Positions 1 to 64,000 of a stretch of DNA of 64,000 bases are shown piece by piece. Location: the NCBI GenBank assembly GCA_023053575.1, contig JAKZAP010000016.1, positions 5,018,046 to 5,082,045 on the forward strand. Reading direction: 5' to 3'. The notes under the pieces are model-generated. The model was not told the origin of the DNA. It worked only from the letters and a program-made list of their open reading frames with translations, and searched no databases. The position numbers and the translations under genes are program-made. The DNA comes from Branchinecta lynchi. Taxonomy: Eukaryota; Arthropoda; Branchiopoda; Anostraca; Branchinectidae. Numbering within the stretch: the first letter of the stretch is position 1; every line of letters starts with the position of its first letter.

Positions 1-449
1 GAATTTAGAGGACTAGTTTGGACTAATCGTACTGAGCAGAGTTGAAAATCATATCTGTAATTCACTTGATAACAATTGATCGATTCAGCCCATTATAATG
101 CCGAAAAGTGAAAAAGACGGAGTAATTAAATAAAGAAGAAGAAAAAGAACAAAGAAAGAATTGAAAAAAAGAACATTACTGTCAACAGCAATAATGGGAA
201 TAAAAAAAAAATAAAAATAAATGGGAATAACGGTAAGGCTGTTCCAGGGACCGACAGTTCCACTTACACATGTCCTTGTGGAATCGGGATTTCTCAAGCT
301 TGCTTTGTCGATACTTTGGGCGGAATCCGGCGAAAACTGGAAATTCGGTAGGCCTCTAGTTTAAAATTTTTATCGCGGGTTCGGTTATATTTTGTCCGTA
401 GGTTGCCCATTTTTTGCAATTGTGTGCATATTCCTCTGCGTTTGGGGAT
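1..449. other. No gene seen; fragment of family A core
   Basis: AT-rich sequence with no supportable exon. Around 315-345 there is a short stretch matching the family A tandem core (a GGAATCCGG and an AACTGGAAA block), so part of it is decayed repeat. By position it probably lies in an upstream intron of the LMAN1-like gene, which is an inference. Confidence 0.4.
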
Positions 450-1583
450 ACCTATGACGCCGTAAAGTTGTCTGTGAGCACAATAACTCTCGAAGGGAAT
501 GAGGTATTTTTTATAAAACTTGGTGGGAGGATCCTTTGGTGCAAACGAAAGGTCGAGTTCGCAGTTGGGCTCTGTAGCCCTACATTTAGGGGTGGGGGAG
601 GGGGTTCAAATTAAGGGACAAACAAAATGTTTTTAAACAGCTAATGACATAGTCAATATAGTGGTAAGACGGAGACATTCTGAACAAGAATATGAAAACC
701 ATTTTCTCGCTGGGCAAATAGTTCGCCCGGAATCCGGTCAAAGTGGAAAGTTTGTTAAAAGTAAAAGTTTTATTTGAAGTTGATTAGATGTTCGACTTGG
801 GGTAAGCAGGCATGCTGAACGCTTGTGTGAAAATCATTATTTACGCGGACAAGTAGTTCGCCAGGAATCCGGCCCAGACCGGAAAATGTGTTAAAAACAA
901 AAGTTGTATTGGTAGTTGAGTAGATGTCAGATTTAGGGGTAAGAAGAGATGCTGACTCCGTATATCACAATCATTTTGAGCCGAACATAGAGTTTGTCTG
1001 GAATCCGGATAAAACCGGAAAATTTCTTGTAAATTAAGTCTTCATTTGAAGTGAATTAGATGTGGATATATAGGAGTAAGGAGATACGCTGAATTCGTTT
1101 TTTAGCTTTATTTTTTTTTCGCCGGACAAGTGTCAGTCTTTACTCTGAGCACGATAACTGTCGAAGGGAACGAGATATTTGGATGAAACTTAATGTGAGG
1201 ATTATTTGGGTCAAGAGACAGGTGAAGTTCGTAGATGGGTTCTGAAGCTCCCGAACGGCCGATATCCATGCTGGTGTACTTAACTGGCCTTACTGATGTT
1301 ATCGGACGCTCTGCCAGACCCCCATTTGGTTTCCTGGTTAGCCTTCCCGCCCCTCGTCAAAATAGATATGTCTTATAGGGGTAAACACACATGCTGAATC
1401 CATATCTGAACTTGGTTTTCTCAGATGATTAGCTATTTGGTCTTAATCTGTTTCTAAATTTTCATCGTAAAGATATTTAAGGAGTCTGGCGAAGATTGGA
1501 TCTGGCAAAGCCTAAACCCAATTGTCTGTATCGAATATTAAATTTTTGGGATCCCATCGAAACCTTTGGTCTTGTTTTCTCTG
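450..1583 (+). mobile_element. Family A repeat element, copy 1
   Basis: Degenerate head (ACCTATGACGCCGTAAAG), then a box related to GATGAAACTTGGTG, a polypurine GGGGTGGGGGAGGGGG block, several divergent units of the 137-bp core, and the conserved family tail ending TGGGATCCCATCGAAACC then TTTGGTCTTGTT. A second, partial head-like block occurs internally near 1135-1215, so this copy may be compound. It has no coding capacity. It lies upstream of the 1797-2069 exon of the LMAN1-like gene and is therefore probably intronic. Confidence 0.7.
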
Positions 1584-1796
1584 TAGTGTACTCGCAGGTC
1601 TTGGTGGATAGAAACAAAATAAATATAAATTAATTAAAATATTTGCTATTTCGGTCGCTTTGAATATTCGGTCCTTGTTTGAACCGTAATGCAATCATAA
1701 TCAGACAACCCCGATCGATGGTTTTCCCCACACAGATCCGCTGGCGTCCTGTCAAAACTTGGCTTTCAACTAACCTCATGTCTTCTCTTCCGTTAG

Positions 1797-2069
1797 AGCC
1801 TACGTCAACGAAGTCCACGTTCGAACCGGAACGATCATCCAGAACCAGTCCAAGCAGCCGGCAGGCCAGGCTCAAGTCCAGACAGTGGGCTATGATCACG
1901 TCATGAACTCCATAAATGAAATCAAGGAGGGTATCCACGTCGTTAAGCGTGATGTCACCAGTACGGCACAGAAAATGAACCAATCCTGTCCGCAATGTCT
2001 GTCTTCCACGTTCTTCGTAATCTTCGCTGTTGCACAATCGTTAATATTTGGTATATATTTTATTTATAG
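1797..2069 (+). CDS. LMAN1: LMAN1/ERGIC-53-like cargo lectin, penultimate exon (transmembrane exon)
   Basis: ERGIC-53/LMAN1 is a type I membrane lectin that cycles between ER and Golgi and carries glycoproteins out of the ER. The exon is open in one frame, reading from AYVNEVHVRTGT through a helical stalk (NSINEIKEGIHVVKRDV), a cysteine pair (SCPQC) and a hydrophobic span (FFVIFAVAQSLIFGIYF), and ending in YR. The stalk, the CPxC-like pair and the span match the C-terminal layout of the family. The start is set by an in-frame stop at 1771-1773 and a strong acceptor: a pyrimidine tract followed by TTAG ending at 1796. The end is set by a consensus donor, TAG|GTAAGT, at 2069/2070. It joins in phase to the exon at 8691, completing an Arg codon. 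Upstream exons with the lectin domain lie outside the window. An ERGIC-53-like paralogue (ERGL type) is possible. Confidence 0.9.
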
Positions 2070-2230
2070 GTAAGTCCTAAGATTATCGTCTTACTTATTA
2101 ACTGATCGACACTGAAGCTCGTCAGGGGAAACAGTTGTGTCAGCACTCTTGCTGCTGAACTACATTTGTTCTACAGTTGAACGCGTGTAAACTTGAAACC
2201 CCATTTCGAACTTGCAGATCATCTTTTCTA

Positions 2231-2394
2231 CTCTGTAAAAAAAAATCTTGCAGTAGTTACTACTGGGATTAATCTTGTCTGTAAAAAAGAAATCTTATCT
2301 CTCATTCAGATTAATATTATCTCAGTAAAGATAATATTAATCCCAATAGCAACCGGTTAACTTTAATCCTTACTCGGACATTTTTTTTACAGCG
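2231..2394. mobile_element. TA-flanked MITE, family M, copy 1
   Basis: Inverted ends CTCTGTAAAAAAAA and TTTTTTTTACAGCG, flanked on both sides by TA as expected for a Tc1/mariner-type target duplication. The internal sequence is itself near-palindromic: CTGGGATTAATCTTGTCT is mirrored by GATAATATTAATCCCAAT. Three relatives lie at 9640, 16882 and 31146. There is no coding capacity, so it would depend on a transposase elsewhere. Confidence 0.75.
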
Positions 2395-3019
2395 TAGCCT
2401 AATTTTGAGCCTTGTTTTGTGAGAAAAAAAAACTCTTTTTGATTCAAGCCGCCATTCGGGTTCCAGGAAACTGACATTTCGTACTGCACTGTATAATGTG
2501 CGTTTCTGTTTATTGCATGTTACGGACAGCTGGTCAGTAAACACTCGCGTCTTTGCCTGGTCGCAGTTTCCGCTTTCGCGGTATTGACAGCCGCGATTAA
2601 TGCAGTCGCCGCTTTTGTTTTCGCAGAGTTTTTTTTCGGATGCTCAGATTTGACACAGCTCTCCCAGGTTTTCACCGTTCGATCATCGTAAATCGGATGA
2701 GGATAAAAACAAAACAAAAAACAGTTGTACTGTGGTTTACCCGAACGCCTCGTCATTTGCTAGAAGGTAAAGGCAAGAACAAATAATTGGACAGAACTCC
2801 TGTCTTTAGTCCCATGCAGCGACTATGAATACCCCGACAAAACTGAGCTGACCTAGAGGTATTTACTCTAGCTTTGAGCTGATATTGATACCGTTTACTC
2901 GTCTTCTGTCTTCGCCGTTGCTTATCGCAGAAAAATAGTCCAGGAGGCTGACAGGAGGCGTATCTCATCCTCCCCACTCCCAAATCCTCCCTCCCCCCTA
3001 TCAAAATGTTAGAAGTTGA

Positions 3020-3262
3020 CCAGAACGAGTGGTAAGTTCTAATGTTCCCAAGCTCTGTCCTGTACCTACAAAACACGCTAGATATGCAAAAAGTTTTATT
3101 CCCGAGGCCGTGAAATATTTTAACGAAGCGTGAATTTTTAAGCGTACTGACATTATATACATATATTGTAATTTTTTCTGTTTGTTTGATAATAATTGCA
3201 AATTTGATTTATAACCACGATAGTCGATTTTTACAATAAACTTTCTATCTATCTAACTATCT
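3020..3262 (+). pseudogene. 3' end of a 5'-truncated LINE (RT C-terminus and tail)
   Basis: An open stretch at 3020-3133 reads SSNVPKL, PTKHARYAKSFIPEAVKYF and then a stop. The 'R-Y-x-x-S-F-I-P' block is typical of the extreme C-terminus of non-LTR retrotransposon reverse transcriptases. It is followed by an AT-rich 3' UTR, an AATAAA at about 3234, and a tail of CTAT repeats (3240-3262). A very similar C-terminus and ATCT tail occurs in the insertion at 41573-42395, so the two may belong to one LINE lineage. Confidence 0.65.
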
Positions 3263-3751
3263 ACTCGGCGCGCCGACCCGCTCTGAAGCGCGTCCTTAGA
3301 ACCAATCAGCTTTGACTCCTACTTTTCCTCACCGGCGGTTTTACAGCGATTTGGCTATTTATAAAGGTAACGAAACGTGAATTGGCGCGAAGCTACCAAC
3401 CTCCGCTCGTTCGTAGCGGACAGGGTATGGGGAAATATTTGGCTCCGCATAGTAATATTACAGAGATAGGGAGACGGAGGTTCTATCTGATTATTTGTTC
3501 TTGGTAAAAAGTGACTGCGTATAGCTTTCATTCGTTTGGGTAAGCGTCGGAACTTCAACCCGACTTAATCATTTTATCTCATTAATTCTTGGTAGAGAAA
3601 ATCAACGAAGAAACCAACGAAAATGGGGTTTGTAAAGGCTAACGAATATACAAAAAGGCGAATATTTCGGGAGGACGACCGCCTCTTTTCTTCAGCACCG
3701 ACAGAAAATTGCGAGGAGAAATGCCAAAATGAGGATGAAGATCAACAACCA

Positions 3752-4840
3752 AGAACAAGAGCTACGAGCTCATATGGCACTTGTTACGAGTAGGCAGCAC
3801 AAGAAAGTAGATGAGAATGTCACAGAATACACCCGCCATCCAAAAATACGGTCAGGAAATAGAAATAGGATATTTATTTTCACTCACTTCTGAGCAGTTC
3901 CGTATCTGTAGCAAATGCACATGACTGTTCAAACTCTCAAGTTTCAGCCCAATAAATCCACTCGTTTGATCCCTCGACGTGCTACACGATTTCCGGTACT
4001 CCCTCCATCTCCCCCTACCGTGGCAGAATCTGGTCGGACTCAAAAAATGGATCATCTAAAGCATCTTCTTTTACACCCCCCCCCCCCCCCCCCCACACCA
4101 ACGTTGTCGGATCCGGTTCTGGCCCAAAATATGTCATCTAGGGCTTATGCTCTCTCAACGTTTCATGTTTCATTTAAACTGATGCACTCGTTTGACCAAA
4201 GTTTCCGGCAATCTCCCTCCAACTCTCCTCACTGTGACCGAAGAGGACTTGAAAATATAAACATCGTATCTCTTAATTCATTCTTCCTGTTCATCACGTT
4301 TTACTGGAATTGGAGCAGACTACCTGAAAGTTTCCAGTACCCCCCCCCCCCCCTCCCGTACCTTGGCCGAATCCGGCCCGGACGCCAAATAACAAATGTA
4401 GGCCGCATAAACTCGGCACTGTCGAACTTGCATCTCATTCGGTCCATCCGTTTGGTTTTTGTGCATGTCAAAAGCCCCCCCCCCCCAAATTCCCCCAACC
4501 ATGGTCGCATATAATTCGAACATATGTTTTACATGTCGAGGCCATCGATTCATATCACCGATTAAGTTTCACTCGAATCAGACCACTCGTTCGCAATTTA
4601 CATAAGTCAATTTCCGTATTTCTCTTCCCTCGCTCCCCCAAAAATACTCGGATCTAGGAACGGAAGTTTCCGGGGGTATGTTCTGTCAGGTTCTTAAGTC
4701 AATTAAGTCGGGTCGCTAATATGCCTGCAGAGTTTCGTTGTCTTAGTAAATCTGGGACCGTTCTAACTCGTGACTACCGGAATTCCGGGAAACCCCCTCC
4801 AACTCCCCCCACAGAGCCCCGAAACCATCTGGCTACGTCA
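3752..4840 (-). mobile_element. Family B repeat element, reverse orientation (truncated)
   Basis: Begins with the reverse complement of the family tail (GAGCTACGAGCTCATATGG, CACTTGTTACGAG) and continues through degenerate core units, seen as reversed GATGAAACTTGG boxes and CCGGATCCGG blocks with long C runs at about 4076-4094 and 4341-4352. The opposite end, with the GTCC microsatellite head, is missing. Apparent proline-rich reading frames here come from the C runs and are not genes. Confidence 0.65.
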
Positions 4841-4946
4841 ATTTCGTATGTAGATAGATAGATGTCGCTTTTATTCTTTTCGAACTATCGTGGTGAAATC
4901 CAAATTTGTCGAAATCGTCATATATACATGTAAACACTCATATATA

Positions 4947-5148
4947 TTCAAACAATGTTTACAACGGATACATCAGCTACGATTCTTCGTGAGCGATATT
5001 TCGGCCCTTCTTGGCAAGGGTCCTCGTCAGGCTGTCAAATCCTCTGGTTCAACTTCGGGGAAGGAAACAAACCTGTAACAGAATCGTAGTTGTAAACATT
5101 GTTTGAATAAATGTTTCAAAGTCAACTTGGGCTCAAAGAATATTTGTT
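4947..5148 (-). mobile_element. Hammerhead short retroelement, copy P1 (202 bp)
   Basis: The insertion is bounded by a perfect 12-bp direct repeat, CACTCATATATA, at 4935-4946 and 5149-5160. Both ends carry the same element terminus in opposite orientations: ATTCAAACAATGTTTACAA on the left and TTGTAAACATTGTTTGAAT on the right, the right one continuing into TTGGGCTCAAAGAATATT. The body between them, read on the minus strand, contains TTTCCTTCCCCGAAGTTGAA and then the hammerhead-like motif. The structure fits a target-primed retroelement insertion related to Penelope-like elements or retrozymes. It lies inside the LMAN1-like intron. Confidence 0.85.
4991..5034 (-). ncRNA. Hammerhead ribozyme-like motif in P1
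   Basis: On the minus strand, in order: helix I strand CAGC; core CUGACGA; helix II made of GG-(A)-CCCUU, loop GCCAAG and AAGGGCC (7 bp with one bulged A); core GAAA; helix III of two base pairs written as the palindrome AUAU; cleavage triplet AUC; helix I strand GCUC (3 of 4 paired). All universally conserved core bases are present. The two-base-pair helix III is the minimal form known from Penelope-like elements. Activity is untested. Confidence 0.7.
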
Positions 5149-5302
5149 CACTCATATATAAATATGTCAACGTCATATATAAAAGTAAACACTAAATTAG
5201 ATTAAAAATTTTAACGAAAGACGGTACAAACGTCTTTTCATATCGTACATGGTCACATTTTACGTGTTGGAGTTTTGGGATCACCACTGAAGCTCTTACA
5301 TT

Positions 5303-6300
5303 TCATTCACGAACAGTATTGAACGGTGGCGGAAGTATATACTTATGGATAGGGTGCTCAAGCATTTTCTTACCGGAAGCCATGCACAGTTTCAACCTAC
5401 GGGACTCAAGGGACCCGAGTTTAAATTTCTGAAGGAGCTCATTGTAAGGAATCTTGGGGTATCGTGACATAATTAGTAGAGCACGTTTCTGATTTGTTTC
5501 AGAATCAGAATCATTTATTTTACACAAGCTATCGTAGTCAAGCAGAGACTCAACTAAATGGCGCTTGGGCTTCCGATAAGCCTGATCTTCAGTAAGGCCG
5601 AAGTGCCAAGCTTCCACCAGTTATTCTAGCCCCGAACGTATAAAAGAAACATAAAAACGGAGCAAATCTTGTTCAGGGAACCTATTTCTAGCAAGTAATT
5701 TCAGCATATGAAGGCCGGTGTGTCCACGCTTTACCATTTCCTTGGTTTGGAGTTCCCATTTTAAATCGTTTGATATAATTAGACCGAGGAGTTTTATTTG
5801 GTTTACGCGCAAGGTATCTGGAATAGGAGGTTCAAAAATTGGCCCTTCTTTTAGGAAAGCAATTGTAAGAATGGCAGACTTCTTTTCATTCACTGCCATG
5901 TCTGAATTTAAAGCTTCGTGCTTTATCTGCGAAATTATATTGGCAGCTTTTGTCCTTTTTCACATATTTCAATAAGAGAAAGATCGTCTTCGTATTTCCA
6001 TCTTTCTGGTCTGTCAGAAGCTGTATTGTTAATCATTACAAGAAAAGTAGCGGACCTAAAATTGTTCCCTGTGGCACACAGCAGAAAATTGCCTGCGGGT
6101 CGACAGATTATTATTACATTTTAGAATTTGAGACCTGTCACTCAAAAATCCTACAATAACTTTTACAATATTGGGGACTAACGTTAAATTCATTCGAAAG
6201 TTTATCAATTTGAATATTATGGTTTATAAGGTAAAACCTTTTTTAAAATCAATCGCGATTGAATTGATCCATTTGGAGGGTTCATCAATGTTTTTAAAAA
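5303..6300 (-). pseudogene. Degenerate non-LTR retrotransposon reverse transcriptase
   Basis: Read on the minus strand, this region shows RT motifs in the correct order but in shifting frames: AIDFKKGF (motif A region, about 6257-6234), GFLSDRSQ (about 6150-6132), PQGTILGPLLF (motif B, about 6074-6042), YEDDLSLIEI (motif C, catalytic YxDD-like, about 5995-5973), then LRVNQIKLLGLIISNDLKW and the thumb and C-terminal region ending near 5303. There are at least two frameshifts, and an in-frame TAA at 5618-5620 splits the C-terminal part into two open pieces (5899-5621 and 5617-5303). The motif wording resembles CR1/L2-like clades, but I cannot place it firmly. It is a dead 5'-truncated copy within the LMAN1-like intron. 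Confidence 0.8.
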
Positions 6301-6344
6301 TAAAATCTAAAAGAGGCCTACTGCTTGTTCTCTCCATTCAGTTC

Positions 6345-7585
6345 CGTCCCAATCCCCCTGCTTTAAGCGTTTCTTGAGTTTTTCAGTCCCCCCCCCCCAT
6401 CCCCACAGGTATCGGAACCAACCCGGACTTGACACTGAGCATCCGAGGCAATAGCTCTTTCCATCAGATAAGTTCAAAAGTTATGTATGCCACTAGATTC
6501 CAGACTGCCCATCCATCCATTCCCCTCACGATGGTCGGATCGGGGAAACGACTATTCTCAAGTCAATCTGTTCGGATCCCTGACATACCTGCCAAGATTC
6601 ATCGTCCTAGCGTATCAGGAAGTATGCCGAACTCGCGGGATCGCTAGAAATCCGACCCCCCCCCCCCCCGCCAACTCCCCCACAGTGCCTGGATCCGGTC
6701 CGGTTATGTCAATGACGTATCTAGGACTTGTGCTTGTTCTTCCCACCAAGTTTCATCCCGATCCCTCCATTCTAAGCGTTTCTCAAGATTTCCGGTTCCC
6801 TCCTCGAACTCCTCCAGTGTCATGGGATCTGGACCGGATTTAAAGTGGGATGTCTGAGACACGAGGACATCCTAAATACCAACTTCCATGCAGATCCGAT
6901 CACTCGTTCGCAAGTTAAAATACCTGAAATTTCGGCTTCCCCCTCCCTTCAATCCCCCCCCCCCCCAGACGGTCGGACCGGGAAGTGAATATTTCCTGTT
7001 TAATCTGGTCGGGTCCCTGACATGCGTGCCAATCTTCATCATCCCAGCACATCAGGAGCACCAAACTCGCGGGATCACTAGAAATTCGGACTTCTCTCCC
7101 CCGCCCCCCCCCCCCCCCCGAATTCCCCCTAAGTGAGCAGATCCGTTCCGGTTATATCAGTCACGTATCTAGGACTTGTGCTTGTTCTTCCCACCAAGTT
7201 TCATCCGGATCTCTCCACTCTAAGTGTTTTCCAAGATCTCCGGTTTCCCCCTCCAACTCCCCCCAATGTCACCGGATCAGGTCTGGATTTAAAATGGAGC
7301 GTCTGAGACACGAGGTCCTTCCATATATCAAGTTTCATTAAGATCCGATCACCCGTTCGTAAGTTAAAAATATCTCATTTTTCCTAATTTTTTCCGGATT
7401 CCCCCTCCCTCCACTCCCCTCCAGATATCAGGGAAGCGACTATTTCTAATTTAATCTGGTGCAGTCTCTGCTATGCCTGCCAAGTTTCATCGATCTAGCT
7501 TGTCTGGAAGTGCCCGAACTAGCAGAACAGGGACCGACAGACCGACTGACGGACAGAAATTACAATCGCTATATGGCACTTAAAA
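6345..7585 (-). mobile_element. Family B repeat element, reverse orientation
   Basis: Ends on the right with the reversed family head: GACAGACCGACTGACGGACA, AATTACAATCGCTATATGG and CACTT. Leftward come three degenerate core units marked by reversed GATGAAACTTGG boxes and TCCGGACCGGAT-like blocks, at roughly 280-bp intervals and with long C runs. It abuts the RT relic on its left. It is non-coding. Confidence 0.75.
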
Positions 7586-8215
7586 TGAAACAAAGCAGAA
7601 AACCAACAATAAACCGGAAATTAAAAACCAATATTGGAAGAATTGAAAGCCTAAAGTAAAGACAGCGAGCCACTCGCCAATACCTGTGAATAACAATTAG
7701 GACTGTTCTCGCTCGGTACTAGCGAGCGAATGTTGGAAGAAATTCCATTCCAGCAGGCAAGCGACCTTGTCGAACAGCTCGAGACGCTACGTCATATTTT
7801 GTTCAATTTTAATTTTTTTGTGATATGTCAGGCCAACTTGGTTTACAAAAATTATCTTAATTCTTGGTGTGAAGTGAGAGGAGGCGGATATGGATCCGAT
7901 CTCCCGCTACTCCTGGTATCAAGACCCCTTCCTCCCCTACAGCTACGATGTCACCTTGTCAGTCCCTACCGATCTTTCGGGTAGCTCGTGAATAAATAAT
8001 AACTGTGCTGGAAAAAAAGCCTGCCACAAACATGTTCAAACTTAATAATGCACAAACCCATTAATATCACTAAAACTAATGAATTAAAAACGCTCTATCA
8101 ATAAATTTGCTAATATAACGTCCATAAATATAATACAGGCAATGCCAAATTTATTTGTATTTGCTCTTTCACAGAGATTCGAATTTTAGGTGTATTTTAT
8201 GAAAAGAAGTAGCTC

Positions 8216-8500
8216 TGATTGGACGGAAGAAGAGGAAATCCAGGCATATCACCACCATCACCTCCCTACGGATATTATAACAATGGAAGGTTTCAGGCTT
8301 ATCTTTTAGGCGTATTCTCGCCATTCCCCGAGGACTCCTCGGGGAATCAAGGGAATGTCGAGAATAGAGGGAGTAACTCCACGCGGACTCCGCGTACGGG
8401 AAACAGCGAGAACAGGGGGAATGCACTTTATTTTTGGTTTTCTTCATTCCGATTGTTTTTAATTAATTTTAGATTGCACAACACAAGCAAAAATTGATTT
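8216..8500 (+). repeat. Family D repeat, copy 1, with a long hairpin
   Basis: Shares GAATAGAGGGAGT, CCACGCGGACTCCGC, GAGAACAGGGGGAATGC, CACTTTATTTTTGGTTTT and CAAAAATTGAT with the tandem copies at 24580-25395. A perfect palindrome occupies 8324-8346 (TTCCCCGAGGA, C, TCCTCGGGGAA). It is nested in a wider inverted repeat from 8313 to 8366 in which ATTCTCGCCATTCCC pairs with GGGAATGTCGAGAAT. It lies just upstream of the last LMAN1-like exon. Confidence 0.65.
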
Positions 8501-8690
8501 GCCTCCGAATCTGAAAGAATGCGCCTTTTGTTCACTTAACTCTTCTCTCTCAGACGGGCAATAATCTGATTTCAAAGTAGGGTGATCTGGCTTTCGTCCA
8601 GTTTCGTGTTACGTCTGCAATTTCGTCGAGTTCTAAGCTTGCCATTTCTGGCCATTATAACTCCTCATTTAATCTAGTTTATCCTTTCAG

Positions 8691-8727
8691 GGACAATAAA
8701 GAATCACAAGCGAAGAAGTTTTATTAG
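8691..8727 (+). CDS. LMAN1: LMAN1/ERGIC-53-like cargo lectin, last exon (cytosolic tail)
   Basis: Preceded by a good acceptor (TTTATCCTTTCAG ending at 8690). The first G completes the Arg codon split at 2069, giving the junction FIYR-DNKESQAKKFY and then TAG. The 11-residue tail ends in KKFY. In this family the tail carries a di-lysine ER-retrieval signal (KKxx) and a C-terminal aromatic or hydrophobic ER-exit signal (KKFF in the human protein), so KKFY keeps both functions. The exact phase match, the tail length and the signature make this the true terminal exon despite its being only 37 nt. It is too short to be found by length-based ORF calling. Confidence 0.9.
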
Positions 8728-9062
8728 TCGATAGAAGAAGATAAGGATTTCCAGTGGAGAACGAATTCCGATTGTTGGGACTGGAGCCAAGAGGCTCCGC
8801 CTTTTCCAGGATTGTGCAATGACCAAGGAGGGTTAAGCTGTGTTCCCACTGAGCTGATAAATATGTTTGTTCACACACCCGTTTTATTGATCATGAGTTA
8901 CTCGATAAGAAGTGTATATTGATGCATCCCTCCACTTCATCAGTTACTCCTTGTTCCTAAGACCATTTCTGCCAGGAACTTGGAAAGATGCACTAGAAGG
9001 AGAACGTTCTACGCGGACACGAGCTAGAATCTACTATGTGAAACACTCGGCTCTAACGCTTT
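8728..9062 (+). other. Probable 3' UTR and flank of the LMAN1-like gene
   Basis: Follows the stop codon directly. No canonical AATAAA is obvious; GATAAA near 8852 is a weak candidate. A short inverted pair (GCCAAGAGGC, with GCCT-type complement) lies near 8788. No other gene is seen. Confidence 0.4.
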
Positions 9063-9213
9063 TTAAACTTCGTGCACACTGAGTCCTACAAGATTCCTAC
9101 GAAAAGCCCCATGAGTCCTACGAAAAGCCCCATGCGATGCGAGAAAATGGTGATGCGAAGGACGAAATTTGCATCCAACTGCGAAAATTGGACTAAGTGT
9201 GCATGCACCTTTA
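9063..9213. mobile_element. Short foldback/MITE-like element
   Basis: Imperfect terminal inverted repeats of about 24 bp: TTAAACTTCGTGCACACTGA at 9063 and TAGTCC..-type complement ending TGCATGCACCTTTA at 9213. Inside, GAGTCCTACGAAAAGCCCC is directly repeated about 25 bp apart. Non-coding, family unknown. Confidence 0.4.
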
Positions 9214-9639
9214 CTGTGGTTTTCGTATAGCGCTTTTGTGTTAGGAGGGGACACGAGCCACCTACGCGCGGCTTGTTTATATCGTTTTCGGTAGAACTCT
9301 CGTTTTACACAAGAACACATACTTGATAATTGGCAGTACTCAATGCCTGGTTAAGCAATACGCAGACGAGGCACGTGCATATGTGTCCCGTTCCTTTTAG
9401 AACCCAGGCACGTACTGCGCAAACGAGCTAGAATCCGTTATTTGAAAAATTCGGTTGTTCCGTGTTTTACTCTGAATATCCTATAGCGCTAGTGTTTGAG
9501 GAAGTGGTATAAGCGACCTTTGCGCAGATTGTCTTTTGAAACCGGTAGAACTCTTGTTTTAGAGGCTACCACATACGCGTGTAGGTACCTGCTAAATCAA
9601 GTGTTCTTAAATTGTTTTGGTGGGAACTACTTATCTCTA

Positions 9640-9734
9640 ATTTTTATTAATCTTATCTCATTAGAGATAAGATTAATCCCAGTAGCAAATGCTGCAGTTA
9701 ACTTTAATCCTTACTCGGAGGAACTTTTACAGTG
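9640..9734. mobile_element. MITE family M, copy 2 (left end eroded)
   Basis: Contains the family palindrome (TTAATCTTATCTCATTAGAG against GATAAGATTAATCCCAG), then CAGTTAACTTTAATCCTTAC and the right terminus CTTTTACAGTG followed by TA. The left terminus is not recognisable. Confidence 0.6.
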
Positions 9735-10169
9735 TAGTTAACCTTGGACAGTGCAGTTTTGGGCTAAATGAAGATCAGAAACACCCATTCAGGTGTTCTT
9801 AGAAGCCCTTAATTAGCTACTTCGGCTTACTTGTAGTCGACTTTTGTCGCAGCAAGTGGATGATGATGGCACTGTTCAGAGTTAACCATCGTTCAAAGAA
9901 ACACAACTCCATTGTAATGGGCAAGACGAGAACGCAACATTTAGTCGGAACATATTGTGATCTTGGCGCTGTTCACCAATCAAGTTGCTAGACACCATGG
10001 TAAAATGCATAGATATCACAAATGTCAACAGTATTAGCGGAATCAAGCGGATCCGAATTAAGCACATAGTATCTGTGATAGGGGTCAAAATCAAAGACAC
10101 TTCCTTACGATGTCTTCACTATTCTGTGCCGGTAAATGACGCTCTCTCCTTCTGTGTTGTCGCATTTAC

Positions 10170-10459
10170 GAGCGTGTTCCACCCTGATTACCTTAGTTAC
10201 TACGCATGAAGTCACAAATTTTGACTTCTTGGCGTCAAGGCTGGAACGCATTTTTAAATTTTCGGTAAAATATCACTTCACGGGGTAAGCCAGTCAATCA
10301 CGTTACAAAGATCCGTAGTTACCACGCTTACTACGCTCCCGAGCATGGTAAGCAAATAGTTACTGTTTCGAGAAGGTTGTAACGGTCAGCGTAGTAACTT
10401 TTCGTGAGGTTAGAACGGAAATAGTAACTAATAGTTTGTTAGAACGGTGGAACACGCTC
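10170..10459. mobile_element. 290-bp MITE with 14-bp terminal inverted repeats
   Basis: Perfect terminal inverted repeats GAGCGTGTTCCACC (10170-10183) and GGTGGAACACGCTC (10446-10459). Flanked on both sides by TAC, a possible 3-bp target duplication as in PIF/Harbinger-like elements. The interior also has inverted GTTACTACGC-type blocks. No coding capacity. The superfamily is uncertain because the duplication is so short. Confidence 0.6.
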
Positions 10460-10739
10460 TACATGTCTGTTTTAGCTTATTATTCCAGGGCTTTGAAAAT
10501 GTTACTTGAAGCTCAGTGTGAACCCAGCATTCCGGGGAAGTAATGACTATTTTTCTACGCTTTTTGAGACTTAATTTATTGATTTTTTAAAGTCTAGCCC
10601 GGGTGAGCTGGGGAATGCATGTTGTTCCGTGGTTTTGAATTTTTTTTTTCGGAAATGGCTGACTTTTTTAAAGTATGTTTGGGTTTTAATAAATATTTTG
10701 ATGTTATAGGCATCACGGAGAAAAATGTCTACATGGTAG

Positions 10740-10955
10740 GAAGTTCAATGAACTCGGCGTAAATGGGAGCGTATTTCAGGCCTGTTCTTGCGTTGGGAAA
10801 AATTTCTAGCAGAAAAAGCCGACGAAAAAAGCTCGGGATTTGAAAAAATACGCATGAAAAATACGCTCGGTTGCGAAAAATGCGCTTGGATTCGAAAAAT
10901 ACGCTCTGATTCGAAAATACGCTTGGATTTTACGCAGAGTGTAAACGCACCTTAA
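10740..10955. mobile_element. Diverged relative of the 11027 foldback element
   Basis: Its right end, GATTTTACGCAGAGTGTAAA followed by CGCACC, matches the right end of the element at 11027-11222. The interior has four or five short direct repeats of the form TCGAAAAATACGCTCGGAT. The left end is degenerate. Confidence 0.4.
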
Positions 10956-11026
10956 GCAGCGATATGTGAGCAAGAGGCTTATGGTAATAGTTGGGTCTGG
11001 CTTGCGCGTAAGCTGAAGGCGCATCA

Positions 11027-11222
11027 TGGTGGGTTTAGACACTGCTTAAAATCCGAGCGTATTTTACGCACGTTTTGAGCCTGAAAAGATTTCTAACAAT
11101 ACGGACGTATGTAGATACAGAACGGACCGATTTCTCAAATACGTCCGTATTGCTAGAAATGTTTTCAAACTCAAAGCGTGCGTAAAATACGCTCGGATTT
11201 TACGCAGTGTGTAAATGCACCA
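11027..11222. mobile_element. 196-bp foldback MITE
   Basis: Almost the whole element folds on itself. The left arm from 11027 (TGGTGGGTTTAGACACTG, then AAAATCCGAGCGTATTTTAC) is mirrored by the right arm ending at 11222 (GCGTAAAATACGCTCGGATT, ending AAATGCACCA). It is flanked by TCA on both sides, a possible 3-bp duplication. Non-coding. Confidence 0.6.
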
Positions 11223-11514
11223 TCAGTTGATGGTTGCATTTGGGTTCAACATCCAAAGTAAGGCGCTTCTGTTAATAGTTGTATTTGTGTTCAATGTAAT
11301 CTCTGTAACGGTGGGATACATCTGCATCCTTATGCTTCACGGGCTCATCGTTAGAGCTCAGATTTACTGTTCCGCGCAACCCAACCGCTTTCTAATTAGC
11401 TCAAGGAAGAGGTCAAGGAGGACGGAAAGACGTTTCTTTGGGTATGTCTGACTGACAGCACAAATACGACCTTCTGAAATCCAGTGACGAATTGTTGCAA
11501 GATGCGCCAGAGAA

Positions 11515-12165
11515 AAATTTTTGCGTTTTGCAGATACCATGGTATTCATTCATTCATTTATTTATTTCCCTCAAAGAATATATAATGAGGAGTACTAAAA
11601 TAAATTTAAAAAACGCTGTCACAAATAACTCTCTAGCTTTAGCTACAAAATTATCAAATTTCTGCTGAATTGCCAGGGCAGGATGTTTAACTGAAAGGGA
11701 ATTAATTAAAGGTGTATTTCTAGCAAATAAAGGGTATCCAAGAAAAAATTTACAATATCTAAAATAGCACATCTGTTGACACGTGCGGTAACTGGACCTG
11801 CAGTTTGTCGTTTTGCAGTTAATGTGGTATCTGATACTACGGTTCCTCTGTAAAAACTACAGTTGCCGGATATGCGGCTTTAGAAATCAGCCAAAAGAAA
11901 TACTGATATCTACTGAAACAGTGACACAACTTCTTTTCCACTAATTTGACAAAAAACTAGAATCTTGTATTAGTGATGATGAAAGTGAGATGAATTTTTC
12001 AGATACCAGGATCAGTTACTACAGTCCTACTGTGGTATTTGAATATCAGTTATCTTACCACGGTGACTGACCACTGACCAGATACCACGATGACTGCAAA
12101 AACACCTTTTGACCGTGGCATCAGATACCACGGTAACTCCCAAAAAGACTTTTGACACCATGGAT
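11515..12165. mobile_element. Family E element, copy 2, interrupted by a LINE
   Basis: Built from repeated blocks of the type GATACCACGGTAACTGCAAA and its reverse. The left end (TTTTTGCGTTTTGCAGATAC, CATGG) matches the terminal inverted repeat of the family E copy at 48757. A LINE 3' end interrupts it at about 11542-11772, and the E sequence resumes at GCGGTAACTGG (about 11789). Confidence 0.55.
11542..11772 (-). mobile_element. LINE 3' end with (AATG)n tail, minus strand
   Basis: On the minus strand an open stretch, about 11772-11580, contains GYPLFARNTPLINSLS and ARELFVTAFF and is followed by AATAAATAAATGAATGAATG at its end (plus-strand ATTCATTCATTTATTT). Placement at a break in family E and the microsatellite tail argue for a 5'-truncated LINE. 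I cannot assign the clade, and the target duplication is unclear. Confidence 0.45.
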
Positions 12166-12795
12166 AACACTAATAACAGTCACACGTTAGATCTTGGCTG
12201 GATATTGGTATAAGTTATCTGAAGAGGGAATCAGTGATTAGAATTTCAGTTCATACCGAGTCGCGAATTAGCCCCGTGGAAAGTCAGTCAGCACTGAAGC
12301 CGGGAACCGGAATTGACAAACTGGATGAAATTTGACGCAACAGTTGAGATTTTTAAAAGTTGGAAAACAAAAAAAGAACTAATCCGGAATTTTAGGAAGG
12401 GCATATGCAGGAGGGGGTAGGAGGGTGTACAGATTCGAAAATACCTAGCAACCTCTAGGCTAGGGTGTCGGTGCAAGCTAAGGTTAAAAGTCCCAAGGAC
12501 GCCATAAAGCTAGGCTTCGCCTTCCGGATTACCAGCTAGATGGTTTTGATATTCTTCATCATTTCCTGGTTGTTCCCGTTGCTGGGACCTCAGCTTGCAA
12601 GTCCAACCAAATGCACATTCTCACTGCAGTTTGCACGGCTATGCGGGAACCCCAAAAATAGCATAATAAATGTGTGTCTTCATGAATTAACACATTAATT
12701 TCACTTCGTAGGCTACTGGTACATGTCTTACTTATGTAAATGTTATATAACTACAAAAAGGTTTACCTTTTAATTTCCAACGTTTCCACTTATAT

Positions 12796-12958
12796 AGTGC
12801 GAACACACGATCAGGATCGGGAGCTCCCGGAAAGGAATTCCTGCCCGGATTTTTATCACCATTATCACTTCCATCCATATAGAAAAGTTGAAATGTTTTC
12901 ACTTGATGATGAAACTGCAGGGAATCTGTCCAGGAAATCCTGATCGTGTGTTCGCACT
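12796..12958. mobile_element. 163-bp MITE with perfect 21-bp inverted repeats
   Basis: AGTGCGAACACACGATCAGG (12796-12815, continuing one more base) is perfectly mirrored by CCTGATCGTGTGTTCGCACT (12939-12958). No clear target duplication, no coding capacity, superfamily not assigned. Confidence 0.65.
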
Positions 12959-12984
12959 GTTAAACTATAAAGGTGAGTATTCAC

Positions 12985-13178
12985 CTTCCGGAATCTGGGT
13001 TCACAGATTTTTTTGAATTTTTTTTTAATTTCTTCTGCCATACTTACAAATTCCGGAAATCTTAAAGTTCTAAGCCCCTTTTTCCGGATTATTTTGATAT
13101 ACGTTTGGACCGGTTCATATTCCAGATGCAATTCACAGAAGACGATAAAGAATAATCTGGAAGCCCGGATTCCGGAAG
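12985..13178. repeat. Imperfect inverted repeat
   Basis: CTTCCGGAATCTGGGTTC at 12985 is mirrored by GAAGCCCGGATTCCGGAAG at 13160-13178, with a few mismatches. It may be a small foldback element next to the 12796 MITE. The wider stretch 13200-14270 has no gene that I can see. Confidence 0.35.
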
Positions 13179-13689
13179 TTCCGGGAGGTGAAGACCGGAC
13201 TTAAATCAACCGGCCATGTTGGTTACTGCCAGAGTGCAAGGCTAGTAACCTGACCTGACAGCGCTTTACAGAGTACAGACTGACTTTACTTACAAACCCA
13301 AAACACTAGGTGGCATGGTATGAAAGAAGGCGCGGAGTGTTCTAATTACATGTGACGCGAAACCGGACGATTCCCAACACCCACGGCTGATCTTTTGCCG
13401 CGCAGTCACAACTCCCCCTTTTCCCCTACTATATCCCATTTGCATATTTATTTTGTCTCCTAGACGAGTGGCCTCTATGACATCATTCCAGATTACAGAA
13501 TCCGGGTTTCCCGACTCCCCGGATTACTTGGGGCATATTTGCAAAACGGATATCAAGTGAGCGCTGCCGCACTCTTTGCAGTCTTTAAGTTGCGCTCGAT
13601 TGTACACAGTGAAAAGTCGGAACTACTATACCAAAGCAAGCCCTTGATGAGCTGGTCAACATGACTGTGTCCTCAGTTTTCTGAAGAAA

Positions 13690-14060
13690 TATTCCTTTAT
13701 TTTTAAAGTTTCGAGGGGTTCGCAACTTCTATTGACGGTACACGTTAAACAAAAAAGTCGGATAAAAACTGTGAGACGTGAGAGGGACTTGTAAGTAACA
13801 TTCAACTGTTAGCCCATGGTAGTCTTCGGCGGTGAGGGGTTTGTAACTTCTGCTGGTGGGTGTACCTATTATTTGTTTTCGCTGCGTTAAGGATAAGACA
13901 CATTCGGTCGCGTGTTTGTCACGGAGAGGGACGTTTGAGTAATGAGTTTTAGAGCACGGTCGTCTTCAGGGGCGAGGGGTTAGGAACTTTTGCAAGTTAA
14001 AGTGCCTTTTGTTTGTTTTCAATACATTTGAGGGTAAGAAAAATCGTCTCCATGGTCTAA
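13690..14060 (+). repeat. Degenerate tandem repeat, about 120-140 bp period
   Basis: Three diverged units are marked by CGAGGGGTTCGCAACTTCTA (about 13722), TGAGGGGTTTGTAACTTCTG (about 13836) and CGAGGGGTTAGGAACTTTTG (about 13972), each followed by a TTGTTTTC or AAACAAAAAA-like block and GAGAGGGAC. Function unknown. Confidence 0.4.
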
Positions 14061-14273
14061 CGCTGTCACCTAAAATTAAGTGTTACAAATTACAAATAAT
14101 ATTGTAACAAAATGACGTAGTTTGCCAATTACTAGTAAAGTATATCTGTAACTTGATAATTCTGAAAAGTGACGGACAGCTTAACAATACTAGCCACTAG
14201 AAGATTATATCGCAAGTTTTCGTCCACCATGACATGTACGGTTGAAGAGGATAAAGTTCAACTAGCTGCAAAG

Positions 14274-16460
14274 TCAGTGTATTTTTGGGATCCCAAAACG
14301 TAAGTGGAAGCATACCTATGCCATCGCAAAAGTTGTCCGTCTGTGCGCACAGTAACTCTCGAAGGGAATGAGATATGTTGATGAAACTTGGTGTGAGGAT
14401 TCTTTGGGTCAAGAGTAAGGTCAATTTCGTAGATGGGCTATTTAGCCCTACATTTAGGGGTGGGGGAGGGGTTTCAGATTAAGGGGCAAATTTAGTATTT
14501 TTAAACAGATAATGTGATAGTTGATTATGGGGTAAGAAGACATGTTGAACACGATGGTGAAAACCATTTTGTCATCGGAAAAGTAGTTCGCCCGGAATCC
14601 GGCCAAAACCGGAAAGTTTGTTAAAAGTAAAAGTTTTATTTAAAGTTGATTAGATGTTCGGTTCAAGGGTAAGAAGACATGCTAAACACGATGGTGAAAA
14701 TCGTTTTATCGTCGGACAAGTAGTTAGCGCAGAATCTGGCCAAAACCGGAAAGTCTGTTAAAAGTAAAAGTCTTATTTGAAGTTGATTAGATGTTCGATT
14801 TAGGGGTAAGAAGCCATGCTGAACACAGTGGTGAAAACCATTTTCTCGCCGAACAAGTAGTTCGCCCGGAGTCCGGCCAAAACCGGAAAGTCTGTTAAAA
14901 GTAAAAGTCTTATTTGAAGTTGATTAGATGTTTGATTTAGGGGTAGGAAGCCATGCTGAACACAATGATGAAAACCATTTTCTCACCGAACAAGTAGTTA
15001 GCCCGGAATCCAGCCAAAACCGGAAAGTTTGTTAAAAGTAAAAGTTTTATTTGAAGTTGATTAGATGTTCGATTCAAGGGTAAGAAGACATGCTAAACAC
15101 GATGGTGAAAATCGTTTTATCATCGGACAAGTAGTTAGCCCAGAATCCGTCAAAACCGGAAAGTCTGTTAAAAGTAAAAGTCTTATTTGAAGTTGATTAG
15201 ATGTTCGATTTAGGGGTAGCCATGCTGAACACAATGATGAAAACCATTTTCTCGCCGGACAAGTAGTTCGCCCGGAATCCGGCCAAAACCGGAAAGTTTG
15301 TTAAAAGTAAAAGTTTTATTTGAAGTTGATTAGATGTTCGATTCAAAGGTAAGAAGACATACTAAACACGATGGTGAAAACCGTTTTATCGTCGGACAAG
15401 TAGTTAGCCCAGAATCCGTCAAAACCGGAAAGTCTGTTAAAAGTAAAAGTCTTATTTGAAGTTGATTAGATGTTTGATTTAGGGGTAGGAAGCCATGCTG
15501 AACACAATGATGAAAACCATTTTCTCACCGAACAAGTAGTTCGCCCGGAATCCGGCCAAAACCGGAAAGTTTGTTAAAAGTAAAAGTTTTATTTGAAGTT
15601 GATTAGATGTTCGATTCAAGGGTAAGAAGAATGCTAAACACGATGGTGAAAATCGTTTTATCATCGGACAAGTAGTTAGCCCAGAATCCGTCAAAACCGG
15701 AAAGTCTGTTAAAAGTAAAAGTCTTATTTGAAGTTGATTAGATGTTCGATTTAGGGTTTGGAAGCCATGCTGAACACAATGATGAAAACCATTTTCTCGC
15801 CGGACAAGTAGTTCGCCCGGAATCCGGCCAAAACCGGAAAGTTTGTTAAAAGTAAAAGTTTTATTTGGAGCTGATTAGATGTTCGATTTAGGGGTAAGAA
15901 GACATACTGAACACTTATGTCAAAACAATTTTCTACCCAGACAAGTAGTTCGCCCGGAATCCGGACAAAACCGAAAATTGGTAAAAGTTAGAGGTTTATT
16001 TGTAGTTGATTAGATATTCGATTTAGGGGTAAAGAGATGGTGAATCCGTGTATGACAATCATTTTTTACCCGGACATATAGTTCGACGGGAATCCGGCTG
16101 GAGCCGGAAAATTTGTTATAAGTTGAATTTTTATTTGAAGTTGATTAGATGTTCAATATTGGGGAAAGAAGATACGCTGAGTCCGTTTTTGAGCTTTCTT
16201 TTTTCGCCAGAAAAATAGTTCCGGAATTCGGCCGAAACCGGGAAATTGGCAGAAGTGGCAGGAAGTTTTCGTCAAAACAGAGATGGCTTATAGGGGTAAA
16301 ACACATGCTGATTCAATACCTGAACTTGTTTTTCTCAGATGAAGATTCTCAGAATTTTAATAGTACAAATGTTCAAGAAGACTGGATCTGGCGAAGACAA
16401 GACCCAATTGTCTGGATCAAATATTGAATTTTTGGGATCCCATCGAAACCTTTGGTCTTG
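14274..16460 (+). mobile_element. Family A repeat element, copy 2 (longest core)
   Basis: Complete element. Head TTTTTGGGATCCCAAAACG, then CATCGCAAAAGTTGTCCGTC, the GATGAAACTTGGTGTGAG box, the polypurine GGGGTGGGGGAGGGG block, twelve or so 137-bp core units (14541-16172), a distinct sub-tail, and the terminus TTTTTGGGATCCCATCGAAA, CCTTTGGTCTTGTT. The head and tail both contain the palindrome TGGGATCCCA. No reading frame of note. Confidence 0.85.
14541..16172 (+). repeat. 137-bp tandem array with alternating unit types
   Basis: The CATGCT landmark recurs at 14541, 14678, 14815, 14952, 15089, 15221, 15358, 15494, 15630, 15766 and 15903, that is every 137 bp with small indels. Two subtypes alternate: type a has CTAAACACGATGGTGAAAAT and TTAGCCCAGAATCCG; type b has CTGAACACAATGATGAAAAC and TTCGCCCGGAATCCGG. 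Between about 15089 and 15900 they run a-b-a-b-a-b, which is a dimeric higher-order repeat of about 273 bp. Each unit carries the imperfect palindrome CCGGAATCCGGCCAAAACCGG. Confidence 0.85.
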
Positions 16461-16881
16461 TTCTGAATCCCGTCTTCGGATCTTCTGCTTTGTTTCGCAA
16501 CTGAGCAACAGCCCTTGATCAGGTGATTGAGGAATGTGCCATCAGTTTTCTTGAAGAAAAACATTCTTCTTGTGGGAGTGGTGACAGCGCAAGTGTTAAA
16601 ACAGTAGCGAAGAAACCAAACCAAAGTGTTGCTCCGCAACGTATGTCGGCGAAACCGGTCAGAATTTGCTGCAACACTTCACGTTGCCCATTGCCCAGGC
16701 TACGTAAATTTGGTTTTCAACTGAAGTTAGGGAGGTTGACAAAAGGCTGGTAGCAGCTTGAACTCGCATTCTCCTTGCTAAATTAGCAATAAGCCTGAGG
16801 CCGCAGACTACAGAAGGAGTTCGTAGAGGCTTAATGGCTTGCCATCCTACTTGCGAATACATTATTATTATTATTATATTA
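16461..16881. other. No gene seen
   Basis: Contains a short GATT-poor unique stretch and a TTA microsatellite at about 16862-16876. Overlapping reading frames on both strands show no recognisable family. Confidence 0.3.
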
Positions 16882-17031
16882 CACTGTGAAACAAAAATCT
16901 TGCAGTATTTGCTACTGGGATTAATCTTGTCTCTAATGAGATAAGTTTGTCTCTAATTCGGTATCCAAGTAGAGATAAGATTAATCCCAGTGACAAATAC
17001 TGCAGTTAACTTTAATCCTTATTCGGAGAAA
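16882..17031. mobile_element. MITE family M, copy 3
   Basis: Left end after TA is CACTGTGAAACAAAAATCTTG. The interior holds the paired blocks GCTACTGGGATTAATCTTGT and GATAAGATTAATCCCAGTG, then CAGTTAACTTTAATCCTTAT. The right terminus is eroded. Confidence 0.65.
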
Positions 17032-17232
17032 TTATTAGAAATTATCGTGTTGCTGAAAACCCAAAACCAGACGAGTCTGAAACCTTTCGATCAATTGAAT
17101 TCACTTTCAAAATACCTAACGGCCGAAGCCGAACGTTTGATTTTGCATATGGTTAAGTCCTTTCATTTGCTCTATGTGCGGTTCACAAGGGTTCAGATTA
17201 TATTTCATTTAGTGTGTCGATGTGTCGAGCAG

Positions 17233-17859
17233 AGCAAAATAACACTAGGGAGTACCGCCAAGACTTGAAAAAAGTGACACACACTTGAATAGCTGCGATA
17301 CTAGCACCACTAGCGATAGAGAACGTCCCTACTGAAACTCATTCAGTCGTGCACCAGCGCTGGCTCCGATAACTTCCTATTCTGAATACAGCAAAAAAAG
17401 ACACAATCTCCCCTGTTTCGTCGATGTGTGCAGACTGCATCTTAGCTTTACCAGAAATTTGTAAACTCGCAAGTTTGTCTACATTTAAGTGCCACAAGCG
17501 TAGTGGGTGGCGCTACGAGTATTGTTCCCGTTTGCGAAGCATGGAAAAGCATAGGTCGTCGGTGTCAAGCGGGAACCACGTATCTGATCAAATTTGCGAT
17601 TTCCACTTTTTGACACAGTTCTACTCGCCGAAAAATTCTGCGTCGAACGGTGCGTATCTCGATTGCCTCCGACTCATAGTTTGGGAGATACAGCCAATAT
17701 GGAAACCACGTGTCTCGGATTGACATAGGGGGCTGTACTACTAACGAGAAAAAGTTATCAAGTTTTTTCCACCTCCTGAAAAGTTTTGAAAAAGAGAGAT
17801 ACGTGGTCTGCACTTGACACCGACAAGGTATTCACGCTACTCCCTAGCATTATTGTGCT
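17233..17859. mobile_element. Inverted-repeat element, outer (about 627 bp)
   Basis: Terminal inverted repeats of 22 bp with three mismatches: AGCAAAATAACACTAGGGAG at 17233 and its mirror CTCCCTAGCATTATTGTGCT ending at 17859. It contains the second inverted-repeat element at 17558-17824. No recognisable protein. Confidence 0.5.
17558..17824. mobile_element. Inverted-repeat element nested in the 17233 element
   Basis: 28-bp arms with a few mismatches: GTCGGTGTCAAGCGGGAACC (17558 on) and GGTCTGCACTTGACACCGAC (ending 17824), both extending inward to CACGTATCT. Length 267 bp. Non-coding. Confidence 0.5.
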
Positions 17860-17897
17860 CCGGCTTCGAGGCACTTCGAGCTAAAAGCTAAGCTAAA

Positions 17898-17958
17898 ATA
17901 TTCCTTCAGCCCAAGCTGACGGCGAATCATATTTTGCTCCGTTTTGCACCGTCAATAT
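17898..17958. mobile_element. Hammerhead-family retroelement terminus, copy P2 (61 bp)
   Basis: A 61-bp insertion flanked by the 11-bp direct repeat GCTAAGCTAAA (17887-17897 and 17959-17969). The first part, ATTCCTTCAGCCCAAGCTGA followed by CGGCGAATCATATTTT, is the common terminus of the short-retroelement family. The second part, CTCCGTTTTGCACCGTCA, is the next stretch of the same terminus in reverse orientation. The inverted-arm plan is thus kept even in this minimal copy. Confidence 0.75.
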
Positions 17959-18309
17959 GCTAAGCTAAAGGCTAAAAGAACAAACACCTTAGGGCTAGAA
18001 AGGATGGAGAAAATGATTTGGTTAAGATTATGCGGAAGAAAAATGTTGCTGGCCTTCGTCGGCTTGGGAGGTATCTCGGGGAGGCTATGGAGTATCGGGA
18101 GCATTTTTTGGAGTAAGAGTTTTCTCTTTTTTATGGTTATATATGTGTTTCCTGGCCATGGCCCCACGGGCTTTTTGGGATAAATTAATTAGTTCATTAT
18201 GCATATCATAATAATCACATAGTTGAACAGTTAAAAGCAACAATAACTACATGTTTTTTTTTTGGGGGGGGGGGGGGTTATTTAAATAAAAATTTAATAA
18301 AACTTAAAG

Positions 18310-18766
18310 AAAAATTTAAATAAAAACTAAAATAAAACTTTTACTTTTAAAAAATTCTCCAGTTTTCTCCGGGAACTAATTGTCCGGCGAGAAAATAAAT
18401 TTCATACTCGGACTCAGCATGTCTGTCACACAAATTTTCCGGTTTTCGCTGGATTCCCGGTGAACTATTTGTCCAGTGAGAAAATAAATTTCGTATTTGG
18501 ATTCAGGACGTCTCCTTACCCCTATATCGACTACCTCAATAGCTTTAAAACAAAACAAAAAAAATGTGTCCCTTAATTTGAACCCCCTCCCTCAAATATA
18601 GGTCTACAGAGCCCATCTTCAAACTTGACCTGTACTTTGACCCAAAGACCCTTCCACCTATTTTCATCAAAATATCTCATTCCCTTCGAAAGTTATCGTG
18701 CGGACAGACGGACAGACGGACAACTTTTGCGATGTCATAGGTATCCCTCCACTTACGTTTTGGTAT
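18310..18766 (-). mobile_element. Family A repeat element, copy 3 (reverse, truncated)
   Basis: Two or three core units, reversed (TTTTCCGGTTTTCGCTGGAT, AATTTCGTATTTGGATTCAG), then the reversed polypyrimidine block, the reversed GATGAAACTTGG-type box and the microsatellite GACGGACAGACGGAC. It ends in CCACTTACGTTTTGG at about 18760. The tail end is missing. A T-run followed by about 12 G lies just upstream at 18254-18277. Confidence 0.7.
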
Positions 18767-18779
18767 TCCAACAACTGGC

Positions 18780-20610
18780 TGATAATTTCATGGGCTGAGA
18801 AGGCAGGATGTTCGTGAAGGGAAAATAGATTTGAATGCGAACGAAAAAGTGTATTAATACTATCCTGAACATTAAAATTCGAAACGAATTTTACGATTAC
18901 GAAAAGATTTTGGAGTATACATCATAAGCTTTGAACCTTACCACTTTCTAGTAGTTGCCAGTAATAAACTGAAATCGGGGTACTAGTGGAAAAAGAAACA
19001 GGACGAAACCAAAGTGTTGCTCTCGCAACACAATTATTTTGTCTTACCCGGCCTTACTTGTGCGGATTCCATCTGGAAATGCTTTGAACTTTCTTATTAA
19101 CAGACAAGCCCATCCCACGGCCGGAGACAAGACGGCGCCTTCAAGTTAATTCGAGTTAAATCAATATGCAGCTAAAAGCGGGTTGGCTGGGAGAACGACC
19201 AATGGGTGAGAGCTTAGGATTCACAAGCTTGGAAGGAAACCTTCTTCGCTTTGATAGTTTGTGATACGGCGATTAAAAAAAAATATTTGCTTCTATTTCA
19301 GTCATACTTCTAATCTTGATCCGTAGGGTCTACCCGACGGCTTATCCCTGGCTGACGACTCAATGCGTGTTTTTGCAGCCAGGTCACTTATCACCCCGTC
19401 ACATTTTCTACTCAATGATCGGCAAAGTCGAGAAACCTTAGCCTCGTTTTTGTTGCACGCTGCAGGTCCACTTCTCGGCCGCTTCCGAACTGATTCTGAA
19501 CGTGTCCGAAAGCTCCGAAACGAACGGAAATGCTGAATTAATTCTGGATTTTATGCAGCATTTTGCTTTGGGACTTAAATTTTCGCTCAGGTAATGCAGC
19601 ATTAATTCAGCATAAAATTCGTCGAAAAATTCAGCAAAGATGCTAAATTTGTGCTGAATTTTCAAGAAGAAACTGGAGATCCGGCGATTCTCCTAGAATC
19701 TCATTCTTTTTAGAACAAATTGCCACACAACATTTTTGTAATGTTATCTAGGTCGAATTCCCATCTGAGCGGCGACAAATTTGACGGAGCACACTTTGCG
19801 AAAAACTTTACGAAGTCCGAGTCGTCCTTTCTATAGCTACTTCTTTTTTTCTTTTTCTTCTTCCAACTTAAATTTTGGTATTCTAGAAGTGTCGGAGAAG
19901 AAATAAAGGTAACAGCTTTCGGACAAAAATAAATAAACATGCAGCATTAAATGTAGCATTGACAGTACTAAAAAGCTTTCGGACACGTTCTCTTTCTACA
20001 TCCGTTTTTGCACTGCAGTGCTTCCGAGGGAGACGGCAGCGCTTCTCGAGAATCAACGACTTGCTCACCGACCAAGTCCGTGCTTCCCTGCAAGCTGCTG
20101 CAGCTGCCGCTTCAACCAAGAAGAAAGTGAATCCAAAAACTAATATTGTGCAAAAGCAAACAAGTGCTGCAGCAGCGATGCAGCAGCGATGCGGCAGCGC
20201 TATTGCAACAAAAATGAGGCTCTTGTCTTCGACCGAGAGCTATATTGAAACTTCGAAAAACAGAAAAATCTCGAAAAAAGCTCGGAAAATGGTAGCTCAA
20301 TGGAATCTGGAAGAGAAATGGCAGTGAGAAATGCGCTTCACCTTTTGGAATATTGTCAATTTTTTTTTCAGTTTGGGCTTTCAGTTCTGAATGAGTTAAT
20401 CCCACCTATAATCTCCGAAAATTTTAGCATTTTAAATTGCCATATTTTAACATTTACTACAGATTTTAGCATTAATTTTGCCAGATTCCAGCCTTTTAGT
20501 TATTTTGCACTTTTATCCTGAAATCTCGCCCAATTCTGGCAACGCTGTGCTTGACCCCCGATCCACACTGCTTCGTATTATGTACGTTTTATGCATGGCC
20601 CTTTTGCATG
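18780..20610. other. No supported gene; palindromic and low-complexity stretches
   Basis: Around 19490-19990 the block GAACGTGTCCGAAAGCT (about 19498) is mirrored by AGCTTTCGGACACGTTC (about 19973), and the interior repeats TGCTGAATT and its complement. A CAG/GCA-rich stretch at about 20085-20200 yields an alanine-rich frame that I do not accept as a gene. Confidence 0.4.
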
Positions 20611-20614
20611 CCTT

Positions 20615-21010
20615 CGTTGCTCAAGCGCAATACGGTGATCGTAATGTCGGCCTGTCGGTCTGTCCGGTTTTGCTAGTCCGGTCACTTACACATTATCTAA
20701 AACCAACTTGGCATGCATATAAGGACCCGACCCAATGCTCAATGCAACCAATTTTCCCGGGTCCGAACATCCGTGTGGGAGAAGAGGGAAGGGGAATCTG
20801 GATCTTGCGATCCGAGTCAGTTCTGAACAGATGACCCAATTTGATTGAAACTTGGCGGGCGGTAAATACCTGAGTTGTTCCGTTTAGGCGCCCGAAACGC
20901 ATCCGACATCGGGGGGGGGGGGGGAGTTGGAGGGGGACGTCCCGGAAACTTTCTACTAAATGTAGGGGACAAACGGGTGGAGAGATTGTAATGAAACTTG
21001 GACAGTGCGA
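20615..21010 (+). mobile_element. Family B repeat element, short copy
   Basis: Head without its hairpin: ACGGTGATCGTAATGTCGG, the microsatellite CCTGTCGGTCTGTCCGG and TTTTGCTAGTCCGGTCACTT. This is followed by a little over one core unit containing TGATTGAAACTTGGCGGG and a G run at about 20911-20923. The tail is missing. Confidence 0.6.
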
Positions 21011-21610
21011 AGTTCACTACTTATAAAATGATAGAAACTTGAACGGTATTGTGTAGCCTGTTGACCTCGGCTATGCTTACACTTTCGAAGTTGATGCTGC
21101 ATCATTGAAGCTTGTTTTCAAGGTCACTTCCATCCACTCACTGTCTACTGTTCTATTGAAGGAGGCTGTTGTTTTGGCTATCATCGTCTCCTCGCGTCAG
21201 GGAGTTCCACAGGGAACAACCGGTTTGTGAAGAAATTGAACCGACCCCGTTTCCCATTGATAACATCGTGAAGCATTAGCAAGACCTTAGCACTACTTGT
21301 CGGGCGTGTCGACATTTTTAATGCATCCGACACTGCGTCGAAACGCCATGTTTTGCGTTCATGATTTGTGTCGTAGCCGCAAAGCGCAGAATGTTACACG
21401 AAATCGTAGCAGGGTGAACCAAGGTAAAATTTCAGCAGAAGGAGCATTGATGCCAAAGACCTGATGAACTGTTCTAGGTTGTGTTTTTATCGGAGGGGAA
21501 TAAGTATATTAATTAACCGCAGAAATGCCATTTCGAAAAAGATGGTGTGTTGTCCCCAGTTGAGCCGTCTGTTTTTCTCATGATGGACAAAACTTACAAT
21601 GCAACATAAA

Positions 21611-21782
21611 CATGGACGACAGGGCCCAACCAGCGCACGACCTCGTCCACTGTTTCCTGACCGAAGATTAAAAATTAAGTGTCTTTTTCTGTGTTTGTAT
21701 GTGCTTTGTTTATTTTCTTCATTTTACTCCGCCTTTCCAAAATGGGGGGTCAAAAATAAATTACTTACTTACTTACTTACTT
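21611..21782 (+). mobile_element. LINE 3' end with (TTAC)n tail, copy 1
   Basis: Shares AGGGCCCAACCAGCGCACGA, GTTTCCTGACCGAAGATTAA and TTTTCTGTGTTTG with the copy at 39923-40078. It ends AATAAATTACTTACTTACTT, a microsatellite tail typical of some LINEs. Only the extreme 3' end is present, with no RT. Confidence 0.7.
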
Positions 21783-22301
21783 ATAATTGGTTTGGTACTA
21801 TAAAGCCTCGCATACAGCTGTCTGTATCTTTTCAAGGGCTATGCCTGAGCGTTGACTTGAAACTGTGGACTGCCTGCTTGCCTACTAGAACGGGCGTTCC
21901 ACTCGAAAGCAGAAACATGGATAAAGGAACAAAAACTTGGATGAATAACTCAGATCTACACTGGGTCGAAGACGAGCGAAAGCCTTTTTTTCTACCACAA
22001 GCATAAGTTATGCAAAATTCAAAAGGGGGTTGAATTTTGTGGGTTTTTGGAAGGGGTTTAGGGAGGCTGGTAGTAAGGAGGTGGGGTGGGGGGAGGTGAG
22101 ATGGGGGGGGGGGTAGATTGTGACGAGGGAATCATTTTTCTTTCTTTTCTTTTTTTTACTCTCTTTCTTTACCTCTTTTTTTTTTTAATATTAGACTAGT
22201 TTTTCTGTCATTATTTATTGAATAATTTTAAGTTAAAAGGTTGTTAGAAGATACAGCCACCCACATGATTTTTGTCTTTTATGCGGTTGTGGAGTTTTTT
22301 G
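21783..22301. other. No gene seen
   Basis: Mixed sequence with a long G-rich block at about 22070-22115 and a T/C-rich block at 22138-22188. No recognisable coding or repeat structure. Confidence 0.3.
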
Positions 22302-22315
22302 TATAATGTAGTTTT

Positions 22316-22410
22316 AAATATTCCTTCAGTCCAAGCTGACTGCGAATCATATTTGATTCGATTCATATTTGAATCATATTTGAATCATATTTGAATCATA
22401 TTTGATTCAA
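22316..22410. mobile_element. Hammerhead-family retroelement terminus, copy P3 (95 bp)
   Basis: Flanked by the perfect 14-bp direct repeat TATAATGTAGTTTT (22302-22315 and 22411-22424). It begins with the family terminus AATATTCCTTCAGTCCAAGC, TGACTGCGAATCATATTTGA. It then turns into an 11-bp tandem repeat of GAATCATATTT (about five units) ending ATTTGATTCAA. The tandem is made from the element's own sequence. Confidence 0.8.
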
Positions 22411-22644
22411 TATAATGTAGTTTTGTTTTTTGGTGAATTAAAAATATCTGAATCTGAATTTGAATCTGAAATCTAAATATGAATCAGTTTCGAAAATGCA
22501 ATTTCATATTCATCAATCCAACCTGAGGTCCAAGCTTTCCATGAAAGCCACAGAGATTAGACCTTTATCGTCTTCTAGAATCCCGCAACACAAATATTTG
22601 CCTCGTTGCTGGCGTGTTCAAAGTACGTTATAAACAACACCAAA

Positions 22645-23657
22645 GGTTTAGATGGGGTCCCAAAAGTTAATAATTGTCGGGTTTCTCCTCCAGACTGTCG
22701 GGTCTTATAGATCTTCAGTCTTCACTACATACAGTAATTATGTTATTAATCTCTAGTCCACCACTTAACCAGTTCCATTACGTAATTTCTTTCTGTCTTT
22801 AATTTCCGGTCAAGCCCAGATAAAGGCATAGCCCACCGAATTTCCAGTTCTCACCGGATTTTGTCGGTAGAATTAACCAAGCAGGAAAAAGATCGATTCA
22901 ACACGCCAGCTTACCTTATTATTACTATCGACAGTCTCAAACCGCTTGATGAGACGGTTATAACAACTATCAAAATTATTTTGTTCGAGTCTATTTTTTT
23001 GTCCTTATATCGACACTCTAACCGATTTCAGAAAAAAACTTTTCCTTTAAATATTTCCGGTTTTTGCCGTATTTCGGACGGACTACTTGTCCGGCGCCAA
23101 AAAACCTTCAGATATGGATTCAGCACGTGTTCTTACAACTTGTGATATGTCAGGCCAATGTTGTTTACGAAATTATCCATGTATTCTTGTTCTTACCCCT
23201 ATATCGAATCTCTAATCGACTTCTGACAAATTTCCCGTTCTGGACGGATTTCTGGCGAAATACTTGTCCGGTTAAAAATGGATTCAGCATGTCTCCTTAC
23301 CCTATGTCGAACATATAAGTAGCCTCAAATAAAACTTTTACTTTTACGAAATTTTCCGGTCTTCGCCGGATTGCGGACAAACTATTTGTCCGAGGAGAAA
23401 ATAAGTTTCAGGTACGAAATCAGCGTGTGTCCTTACCCATATATTGACTATCTCATTAGATTTTAAAAATATTATTTTCCCTTTTAGTTTTGAACGTCCA
23501 CCCCTACAAATATGGTAACGGGTCTCATCTACGAACTTGACCTGTACTTTATCCAAGCTGATCCTCACATTAAGTTTGAATAAAATATCTCCAACCCTTC
23601 GAGAGTTACCGTGCTAGTGGACATAGGTATACCGTCACTAATGTTTTGGGATAAAAA
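22645..23657 (-). mobile_element. Family A repeat element, copy 4 (reverse)
   Basis: Reversed tail at the left (CCAAAGGTTTAGATGGGGTC, CCAAAAGTT), four or five diverged core units, the reversed polypyrimidine block and head, ending CGTCACTAATGTTTTGGGAT near 23657. Strongly diverged compared with copies 2 and 6. Confidence 0.7.
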
Positions 23658-23713
23658 AAAACCTACTTAAAGCTGCGTTCGAACAGTCCATTCTGTGGGT
23701 GTTTGGTTTATCT

Positions 23714-23737
23714 GGCGTAAGGTAATCACCTTACGCC
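23714..23737. repeat. Perfect 10-bp hairpin
   Basis: GGCGTAAGGT and ACCTTACGCC around a 4-nt AATC loop. No surrounding terminator or gene context; significance unknown. The rest of 23660-24580 holds no recognisable gene. Confidence 0.5.
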
Positions 23738-24579
23738 GGTTAATCCAGTCAATCTGGCCCCTTTTGATCAGGCCTTTTTTCTCTGTTAAAGACGGGACCA
23801 GTGAAACTAATCCAACCGTCAAAAATCAACTTTGCGGCGATTGCGAAGTCAACCGGTATTCCCGATTAAACACGACCGTTCAGAAATGGCTTTCCAGGAT
23901 TCGTCCTTTTGGCCAGATTCGAATCTTCTGCTTGTCAGGCTGGATTCGGATTTGGACTGGGATTCCAAACCCTCAATCTTACGAATCTCTTCAAATTTTT
24001 AGTCTGCATCCTTCCAGTTTCCAATTTTCCCAATGGTTACACGGTTGGCTTAGGCAATCCAACTTTTTGGTCTCCACCACCTATTATCCTCGATAATCTC
24101 TCAAGCTATCTCATTACCTAGATATCAGTGCCTTTTGTCACCTCAAACTACAACCTCTGTAAATGAATTGATTTTTGTGAAGATTGGATTCGATTCCGGA
24201 TTCGGATCCTCAGCATGAAATGTTTGATTCGGATTCGGGTTCATACCTACCCCTGGATTCGGATTCCAGTCCTTTCGTGGTCGGATTTCGCCCATCTCTG
24301 CGATCATTGCAAAGAAAATTCAAAACTACGATTTCCTTCCGTTGATAGGACAGGCGACTAGACCGCGGATTATGTTGACACCGTAATTCGAAGTATTTGG
24401 CAGGATTGCCTCCTTTGTGCCGTGATTGCAATTGTGTGCATAATCGCACAGTGTTGACAAAATCGGACGAAATTTTAGGACTGGAAGTGTCAAAACGGAA
24501 CGAATGCTACACTCTGGGAAACTGAATGATAAGATCTGGCAACTCAACTAAACAGGTTGGACCTGGTAACTGAAATGCT

Positions 24580-25395
24580 AAACCTCTTGGGGAATCAAAG
24601 GGAACGGCAAGAATAGAGGGAGTCATTCCTGGCAACTGAAATGCTAAATCCTTGGGGAATCAAAGGGAACGGCGAGAACAGAGGGAGTCATTCCACGCGG
24701 AGTCCGGGAACGGAAAACAACGAGAACACGGGGAATGCTTCCAAAATGGATTTTGTTCCAAAAATAAATATGCAGTTGACGAAATTCGTCCGGATCCACT
24801 TTATTTTTGGTTTTGTTTATTTTGATTGTTTTTAATTAATCTTATATTGCACCAGCATCAGCAAAAATTGATTCTCCTCTAATCTGAAAGGTAGTCCTTC
24901 TTGATGATGGTGATGATAATCGGAGCATTCCCGTTCGTGGGGACTCGCGAGAATACAGGGAGTGAGTACCCGGGACAAACAAAAACGCGCGGACTCCTCA
25001 AGTGGAGTCTTCGGGGAATCGAGGGGAACGGCGAGAATAGAGGGAGTCACTCCACGCGGACTCCGCCTAGGAAAACGACGAGAACAGGGGGAATGCTTCT
25101 AAAATGGATTTTGTTCGAAAAAAAATATGCAATTGATGAAACTAGTCTGGATCCACTTTATTTCTGATTTTGTTTATTCTGTTTCTTTTTAATTAATTTT
25201 ACATTGCACCAACACCAGCAAAAATTGATTCCCCTCCGAATCTGGAAGGGAGTTCTTTTTGATGATGGTATTGATAATCGGAGCATCCCCCGTCAGTGGG
25301 AACTCGCGAGAATACGGGGAGGGAGTCCCTGGGACAAAACAAAACACAGGGACTCCTCAAGTGGAGTCGTCGGGGAACGGCGAGAATCTAAATGA
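24580..25395 (+). repeat. Family D tandem repeat, about 350-bp unit, 2-3 copies
   Basis: Landmarks recur at about 350-365 bp: GGGAACGGCGAGAA at about 24668, 25025 and 25375, and CAAAAATTGATTC at about 24866 and 25219. Each unit carries CCACGCGGACTCCGC-like, AATGCTTCCAAAATGGATT and TGATGATGGTGATGATAATC blocks. Related to the single copy at 8216. Confidence 0.75.
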
Positions 25396-25399
25396 TTTT

Positions 25400-27000
25400 C
25401 TGGCGATGACTGGCAACGTTGCCGTGATTTGACAAGAAAAGATAGAGTTAAAGGAGATTCTAATTATAAAGAGAAATGAGAACATTTACCAAGTTGTCCT
25501 AGCAATAACATAAAAAAATACCGATACAAGTGGTTTTAAAGTATATATAGCTGGTAAGATGAGGAAATTGTACGTATGAACGAAATCATATCCGTTAAAT
25601 GTGTGCTAAGGAGTAGAAATTTTGTTTGGGTGTGTTCAATTTTTTTGTTTTGGTTCTGGATCTTCCTCCCTAGAAATGGTTTGAAGGAGAATTCTTCATT
25701 ACAGGTAAATATTTTGGATCTTTCTGTATTGCTACAGTAGAATTATGCTTCTTTGAACACCTCCCTTAATTTTTCCATACCTTGGTTTTGTCTCTTGCTT
25801 CGGAGTGTGGGAAAAACTTTTATTTTATTTTATAACTTTAAGCAAGAAACAAAACCTTTTTAAAAGGCCAGATTCAGATCAAATGAAAAGGGAAACTGAT
25901 TAGCGAGTTAGTAATTGTGAGTGGCCAATCAGTCAACAGCTAACCTAGCCTGAACCTAGCCTATTTCAGCATTTTTTTGGCACTAATAATGGTGCTGAAT
26001 GGTGCACCCTGGTCCTGGGTGCTTTCTGATCTCAATTCTCCTCGCGATCTTTCTCTCAATTCTCTCGATGCAACCAATTCTCCTTTTTTGCAGTTTCATC
26101 AGAATCTAGAATGGGGAAAGCCTTGCAGAATCAAGAAGTGAGAAGATCAAAAAGGTGATTTGTACGAGAATTGAGAAGCAAGAACTGAGAATTCAAATAA
26201 AATAAAAAATGCAACTATTTGGAAAAAAATTGTGTTCCAATAAATCCTTCAAATTTGTAAGAATTCTTCTTCCATTCTTTTGTACTATTTGCATGAAAGG
26301 ATCTCCAGGAAAGTAAAGAAATTCGGATATTCAATTCAGTTCAGTGCGCTTTATGTTTCCAAAAATTCTTTATAAAGAAAACAGCATCGGGAATGTCAAT
26401 AGAGAAATATAGCATAGAAAAATAGCATCGGGAATGTCAATAAAGATACTGGAATCTATACTATTTCCATACGCACCGTGCAGAATTAGTTTTCTAGCTT
26501 AGATGTGCCTTAGATGCACCACAATCTGTCTAAACTGTTGAAAGATGTGTGTTTGAAGTCATATTCACTGATATCTGGACCCAGCCAGTACGGGGGGGGG
26601 ATGGGCGTGGAAATCTTTTTACATGTATTACTCTCAAACAAGCGGTCCAGTTCGGGTAGAAATTGATAGCTGGCGAGGTCAAATGTACTTGATGTTCAAT
26701 TGGTCCAGTTACAGTGTCAGGACCAGAGTCGAACAATATGCAGCATTACGCTGCGGATACAAGATTTTGTTTTCTCGACAGGATTTTCTTACTTCTTAAT
26801 TCAGAAATTTAGGCACTGTTTTGATGGAAATGCAGCATCCTGCATTGTTACAGTAAAAGAGAGTCAATGTTGATGCCTGAAAGACAAAAAGAGAAAGATC
26901 TTCTCTGTTTAAAACACTAAATGTTTTTCTTTATACTGGATTCATGTTTGTTTCTAACAGTTGTGCAATTTGCTTTCATATTTTTCCAAGTATCTACGGT
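25400..27000. other. No gene recognised
   Basis: About 1.6 kb of AT-rich sequence. A 25-bp direct repeat (ATAGCATCGGGAATGTCAAT) lies at about 26385 and 26421. The reading frames are short and unlike known families. Confidence 0.3.
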
Positions 27001-27493
27001 CAGGGGCGTCGCTAGCCAAAACACGAGGGGGGGTTGCAGGGCGCTTACACTAACTAACTAGAAACTAACAAATTCTAAAAATTGTATGTCACAAGCAAAA
27101 TCGGCCTGATTTTTACATGAATTAGGAGATACTGGTACGTAACAGATTGTGTTAAAATTGTCAATCTGGCAAGCTCAAAACATGCGGCTGAGAATTCTAT
27201 TCCTGAAGTCTCAAACGCTTGAGAACCCAGAAGGGCCTAGGTCAGAGGTGGATGTAAACTCAGTTTTTTGGTAACCCTGAACTAGCCTTACTGACTTTCT
27301 GGGGCGCACTGCCAGCCCCCTATATAGCTTTTCTGGGTGAGCGCCCATTTAGGATTTGGGCGCTCTGCGAGCGCCCAGATTAGCTTAATGTATTTGGTTG
27401 GGCGCTTTGCGAGCACCCAGATTAGCTTTTTTCTTTCTTCGAGGGGGGGGGGTGTTACCACCCCCACAGACCACCCCCATAGCAACGCCCCTG
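27001..27493. mobile_element. Non-autonomous hAT-like element with 8-bp target duplication
   Basis: Ends CAGGGGCGTCGCTAG and, mirrored, CAGGGGCGTTGCTATG, the typical 'CAGGGGCG' start of hAT elements. Flanked by TCTACGGT (26993-27000) and CCTACGGT (27494-27501), an 8-bp duplication with one mismatch. The interior has three copies of a TGGGCGCTCTGCGAGCGCCC-like palindrome. No transposase. Confidence 0.8.
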
Positions 27494-27501
27494 CCTACGG
27501 T

Positions 27502-29974
27502 TAAACAATGATGACATGACGGAAACAAACTTTGGGTGACCCGCACTTACGGTAACAAAGTCACCCAAAAAGTGTTGGGTCCTCGCAGAAATTTGGGTAC
27601 TGGCAATGCAGCTTTTACTCTAGTATTTTGCCAGGAAACTGACAATGAAGAGAAGAAGACGGCTTTCTTTTGAGATACTGTCCTTTTTTTTGAGGTTTCT
27701 GTGGTGAGTTAAAGACAACCAAAGCTGGGCAACAAATCAACAAGTTATATTATAATGGAAATACTATAGGGTCTAGTATACCAGTATACTGATGTTGAGT
27801 GCATAATATTGTTATTAATTCACATAATATTTTGTACAATTTGAATCCAGTTTTCGTTTCATAAAAACTTAGTCGAAACAAAATAATACTAAGACATTAA
27901 CTATATACAGTTTATTCGTGTTAAAACGTCAATTGGGTCATGTGCAATTAATTTCAGTCTATTTTATTTTTCGAGAGAATAGTAGAAAATAACAGTGGTA
28001 TTGTCAGAAATAAGTGCTAGGATTGTCAACCATAAATAAAACAGTGTTTGAGTTAAAAACTGTAAAATCAGGTATCTCTTGGTTTGAACACTACTTATTG
28101 ATGAAGAATAGAATTATGATACAGTTCCTGCACCATGTTGCCAATTGACAAAAATGTTTTGCACCGGTGCAAATGACAGGTGTGTTTGAATGAATCCTAG
28201 CCAAGTACCACAAAGCCCTGACTTTGGGATATGTCATACGATGGGCATATCTAGCATTTGGTATACCCATCACCGAATGCTGGATACCTGTTTGTACCCT
28301 AACCCTGACCTACTTTACCATGAAGGAGTTCTGATTGGTCGTTTTATAGCTCCACTAAAATCATTGGTATTCTATTGGGTTAGAGTTTACAGCAATTTAT
28401 TTTATCCAGTGTGACATAAGGTATAAAAAATCATGTGTTTATGATAGACTGCGCTAGGCCAGATGCTAAGAACCCTGAAAAAATAGACATTAGAAATAAT
28501 GGCAAATTATAAAAAATAGAATGTCGCCAGAGAGATGGAAATGAATATAAATATTTTCGTAGTAGGCTACTTCACAGAAAAAGTTGCCTGGTATGACAGT
28601 TTAAAACCACAAACTATAATTTCTTTGAATCTTTATGGGCTGTCTCAACAGAAGAAGCAAAACATTAAAAAATAACAGCAGATGAAATTAAACAAATCTG
28701 ATATAATTTTTGTTGCGAAAAAGCTGAAACACTTGGCTCGTCACTCTTTGACAGATATTGAGTTCTGATTCCTAATTTGTCATGCCTGTTTGACTGATAT
28801 AGAGGCGAAAAGCAGAACCAAGGTAGTCCAAAACTTAGAGCTGTTAAAAGAAGCATAACTCTACTGTATCCTGCACTGGTGATCCTACAATGTCGAGATG
28901 CTATATAGGGCATGGTGATTAGTGATTTGCGATTTTAAATATGAGAATTGACCTACATTTATTTTTCACATTGTCTGAGTCAGTTGAGAATGTTTCATGA
29001 TGAATTATGAAGGGGGCAACAATTTGTATTGGAAGGTGATTGAGTCTTCTACAGTTTCCAACATTTCCACTTATGTATCTGTCTTGAATTGCTGAGCTTT
29101 GAGCTTGAGCCAGTGACACTGGAGGTTATGCTTGGCAGGGATATATGGATTAATCACCCGGACTTTTTGTTCAGCCCTGTTGCAGATTGATGTACATTTC
29201 TATCCCTGTTGATAGTTCACTGGGTTTCATGTCCCATTTATTCATGCAGATCTTATTAAGTTCCAGTCTATACCACAAATCCCTGAGGCTGATTCCCCTA
29301 TGGCAAATGGTATGTACCCGTGGGGGCCGTGGGTGTCCCTAACACTGACCTACTCCAGTAGGCTATACTAGAATTCTGATTGGTTGGTTTCAGAACTTCA
29401 CTTAAATCATCAGTATTTTATTTGGGTACGGTACCCAGCATTTGGCGTAGGGTAACCAGTGCCCAAAACCAGGGATTCGTAGTAGACTGCTCAGTTCTAC
29501 CGTAGGTCTTCTCCTGCTTCTTCTTTCGCTTCTCTTGACATTTTTTTTTTTGAGATTCAAGCATTTCTCTCTTCCCGATTGGCTCTTGTCTAGAATTGTC
29601 TTGGTTCTTGTTTGAAAATAATGGACTCGAACAGAAAGGCCTGATTTGAGGACAGTTCTGCCTTTCTGCGTACTGAGTGAGTGACGATGGTGTTTTAAGT
29701 ATTCCGAGTATTGGTATGGCGAAAAGGTTGAGTAGGAAGGACATGGATGCGGGTAAGAGGGTGATAAATAGTGGGAGGGAGTGGAAGGAAGGGGTTCTCA
29801 AGGGCTTCGTTCTCCCCATATACTGAAGCACCTCGGCTGAGTTGGTCTCGAGTCGGAATATATTACTACCAGTCACGGCTGTTTGTAGCCGCGTTCGGCC
29901 TCTTGGCTAATACAGCGTTTGCAAGCGAGGAAGATGCCGGTCTTGGTGACAAGATTATATTTACACGCAGAGGG
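27502..29974. other. No gene recognised; pair of dispersed repeats
   Basis: Two diverged copies of one sequence lie at about 28285-28395 and 29325-29435, sharing CCTAACCCTGACCTACT-like, TTCTGATTGGT and AAATCATTGGTATT blocks. At 29418-29876 the minus strand has a 152-codon open frame with a Lys/Glu-rich segment that I cannot assign. Just before 29975 the plus strand encodes a short hydrophobic stretch ending AFASEEDAG, like a signal peptide, but it runs straight into a repeat. Confidence 0.3.
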
Positions 29975-30700
29975 AACCCAAAACTCTGATATTTAATCCA
30001 GAAAATTGGGTCTTGTCTTCGCTAGATCCAGTCTGGCCACGCTAATCATCTGAGAAAACCAAGTTCAGATATACCTCTATAAGCCATATCTATTTTGACG
30101 ATACTGACCAAAAATTCCTGCTTTACTTCTGCCAAATTTCCGGTTTCGGCCGAATTCCAAGTGAACTACTTGTCCAGCAAAAAAAGAACAATTCAGAAAC
30201 GACTTCACCGTATCTCCTTATCCCTATAAAGGACATATGATCAACTTACGAAATTTCCGGTTTCAACCGGATTCCGGACGAATTATATGTCCGGTTAAAA
30301 AATGATTGTCATATACAGACTCAGCATCATTTCTTAGCCCTAAATCTGTCATCAACTTTCGCTTTTAAGACATTTCAAGCTTTTAAGAACTACTTATCCG
30401 GCGAGAAAATCGTTTTCACCATCGTGTTCAGCATGTCTTCTCACCCCATAATCGACTATTATATTAGCTGTTTAAAAATATTCTGTTTGCCTCTTAATTT
30501 GAACCCCCTCCCCCACCCCTAAATGTAAAGCTACCGAGCCCATGTAGGAACTTGACCTTACCCTTGACCCAAAGAATCCTCAAACCAAGTTTCTTCAAAA
30601 TATATCATTCCCTTCGAGAGTTATCCTGCTGACAGACTGATGGACAGACAGACAACTTTTGCGATGTCATAGGTATCCGTCCACTTACGTTTTCCGATCC
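29975..30700 (-). mobile_element. Family A repeat element, copy 5 (reverse)
   Basis: Reversed tail (AATTGGGTCTTGTCTTCGCT), three core units, the reversed GATGTCATAGGTATCC head and the microsatellite GACAGACTGATGGACAGACA, ending at CACTTACGTTTTCCGATCC. Confidence 0.75.
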
Positions 30701-31145
30701 AAAAAAAACTGTTTCTTCAAGCCAGAAAGTCAAAAATAAATTGCCAAAACAAGCCAAAAATAAATTCACTAGCCAACCTCATTCCTGTCAGCTTCTGTTG
30801 TATGTATTGGGTAGTACTTTTGACCGTTAAACTCATTACCTTGTGATTTGGTCAATTTGGTGATTCTTTGTCGAGTTGGGCACTAATTCAAGTTGCTATT
30901 AAAATTTAAATGTCTTGGATACTGCAAGTCTCCATAATCATGAAGGTCATTCTTCCGTCCGGTTTTACTCCTTTGAAGCCAAGCTGCTCCATAAGCGAAT
31001 AGTACTTGGCGAGTGCTTAGCCTTTTAATTATTTCCAGCAAGGGCAAATAAATGACTGGGAGGATGATGTTTCTCCGTATAGTTGCCTGCAACGCTGGGC
31101 ATGGAAAATTCCCGGTCTAGCCGTTCTTCGTATCGCTGGTGCCTA
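30701..31145. other. No gene recognised
   Basis: Unique-looking sequence. The minus-strand open stretch at about 31092-30883 has no recognisable motif. Confidence 0.3.
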
Positions 31146-31265
31146 CACTGTAAAAATTTAAAGTTAACTGCAATATTTGCAGAATTGGATTAGGATTATC
31201 TTTTAGAGACAAGATTAGTCGCAGTAGCAAATATTTTTTTTTTAAATATTTTTTTTTTTACAGGG
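31146..31265. mobile_element. MITE family M, copy 4 (120 bp)
   Basis: Starts CACTGTAAAAATTTAAAGTT after TA and ends TTTTTTTTTACAGGG before TA. Inside are CAGAATTGGATTAGGATTAT and GACAAGATTAGTCGCAGTAG, family blocks. Its middle is deleted relative to copies 1 and 3. Confidence 0.7.
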
Positions 31266-32069
31266 TAGGCGGTACTTCAGCATTACAGTTCTTGCAAACC
31301 GTGAACGGTCAAATTGATGGTCTATTCTTATTATATTGTGGTTTTGTCATTTGGCCTGGTGTCTCCGGCTCTGACCCTCCATTTATATTTATTTTATATT
31401 TATTTTACGAAAGTGATAAAAATAACCCTTGAACCATTGGTCAAGGTTAAGGTTTTATTCATATCTCTTTCTGTAGAAAACCAGAAAACGATGGGAGACA
31501 CAAAGTCGACTTACAGAAACCCGATACATTAAATAAAGTACGTAATTTAAGAAATAGATCTTGATAATAAATTAGTTGTAGCATTATTGTGGGAAGACGA
31601 AAATAGACTTTTTTTTAAACGTTAAAATACATTTTTGTCTTTTCTTTCATTTGTGTTAGATGTAGGCCCATTAAGATGTATTTCTGAAATATATGTAGGC
31701 TACTTCTGAAATATTTATTTCAATAAGTAGAATTAATAAATGACTGGCTGCTGAGTGCATGATAGAGTATGATTAAATAGTTTTTAAGGCAATCAACATA
31801 CGCATAAAAACAGTACAAAATGGAATTTTTATATTTATGATAATAGTTTTTTTGTGTGATTAATTCTTTTATATATATTATATCTAAATAATGTATTATA
31901 TTATATCTTTTATATATATTTATATTAATTCTTATATCTAAAAGCACTTCTGAATAACGGCAAAGGTTATTTTAACAAAATGATTACGATTGGCCACTGA
32001 GCTTATGATGGACTATGATTTAATAGCTTAAAGGCAATCCACATCAGCAAATATAATACGAAACATAGT

Positions 32070-32341
32070 AAATAGCCTGCTCCTTGAGCCCAAGCTGACT
32101 GGGAAACATATATTTTCATACAATACGTAAAACGGATACGTCAGATACGGTACAATGCTTTGGCAGCGATATTTCGGCCCTTCTAACGAACCTGCCTGAT
32201 AGCAGGCTGGTTTCTTCCCGAACGTTGTCTCTGACATTCAACAGCCTGACGAGGACACTTGCCAAGAAGGGCGGAAATTTCGCTGCCAAAGCATCGTATC
32301 GGAGCTGACGTATCCGTTTTATGTATTGTTTGCATACCGGC
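32070..32341 (+). mobile_element. Hammerhead short retroelement, copy P4 (272 bp)
   Basis: Bounded by a perfect 13-bp duplication, TACGAAACATAGT (32057-32069 and 32342-32354), and splits a tandem repeat. The arms are inverted copies: ACGGATACGTCAGATACGG, CTTTGGCAGCGATATTTCGG on the left; GCGGAAATTTCGCTGCCAAA, GAGCTGACGTATCCGT on the right. The body has CTGGTTTCTTCCCGAACGTT and then the hammerhead-like motif. The left arm also contains the 3' half of a motif in reverse. Confidence 0.85.
32242..32285 (+). ncRNA. Degenerate hammerhead-like motif in P4
   Basis: Keeps helix I (CAGC/GCTG), CTGACGA and GAAA. Helix II is damaged (GGACACTTGCCAAGAAGGGCG) and helix III reads ATTT instead of ATAT, losing one of its two pairs. 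Probably inactive. Confidence 0.55.
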
Positions 32342-32475
32342 TACGAAACATAGTTTTTATTTTTATTATGATATTTTTAATAATTTCCTGTTTTACATTT
32401 TACACATTCACTTTTAGTCGAAAAGCGCTTCTGAATAACACTATAGGCTATTTTAACAAAACGATTGCTTAACTT

Positions 32476-33084
32476 TTCCACTGTGTAGGCCCTACAGTTG
32501 CCGTAGACCGTTGGCTAGCGTCTCTTCTAACCGAATGCAGATTGGCGAAGATTCTCAAGTTGAGCGGACTGAAAGCTGGCTTAGAACGAAAACCCAGCTG
32601 CTGTTCTTAGGAAACGGATCTTCAGGCCAAATTATCTGTATCCTAGTTTACTGGCAGATCGAACCGGAAAGCACTTGGGCGAGTTTATAGCGCTTTCTGC
32701 ACTCCTTACATCTTGTATTGTTCCGGTGTTTATCACTCCTCGTTCCTGCCGCAACCACAAATTAGTTCAGAAGTGGGGCGTCCAAGATGTGATTTGTTCA
32801 CTCGAGAAAACGTCAGCGTCACTACTATCTACATCTCGTCATCCTGGTCTTCGAGTACATGATGTTTTTCATGAATTTTTAAGGCCCAGTTAGTAATTAT
32901 TTCTAAATTTTGTGTGTTTATACTGGTATTTTATCTTGTGTTATTTCGCGTTATTCCCTTTACTCCGCTACCACATTCTGTATTTGGCGGGTTATAAATA
33001 CAATATATATATATATATGTAATTTGTTTTGGATGTTCCAAGGGAAATTGACCATTCGTTATGCTAAGGTTTATTCAAGAAAGG
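32476..33084. other. No firm gene; possible LINE 3' end
   Basis: Ends in TTTACTCCGCTACCACATTC, GGCGGGTTATAAATACAATA and a TA microsatellite (about 33002-33018), a layout like the LINE 3' ends at 21611 and 39923 but without close identity. Confidence 0.3.
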
Positions 33085-34095
33085 AATTTTTGGGATCCCA
33101 AAACGTAAGTGGAGGGAGACCTATGACATCGCAAAAGTTGTCCGTCTGTCCGTCCGTCCGTCTGTAAGCACGATAACTCTGGAAGGGAATGAGATATTTT
33201 GATGAAACTTGGTGTGAGGATTCTTTGGTTCGTCAGACCAGTCGAGTTCGTAGATGGGCTTTGTAGCCCTACATTTAGGGGTGGGGAGGGGGTTCAAATT
33301 AAGGGGCAAACAAAATATTTTGAAACAGCTAATGTGATAGTCGATTGTGGGGTAAGAAGGCATGCTGAGCACGATGGTGAAAACCATTTTGTCATCGGAC
33401 AAGTAGTTCGCCCGGAATCCGGCCAAAACCGGAAAGTTTGTTAAAAGTAAAAGTGTCATTTGAAGTTGATTAGATGTTCGATTTAGGGGTAGGAAGACAT
33501 GCTGAAGACGATGGTGAAAACTATTTTCTCGGCTAAGACAAGTAGTTCGCCCGGAATCCGGTCCAAACCGGAAAATTGCTAGAAGTTAAAGTTTTATTTC
33601 TAGTTGATTAGATAACCGATTTAGGGGTAGGAAGAGATGCTGAACCCGTGTGTGACAATCATATTTTACCCGGACATATAGTTTGATCGGAATCCGGCCG
33701 GAGTCGGAAAATTTGTTATAAGTTAAATTTTTATTTGAAGTTGATTAGATGTTCAGTATTGGGGAAAGGACATACCCTGAGTTCGTTTTTTCAGCTTTCT
33801 TTTTTCGCCGGACAAGTAGTTCTGGAGTTCGGCCGAAACCGGGATATTGGCAGAAGTGGCAGGAAGTTTTCGTCAAAACAAATGTGACTTATAGGGGTAA
33901 ACACACATGCTGAATCCATATCTGAACTTGGTTTTCTCAGATTATTAGCTATTTGGCCTTAATCTGTTTCTGAATTTGAATTGTAAAAATGTTCAAGGAG
34001 TCTGGCGATGACTGGATCTGGCTAAGACACGACCGAGTTGTCTGGATTAGATATTGAATTTTTGGGATCCCATCGAAACCTTTGGTCTTGTTGTT
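33085..34095 (+). mobile_element. Family A repeat element, copy 6 (complete)
   Basis: Well-preserved head (TTTTTGGGATCCCAAAACG, TATGACATCGCAAAAGTTGT), microsatellite CCGTCTGTCCGTCCGTCCGT, box GATGAAACTTGGTGTGAGGA, polypurine block, four or five core units, and tail ending TTTGGGATCCCATCGAAACC, TTTGGTCTTGTT. A good reference copy for the family's ends. Confidence 0.85.
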
Positions 34096-34591
34096 CAGGG
34101 TTTCTGAGAAAAATTTAGCGATGAAGGATATTTAAGTTTTGGCAAGTCGCAAAAAGGAGTCAGTATTCCATTTCCTGTTTCTTCGTTCTGAGTAAGCCAA
34201 ATCCATATATAGCTCTTACTCCTTATCCACCTACTTGTATTTGGGGCTGTCCGGACTTATTGAAACCTGTCCGAAGCCTAGAGATCACATCAACTCTCAT
34301 GAAGGTTGAGCCACCTTTGATCTGGTTTGTCCGTCGCTTCTGACTCAACACGCAAGAAGAAGACTCCCGATTTTGTGTAATCCAGAATTTAGCCAAAGAT
34401 GAATCAAGAAAGACAAAACTCTCACGCCCTAACAACTTCTCAGCTTTTCTGTGGGGTGGGTGTGGGGGATAATAGGTACAAGTAATGGGAGAGTATTCCT
34501 TAAAAGGACTGAAATCTGATACTGTTCTGTAATTTTCCTTCTCATTGTCAAGCGCCATCACCCGTCTGACTATTTTCGATTTTCTTTCACA
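34096..34591. other. No gene recognised
   Basis: The minus strand has a 112-codon open frame (34561-34223) with no motif I know. Not repeated elsewhere in the window. Confidence 0.3.
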
Positions 34592-34918
34592 GTTGTTTTC
34601 ATGCTTTTAATCAATCAATCAATTTATTTAATTCGTGATATTACACATCACATAATAAAATTACGCTAACACAGGACATTTCTTTACTAAATATATACAA
34701 TCATTTTAACCATTCGGTGGCTCGGGGCAATAATACAGTCGACGGAAAAGTCGGTAGAAATGGCCGGAACGGCATTCTGCTTTCTCAAGAATTGCCTTTA
34801 AAAGTGGATTTTCGGAAACTTCTACCCTTGCAACAAAACTAACTATCGCTTTCCGTCTCATAACATCAAAAGATTCAGTTTCGTTTTCTAAAAGCATTTC
34901 ATTTTTTGAAAACATTTG
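34592..34918 (-). mobile_element. LINE 3' end with (ATTG)n tail, minus strand
   Basis: On the minus strand an open segment, 34915-34706, includes SFDVMRRKAIVSFVARVEVS and ENPLLKAILEKAECRS, with the basic/hydrophobic character of a non-LTR RT C-terminus. It is followed by a short UTR and a tail reading AATAAATTGATTGATTGATT on that strand. 5'-truncated. The clade is not assigned. Confidence 0.5.
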
Positions 34919-34964
34919 ACTAGCTTTGCTCTCGAGCCAAATCTTATCTTCCTGTGGAGAGCAT

Positions 34965-35952
34965 TTTTTGTGCCATATACCGATCTCTTTTCGGTCGCCT
35001 GTCTGTCGGTCTCTCGGTCTACTCTTCTCGAGTTCCTTTTGTTTATTTAATTAAGAATGAACTGAAAATATCAAAGTCAGGATACTCCCAGAACCAGAGG
35101 TGCTAGGACGATGAAACGGCAGAGACATCAGGCTGAACAAAAAAATGTTCACTTTCCCGATCTGATTGGGGAGAGGGGACCTGGAATCTTGAGGTATGTT
35201 TAAGTTTGAAACGGGTGATATTTTCTTAATGAATCTTGATATTTGGAACGGCCTCATGTCTCAGATGTCACACTTCAAGTCCGGACCGGATCTGATGATT
35301 GTGTGGGGAGGGGGGGGGGATCTTATGATACGCTTAGCGTGGGGCGATCGGAATGATACTTGGTGGGAAGAACTAGCGCAAGCCCTAGATAAATCATGGA
35401 AAGAACCGGACCGGATAAGAGTAACCTTAAAGTGTTCATCTTAGTACAAAAAATACTTTTGAGCGAAATATACATTTTCATGATCCCCATGAGCCCATGA
35501 TAGTTTTCTAGCTCCCTTAAAGTGCGCGTCTTAACCGCAAATAAAGTGAAGAAAAACTTTTGAGCAAACGATACATGTCATGATCCACGAGGGCCCACAG
35601 TTATTTTTTTTCAGGGGTTTTGCTTACAAGTGAATTCCTTAAAGTACAAAGAATAATTTTGAGCAAAATATGCATTTTCGTGATCCCGATGAGCGTATCA
35701 TCATTTTTGCCTCAAGAATTCTGATTACAGCTGATATTTTAGCGCTCTTAAAGTGCGCACCAGCATAGCCAAGTTCAAAAGTAAAATACTTTTTACCAAG
35801 CGATACATTCTCCGGATTTCCAAGGGCTTATGATCATTCTTATCTCAAGGGTTTTGCTTAAAAATGATCACAACAAACCCGCGAATTGGCAAATTCCTAC
35901 TTTCATCCTGTGACCTAGCCTTGCAAGTGCCATATGAGCTTCTAGCTCTTGC
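34965..35952 (+). mobile_element. Family B repeat element with an internal 90-120-bp tandem
   Basis: Head: GTGCCATATACCGATCTCTT, microsatellite GCCTGTCTGTCGGTCTCTCG. Middle: one standard B core unit (35195-35415). Then four degenerate units marked by CCTTAAAGTG at about 35425, 35515, 35637 and 35747, each with a GATACATTTTCATGATCC-like block. Tail: CAAGTGCCATATGAGCTTCT, AGCTCTTGC, the family terminus. The second tandem is specific to this copy. Confidence 0.7.
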
Positions 35953-37393
35953 TACAATTAAGCCCGCCTCTCGCGTCGTTTGTGATTGGTCAGACTGTAT
36001 TATGGACTGGCGGACTGCACAAACTAATCAGATCCAATGTTTATTTGCGATGTAAGCACATTGTACGAGTAAATGCATAAGAAATGACTTATTTTCTTCC
36101 GCGAAATTTGAACTTTAATTCAGCAACTGTATGCTCGCGGTGGGAAATTTGCTCTTCCTGTGCTCTTCAGTGAACCTTTAACGATCTAATGTCCCTATAA
36201 TAATCATATTCTATAATAATCATAATCGTATTCTTAATAATCATACGTTTAGCTCTTTCAGTTGGTTTGGGAAGCTTAACAAGGCTATGAGGTTAGCTGA
36301 AGGGTTTCTGTTTGGTATTTAGCAATTGTTCAGTAGTTACACCGTATGTGTTGCTTCCGTCTTTGATTCTAGAATATTTATACAGTTTTTGATTATATCA
36401 CGTAATATTATTTTTTTTTTTTTACTTTTCACACACTAGGAATTGATGGAGTACAAACCAGAAGAAATCCAAACACAGATAAAATCGCGCTAAAAAGAAA
36501 GAAATCACACTTAAAAAGAGAACTTAATCACAGTATAGGCTACGGATTTGAACAATACAAAAAAATGCAATCTTTTGGTACTCATGGCCCCCCTGTTTGC
36601 AACAGCTCATCCAGTTTTGGAATCGGGTCAGCAGTCCTTACTTTTTTTTGTCATTTAGGGATTTCGCGTCGTAGACCGTTTTGCGTACTTGAAATAAACG
36701 TGTTTGTTAGCTTTGTTTTGTAGCAATAGACCTGCAAGGTGTTGGGCAAGTTTTTTTCTCAAAGCTTTTCCTCTTCTTGAATTCGAAATTATCTCTGTGG
36801 ACTTACTTATGGGCGTATCGGTCGTTTTCACCATACATGTAACTTCTCGATATTCATTATTATGGTCTCTATATGGGCTGGTTCTTTGGAGCCTTGGGCG
36901 ATGGATGACGTTTCGAGTGAATGTTGTTTTAGTAAACATATGTGGCTTGAACTGCTAAGTTCGGTTTCGTGTCGTTTTGGGAGAGTTGAAATTTGGTGCT
37001 AATCTATGATTTGAAGGAGAACTATTGAATCCCTGCGCGTCCAAAGCAAGCTAAGCTGGAATTGGAACGAGTCAATAGGAGGTTTGTCATAGGGCTGCTT
37101 TTTGAATCTTGAGTGCTCAAGTTGGTTCCTTGCCAGGAAGAAGTCCCGAACGGACACAAAGAAGCGTTAAACGTGCCTCTTCAGAAGCAGCAGACTGACC
37201 GTTCCACTCAGTTGTGAGATTCTTCGGTCACCCATTAGACGTCTGCTAAAGAAGAACCAATATAATTTTGGTAGATATTCGTTCAGGCAAGCTGACTGCG
37301 AACCATATTCGACGGTGCAAAACGGATAAGTCTTTCCAGCTAGTATGAATACTTGTCGGCATTTCTGGGCTATTGGAGTTCCTACTTGGAGGA
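35953..37393. other. No firm gene; unassigned small ORF and a partial P-family terminus
   Basis: The minus strand at 36939-36655 has an open frame rich in Lys/Arg (SRRGKALRKKLAQHLAGLLL, then a stop) preceded by a plausible acceptor (CTTAGCAG). It could be a terminal exon, but I do not recognise it. At about 37282-37335 there is a partial short-retroelement terminus (GGCAAGCTGACTGCGAACCA). Confidence 0.3.
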
Positions 37394-37538
37394 TAAAAAT
37401 TCCTTCAGCCCAAGGTGACTGCGAATCATATTTGATAGTGCAAAACGGATACGTCAGCTGAATTTTATTGGATCTATATTTCGACGCTTCTTGGCAAGGG
37501 TCCTCTTCAGGCTCAAAACCGCTCAAGTTGGAAAAACG
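37394..37538 (-). mobile_element. Hammerhead short retroelement, copy P5 (145 bp)
   Basis: Flanked by an imperfect 11-bp duplication, TACTTGGAGGA and TACTTGTGGGA. Starts ATTCCTTCAGCCCAAGGTGA, CTGCGAATCATATTTGATAG, then CAAAACGGATACGTCAGCTG and the reversed hammerhead motif, ending CTCAAGTTGGAAAAACG. Same subtype and length as the copy at 63820. It has a single arm and no inverted duplicate. Confidence 0.65.
37471..37514 (-). ncRNA. Hammerhead-like motif in P5
   Basis: Minus strand: core CUGAAGA and GAAA intact, helix III AUAU palindrome intact, cleavage-site base A. Helix II (GG-A-CCCUU with AAGCGUC) has one mismatch and one G-U pair. Helix I is weakly paired (GAGC/GAUC). Confidence 0.45.
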
Positions 37539-38663
37539 TACTTGTGGGAAACACTTAGGACTTACCCGTTTTATATTTTATATATAATATAATTTTTATT
37601 TTTGTATGGTCGGGAATTGCTCCTGGTGAGGAGAGATTTGGTGGTTCGCTAATTAAAGATTTGCGAAAGAGCCTGTTTTCCCACAATCGTCAGAAGTTCG
37701 TCACACATTTTGTTTTTGTTGGGGGGCGGTTGGATATTTTTCCCATCGAATCGTTGTGCAGATTGGAAGATCAATAAGGCCACTTCTCTCTCTTAAGAAA
37801 AATTGAGTGACAACTTACTTCCGGATTAGTTTTGGCTATACCCTGAAAAGAGGACTTTCTCTTTGTGCTAATAAAAACAAAATAGTAAAAAGTGAACTAA
37901 TTTGATCTAATTTACTAATTAGACCCAAGCTTTGATGCTAATTAGAAAAATTAAAAATAAGAAGTGAAGTTCAGTGTAAAAAATTGAACTAATTAAATTT
38001 AATGAAGCGTTCCGAAAAGGAGATTGATATTACAGTCATGTTATTAGTAGAAGCAGGCTGCTTTTCTAGTTCTTTAACGGTGCCATTTCCTTCGTCTTTT
38101 TGCGATTGAAGTCAACTAATCATGGGTCAGACTAATGACTAATGATTACTTCCTTGAGTTTTCCTAAGAAGGCTTTGAGGGGTCGTTTTTTTTTGCCTTT
38201 TCTCATTGGTGTCAGAAAAACTATATTGGCTTTTCGGGGCTAGAGAAGTCGTTGAGCTTTTCTGAGTAAATACGTTTTATAGATATCAATGAGCAAAAAA
38301 AAAAAAGCAAGTCAGACCCTGTCATGGTTCCTAATGATTGTTTTAAGCGGAACGTTACGCGTTTATACTATCTTGACATGACCTATGGCGTGTGTATATG
38401 AGTGACTAAATTTTACCCAAAAAAGCCCGTGGGCCATGAAACAAAATAAAAGACACCAGAAAAGAAAACCCTAACCCCAGAATACGCTGTCGATGCTCCA
38501 GAGCCTGCTTGAGGAACCTCTAGAGCTGATGAAGGTGCCTAAGATTTATTTAACTCCGTGCAGTCTTGATTTATGGCCTCTTGTTCGAAGACAAGAACAA
38601 GAAAAGCAGGATCTCTGTTCTGGCATATTTATCCTTCTTCCTCCTTGACAAATTTCCATATTC
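37539..38663. other. No gene recognised
   Basis: AT-rich, with A and T runs (for example 12 A at about 38296). No repeat family or coding signal seen. Confidence 0.3.
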
Positions 38664-38997
38664 GCACTGTCAGAAGTTTCATAACAGACAACACAAGGAT
38701 GCGCGGTTTCAACAGACGACACTCAACCGACAACACTTGGGATGTAATCTGTTGTCGGGACAAACGTTATGCATGAAATTTTATTGTTGTGAAATGATAA
38801 CAAGCATTACCAGGAAATTCAGCAGGTGCTTTTTGGTGGTTTTCGGCTCTTCCTGGCAATGCTTGTTATGCGTAACATATCATGCAGAACGTTTTTCGCA
38901 ACAAAAAATTAGGCTACATACCAAGTTTTTTCTGTTGAGTGTTATCTGTTGAAACCGCGCATCCTTGTGTTATCTGTTATGAAACTTCTGATAGTGC
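38664..38997. mobile_element. 334-bp foldback element
   Basis: Outer arms of about 65 bp are near-perfect mirrors: TCAGAAGTTTCATAACAGAC and AAGGATGCGCGGTTTCAACA on the left, TGTTGAAACCGCGCATCCTT and TCTGTTATGAAACTTCTGA on the right. Inner arms (ATAACAAGCATTACCAGGAA / TTCCTGGCAATGCTTGTTAT) are also mirrored, so the whole element is one long hairpin with a 20-30-nt centre. The 128-codon open frame across it is a by-product of the palindrome. Confidence 0.75.
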
Positions 38998-39922
38998 TGA
39001 GCCTTATTTTGCAACGTTAACATATCAAAGGCTTGGGGCTAAAGGCTTTTCTGTAGTGCTTCCTCTTATTTGTTTCCGTTTTCCCAGAATTACAATCCCC
39101 CCCCCTAAAACTCCCTTCTTTTGTGTTCATTTCCCCCTAGAAAAGAGGCTGTTGTGCCGTATATTTCCCATGAAATAATCGTACTGAGAACTGCATAGAA
39201 GTTTCATTTCAACATTTTTAGCTCACATTTAAGGTTACATAGTTCAAGGTTGGATACCCCTTCTATTATGTGGTACTGTAAGCTATGCTAGGGTAGCCTA
39301 AGAGTAATAATTGTTCTTCTGTAATAATTGATACTGGTGAATTGGGGAGAAGCACTCTGAGAGTTCTTGCATGTTGAACCACTGTTCATGTCTGATAGGA
39401 AACGATTTCTGAAACGCAACTTTTCTAACCTTCTCATACAGGAAAGTCCGCGTTTTCTTGGTTTTGAATCGGTTAAAAATATAAGAAAGCGATCTTTGAC
39501 CACAGGATAATCGCCCGTTTTTGAATAAACCTAAAACACCCTGAAAATTGTTGTTTTCCCCTAGATTACCCTGAACCCCTAGATTGAAAATAAGTATAGG
39601 GATATTTTACCCTAAAATTGGGTAATCTCCCAAAAAGTGGAAGCACTGCGTTTCTGCAGTGAGAAAAGCCACCTCTTCCGTGTAAGCACCATCAGATTTA
39701 ACACCAGGACGCTCAACTTCACTACATAAAACTTTAGGACTGTCTTGTTTCAGGCAGAGTCTTAAAGTGTTGTTTCTTTAAAACATAATAACTGCTCCAC
39801 TTATAAAGCACCTGCTCCACTTATCGAAATTATGTCATAACCATACATTGACGGAAAAGTTCAGAATTCAAGATACAAGTGACACCCTTTTGGATGTTTC
39901 GTCATCGCTTTCAAAAATTATG

Positions 39923-40078
39923 GGCGACAGGGCCCAACCAGCACACTACGTCGTCCACTGTTTCCTGACCGAAGATTAAAAATTAAGTGTCTTTTTCTGT
40001 GTTTTGTTTACTTTCTTCATTTCCTCCGCTTTCGAAATGGCGGGTCATAAATAGATTACTTACTTACTTACTTACTTA
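39923..40078 (+). mobile_element. LINE 3' end with (TTAC)n tail, copy 2
   Basis: Collinear with 21611-21782: AGGGCCCAACCAGCACACTA, GTTTCCTGACCGAAGATTAA, TTTCTTCATTTCCTCCGC, then a TTAC microsatellite. Only the extreme 3' end is present. The stretch 39000-39920 before it has no recognised gene. Confidence 0.7.
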
Positions 40079-40766
40079 ATATTAAACATGGCTTACAATG
40101 TTACTTAAAAACAAAAATGTGATTTCAAAATGTTAAAACGAAACTGTAGCACTTGAAGATAATATCCAGAGTGCTATGCGCTTATCCTTATAGGGGGTCA
40201 CAGTGTGGATTGGTCATTTTTACTTTCTGTCCGATTATCACATTGCCGTGAAATGCAGCCGTTTGTTGAGTTGACACTTCTTAAATGTGCGGTTAAGGTT
40301 TCGCAGGCAAACTGGATGTGGTTAAGTTTATCTGGTTTCCGTATCAGTTGCTCTTCTATGGTCTACTGAATTAGTGTTCGCTCATCTGGATGAAGCAACA
40401 GACAAAATAGTTATTTTGTGGTTGGATTTTTATTGACTTTTTTTGCAGAATTGGTTGTTCTGTTGGATGTTCTAGTCGAGGTTCGTATGTAAGCTTGTTT
40501 AGTATGCAATACATTTTTTTTAGTTATTCGTTCAATGACGATTCGACCATACGCCGTCTCAAACACAAAATACAATAATTCGCAGCTGCCCCCTGGCACC
40601 AAGTAGTGTTTATACTAAGATGTTGTAAGATCATTGACGACTTTAACCTCACCCGTACTTCGAGCAAATTACACACGACTTCAGCTGTTTTTGGACCTCT
40701 CCAGTCCCGGAAGACAAACCAGTCAAAATTTACATAAATTTAGTTATTGTTTTGTAAATTACCTTT

Positions 40767-40944
40767 CAAGGCCGTATCCAGGGGGGGGGGGGGCTTAGGG
40801 GGTTGACCCCCCCCCCCCCCCCCCGAATCATACAAAAATACTCATTTTGTAGGCTTTTCCCTCTGATTTATGTATTTTTTTGTACTTTTTTGTGAGACCC
40901 GCAGGCAACCCCCTCCCCGAAATAAATTCCTGGATACGGGCCTG
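40767..40944. mobile_element. hAT-like MITE with C/G-run core (178 bp)
   Basis: Ends CAAGGCCGTATCCAGG and, mirrored, CAGGCCCGTATCCAGG, typical hAT-like termini. The core is a run of about 12 G, GCTTAGGGGGTTGAC, then about 18 C. Flanks share CCTTT, but an exact 8-bp duplication is not clear. Confidence 0.6.
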
Positions 40945-41561
40945 CCTTTATCCCTCGCTCATCATCTTATAGGGATAACTACCTGATCAAGAAAAAACCC
41001 CGAAAATCATGGTTTCTATTTCATTCGTAGTGAATGGTCAGTTTGGCTTCAAACCTTATATTCGTCAAGTGATACGTCGTGTAAAGACCAAAACGCGCCA
41101 AATGTAAAAAATCATCGTAGTGTCAGTAGGGGAAATCAGGTTGTCGGGAAGAAGAATGGACGGATATATTACGACCAAAACGCGACACGCGTAACAAGTG
41201 TCAATAAGGAAATGAAGCTTCTCGGGAATAAGAATGGATGGAAGTCTTACGGAAATATGGATATGACGGCTTCTTTCACACACAACTTATCCCCATTCAA
41301 AACATCCGTTACGCACTACCAATACTCGACCAAATGCTAATTCATATTGCAATATAACAGGGAATAACCCGTCTATAAGCGGAATGCACTTCGTGTCAGA
41401 ACAGTTTTTGGCCATTAGAAAACGACCAAAGACCTGATTTCTAAAGCGAACTGGTAGATGGCGATGCGCCTCGTACGGCCTTGCAAACCATCTATCAAGT
41501 TTAGCTTTAAACTGTGCCGGACAAAGTTTTCGTACGATGATGAAAATTGTATCATCGAACA
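40945..41561. other. Unique sequence interrupted by a LINE insertion
   Basis: Forms one pre-insertion locus with 42407 onward. The minus strand carries a 110-codon open frame (41619-41287) with FDDTIFIIVRKLCPAQFKAK. I do not recognise it, and in the reconstructed locus it closes shortly upstream. Confidence 0.3.
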
Positions 41562-41572
41562 GAACGATTTTT

Positions 41573-42395
41573 CTAACCCGACTTAGTGCCTTCTTTTTAT
41601 CGTGAGTGTGAACTTGCAAAACTAACTCTAAACCCGCAAAAGTGTAAAGTGATTCGATTCAACCCGCTGAAAAGTGAATTCAATGAGCCTGATTCTATAT
41701 TTAATATGGTTAAGAGTCATACTTTGTTGGGTGTCACTTTCACCGAAGATTGCAAATTCAGTGACCATGTTTGCAACCTCGTGAAGAAAGGGAACGCTGC
41801 ACTCCAGTCCATCACGACAATGAAGCGATTTGGATTCGGTGTCGAATCTTTGAAGTTAGCTTATGTGACATACGTGCGACCGCTACTGGAGTATGCCTGC
41901 CCAGTTTGGGGACCCTTTGTGCAAAGAAGCATACAACATAAGGAAGAGATTGAATCACTGCAAATCAGAGCGTGCCGCATTATGCTAGGGCAGAAATACA
42001 ATGGTTACGAAGCTTCCCTCCTCCTATTAAGACTTGAGCCACTCCATGTCCGCCGGGAAAATTTAATTTTACGTTTTGGTCGATCAATCCTTGCCAGTGA
42101 AAAACACAGAGATATTCTGCCCGATCTAGCACCGGTGACAGGACGGACACGGCATCAAAATCTCCTTGTGCCAGTTAAATGTCGCACAAACCGGTATTCA
42201 AATTCCTTTGTACCATATTTTACTGAGAAGATTAACAAAAAACAAGTGAATTCTAAGTGATCTATTTTCTTTTATCTAATAATTGTATATATTCAAGTAT
42301 TTTACTCAGTTATTCAAGTATTTAAATGTAATGGTCGACGTATTTAGTGCCATGTCGGCGCTACGAGTTGAATCAATAAACATATCTATCTATCT
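41573..42395 (+). mobile_element. 5'-truncated LINE insertion with 11-bp target duplication
   Basis: Flanked by GAACGATTTTT at 41562-41572 and 42396-42406. The insert starts inside RT-coding sequence, ends with ATCAATAAACATATCTATCT and an (ATCT)n tail, and is 823 bp long. 5' truncation, target duplication and a 3' microsatellite tail together are the signature of target-primed reverse transcription by a non-LTR retrotransposon. Confidence 0.85.
41576..42260 (+). CDS. Non-LTR reverse transcriptase C-terminal part (one uninterrupted frame)
   Basis: Reads without a stop for about 228 codons. Visible blocks: RECELAKLTLNPQKCKVIRF, which follows the catalytic YxDD in this family; LLGVTFTEDCKFSDHV; LKLAYVTYVRPLLEYACPVW (thumb region); IESLQIRACRIMLG; LEPLHVRRENLILRFGRSIL; and a C-terminal RTNRYSNSFVPYF block shared with the LINE end at 3020. 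The catalytic fingers and palm and any endonuclease are missing because the insertion is 5'-truncated, so it cannot make an active enzyme. The intact frame means the insertion is fairly young. CR1/Jockey-like by its C-terminus, not firmly assigned. Confidence 0.85.
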
Positions 42396-42406
42396 GAACG
42401 ATTTTT

Positions 42407-43110
42407 GCTTGGCTCTGAATTTTTCGCCGAAATCGTCACTTGCTGCTCTTAGGCCTTTATGGCGTCTTATTTTATATAAAACTGTTTCAACCAAAAATGA
42501 GCAGAGTTTCTTATCGTCTCTGTTTTCTTCCGATTATTGCTTTCTAAAATTGTAAGTGCTTACCCACTCCATTCCGAATTATGTTCTTTGTTTGATTGCT
42601 CCGTTTCACTTTCAAGGATTTTTATTAATCCGTTTCTTCTTCTCCTGTTTGTTTGGGTAAAGGGCTTAGAACCTCCGGCTATTTCTAGAGTCCTCCGTCA
42701 TCTGTGACAGCTCACACGGTGTTCGCGAGTCTTCAGTTCCAAGTGTAAACTCCCACTGAGGCTCCGTTCTGTCCCGGAACTTCGGATTTTAATTTTTGGA
42801 TATGACATTGGTGAATTTTCTGTTCAAAAAGTAAGTTTTTGAGTAGTCTAGAAAGATATATACTTGGATAGTGGGTTAATTTTTTGCTTCTGTAGTTCCA
42901 GATGTTAGTGGGACTGGCGAAATTTGATGAATAGTTTGAAATGGATTTAAGGGTTACGTTGTGATTATCAGTGATTTTTCAGTGGCAAAATATTGATTTT
43001 TAGGAAAAAAAAAAGTGTTCAGCCAGCCTTGACAAAATATTCGATAGGATTGCGAGTTTGTGCTTTGAACTTCCAGATATAGCCCTAGGCTAGTTCTGGC
43101 AAACTTTTGC
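42407..43110. other. No gene recognised
   Basis: Right flank of the LINE insertion. Unassigned, AT-rich, with no repeat family seen. Confidence 0.3.
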
Positions 43111-43122
43111 TGACTACCAAAA

Positions 43123-43354
43123 TTTATTCAAACAATGTTTACAAAGGATACGTCAGGTTTGTTTCCTTCCCCGAAGTAATCATGTTACAGGTTTGTTTCC
43201 TTCCCCGAAGTTGAACCAGAAGATTGACAGCCTGACGAGGACCCTTGCCAAGAAGGGCCGAAATATCGCTGATGAAAAATCATAGCTGACGTATCCGTTG
43301 TAAACATTGTTTGAATAAATGTTTCAAAGTCAGCTTGGGCTCAAAGAATATTTT
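43123..43354 (+). mobile_element. Hammerhead short retroelement, copy P6 (232 bp, best preserved)
   Basis: Perfect 12-bp duplication TGACTACCAAAA (43111-43122 and 43355-43366). The left arm is ATTCAAACAATGTTTACAAA, GGATACGTCAG. The right arm is the mirror: CTGACGTATCCGTTGTAAAC, ATTGTTTGAAT, continuing TTTCAAAGTCAGCTTGGGCT. The body repeats GGTTTGTTTCCTTCCCCGAA twice (43158 and 43192), then holds the intact hammerhead motif. No ORF. Confidence 0.9.
43228..43271 (+). ncRNA. Hammerhead ribozyme-like motif, all core bases intact (P6)
   Basis: Helix I CAGC/GCUG, four perfect pairs (43228-43231 with 43268-43271). Core CUGACGA at 43232-43238. Helix II 43239-43259: GG-(A)-CCCUU, loop GCCAAG, AAGGGCC. 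Core GAAA at 43260-43263. Helix III is AU/AU, two pairs with no loop. Cleavage predicted after C43267 (AUC|G). Type I topology. Such a short palindromic helix III is usually weak as a monomer and more active as a dimer or in circular RNA. Confidence 0.75.
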
Positions 43355-43366
43355 TGACTACCAAAA

Positions 43367-44354
43367 GTTGGTCCACAAGAATTTTAAGGATGCGAAATTG
43401 ATGATTTTGAATCTTTGAAGTGGGCTGAGTTTTGAGACTGAAAGGCAGTAAAATTAACAAAATAGTACATGGTAAGGCGAAATTCTGTAACTTCTGTATG
43501 CTCCAGGATCTGACCTGAACCTTGATTTCGTCATGCTTACTGATAAGCTAGGTATGAAACTGACGTAATCGAACCACTGGATTAGTTAGCAAATACAAGC
43601 AAAATATTATTCACGATTGCAAACTACTTTTAACCCAGTTCTTTATAGGATGATTCTATTTTTTTCTTTTGCTTATTTTTTTCTTTCCCTTTTCAGTCTT
43701 CTTTTTTGTACAATCGCAATTAGTGGGGGAATAAATTGCATTCATTCATTCTTAATAATCAAAGAGCTTAGAAAGTAGTAAATAGTAAGATGGTAGTACT
43801 AGCAGAAAGTAGTAATACGAGTAGAAAGAAGTACAAGGTTGCAAGAAAGTAGTAATTTTGAAATTGTTTCCTCATCAGGTCGGTAAAGGCTGATAGCCTA
43901 CGTGTTCATTATCCTCAGTGGTTCACAGTCTTACTCAGATTGAAAATGACACGCATGTTTGAACCAAAGTTTTAGCACCTGTTTGATGTGATATAATAGG
44001 TGATATATTAGATATATTAGTGATATATTAGTGGACAGGTTATTGTGATATTGCGTGTTTCAAATGTGGGATTTCCTCTTTGATTCTTCGTTCGTGGGAC
44101 CTCGCTTTTTTCTGACTGACAAAAGTAAAGCAAGTTGGATTTTTTTAAAAATAGACTAGAAAGTGAACTATGCTATGAACACAAATCAGTACTTTGTTAC
44201 TTTATTTACTTAGTAAGCTCTAATTTTTATTGCTTTTTATAGCTGTGCTTGTAATCGAGTTTAATCAATTTATTCTTTAGTTTTGCTTTTAATTAGTAGG
44301 AGGAAGGTACAAACACTAAATAACCATTCGAAAACAGCAAATATCAACATGGAG
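43367..44354 (+). other. No gene; (ATTC)n-tailed LINE-like 3' end at about 43740
   Basis: GTGGGGGAATAAATTGCATT followed by ATTCATTC looks like the end of another 5'-truncated LINE. A cluster of AGTAGTAATA-type short repeats lies at about 43775-43860, and GATATATTAGTGATATATTA at about 43998-44030. Confidence 0.35.
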
Positions 44355-45190
44355 AACAAGACTGAAGGTTTCGATGGGATCCCAAAAATTCAATATTTGA
44401 TCCAGACAATTGGGTCTTGTCTTCGCCAGACTCCTTGAACATTTTTACAATTAAAATTCAGAAACAGATTAAGGGCAAATAGCTAATCATCTGAGAAAAC
44501 CAAGTTCAGATAGGGCTTCAGCATGTGTGTTTACCCCTGTATGTCATATGTGTTTGACGAAACTTCCTGCCACTTCTGCCAATTTCCCGGTTTCAGCCGA
44601 ATTCCGGAACTATTTATCCGGCGAAAAAAGAAAGCTCAAAAACGAACTCAGCGTATCTTCTTTCCCCAATATTGGACATCTAATCAATTTCAAAACAAAT
44701 TTTCCGGTTCCGGCCGGATTCCGGTCGAACTATATGTCCGGGTAAAAAATGATTTTCATACACGGATTCAACATCACGGATTCAACATCTCTTCTTACCC
44801 CTAAATCGGATATCTAACCAACAACAAATAAAACTTTAACTTTTTCCGGTCTTGGCCGGATTCCGGGCGAACTACTTGTCCGATGACAAAATGTTTTTTT
44901 ACCATCGTGTTCAGCATGTCTTCTTACCCCATAATCGACTATCACATTAGCTGTTTAAAAATATTTTGTTTGCCCCTTAATTTAAACCCCCTCCCCCACC
45001 CCTAAATGTAAGGCTACAGAGTCCATCTACGAATTTGACCTTACTCTTGACGAAAAGAATCCTCACACCAAGTTTCATCAAAATATCTCATCCCTTCGAG
45101 AGTTACAGTGCGCACAGACGGACAGACGGACAACTTTTGCGATGTCACAGGTATCCCGTCACTTACGTTTTGGGATCCCAAAAAAGGTTT
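44355..45190 (-). mobile_element. Family A repeat element, copy 7 (reverse, complete)
   Basis: Reversed tail AACAAGACTGAAGGTTTCGA, TGGGATCCCAAAAATTCAAT; three to four core units; reversed polypyrimidine block CCCCCTCCCCCACCCCTAAA; microsatellite GACGGACAGACGGAC; reversed head ACTTACGTTTTGGGATCCCA. Adjacent to copy 8 in the same orientation, only 0.3 kb apart. Confidence 0.85.
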
Positions 45191-45504
45191 TCTGGAGGGT
45201 CTTCCAATTTTCGCATACGGATGCCAATTTTCTTTTCCCTCCTAAATTCGCAATTTGTATTCGCAAATTTCGCTCCGTATTTTCGCATGCGAAATCGAAA
45301 TCTTACCGAACTGTCTTTCTTAGTGGTTGAATAGTGGTTTGTTTTGCTCCTGGAATTCGTATCAGGCTATCTGCGGTTCTGAAGTTCGGTCGTGGTCGCA
45401 GGTCATCGCCACGGTTGGCGCTCTAGAGACAGTCATCTCTGGTATGGATGAGGTGAAATCCCAGTGAGAATGCATAGGTCACAGTAGCCGATTTAGTGCG
45501 TCTT

Positions 45505-46237
45505 CTCTCTCAACAAGACCAAAGGTGTCGATGGGATCCCAGAAATCTAATATTTGATTCAGACAATTGGGTCTTGTCTTCGCCAGGCTAATCATCAGAG
45601 AAAACCAAGTTAAGATATACCTCTATAAGCCATATGTATTGACGATATTGACCAGGACTTCCTGCTTTACTTCTGCCAAGTTTCCGGTTTCCCCCGAATT
45701 CCGAGCGAACTACTGGTCCAGAAAAAAGAAAATTCAGAAGCGAATCCAGCGTATCTGCTTATCCCTATAAAGAACAATCAACTTCAATAAAACTTTGACT
45801 TCCGGTTACAACCGGATTCCGGACTAATTATATATCCGGGTAAAAAATGATTGTGATATACAGGCTCGCCTCTCTTCTTACCCCTTAATGTGTCATCTAA
45901 TCAAACTTTTGCTTTTAACAAATTTTCGGGTTTTGGCCGGATTCTGGGCGAACTAGTTATTCGGCTGAGTACCATCGTGCTCAGCATGCCTTCTTACCCC
46001 ATAATCGACTATCGCATTAGTTGTTTGTCCCTTAATTTCAACCCCCTCCCCTACCCCTAAATATAGAACTACAGAGCCCATCTACGAACTTGACCTTACC
46101 CTTGACCTAAATGAATCCTCAAACCAAGTTTCATCAAAATATCTAGTTCCCTTCGAGAGTTATCGTGCTTACATACAGATGTACATTTTTGCGATGTCAT
46201 AGGTATCCCTCCACTTACGTTTTGGGATCCCAAAAAG
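45505..46237 (-). mobile_element. Family A repeat element, copy 8 (reverse, complete)
   Basis: Reversed tail AACAAGACCAAAGGTGTCGA, three core units, head ending CCACTTACGTTTTGGGATCC. Its microsatellite is eroded to ACATACAGATGTACA. Confidence 0.8.
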
Positions 46238-46379
46238 CAGAAATGTAAAGTCAGCGTTTGTTCTCGCCCATTACTGACAGTCCGATAGATTTGATCAGTA
46301 CATTTGTTGTTGTCAGATCAAATCTCAGATGTTCCATTTCAAGTTACGTCACCCGGCATCCGGCAATAGCTTCGGGTTC

Positions 46380-46700
46380 AAAGTACATGCTTGACCTTTT
46401 TTCTGCACCAGTATTTGTCTAATATCTCCATCCGAGAAGACGGACAAAATAGCGATTTCGTAGGTTTCCCGTCACCGAGCCCGTTACTCAGGTTTGGGAT
46501 CCGTACAGTCGAACCGGTCAACGATCGTCCTAAGGGAATGCCGCAGGATGTTTTTTCCCAAGCGAATCCGATCACATTTGCATCTATTTGCACCCCATTT
46601 CTACACCTGGAATCAGGTTCTCGTTATTTTCGTCGAATCTTTCGCGATTCCGTTGATCGCGAGCAAGCCCTCTAGCCGACAGCGGAAGCGAGACCGTCGG
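46380..46700 (+). repeat. Very diverged relic related to the family A head
   Basis: GAAGACGGACAAAATAGCGA, TTTCGTAGGTTTCCCGTCAC and AGGTTTGGGATCC follow the order of the reversed family A head (GACGGACAACTTTTGCGATG, TCATAGGTATCCC, TTTTGGGATCC) but at low identity. It is probably an old member of the same group. The rest of 46240-47210 holds no recognised gene. Confidence 0.35.
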
Positions 46701-47216
46701 ATATCCGGCATAAAGTCTGGAACGTATTTACTTTGTCGTTTCTGGAAACCTTTGAACGGCTGTGTGTTATCCTTAACTTTGTGGACGCTTAGTTATGTTG
46801 TTTCCAAACACCCGCTAACGCCAAAATAGAAAAGAAAGGAGGTTCTGTACTGCAAATTGTGAAACGTCAGTTTGAAGCCAAAAGAGTATCAACTTGATTA
46901 TTTATTTGTCTGAGGCTATGTAGCGTTACCCCCCCCCCCTCCAAAAAAAAAGGTTGAATTAATGTATTTCTGGAAAAAGCCCAGGAGCAAGGGCTCAGCT
47001 CTGGGCTCAGTGCCCCTACGAAAATCTATTTGAAAAGAAATTTCCATTTAAGATTTTCGTTTTTTTCCTTTTTTCTCGAGAAAATTTAATTGGGGATTAG
47101 CGTATGAGTGATTACTACCCCTGGTAGTTACCACATCGATAGACGGATAACAATTTTATGATCCTCCTATTCTGACGGAAGGGGAAGTCCCATGAAAGCA
47201 GGGGTACAGCCCAGTC

Positions 47217-47328
47217 ATACATAAATCCTCAGTTTTTGGGCACAGTAGCCTACTCCAGCCTCCAGCGTTAGGATAAGCCCTGGAGCAAGGGCACATTAAC
47301 CCCGTACCATCATACTGTTCATACTCCA
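47217..47328. repeat. Segment duplicated inside the P7 insertion
   Basis: CATACATAAATCCTCAGTTT through CATACTCCA. A 105-bp version with small deletions lies at 47613-47717, exactly between the inverted arms of P7. Confidence 0.8.
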
Positions 47329-47398
47329 TTTAGGATGAATTGTGTGTCATACAAATGGGTAATAAATATATCATCATCATCATCAGTAGGCTATGTTT

Positions 47399-47429
<31 letters not shown>
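47329..47429 (+). repeat. (ATC)n tail and 28-nt A run
   Basis: AATGGGTAATAAATATATCA followed by ATC repeats (about 47373-47385) looks like a LINE 3' tail. A run of 28 A occupies 47402-47429. Confidence 0.5.
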
Positions 47430-47433
<4 letters not shown>

Positions 47434-47567
47434 TTCAGATTTCCGATTCAGCCCATAATCATGAGGGTACCTTGCCCTATCCAGAGCATGGCTTGCCCCA
47501 GCATATGAGCACTGTTCACTGGTGCCAGTGTAGGTGCTCATACGATGGGGCAATCCCTATTGTTTGA

Positions 47568-47811
47568 AATATTCAAATCATGCATAAAACGGATATATCA
47601 GCTACGATGCTTCATACATAAATCCTCAGTTTTTGGGCACAGTACTCCAGCCAGCGTTAGGACAAGCCCTGGAGCAAGGGCACATTAACCCCATAACATC
47701 ATACTTTTCATACTCCAGAGTATTGTAGCTGACATATCCGTTTCATGCATTATTTGAACATATGTTTCAAAGTCAGCTTGGGCTCACTCAAGGAATATTT
47801 ACCTATTGTTT
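47568..47811. mobile_element. Short retroelement P7 (244 bp) with captured local sequence
   Basis: Perfect 12-bp duplication CCTATTGTTTGA (47556-47567 and 47812-47823). Inverted arms: CATGCATAAAACGGATATAT, CAGCTACGATGCTT on the left; GTATTGTAGCTGACATATCC, GTTTCATGCA on the right, running on to AGTCAGCTTGGGCTC. Instead of the hammerhead body, the arms enclose a copy of sequence found 0.4 kb upstream. Confidence 0.85.
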
Positions 47812-48028
47812 GAGCACTGTGCCCAAAAAGGCTGATGGCATAGCGGGGCAAAAGGCTGATAGTATAGGGTGTACTGACTCACTGGACTGATACAGGCGAT
47901 ATACCCCAGCTTGGACCCAATGTTACTCATGTTCTTACATCCATATAAACCCACATGATTTTCCGTCGGAATACTACCAGATTTAACATTGCCTGGGCTT
48001 TTGGCGTTAATAAATATGTGTTTATCTA

Positions 48029-48180
48029 TAATAATAATAATAAGCTTTTATTCCGCCAAAAAGACGAGTTTAAAAAAATAAATCGACAGCAACTAAACAT
48101 CGGCATCATAAACACAATCATAACAAACCACTATGTAACTAATAAACAAAATCTATCTCGAACAAAAAAACTAACGTGAA
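48029..48180 (-). mobile_element. Probable LINE 3' end with (TTA)n tail, minus strand
   Basis: On the minus strand the sequence ends GGCGGAATAAAAGCTTATTA with TTA repeats (plus-strand ATAATAATAATAATAAGC). No RT motif survives. Confidence 0.4.
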
Positions 48181-48756
48181 TAATCTTTTCACTGAACTTT
48201 TAAAAGTAATTTTAACAAAAACTAAAATATTATCAATCTATGGGCTTTGTCTTATCTTCAGCCCATCTTTCTAGCCTCCGTTGCATAAAAAGGCCCAAAT
48301 TAACATCAAATCAGACCTCATTGGAACCTAATAGCTCCCGCTAAAAGCGGCCCCCGGGGAGACCTCGTGGTCGCGTGCTCCTTAAATTAGCAAAGCATCC
48401 GACGGATCCCCAGTTGTAGAAGATGTCAGGACCCCCCATGCTGGGTGATGGACGGCTGTGACTTCCCTCGCTTCTATGAATTTCCTCTAGGGGAATGTCG
48501 GAGAAGAGATCCCTGAGTTAGTCGAGCGAACAAATTTGATTAGTTGATGTTTATGGATATCTCTCAAAATCTGGGCCGTCAAGTGCTGTCGTACAGATTC
48601 TTTGGGGTGGGGGAGACTTTGGGGGATGCCTCCATTTGTCAGGATGAATGTATTTAGGCTGGAAAAGCTTCAGCGCTGCTAGAAGAGGGTAGAATAATCT
48701 TGCCATCTGTAGGATCTCCGACGTCTGTTGTAATATTGTGGGATGTCGGAAGTTAC
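48181..48756. other. No gene recognised
   Basis: Unique-looking sequence left of the family E element. Confidence 0.3.
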
Positions 48757-48852
48757 ATAGTTGCGTTTTTGCTGATACCAAGGTATCTGTTACCACGGTC
48801 TAAAGTCGTTTTTGCAGTTATCGTGGTATCTGATACCACGGTCAAAAGTCGT

Positions 48853-49866
48853 TTTTTGGATCCCAAAACGTAAGTGGAGGGATACCTATGACATCGCAAA
48901 TGTTGTCCGTCTGTGGGCTCTATAACTCTCGAAGGGAATGAGATATTTTGATGAAACTTGGTGTGAGGATTCATTGGGTCAAGGGTAAGGTCAATGGGAT
49001 CTGTAGCCCTACATTTAGGGGTGGGGGAGGGGGTTCAAATTAAGGGACAAACAAAATATATTAAACAGCTAATTTGATAGTCGATTATGGTGTAAGAAGG
49101 CATGCTGAGCACGATAGTGAAAACCATTTTCTCGTCGGACAAGTAGTTCGTCTGGAATCCGGAGAAAACCGGAAAGTTGGTTAAAAGTAAAAGTTTATAT
49201 GAAGTTGATTAAATGGTCGATTTAGGGGTAAGAAGACATGCTGAACGCGATGATGAAAACCATTTTCTCTCCGAACAAGTAGTTCGTCGGGAATCCGGCA
49301 AAAACTGGAAAGCTGGTTAAAAGTAAAAGTTTTATTTGAAGTTGATTAAATGTTCGATGTAGGGGTAAAAAGACACGCTGAACACGATCGTGAAAACCAT
49401 TTTCTCGCCGGACAACTAGTTCGCCCGAAAACCGGCCAAAAATCCGGAAAGTTTGTTAAAAGCAAAAGTTTGATTCGATGACAGATTAAGGGGTAAGAAG
49501 AGAGGCTGAGTCTGTGTATCACAATCATTTTTCAACCGGACATATAAGTAAAAGGCAAACTTTTATTCAAAGTTGATTAGATGTTGTATTTGTTCCAACA
49601 TCAACGACGCTGGATTTGTTTCTGAATTTTCTTTTTTTGCTAGACTAGTAGTTTACTCGGGATTCGGGCGAAACCGGAAACTTGGCAGAAGTAAAGCAGG
49701 AAGTCTCGGTCAGTATCGTCAAAATAGATATGGCTTATAGAGGTATATCTGAACTTGGTTTTCTCTGATGATTAGCCTGTCCAAGACTGGATCTGGCGAA
49801 GACAAGACCCACTTGTCTGAATTAAATATTAGATTTTTGGGATCCCATCGCACCTTTGGTCTTGTT
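48853..49866 (+). mobile_element. Family A repeat element, copy 9, inserted in family E
   Basis: Head TTTTTTGGATCCCAAAACG, microsatellite reduced to a single TTGTCCGTCTGTGG, box GATGAAACTTGGTGTGAGG, three core units, sub-tail and terminus TTTTGGGATCCCATCGCACC, TTTGGTCTTGTTG. Flanking E sequence resumes directly (GTCGTTTT on the left, TAGTTATCGTGGT on the right), giving clear element ends. Confidence 0.8.
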
Positions 49867-50035
49867 GTAGTTATCGTGGTTCTGGCCAGTTATCGTGGTA
49901 TCAGATATTCAGATACTGCGGTCCGACCGTGGTAACTGGTCGTGGTATCTGAAAAGTCATCTCACTTTCGTAAAATTTTGTCAAATTGGTGAGAAAGAAG
50001 TTTAGCACTTAGTGATGTAACTGGATATCAGTTTT

Positions 50036-51952
50036 TATGGCACTTGCCCTTCGGCCAAGTGCCATATAGCGATCGCAATTTCTGTCCGTCCGTCGGTCTG
50101 TCGGTCTGTCGGTCTGTCCAGGTTTTGCTAGTTCGGGCACTTCCACATAAGCTAGGATGATAAAACTTGGCAGGCATATCAGGGACCCCAAATGATTAAG
50201 TTGGAAATAGTCACTTCCCCGATCCGAGCACCGTGGGGGGAGTGGAGGGAGGGGGAATCCGGAATCTTGAGGTATTTTTAACTTTTGAACGGGTGATCGG
50301 ATCTCGATGAAACTTGATATTTGGAACGACCTCATGCCTCAGACGACCCACTTAAAATCCGGACCGGATCCGGTGACTTTTGGGGGAAGCTGGAGGGGGC
50401 AACCGGAAATCTTGGGAAACGCTATGAGTGGAGGGATCGAGATGAAACTTGGTGGGAAGACACCTAGCAAACACTAGATACATCGTTGACATAACCGAGC
50501 CGATTCGGGCACTGTGGGGGGGAGTGGAGGGAGGGGGAATCCGGAATCTTGAGGTATTTATAACTTTTGAACGGGTGATCGGATCTCGATGGAACTTGAT
50601 ATTTGGAAAGACCTCATGCCTCAGACGACCTACTTAAAATCCGGACCGGATCCGGAGACTTTTGGGGGGAGCTGGAGGGGGCAACCGGAAATCTTTGGAA
50701 ACGCTATGAGTGGAGGGATAGAGATGAAACTTGGTGGGAAGACACCTAGCAAACACTAGATACATCATTGACATAACCGAGCCGATTCGGGTACTGTGGG
50801 GGGAGTAGAGGGAGGGGGAATCCGGAATATTGAGGTATTTATAACTTTTGAACGGGTGATCGGATCTCGATGGAACTTGATATTTGAAAAGACCTCATGC
50901 CTCAGACGACCTACTTAAAATCCGGACCGGATCCGGTGACTTTTGGGGGGAGCTGGAGGGGGCAACCGGAAATCTTGGGAAACGCTATGAGTGGAGGGAT
51001 CGAGATGAAACTTGGTGGGAAGACACCTAGCAAACACTAGATATATCATTGACATAACCGAGCCGATTCGGGTACTGTGGGGGGAGTAGAGGGAGGGGGA
51101 ATCCGGAATCTTGAGGTATTTATAACTTTTGAACGGGGGATCGGATCTCGATGGAACTTGATATTTGGAAAGACCTCATCCCTCAGATGACCCATTTAAA
51201 ATCTGGACCGGATCCGGTGACTTTTGGGGGGAGCTGGAGGGGGCAACCGGAAATCTTGGGAAACGCTATGAGTGGAGGGATAGAGATAAAACTTGGTGGG
51301 AAGACACCTAGCAAACACTAGATACATCATTGACATAACCGAGCCGATTCGGGTACTGTGGGGGGAGTAGAAGGAGGGGGAATCCGGAATCTTGACGTAT
51401 TTATAACTTTTGAACGGGTGATCGGATCTCGATGGAACTTGATATTTGGAAAGACCTCATCCCTTAGACGACCCACTTAAAATCTGGACCGGATCCGGTG
51501 ACTTTTGGGGGGAGCTGGAGGGGGCAACCGGAAATCTTTGGAAACGCTATGAGTGGAGGGATCGAGATGAAACTTGGTGGGAAGACACCTAGCAAACACT
51601 AGATACATCATTGACATAACCGAGCCGATTCGGGCACTGTCGGGGGAGTGGAGGGAGGGGGAATCCGGAATCTTGAGGTATTTATAACTTTTGAACGGGT
51701 GACCGGATCTCGATGAAACTTGATATTTGGAAAGACCTCATGCCTCAGACGACCCACTTAAAATCCGGACCGGATCCGGTGACTTTTGGGGGGAGCTGGA
51801 GGGGAGAACCGGAAATATTGGAAAACGCTATGAGTGGAGGGATCGAGATGAAACTTGGTGGGAAGACACCTAGCAAACACTAGATATATCATTGACATAA
51901 CCGAGCCGTGCCTACTCGTAACAAGTGCCATATGAGCTCGTAGCTCTTGTTC
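50036..51952 (+). mobile_element. Family B repeat element, longest copy, inserted in family E
   Basis: Starts with a perfect hairpin TATGGCACTTG...CAAGTGCCATA (50036-50066), then TAGCGATCGCAATTTCTGTC and microsatellite CGTCCGTCGGTCTGTCGGTC. The core is six 281-bp units. The tail is CAAGTGCCATATGAGCTCGT, AGCTCTTG. Head and tail share the CAAGTGCCATA block. Non-coding; short frames repeat once per unit. Confidence 0.85.
50210..51895 (+). repeat. 281-bp tandem array, six units
   Basis: GACATAACCGAGCCG recurs at 50488, 50770, 51051, 51332, 51613 and 51893 (spacings 280-282). Units are nearly identical, with the landmarks GGGGGAATCCGGAATCTTGA, GAACGGGTGATCGGATCTCG, AAATCCGGACCGGATCCGG and GATGAAACTTGGTGGGAAGA. 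The high identity shows recent amplification or homogenisation. Confidence 0.9.
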
Positions 51953-52329
51953 TTTTGGGATGACTGCGAAAAGTGCAATTTTTGCAATAGTCGTTTTTGC
52001 AGACCACAGTGTATCAGGTACCACGATAACTTCAAAAACGACTAATTGCAGATCTTGTTACCGGGGTAACAGATACCACGGTATCAGCAAAAACGCAACT
52101 ATTGTTGACGTAAAACCAACTAGTCGGCTTACCGCCATTTCAAGATTTTTTAATGAATAAACCAAATTGGAACTGAAATTGAAATTGTTAGAAGTAATGT
52201 CATCTTTACATTACATGTCCCAGTTCCAAATAGCGATCGTAATCTCTGCCAGTCTGTCTGTCGCTAGTCCGGATTGAGGAAATCCGAAGTGAATTTGGCT
52301 GGCACGGTCTTTTCATCTTGCTTTCCTGA

Positions 52330-52745
52330 ACTTTCTGAAAACTCGAATTGAGGGTGAGGTCTTATGGTATACTACGACCCTCCACATTTTTTGTTCTCCT
52401 GCGGCTACCTGAATTGCTATGTACAAAGATCTGAAACACTTACTGCGAATTTTGGTCTTTTTGTGATTACCTGATTTTTAGTATGTATGAAGAACTTAAA
52501 CAGTCCCTGTACCAATTTCGGGATTTTTCCACCTTGCTTTCCCCACTTTCTAAAAACTCGGCTTCAGGGGAGGTCGTCTGGTAGACTGCGACCCCCTTAC
52601 CATCTTTGTTCTTCTTTTGGAATGACCGAATTCTTTGTTTTGTATAAAGACCGGAGACAGACATTATACGAACTTCAGTATTATCCATCTTGCTCTCCCC
52701 AACTTCCTGAAAACTCGGCTTGAGGGCAGGTCGTATGGTACTACG
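52330..52745 (+). repeat. Family F tandem repeat, about 185-bp unit
   Basis: Units marked by TACTACGACCCTCCACATTT (about 52370), GACTGCGACCCCCTTACCAT (about 52583) and GGTACTACGACCG (about 52736), each followed by TTTGTTCTTCTTTTGG-like and CTTGCTTTCCCCACTTTCT-like blocks. Related sequence occurs at 54160-54520. Confidence 0.55.
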
Positions 52746-52754
52746 ACCGAGAAC

Positions 52755-53745
52755 AAATGTTTATTATTAGTGGAGTGTTCCTTGGAGTGTTCCTTGGAAC
52801 ATTCCACTATTGCGAGCGCTGTAGCAGCTTTCAGCTTTCGGTTTTCGGTTTTCACCATATTTTGTGGAGCTCATAACTCGTGAACGAGTGCAAGTATCAA
52901 GTTCAAACTTGGTACACTTGTGGGTATTGGGGTCTAGTTGTGCCTTTTGAGGGCCCCACCCCCCAAACCCACCTGGCTCAGAGGCAAGTGGGCCCAGATT
53001 GCCCAGGTTGCCTAGTAAATAATGTTCATAACTTGACCAGAGTTTTACATAAGACGATGAAATTCCTTTTACTTGTAGATCCTAGGGCTGGGAAACTACT
53101 TTTAAAGTTGCACCTCCTCCACCCATCCTGTTTCCGGGCAACTGGGCCCAGATTGCCCAGGAGTAAAGTTCGTTACCCGTGACAGGAATCAACATGTATC
53201 AAGTTGAAACCTGGTAGTTTGTCAGCATTGGGTTCTCTTTTTCCTTTTTGCGGGTCCCAAACCCCACCCCCACTTGGTTCAGGAGCGATTGGGCCCAGAT
53301 TGCCCATTTTTTTATGTTTTTAACTTGACAATAACTGTTAATAGGGCGATGAAATTCCTGTGTGCTTTTGGATCATACGGCTGGGGATTTATTTGTGGAG
53401 TTGAACCACCCCCCCCCCCCTCCCCGTTCATAGGCAAGTGGGCCCAGTTTGCCCATGAGTTAAGTTTTTGACCCGTGACTGGAATCAAAAACTAAGCTGG
53501 TATAGTCGAGGATATTTAGGTCTAGATATGCAATTTGATGCCCCCCCCTCCCGTTCATGGGTAACTGGGCCCAGATTTCCCATGAGTTACATTCGTCTAT
53601 GACATGTCTCGAGTTCAAGTCTTGTATACTTGTGGATATGTATGTATAGATGCAGAGATGTAACATCAACCAATAAGACCATGCGGCATACTTCACAGCT
53701 CATGGGCAAGTGGGCCCAAGTCCCGACCCCCCCCCCCCCCCCCCG
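52755..53745 (+). repeat. Family C repeat with a degenerate 150-bp tandem
   Basis: Begins with a palindromic block, TTAGTGGAGTGTTCCTTGG and GGAACATTCCACTA, then TTGCGAGCGCTGTAGCAGCT. The motif GGGCCCAGATTGCCCA recurs at about 52989, 53143, 53290, 53438, 53567 and 53710. Same head as 63005-63275. C runs at about 53407 and 53727. Confidence 0.65.
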
Positions 53746-53769
53746 TTCATGAGCTGCTGGGTGTCGGCG

Positions 53770-54159
53770 TCGGCGTGTCGTACTTTAATCTTTAATGAAC
53801 AGTTGGAAATTGGACTGTTTTGTCATATTATCGATGATATGACGTTCTTAATGAATTGTGACAAAGGGGGTATTAGGCTGCTGCGATTTGGTTAATTGCA
53901 CTTGTTATTGCCTTGCTAATGGAAAAGAGGTTTAAAGGGTCGGACTGGCTCAAGCTGTTCGTGCAAGATCTTCAGCATTTCTTTGGTTTGATTACATTTA
54001 AAGCTTTTAAAGTGGGATTATCACAAATTAGGTTATTTCAATACTTGTTTGGTTACTGGGGATGTGAAATGTCTTGGTTCTAAAGCCGTTTGTATATAAA
54101 ATGTGATAAACATTTACTTTCATACTCCACGTCTGAGCGCTTGCGCACTTGTTACCTTA
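53770..54159. other. No gene recognised
   Basis: Nothing I can identify beyond AT-rich unique sequence. Confidence 0.3.
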
Positions 54160-54520
54160 TCTGTTCTTGCTACGACCCTCCACCATCTTTAATCTTCTTC
54201 TACGGTTACTGAATTTTGTGTATGTACCAAGGCCGGAATCAGTTGCTATACGAATTCTGTTCTTTTCCTTCTTGGTTTCACGACCTTTTTGCAAAATCTG
54301 GTTGATTGGAGGGCGTACGTTAGACTGCGAGCCCCCGTCTTTGTTATTTTTGTCATTGCCGTTTGTTTATGCGTCAAAACCGGAAAAAGTCGGGGATTCT
54401 TTTGTCTGGCATACTTTCGTGAAAGCTTTCACTCCCGATCACCAACCGAGTATCTGGAATTTTCCATCTTGCTTTCCCCAATGTCCGACGGAAGCTTGTA
54501 AATGGGGCTCTCCCTGCTCC
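54160..54520 (+). repeat. Family F repeat, second locus
   Basis: GCTACGACCCTCCACCATCT, CTTCTTCTACGGTTACTGAA and a later TTTTCCATCTTGCTTTCCCC match the units at 52330-52745 at moderate identity. Frames across it are not credible genes. Confidence 0.5.
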
Positions 54521-55990
54521 AACCGACGCTGTGCCGTCCGAAAAACTTCCGGCCCTTTTCTGGAAAGCTATAGAAGGAGTAGAAAGTATATGACAAATCG
54601 ATAAGGCTTTCTGCCCTTTGTGCGAGTAGGGATTGTCAGTCTGATCATCCGACCGCAAATGACGGATCACCCAAACTGACTCCAACTTTCCTCTCTCGTA
54701 TATTCGGAAGAGAAAGGGATGAAGGGGTTTTCATGGCATGAATCCATCGTTCCAGTGCATTTGGAACACTGGTATTTTATCGTTCGGGCCTCTGTCTTGG
54801 TTGTGATTCAGCGTAGGCGGATCTCTTCAGTTCAGTTCAATATTATCTAGAAACAGATAACGGACAAGCCGATGGGTTGTTTTTGCGTTAAAACATAACG
54901 TCATAACATAACAGTCCACAAGTATATACAATTTTGCGTCATTTCTACTTTTTATGTTGACATAGAATTTGTAAGAGACTTTAACCCCTCGCACTATTTA
55001 CTGGTCCAGTATTTTAAAATAGTTAATACATTAAAGCTAGGTTCTGCTTTGAACAAACAACCACGGCTTTGGGTGTTTTAAGCAATTCTTCGGGCCCGCT
55101 GAATTCTAGCAAAAACGGGGCAAAACAGCAAAAACAACACATAAAAGGTTTAAATGCTTGCGCAAGCTATATACTAACTCGATGGTATTGATTTTAGTAT
55201 CATGTTTAGTGCGTGTATATATTTTCTTTAGTCTCTTTTCTTCTTTTCTTTTTCTTTATGTACCTACTCCGCTTTTTCCTTTTCATAAAAGAATAGAAAA
55301 CCGTGATTTTTCGGGTTTTTTTCTTGACCATCTAATTTCCCTCTAGGATGATGTGCGAGGGATAAGTATAAATTCGGATGAGAGCAATCCCGGTTTTCTG
55401 TTTCTTTCGTAATGAATGGCTTCAAACCTTATATTTTTCCTTTTTATAAGCGGGCAAAAATAAATAAATATATATATATATATATACAAAAATTAGTCAA
55501 AACGGACAAGTCAGCTGCAGTATTCTTCATCGATATTTCGCCCTTCTTGGCTCTTCCAACTTCCAACAGTGTAGGTAACATGTCCGAAGAGAAGGTGCTG
55601 GAGTAAATTTGGGGTTGCCGCTGACAGATTAGGAAATACTTTTAAAGCAATAAATTAGGTGGATTTATTCACCTCTTGTGCTTCTCCGTCAACTTGCCAG
55701 TCCCGAAAAAAGCTTATGCCAGAGTTACATTTGGTAATGCCGATTCACTCGTGGACCATTGGGAAATGACACACGCGTTTTGAAACTCGAGATCTTGCGC
55801 TGTAACGTGATTCCAGGAACCATTCGGTAGCGGTCGACACTTTTTGGTTTAAGAGCGCCAAGGGGCTTCGCTTTATCCCTGGCTCAACCTGCCGCGTCTT
55901 AAGTGAAACGAGCTTTTCTTTGGTTTTACGAAGCACGTTTGGATCGCGTACGATCACCTCGCAAAGCGACGTAACGGATCGCTCCTCAAC
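54521..55990. other. No gene; partial P-family terminus and AT microsatellite
   Basis: A TA run lies at about 55470-55487. Immediately after, AAAACGGACAAGTCAGCTGC, ATCGATATTTCGCCCTTCTT and GGCTCTTCCAACTTC (about 55498-55567) match the short hammerhead retroelement in reverse. It is truncated within the hammerhead motif and I found no target duplication. Confidence 0.45.
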
Positions 55991-56005
55991 ACCAACCTCT
56001 TCTTC

Positions 56006-56809
56006 TTCTTTTCTTTTTTTTATTTAGACCCGCGTAGCATCTTTACAAACATTTTGATTGTTTACTTTTTGGGCTACGACTCCTCCTCCACTCGGTGACG
56101 TTAACATTTCCTTAATCTCTTTAACGTCACCTACTCTTTCTAAACAAACATACACACTTCAAACTTTAATAAATTTTAACTTCTGCATTTCAACTGTATA
56201 ATTTTTTTTTTTTTTTTATTTATATTTACCAATCTTAATACTTATTTATTCTTATTTCAATATAATTATAAACCTTTTTCTACGAAATCACCACCTCTAC
56301 ACATAAAAACTTCTACAAAATAAAAACGAAAAAAAACACCACCAAACAACTCCATAATCCATAATTTCAAACCACTCTATTTACTTTAATCTTTAGCCTA
56401 GGTTGAATTTAAAAAAGCAACATAAAAGTTTCCAATCTGCCCCCAAACCATATTTATTTTATTTTCTACAATTTCTAAAACAATTTACTTTAATTTTCAT
56501 TATTCATTTCTTAAACATTTCACAATAAAATTAGTCTCCAAGACCTCTTAATTTTCCCTTATACTTTAAAATCAATGTTATTTATATTTTTATTAGAACA
56601 GTGAAAAATCAGACTTTCCAATCAGGTACCCTACAATAACAAAACCGTAAAAATAGATAAATAAAAATGCAACTTCCGCAGGAAGGGTGCCCTTCCGCCC
56701 TAGGGAACCCCTCCTTACGGTGGCTTTTATTTAACACTTCAATTTAAAAGACCTTTTAACCTAATTTTCGAGTCCACTTAAACCAAAAAAAAAAGAAAAC
56801 ACCAACTCG
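56006..56809 (-). mobile_element. 804-bp retro-insertion with 14-bp target duplication, strongly strand-asymmetric
   Basis: Flanked by CCAACCTCTTCTTC at 55992-56005 and 56810-56823. On the minus strand it ends GCTACGCGGGTCTAAATAAA with an A-rich tail, as in a reverse-transcribed RNA. On that strand C is very scarce over long stretches (plus strand almost free of G, about 56105-56640), apart from a GC-rich block at 56667-56725 (GGGCGGAAGGGCACCCTTCC and neighbours). No reading frame. It may be a LINE 3' UTR, a SINE or a retrocopy of a non-coding RNA. Confidence 0.7.
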
Positions 56810-57351
56810 CCAACCTCTTCTTCGATGGAAGTGTCACAAACAATGACAAAGTTATTTTTTTATTTCCTACGATCGGGATTTTGATGCTGATCAACCTTTT
56901 CTCCTCTTTTGTGGGGTTCTTTGAGCCCAATGTATCATCAGTGAGTATTTAGCAACGGTTTTTTTTTGTATTTTTTTGGGACACTATCTTGCTTTTCTTC
57001 TTTCATTTTTGTTTTCGTTCTTGCTCGATGTTTGTCTTATTTTGTCTTCCATGTGAGGTAGAAACCTTCGATGCCTGAAATCTTGTCTCGGCGGTGGCCC
57101 CCACCAGAGGGTCGGCTTATATAAAGCTAAAACTAAAGATTGAACCAGGATTACTAAATCCATGAGTGAATAAAATCAGTGCACACAAAGCCATGAGGGA
57201 ATTGCAACAATAACCACCGATTGTTTTGGATCTCTGATAATGCACACCAACCTATGAACCTGTTTGGATACGACGGGCTTTGAATGCCTTCCTGACTTTC
57301 ACTATATACTTCGCTTTGCTTCCTTGTTTTGTTTGGGAAATCGATTTTGAA

Positions 57352-57558
57352 TCAAGAAATGTAAAGCAAGCCTGTCCAGTTTCTCCACAGACATTCATCT
57401 GCAACCTCACAATAATTGGGCATTCTACCATCTCGGATCATATGAAGAACATAAAGGTCCAAGCCCCGTATCTGCTTTTCCGCGTCTAACAGCCGGAACC
57501 CATTGTACTTTTCTTGAATAGTCGGCAGTACACAAGGAGCAAGGAAGGAAGCTGCCAA
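57352..57558 (-). pseudogene. Possible animal heme-peroxidase fragment
   Basis: Open on the minus strand for 68 codons. The segment RGLDLYVLHMIRDGRMPNYC followed by EV resembles the family block G-L-D-L-x-x-L-N-I-Q-R-G-R-D-H-G-L-P-x-Y-x-E-x-R found near the C-terminal side of animal heme peroxidases, with RG-H lost and several substitutions. No other peroxidase block is visible beside it, and no clear splice sites flank it. I treat it as a relic or a chance resemblance. Confidence 0.3.
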
Positions 57559-58487
57559 TTTGCATGTTGGAATCGCAAGAATTCCATGTTTATAGAATTA
57601 TTGCAGTCCCAACCACGGAGGAACCTTTTCGGGCCCTTTTAGATAAGGAAGCGCGCTGGATCTTTCACTGTAGCGCGAATGTGGCCCATGACATTTAGAA
57701 GCATTGCGACTTGTTTTTGCTCACTTCGATATTGGCGGACGCTTGTTCTGTCTTTACTTTCTTACCAGCCGATAGGTTGCTGTCGAATCTGAGATTCCTG
57801 TTTTCCTGCAGCCTGTAATTCGTTGCCTGGTTTATCCTGTAGCTAAAGTTCACGGACCCCCACACCTAGCGAACGTTGTGTTATTGTCCGCTTGATCGAC
57901 TTATTGAATGACGTCGCGATTTGGATCGACGACATCGAAGTGCTTGCCTTTGCATGTCAAGGGACGGATGAGCAAGCAAACGAGCTGTTATGATGGATTG
58001 AAGGAGGAACTTCATCGGATCTTCGTCGAGCGGTTGGTAATTAATAGCAAGGGGGTCGAGTTGTGCGAGATGCTGATATCACGTCGGCTTGTTTTACTTT
58101 GTTTTTGCTAGATCTGGGCGGAGTCGGTCTGATGGAGGTCGTTGACGTCATATCACTTTGGATTGGATGGCGCAGAGACCGAATTGACTGTTGTTTCGTC
58201 ATCAACTTGAGGTATGGTGAATCGAACTGCATTTGCAAGTCAACCCGAACACAGTGGGTGTGAAATAAGGGTGTTGTCTCGGCTTGACTTACCAGCAACT
58301 TTTAGACTTTTCAGTTTCTAGCTAGGTCAGGACGGAGTAGTGTCTCAGTAAGTTCACATTGTACTACATAGAAATTAGGCGGTGAAGCCCCGTTTTCCGC
58401 CGTGTTAAATGTTTAAACTGATTTCCGTTGGGGCACCAGGCCTTATGTGCGGGCAGTCCGTACTATAGTTAAGGGCATGGGTCTTCT
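57559..58487. other. No gene recognised
   Basis: Moderate GC. Short frames on both strands; none shows known motifs. Confidence 0.3.
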
Positions 58488-58810
58488 CAGGGGCGTCACG
58501 ACTGGGGGGGGGGACGCCTTCCCCCCAATGCTGTCGGCCAGTCGTTAAAAAATAGCCGAGTCGGCGCGAATCTCCGCGATTTTTCGTCAAAACAGTTGAT
58601 TTTTTCATGAAAACAGCCGCTTTTTCTGAAAATTGGTCGATTTTTCGTGAAAAAGTCGGTTTTCCTGAAAATCAGTGAATTTTTATCAAAAATGTAATTT
58701 TTGTTGTTGATAACAGTCGTTTTTTCTGCAGAAAAAAGTCGGTAAAAACTACCAGCCAGTCGGTAAATCCCTCGTCCCCCAAAAAACATTTTGGCTAGTA
58801 ACGGCTCTGG
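58488..58810. mobile_element. hAT-like MITE with an internal short tandem (323 bp)
   Basis: Left end CAGGGGCGTCACGACTGG; mirrored right end CAGAGCCGTTACTAGCC. Flanked by GGTCTTCT (58480-58487) and CGTCTTCT (58811-58818), an 8-bp duplication with one mismatch. Inside, six or so 30-35-bp units of the form GATTTTTCNTGAAAACAGYC are repeated in tandem. No transposase. Confidence 0.7.
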
Positions 58811-58819
58811 CGTCTTCTG

Positions 58820-59149
58820 CCAGGATGGTCGTATTTTCTGCACTGAAAAGGGTCAAATTGATTAAGACACCTCGAGTGAAAGCCAATGGACCAAGCTTGT
58901 AATGATTTATGTTGATTTAAGGTAATTATGGTAGAGGCCATGTGCCTAATTCTGTAGAGGCCATGTGCCTTATTTTTTGCATTATAGTATTATTATTATT
59001 ATTATTAAGTTTATTCCCATTATCGCAAGGATCTCCTCTGATAAAGACGACCTTTGGTTTAGATCCTCGAGATTTTGCAATTGCAATGAGCGACGGAGCG
59101 ATCGGTCTTGATCTGTCCCTGAAAATAATATAGGAATTCTTTTCTTCCG
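58820..59149. other. No gene; ATT microsatellite
   Basis: ATT repeats at about 58987-59006 next to AAGTTTATTCCCATTATCGC suggest another LINE tail on the minus strand (GGGAATAAACTTAATAATAA), without further support. Confidence 0.3.
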
Positions 59150-61505
59150 AGACTGGAAATCCGACGGGAAACTTTTTACTGCACCTGGCTTATTTCCCCT
59201 GCTTCCAGATTTGGTAATCGTACCCGTCCGTGCACATGCCATTGTGATATCTGTGACTATTTACTCAGGCAGTGGAATTGACTTGGCTTACTTAGGTGTG
59301 ACTACCCCCTTGTTCTATAACATTTACTTTCGAAAATATCATTTTCTGGCAGTCTCCTGCCATTTCCGGGCAATTGATCCGAGTTTGTTCTAGATTCGGA
59401 ATCGACAATCATACCAGTGTAGATGCCGCCTTGCAGGCTGTGATGAATTTTATTTTGCTTAGCGAAGAAGTGTTACAACCCCCTTTTCTAAAACACTATC
59501 TTCCGAAAGTGTAATGTTTTGGCAGTCTCTTGCCACATCCAGACAATGTATCACTGATGTTGTTCCAGATTCCGAATCGACAATCATACTCGTTTATCTG
59601 ACATCTGGCTGCCTGTGGTGTATTTTACTCAGCTCCTGAGGCGAGGTGTTACGACCCCCTTTTCTAAAACACCAACTCGGAAAATGTCATTTACTGCGAA
59701 ACTCTTGCTACTTCCGGGCAGTGAATCCGGATTTTGCTCCAGATTTGGAATCGACAGTCATACCGTTACCACTGTGCAGCCAGTGATGGTTTGCTTAGCT
59801 CACGTAAGCAAGAAATGTGGCGAACACTTTCGCTAAATATACTTTTCTTGCATTTTCCTACCACGTCCGTACGTATTTGTTCCAGATTCGGAATCAGTAA
59901 TCATACCCATCCACATGTCATCTGGCTGCCTGTGGTGGATTTTACTCAGCTCCATAGGACACGACCCCTTTTTAAAAACAAGACCAAAGGTTTCGATGGG
60001 ATCCCAAAAGTTCAAATTTGATCCAGATCCAGTCTTCGTCAGACTCCTTGAACACTTTTACTGTTAAAATTTTGAAAAATAAGGCAAAATAGCTAATCAT
60101 ATGAGAAAACCAAGTTCAGATATGGACTCAGCATGTGTGTTTACCCCTTTAAGTCATACCTATTTTGACGAAGCAGATCGCAACTTCCTGCCTTGCTTCA
60201 GCAAATTTTCCGGTTTCGGCGGAATTCCGGAACTACTTGTCCGGCGAAAAAATAAAGCTCAAAAACGAGTTCAGCATGTTTCCTAACCCCTACATCCAGC
60301 CTATAATCAACTTCCAATTAAACTTTTACTCCTAACAAATTTTCCGGTTTCAGCCGGATTCCGAGCGATCTATACGTCCGGTGAGAAAATGGTTGTCATA
60401 TGCGAATTCAGCATGTCTACTTACCCGCAAATCGAACATCTTATCAAATTTAAAGAAAACTTTTACTTTAAACAAATTTTCCGGTTTTGGCCGGATTCCG
60501 GCTGAAATAATTGTCTGGCGAGAAAATAATGTTCATATTCGGACTCAGCACGTTTCCTTGCCCCTAAATCGAACCTCCAGTCAACTTCATATTACTTTTC
60601 ACAAATATTCGGGTTTTCGCCGGATTCCGGGTGAACTATTTGTCCGGCGAGAAAATAAATTTCATATTCGGATTCAGCATGTCTCCTTACCCCTAATTCG
60701 ACTATTTTATTAGCTTTTTAAAAATATTTTTTGTTCCCCTTAATTTTAAACCCCTCCCCCACCCCTAAATATAGAGCTACATAGCCCATCTCCGAACTTG
60801 ACCTGTACTTTGACCTAAAGAGTCTTCATGCCAAGTTTGATCAAAATATCTCAACCCCTTTGAGAGTTATCGTGCTAACAGACGGACGGACGGACGGACA
60901 ACTTTACGATGTCATAGGTATCCCTCAACTTACGTTTTGGGATCCCAAAAACAACTTGAAAACGGCATTTACTGAGAATCTCCTGCCACTTTCGGGCAGT
61001 GGATCCAGACTTACTGATTATTTTTGTATATAACTTCAGGAGTACTACATACTACACTGGTCTTGGTTTTTTAATTTATTTGTACTTATAATAAACAGTT
61101 CGAGTATTAGATGGAATTTATTATTTTGATCCTTGGCTCCCTACGTGCCATAAGGGCTGTCCCGGATAATCGGCTGAGATTTAGTCCAGACCGAATTATT
61201 TCAAACCTAGGGAATTTAGTTTGTGTTTTTAATTTGCGGTTTCGAACATTCATAGTGGCGGTAGGGATGGTTATAAATGTGTGCGTGGTAGACAGACCAT
61301 TTCTTGTGGTCCGCTTTAAGCAATAAAAGTGGCGACCAGTTTTGCTAAATATACTTTTCTTGCATTCTGCTACCACGTCCGTACGTATTTTGTTCCAGAT
61401 TGGGAATCGGTAATCATACCCTTCCACATGTCATCGTGCTGGCTGTGATGGATTTTACTTGGCTCCTTAGGCAAGAAGTGTGACGACCCCCTTTTGCTAA
61501 GTGGA
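59150..61505 (+). repeat. Family G tandem repeat, about 140-185-bp unit, split by a family A element
   Basis: Landmark TTCCAGATTCGGAATCGACA or variants at about 59205, 59390, 59568, 59738, 59880 and 61393, with GTGTTACGACCCCCTTTTCT, TTACTGCGAAACTCTTGC and TTCCGGGCAGTGAATCC blocks in each unit. Broken at 59975-60952 by family A copy 10; the interrupted unit resumes at AACTTGAAAACGGCATTTAC. Confidence 0.65.
59975..60952 (-). mobile_element. Family A repeat element, copy 10 (reverse, complete), inserted in family G
   Basis: Reversed tail AACAAGACCAAAGGTTTCGA, TGGGATCCCAAAAGTTC; five core units with TTTCCGGTTTTGGCCGGATT; reversed polypyrimidine block; microsatellite GACGGACGGACGGACGGACA; reversed head CAACTTACGTTTTGGGATCC. 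Flanks are TTTTTAAAAACA on the left and AAAACAACTTG on the right, so insertion was into an A-rich site of a G unit. Confidence 0.85.
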
Positions 61506-63004
61506 TCACGACGCTTTTGGTTTCTCCGTTTGAGTGATTGCTTGCTTTCCTCACTGACATAGTCGACAATAGGGGGGCAACTTAATCCTATTATCCCAGC
61601 TCAGTATAAGCGTAAAGCATTTACTTAGGTTGTCCCGCAGTCCCGAATCCATTCTGAATATTAGATTGTGACATCGCTGGAAGGATGGGGATTCGACCGA
61701 TTTTTACGAAGATGTATGGAAAGTCGTAAAGACATTGATTTTATTGTCGGAAACGTTGCGATGAAAAGAGGGTTGGGTACTTAATTACGTAGCTAAGCAT
61801 TGCAATTTTATGATTTAAAGACTTTCTCCAAACATGTGATGTCGAGATTTGCGTTCTTGTTGTGATGCTATCTGTAAGGTAAGTTAAGGTACAATTTTAT
61901 TGACAACTTGCAACTCACATTGCATAAAAGCAATTTGTGTTCTCTTTTCCACCAGTCCTTACTATCGTTCGGCATTCGGTAGACACTTACATAATCTATT
62001 CAGTTGAAAGTGATATTTCGGGTTGACGGGCTGATCCGTTTTCTCTTGGTGAAGGCGGTTTCAGTGATACATTCCGGTTTACCGGAAAATAATCCGGACG
62101 ATTCTGCGACGGCAGATCTAAGGTTGACGTCCTTTAGAAGGTCTTTTCAGTACAGTCGTGTATTTGGCATTTCATTGGCGTTTTGTTGGTGTAACTAGGG
62201 TATGGCACTGGGATCGGCTTTTGTTTCGTTCGAACATCATTTCTTGAGGGAATTTGGCAGAGGTACCCTAGCTCAACGAAACTCGTTTATTCTGCAGTGG
62301 ATGGTTGCTTGCGAGACAAACAGTGATTAAGAAAATTGTGTTGGATATGAAGACGTGTGGTCAGTTTGTTAATATTATCGGTTAGTTCGTAATTGCTGTC
62401 TACAGTGATCAAATCCAGCTTCTTGTTTCTAATAGTACTGAACAGCGGACATTATCAGACGTCATTCGCAGTCTGGGTTAGGAGAAGCCAACACAAATCG
62501 TCAGACAAGAAGTCGAATAATCAAATTGATTATCGTCAGTGGCAGACATGAGGTCACTATCCAGAAAGTATGAACTAGATAGTATTTATAAGTAGTAAAT
62601 TCTTATCAGTCACTTGGAAGAGTTGAATAACGAAAGGATTCACCGGATTCTGGATATATTTTGTAAAGTAAGTCAAACAAAACTGTTTCTCTTACTGTAA
62701 CTGTTTGAAAACTGTAATAAAACTGTTAAATTAAACCTGGTTGCACTACCACCCTTAGTTACCCACCGCCTTACCCACATCGGTCTGGAAAAGCACGACT
62801 ATCCGTGGAATAGGACGGATAGCAAATCGGAAACTTGCGATGCGGACAACGGAACAGTCTGTCGGATAGCGATGAGCAAGGCTACATCTCAAGCAAGGAG
62901 GACCTACTTCAGTAGGTCCTGTGCCTACTGAAGTGTGGACCGGATCCAACTACGCATGTGTGTGTGGAGGGGACACACGAAACTCCTAGGCGGGCGGAAA
63001 ACAA
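61506..63004. other. No gene recognised
   Basis: About 1.5 kb without a recognisable gene or repeat. AGTAGGTCCTGTGCCTACT near 62911-62930 is a small hairpin. Confidence 0.3.
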
Positions 63005-63275
63005 TTCATTTATTAGTGGAGTTGTTCCGGAACAATCCACTATTGCGAGCGCTGTAGCAGCTTTCGGTTTCCGGTTTTCACCGTATTTAGTGGAGCTCAT
63101 AACCCGTGGACCAGTGCAAGTATCAAGCTGAACTTGGTACACTAGTGGGTATTAGGGTATAATTGTGCCTTTTAGGGGTCCCACCCCCCAGCCCCATCCC
63201 GGTTCCGGGCAAATGGGCCCCAGGTTTCCCAGTGAATAATGTTCATAACTTGAGAACTGGACATAGGACGATGAA
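63005..63275 (+). repeat. Family C repeat, copy 2
   Basis: Starts with TAGTGGAGTTGTTCC|GGAACAATCCACTA, a near-perfect palindrome (63015-63043), then TTGCGAGCGCTGTAGCAGCT, GTGGAGCTCATAACCCGTGG and GGGCAAATGGGCCCCAGG, collinear with 52755-53030. Only one core unit. Confidence 0.7.
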
Positions 63276-63819
63276 ATTGAAAAGTTAGAAGAACTGAAAA
63301 TTTAAAGCACGATTCACAGGAGATGCAATTTATATTCCAATATTCTATCAAATCCGACTCCTTTGAAACTGTGCTATGTTTTTCAAAGCATTACAGTTTC
63401 GAAAATGTAGCCACGCGCGGGCCCTTAGAGCTTGGTCACACTGGGCTCAAAAAGCCGCCTATTCGAAAAACAATTGAAAATCCCCAGGGACGTGAGGTTT
63501 GATTGACTTTGTGGAAGCTTGGGGATAATGAATAGACTGCAATTATGGGTTAATTAGGGTTACTTTAACGTAATTGTAGACGGTCTTTTGCTCTTATTGA
63601 TCTCCTGAATTTAGAAAGACAACATTCCGGATTAGTTGTATCTTGTTCTTTTTTCTACTTTTGCAACCCAAAAAGCCAGGAAATGAGCCAAGTATGACCA
63701 AGCTCTTAGCTTTGAGGAGAACCACGAGAAAATGGTAAAACCGGTCTTTCTGAGCAATGAGCTGTTCGGGGAGCAATAAGTAGGAGCGTTATCCGCTTCG
63801 AAAATAGCTGGACATGTCA
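63276..63819. other. No gene recognised
   Basis: Short frames on the minus strand only. No repeat family identified. Confidence 0.3.
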
Positions 63820-63965
63820 CAAGTATTCCTACAGCCTAAGCGGACTGCGAATCATATTTGATGGTGGTAAACGGGAAGGTCAGCTGAGATTTAACTGGCG
63901 ATATTTCGGCCCTGCTCGGCGAGGGTCCTCTTCAAGCTCAAGCTGGAAATACGAATCTGCGACCA
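63820..63965 (-). mobile_element. Hammerhead short retroelement, copy P9 (146 bp)
   Basis: Flanked by GACATGTCA at 63811-63819 and 63966-63974. Begins GTATTCCTACAGCCTAAGCG, GACTGCGAATCATATTTGAT, then the reversed hammerhead motif, ending CTCAAGCTGGAAATACGAAT. Same one-armed subtype as P5. Confidence 0.7.
63896..63939 (-). ncRNA. Hammerhead-like motif in P9 (core substitution)
   Basis: Minus strand: UUGAAGA in place of CUGANGA (first core base lost), helix II still paired (GG-A-CCCU with AGGGCC), GAAA, AUAU helix III and AUC present. The loss of C3 predicts an inactive ribozyme. Confidence 0.45.
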
Positions 63966-64000
63966 GACATGTCAGATGAAAAGAAAAAACTCAGAATGGA

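Follow-up and report, generated by a model that had tools for sequence, protein, structure and literature searches.

Short hammerhead-bearing repeats in the Branchinecta lynchi genome as probable insertion products of a Penelope-like element

What kind of element is the 232-bp sequence at 43123-43354 (+) of the window, the 64-kb stretch of Branchinecta lynchi DNA analyzed here, and how did it come to be inserted? The first-pass annotation of this DNA had placed it, with four other copies, in a family of tiny non-coding retroelements. Its basic observation, that short repeats bearing ribozymes occur in the window, is upheld overall and extended below; its interpretation of the repeats is supported in part. 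Penelope-like elements (PLEs) are retroelements that remain poorly understood, and although the kind of element described here is already known, its many short copies provide an unusually clear record of PLE insertion. The element consists of an inverted partial pseudo-LTR, then a pseudo-LTR containing the ribozyme, then a tail. Its left arm (43123-43156, -) is an inverted copy of 43286-43319, lacks the tail, and begins at what would be a first reverse transcription start site. The tail itself (43319-43354, +; MFQSQLGLKEYF) comprises the first codons of a PLE ORF that continues in other copies, and it ends at a putative second start site. A box located 5' of the ribozyme is present as an internal direct repeat (43154-43177 and 43188-43211, +), and a flanking-repeat search places a 12-bp target-site duplication (TSD), TGACTACCAAAA, at 43111-43122, with its exact repeat at 43355-43366.

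The ribozyme had been described as a hammerhead with helix I CAGC/GCUG, the box CUGACGA, a helix II with one bulged A, then GAAA and UAUC, and all of these are found as claimed at 43228-43271 (+). The further claim that it is a minimal type I hammerhead of the PLE type is borne out by a complete core and a four-pair helix I, and the cut is predicted after C43267. A descriptor built from CUGANGA, helix II, GAA-A, the U-H step, and a helix I with four or more pairs matched this place alone on the two strands of the window; the number of chance matches expected per window, estimated from 150 Markov-1 sequences, is 0.0067 with a 2-nt loop and 0.027 with all allowed loop sizes. Unconstrained RNA folding of the 44 bases from 43228 to 43271 returns helices I and II with both core strands single-stranded and the bulged A of helix II present (MFE equal to centroid, z -2.5, 5 of 200 shuffles equally good), and the conserved core with both helices in type I order recurs in a set of 97 copies from the window and other loci. 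In the genome as a whole (576 Mb), a 35-nt ribozyme pattern has 5716 + 5804 = 11,520 exact matches and its reversed control has 0, which together with the expectation of the descriptor scan rules out a chance hammerhead. Exact-pattern scans of genome-contig and viral-contig collections, which may omit the Branchinecta lynchi genome itself, gave 0 matches. The comparison with Rfam that the first-pass annotation had proposed was negative, as no hammerhead family matched in the window at the thresholds used; Rfam hammerhead models expect a full helix III.

The five copies listed in the first-pass annotation do exist, and they are unequally preserved. In the element at 4947-5148 (+; TSD CACTCATATATA) the ribozyme (4991-5034, -) lies in the inverted left arm, with its core intact and a weaker helix I that is one pair short, and in the element at 32070-32341 (-; TSD ACTATGTTTCGTA) ribozyme sequence is found in both arms, the copy at 32242-32285 (+) carrying GAAAUUUC and a further 3' half lying at 32164-32185 (-). 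Decayed ribozymes are seen at 37471-37514 (-), in a partial-tandem element (37270-37585, -; TSD AAAATTATATT) with tails at 37394-37420 and 37270-37298, and at 63896-63939 (-), in a single-arm element (63820-63965, -; TSD TGACATGTC, 9 bp and weak). The size of 145-272 bp given earlier holds for the listed copies with the exception of 37394, which sits within a 316-bp element, and sizes bounded by flanking repeats in the window run from 61 to 316 bp. To these can be added several features missed before: a two-arm element with the ribozyme absent (47568-47801, +; TSD CCTATTGTTTGA), a 61-bp element with a tail (17898-17958, -; TSD TTTAGCTTAGC) whose short left arm is seen by eye only and does not exceed shuffles, a tail end with internal ATATGATTCAA repeats (22316-22410, -; TSD AAAACTACATTATA), the second tail at 37270-37298, and a ribozyme 3' half (55528-55549) which, with the post-ribozyme region, makes up a fragment at 55501-55551 (-) for which no TSD was found.

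Nine tails are thus placed in the window, eight taken from 11 tail-search hits (34388, 41036, and 63434 being excluded as weak) and one, 37270-37298, from self-BLAST. They define eight elements, and all eight are flanked by exact direct repeats, of 12, 12, 12, 13, 11, 9, 11, and 14 bp. At random positions outside tandem arrays, repeats of at least 11 bp were found in 1.7% and of at least 9 bp in 5.9% of 20,000 trials, rising to 6.9 and 11.9% with tandem arrays included; the 9-bp repeat of 63820 is therefore weak taken alone. Inverted arms stand clearly above 200 shuffles in 43123, 47568, and 32070 and marginally so, as aligned, in 4947 (27 against a maximum of 26); the signal in 22316 is marginal and due to the internal repeats, and in the remaining three of the eight (37280, 63820, and 17898) the arms did not exceed the 200 shuffles.

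The tails are what tie these elements to something larger. An ATG stands at the same place, within one base, in 9/9 window tails and opens M(F/I/V)xSQLGLKEY-like codons, the frame being broken in two of the nine (37280 and 63820). Hence the description of the elements as non-coding is not wholly right, since their tails are the first 11-12 codons of a PLE ORF. The frame runs on as LSTKYGT(F/C)TAQTC in L047, L049, L103, L104, and a few other loci, and in L047, L049, and L103 (lineage A of two ribozyme lineages) as well as L007 and L028 (lineage B) the continued ORF soon joins another pseudo-LTR, yielding internally deleted units in which two hammerhead-like motifs are spaced 248 (L047), 335 (L049), or 355 nt (L028) apart. 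The 60-aa N-terminus of the ORF matched no Pfam family and no protein homologue, and its PDB hits, for the most part TAL/PPR repeat proteins, included none in which a stretch passed by itself.

A search of the organism's own genome (576 Mb in 216 contigs) with these 60 residues gave 1165 first-look candidates, of which 150 were scored; 18 of the 150 scored matches lie in an 863-aa open frame with no stops in the match, and some of these frames are 3,019-3,020 bp apart (contigs 8, 10, and 15) or head to head. At L123, the single locus read, hammerhead-bearing repeats with a spacing of 3,020 bp flank the 863-aa ORF (323-2914), whose ATG starts at the 52nd base downstream of the predicted cut. 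Of 7996 candidates scored, 30 were homologues of the L123 protein at E <= 0.001, the best reaching 2e-111 with 33% identity over 90%, and 24 of the 30 have a precomputed RVT_1 match. No Pfam family scored in the L123 ORF itself; two homologues, P0001 and P0015, match RVT_1, with GIY-YIG above the cut-off in P0015 and just below it in P0001. The DKG block is a hallmark of PLEs, and in an alignment of eight sequences including L123 the ADKG block is invariant; L123 also has RYVDD, and its C-terminal GIYSIPC...KRYVGRT (GIYSIPCDCGKRYVGRT) aligns with the GIY-YIG domain of P0015. By ADKG, RYVDD, the GIY...YVG module, and the RVT_1 homologues, L123 is, as judged from the alignment, an endonuclease-type PLE with a single ORF combining a PLE-type reverse transcriptase (RT) and a C-terminal GIY-YIG. 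A genome search with PF01541 found two places only (L031 and L032), with no evident PLE ORF among frames of at least 80 aa there. The proposal that the short elements are mobilized by a PLE, an autonomous one residing elsewhere, thus gains support from the 18 autonomous-looking frames in the same genome. Conversely, the repeats for the most part do not form a tiny-element family of their own but represent the pseudo-LTR and ORF start of the larger PLE, shortened and often doubled head to head. The label of parasites of a PLE could apply to the internally deleted units alone (L047, L049, L103, L007, and L028) and not to the rest.

Whether the same anatomy prevails beyond the window was examined on contig 1, using the first 30 ribozyme places, some of which are two ribozymes of one element, and 91 of 100 listed tail places; all of these lie on contig 1, so that the sample is not random. 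The 35-nt tail, with at most one mismatch, has 3778 + 3808 matches in the genome and its control 0. Among the 91 exact tails of contig 1, a TSD of at least 9 bp accompanies 56 and one of at least 11 bp 48, compared with 13 and 3 of 160 in a shifted-end control; for the other 35 of 91 no TSD of at least 9 bp was found within about 600 bp. Lengths of 9, 10, 11, 12, and 13 bp occur in 7, 1, 11, 25, and 11 of the 56 copies, and one 21-bp match looks spurious. An inverted pseudo-LTR arm directly abuts the left TSD in 45 of the 56 (no clear inverted arm was found in the other 11). Measured from the tail end, 44 of these arms have their start between -33 and -40 (20 of them at exactly -34) and one at -72; no arm starts at the tail end itself. 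The two ends of an element thus differ by about 34 nt, the tail being on one side, an asymmetry that is partly ascertained because right arms were found via their tails. Among the 30 ribozyme places, which were picked irrespective of the tail, a tail lies downstream in 13, an inverted tail upstream in 9, and neither within the searched range in 8; no TSD was found at these eight, and in one of them (L011) a stretch resembling an inverted tail lies some 700 nt upstream.

Inverted arms flanking several copies, together with a TSD mode of 12 bp, might call to mind a DNA transposon of the MITE or foldback kind, with terminal inverted repeats and a fortuitous hammerhead-like sequence. However, the TSD varies from 9 to 13 bp, the 34-nt tail is at one end only, the arms are unequal in length and content, and single-arm and partial-tandem copies occur. 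Such an origin is extremely improbable and is rejected on the variable TSD, the one-sided tail, and the start of an RT gene at the element end. Direct and inverted pseudo-LTRs with partial tandems, a one-end tail of 30-40 nt, and short, variable TSDs of 9-14 bp are instead features of a PLE.

The short elements are thus very probably insertion products derived from the pseudo-LTR and tail of an endonuclease-type PLE with long open ORFs in this genome, formed as two cDNAs from one RNA. The PLE RNA would carry a minimal hammerhead just 5' of the ORF, with a helix III of only AUAU, and the self-complementarity of AUAU suggests cleavage as a dimer or within tandem transcripts; tandem transcripts so cleaved would give 3-kb monomers beginning shortly before the ATG. 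The element protein, with its putative RT and GIY-YIG endonuclease, would cut the two strands of the target at positions about 9-14 bp from each other and begin reverse transcription at internal sites of the RNA, close to where the ORF starts. One target strand may prime after about codon 12, at the tail end, and the other roughly at the ATG, 33-40 nt earlier. Each cDNA would then extend back across the pseudo-LTR and terminate at a variable point, and the two would be joined head to head. The expected outcome is a small element with inverted arms, a single tail, and a target-site duplication. Since 44 of 45 left arms start 33-40 nt short and none has the tail, two cDNAs primed on both strands from one RNA are the simplest reading of the inverted arms. 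The two arms of a copy also share variants: in 45 copies picked irrespective of the partner arm, own pairs score 1515 in sum, above the maximum of 1421 reached by 10,000 permutations. The own partner is the strict best in 5 of these copies and, counting ties, the best in 20, because many copies are identical. An earlier comparison of 42 copies (1478 against a maximum of 1376) is less clean because copies had been selected by own-arm score, which favors matching arms.

This arrangement closely resembles PAc of Anolis carolinensis, a PLE of the Penelope/Poseidon type, for which priming on both strands at two internal start sites has been reported in vitro and which prefers AT-rich targets (PMC11167929). 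Common to both are a hammerhead near the ORF start, pseudo-LTR tandems, and two internal reverse transcription starts defining a tail. Likewise, in PAc the cut falls at +26 and reverse transcription starts at +111 to +118, 85-92 nt apart (PMC11167929), and here 87 nt separate the cut from the tail end, the presumed start. They differ in that the PAc ORF begins at stem II, with the cut 26 nt inside it, whereas here the entire ribozyme is 5' of the ATG, and in that the tail ends after about 37-39 codons in PAc and about 12 here. The Penelope elements of Adineta vaga provide a second parallel, with partial tandems, pLTRs in direct and inverted orientation, solo pLTRs, and an optional one-sided tail of 31 bp; some of the copies have TSDs of 8-10 bp, and foreign sequence has been trapped between pLTRs, albeit at low copy number in contrast to the thousands of short copies here (PMC3846280); the word hammerhead is absent from the main text of that paper. 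Captured sequence of this sort, as reported between solo pLTRs, resembles a case in the window, where the segment between the arms of the 47568 element (47612-47717) has 89% identity to a 110-bp segment at 47215-47328.

The authors of the Adineta vaga study favored self-priming on an antisense template and did not exclude a sense one (PMC3846280). Applied here, PLE insertion would stand and the inverted arms would arise by cDNA fold-back or copying of antisense RNA in place of priming on both strands. Palindromic or near-palindromic junctions in L042, L043, and L119, an observation of the sort behind that proposal (PMC3846280), agree with self-priming, as does an internal inverted tail in L055. 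Yet fold-back of a target-attached cDNA should put tail and flank at the outer end of the left arm, and simple fold-back is disfavored because the tail was never found there in 45 left arms; moreover, extension on both strands has been demonstrated in vitro for PAc (PMC11167929). Self-priming is accordingly quite unlikely to be the main source of the arms, and priming on both strands is preferred. In L055 an inverted tail and a piece of the ORF lie inside the element, an arrangement that the simple two-cDNA scheme does not predict and that does not fit it. L055/L056 (contig 1, 2665525-2665605) has two outward-pointing tails 11 bp apart with an inverted ORF piece alongside. In L030/L029 two direct-repeat ribozymes are 75 nt apart, the first ending in GAAATATCG right before a second box, which may reflect a template jump near the cut.

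Does the hammerhead itself take part? The 97 ribozyme copies, from the loci read and the window, comprise 82 of lineage A and 15 of lineage B; copies chosen by pattern have much of the core fixed. The block from CUGA to AUAU is near-uniform in the 97, and the two lineages share the same 35-nt consensus block except at position 7 and differ in their flanks. Position 17 is C in 80 copies, A in 13, U in 2, and G in 2. At the distal pair of helix I, lineage A has C-G and lineage B has G-C. Covariation in helices I and II, on which the first-pass annotation had staked its claim, is suggested to some extent for helix I and was not seen in helix II: pair 4 of helix I, mostly C-G or G-C, is paired at 0.825 (shuffles 0.617 on average, 0.722 at most) and pair 6 at 0.866 (0.663 and 0.742), most copies have a mismatch at pair 5 (paired 0.103), and no covariation signal was seen across the 97 copies in helix I pairs 1-3 or in helix II, which is nearly invariant. 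Relatedness is not taken into account in the shuffles, and only a few events may underlie the A/B contrast.

The places where cDNAs end offer a second line of evidence. When 46 TSD-bounded copies (including L084, whose 21-bp TSD is the one that looks spurious) are aligned to the natural template L103, and hand-copied arm ends are counted at template positions 150-262 only, which hold 45 of the 92 arm ends, 6 of the 45 fall on the first base after the predicted cut, compared with 0.40 expected and 3 at the next best position; ends at 142-148, where other copies diverge from the L103 template, were excluded. The six come from four elements only, and the element-level P for the cut position is 0.0008, or 0.086 counting all 113 positions. 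A looser count of 180 instances is less striking: the cut is only modestly enriched, with 3 instances at distance 15, of which two are arms of a single element, and others scattered over 11-26. L042 and L119 are palindromes joined exactly at the predicted cut, at separate sites with different TSDs. A control palindromic join at AUAU had 0 matches genome-wide, a figure for the control join alone that supports no run-off comparison. These cDNA ends hint at cleavage in vivo and are best regarded as a lead, not proof; in the literature on PLEs generally, as covered mostly by papers outside subscription journals, no mention of PLE cDNAs ending at the hammerhead cut was noticed. Cleavage cannot be obligatory, because many arms (27 left and 25 right of 46 copies) align through the ribozyme.

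Alternatively, the hammerhead may be an inactive relic conserved only through shared descent. That helix II does not covary agrees with this, and in PAc the RNA is inactive without protein and cleavage is dispensable for insertion in vitro (PMC11167929). Nevertheless, the two lineages have kept the 35-nt block, bar position 7, despite changed flanks, the distal helix I pair differs between them, position 17 varies among copies, and 6 of 45 cDNA ends fall at the cut, so that a mere relic is improbable.

The remaining alternative starts from the ribozyme: the elements could be retrozymes, an independent non-autonomous family spreading as small RNA circles made by the ribozyme, with a PLE supplying only the RT. 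The known animal non-LTR retrozymes are likewise small elements with a type I hammerhead that coexist with PLEs, and at about 170-400 nt they fit the sizes seen here (PMC7229834). The paired motifs of the internally deleted units, 248-355 nt apart, and the small number of cDNA ends at the cut are also compatible with this. However, the terminal sequence of the elements here is the start of an ORF belonging to a larger PLE in the same genome. Furthermore, the described retrozymes carry classical type I ribozymes in tandem repeats and have demonstrated circRNAs (PMC7229834), whereas here the ribozyme is of the minimal PLE type and lacks a helix III stem, an ORF start lies at one end, and copies are mostly single: in the loci read, 119 of 130 locus-strands have one ribozyme, 11 have two direct copies within 600 nt, and none has more. 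An independent retrozyme family is therefore unlikely. By ORF, pseudo-LTR, tail, and TSD the element is a PLE, and it departs in ribozyme type and array structure from the definition of a retrozyme, which calls for tandem repeats of 150-450 bp bearing a canonical type I hammerhead. By analogy, it would work as does a PLE whose minimal hammerhead is protein-assisted or dimeric. Such hammerheads, as described by Cervera in 2014 and Lunse in 2017, are reportedly borne by PLEs and cleave as dimers. Type I order, an almost nil helix III, high copy number, and association with PLEs are common to them, as summarized elsewhere (PMC7761336), and to the ribozyme here. The internally deleted units could nonetheless act like retrozymes. 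It is conceivable, if rather doubtful, that retrozymes are here born from a PLE by internal deletion, mini-PLEs with hammerheads 248-355 nt apart being cleaved in vivo into monomers, perhaps circles, and copied by the intact PLE; on this reading, ribozyme-made 5' ends would be visible as cDNA run-off points in the genome and would give the PLE hammerhead a long-sought role. The thousands of very short copies and the 18 or more long open frames of this family in one genome make it testable where each cDNA starts, from which strand, and whether it stops at the ribozyme cut.

The window holds further repeats. Two ORFs, 41577-42260 (+) and 5621-5959 (-), look like what we take to be C-terminal parts of non-LTR retrotransposon RTs; each lies within 0.9 kb upstream of an element, without Pfam support. 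Long palindromes at 11060-11189 and 16898-17008 gave weak scores for miRNA families, below the gathering score and on both strands; the best miRNA-like Rfam hits fall on palindromes and occur on both strands, and the two long palindromes are probably foldback repeats. What appears to be one satellite-like unit of 136-138 bp (GGGGTAAGAAGACATGCTGAAC...) forms dispersed arrays in both orientations at 693-1023, 14529-16180, 33342-33645, 49080-49475, and 60198-60701. Finally, a 281-bp unit is repeated in tandem at 50219-51908 (six copies, 95% matches), and similar sequence lies 5' of the ribozyme in L010 and L023.
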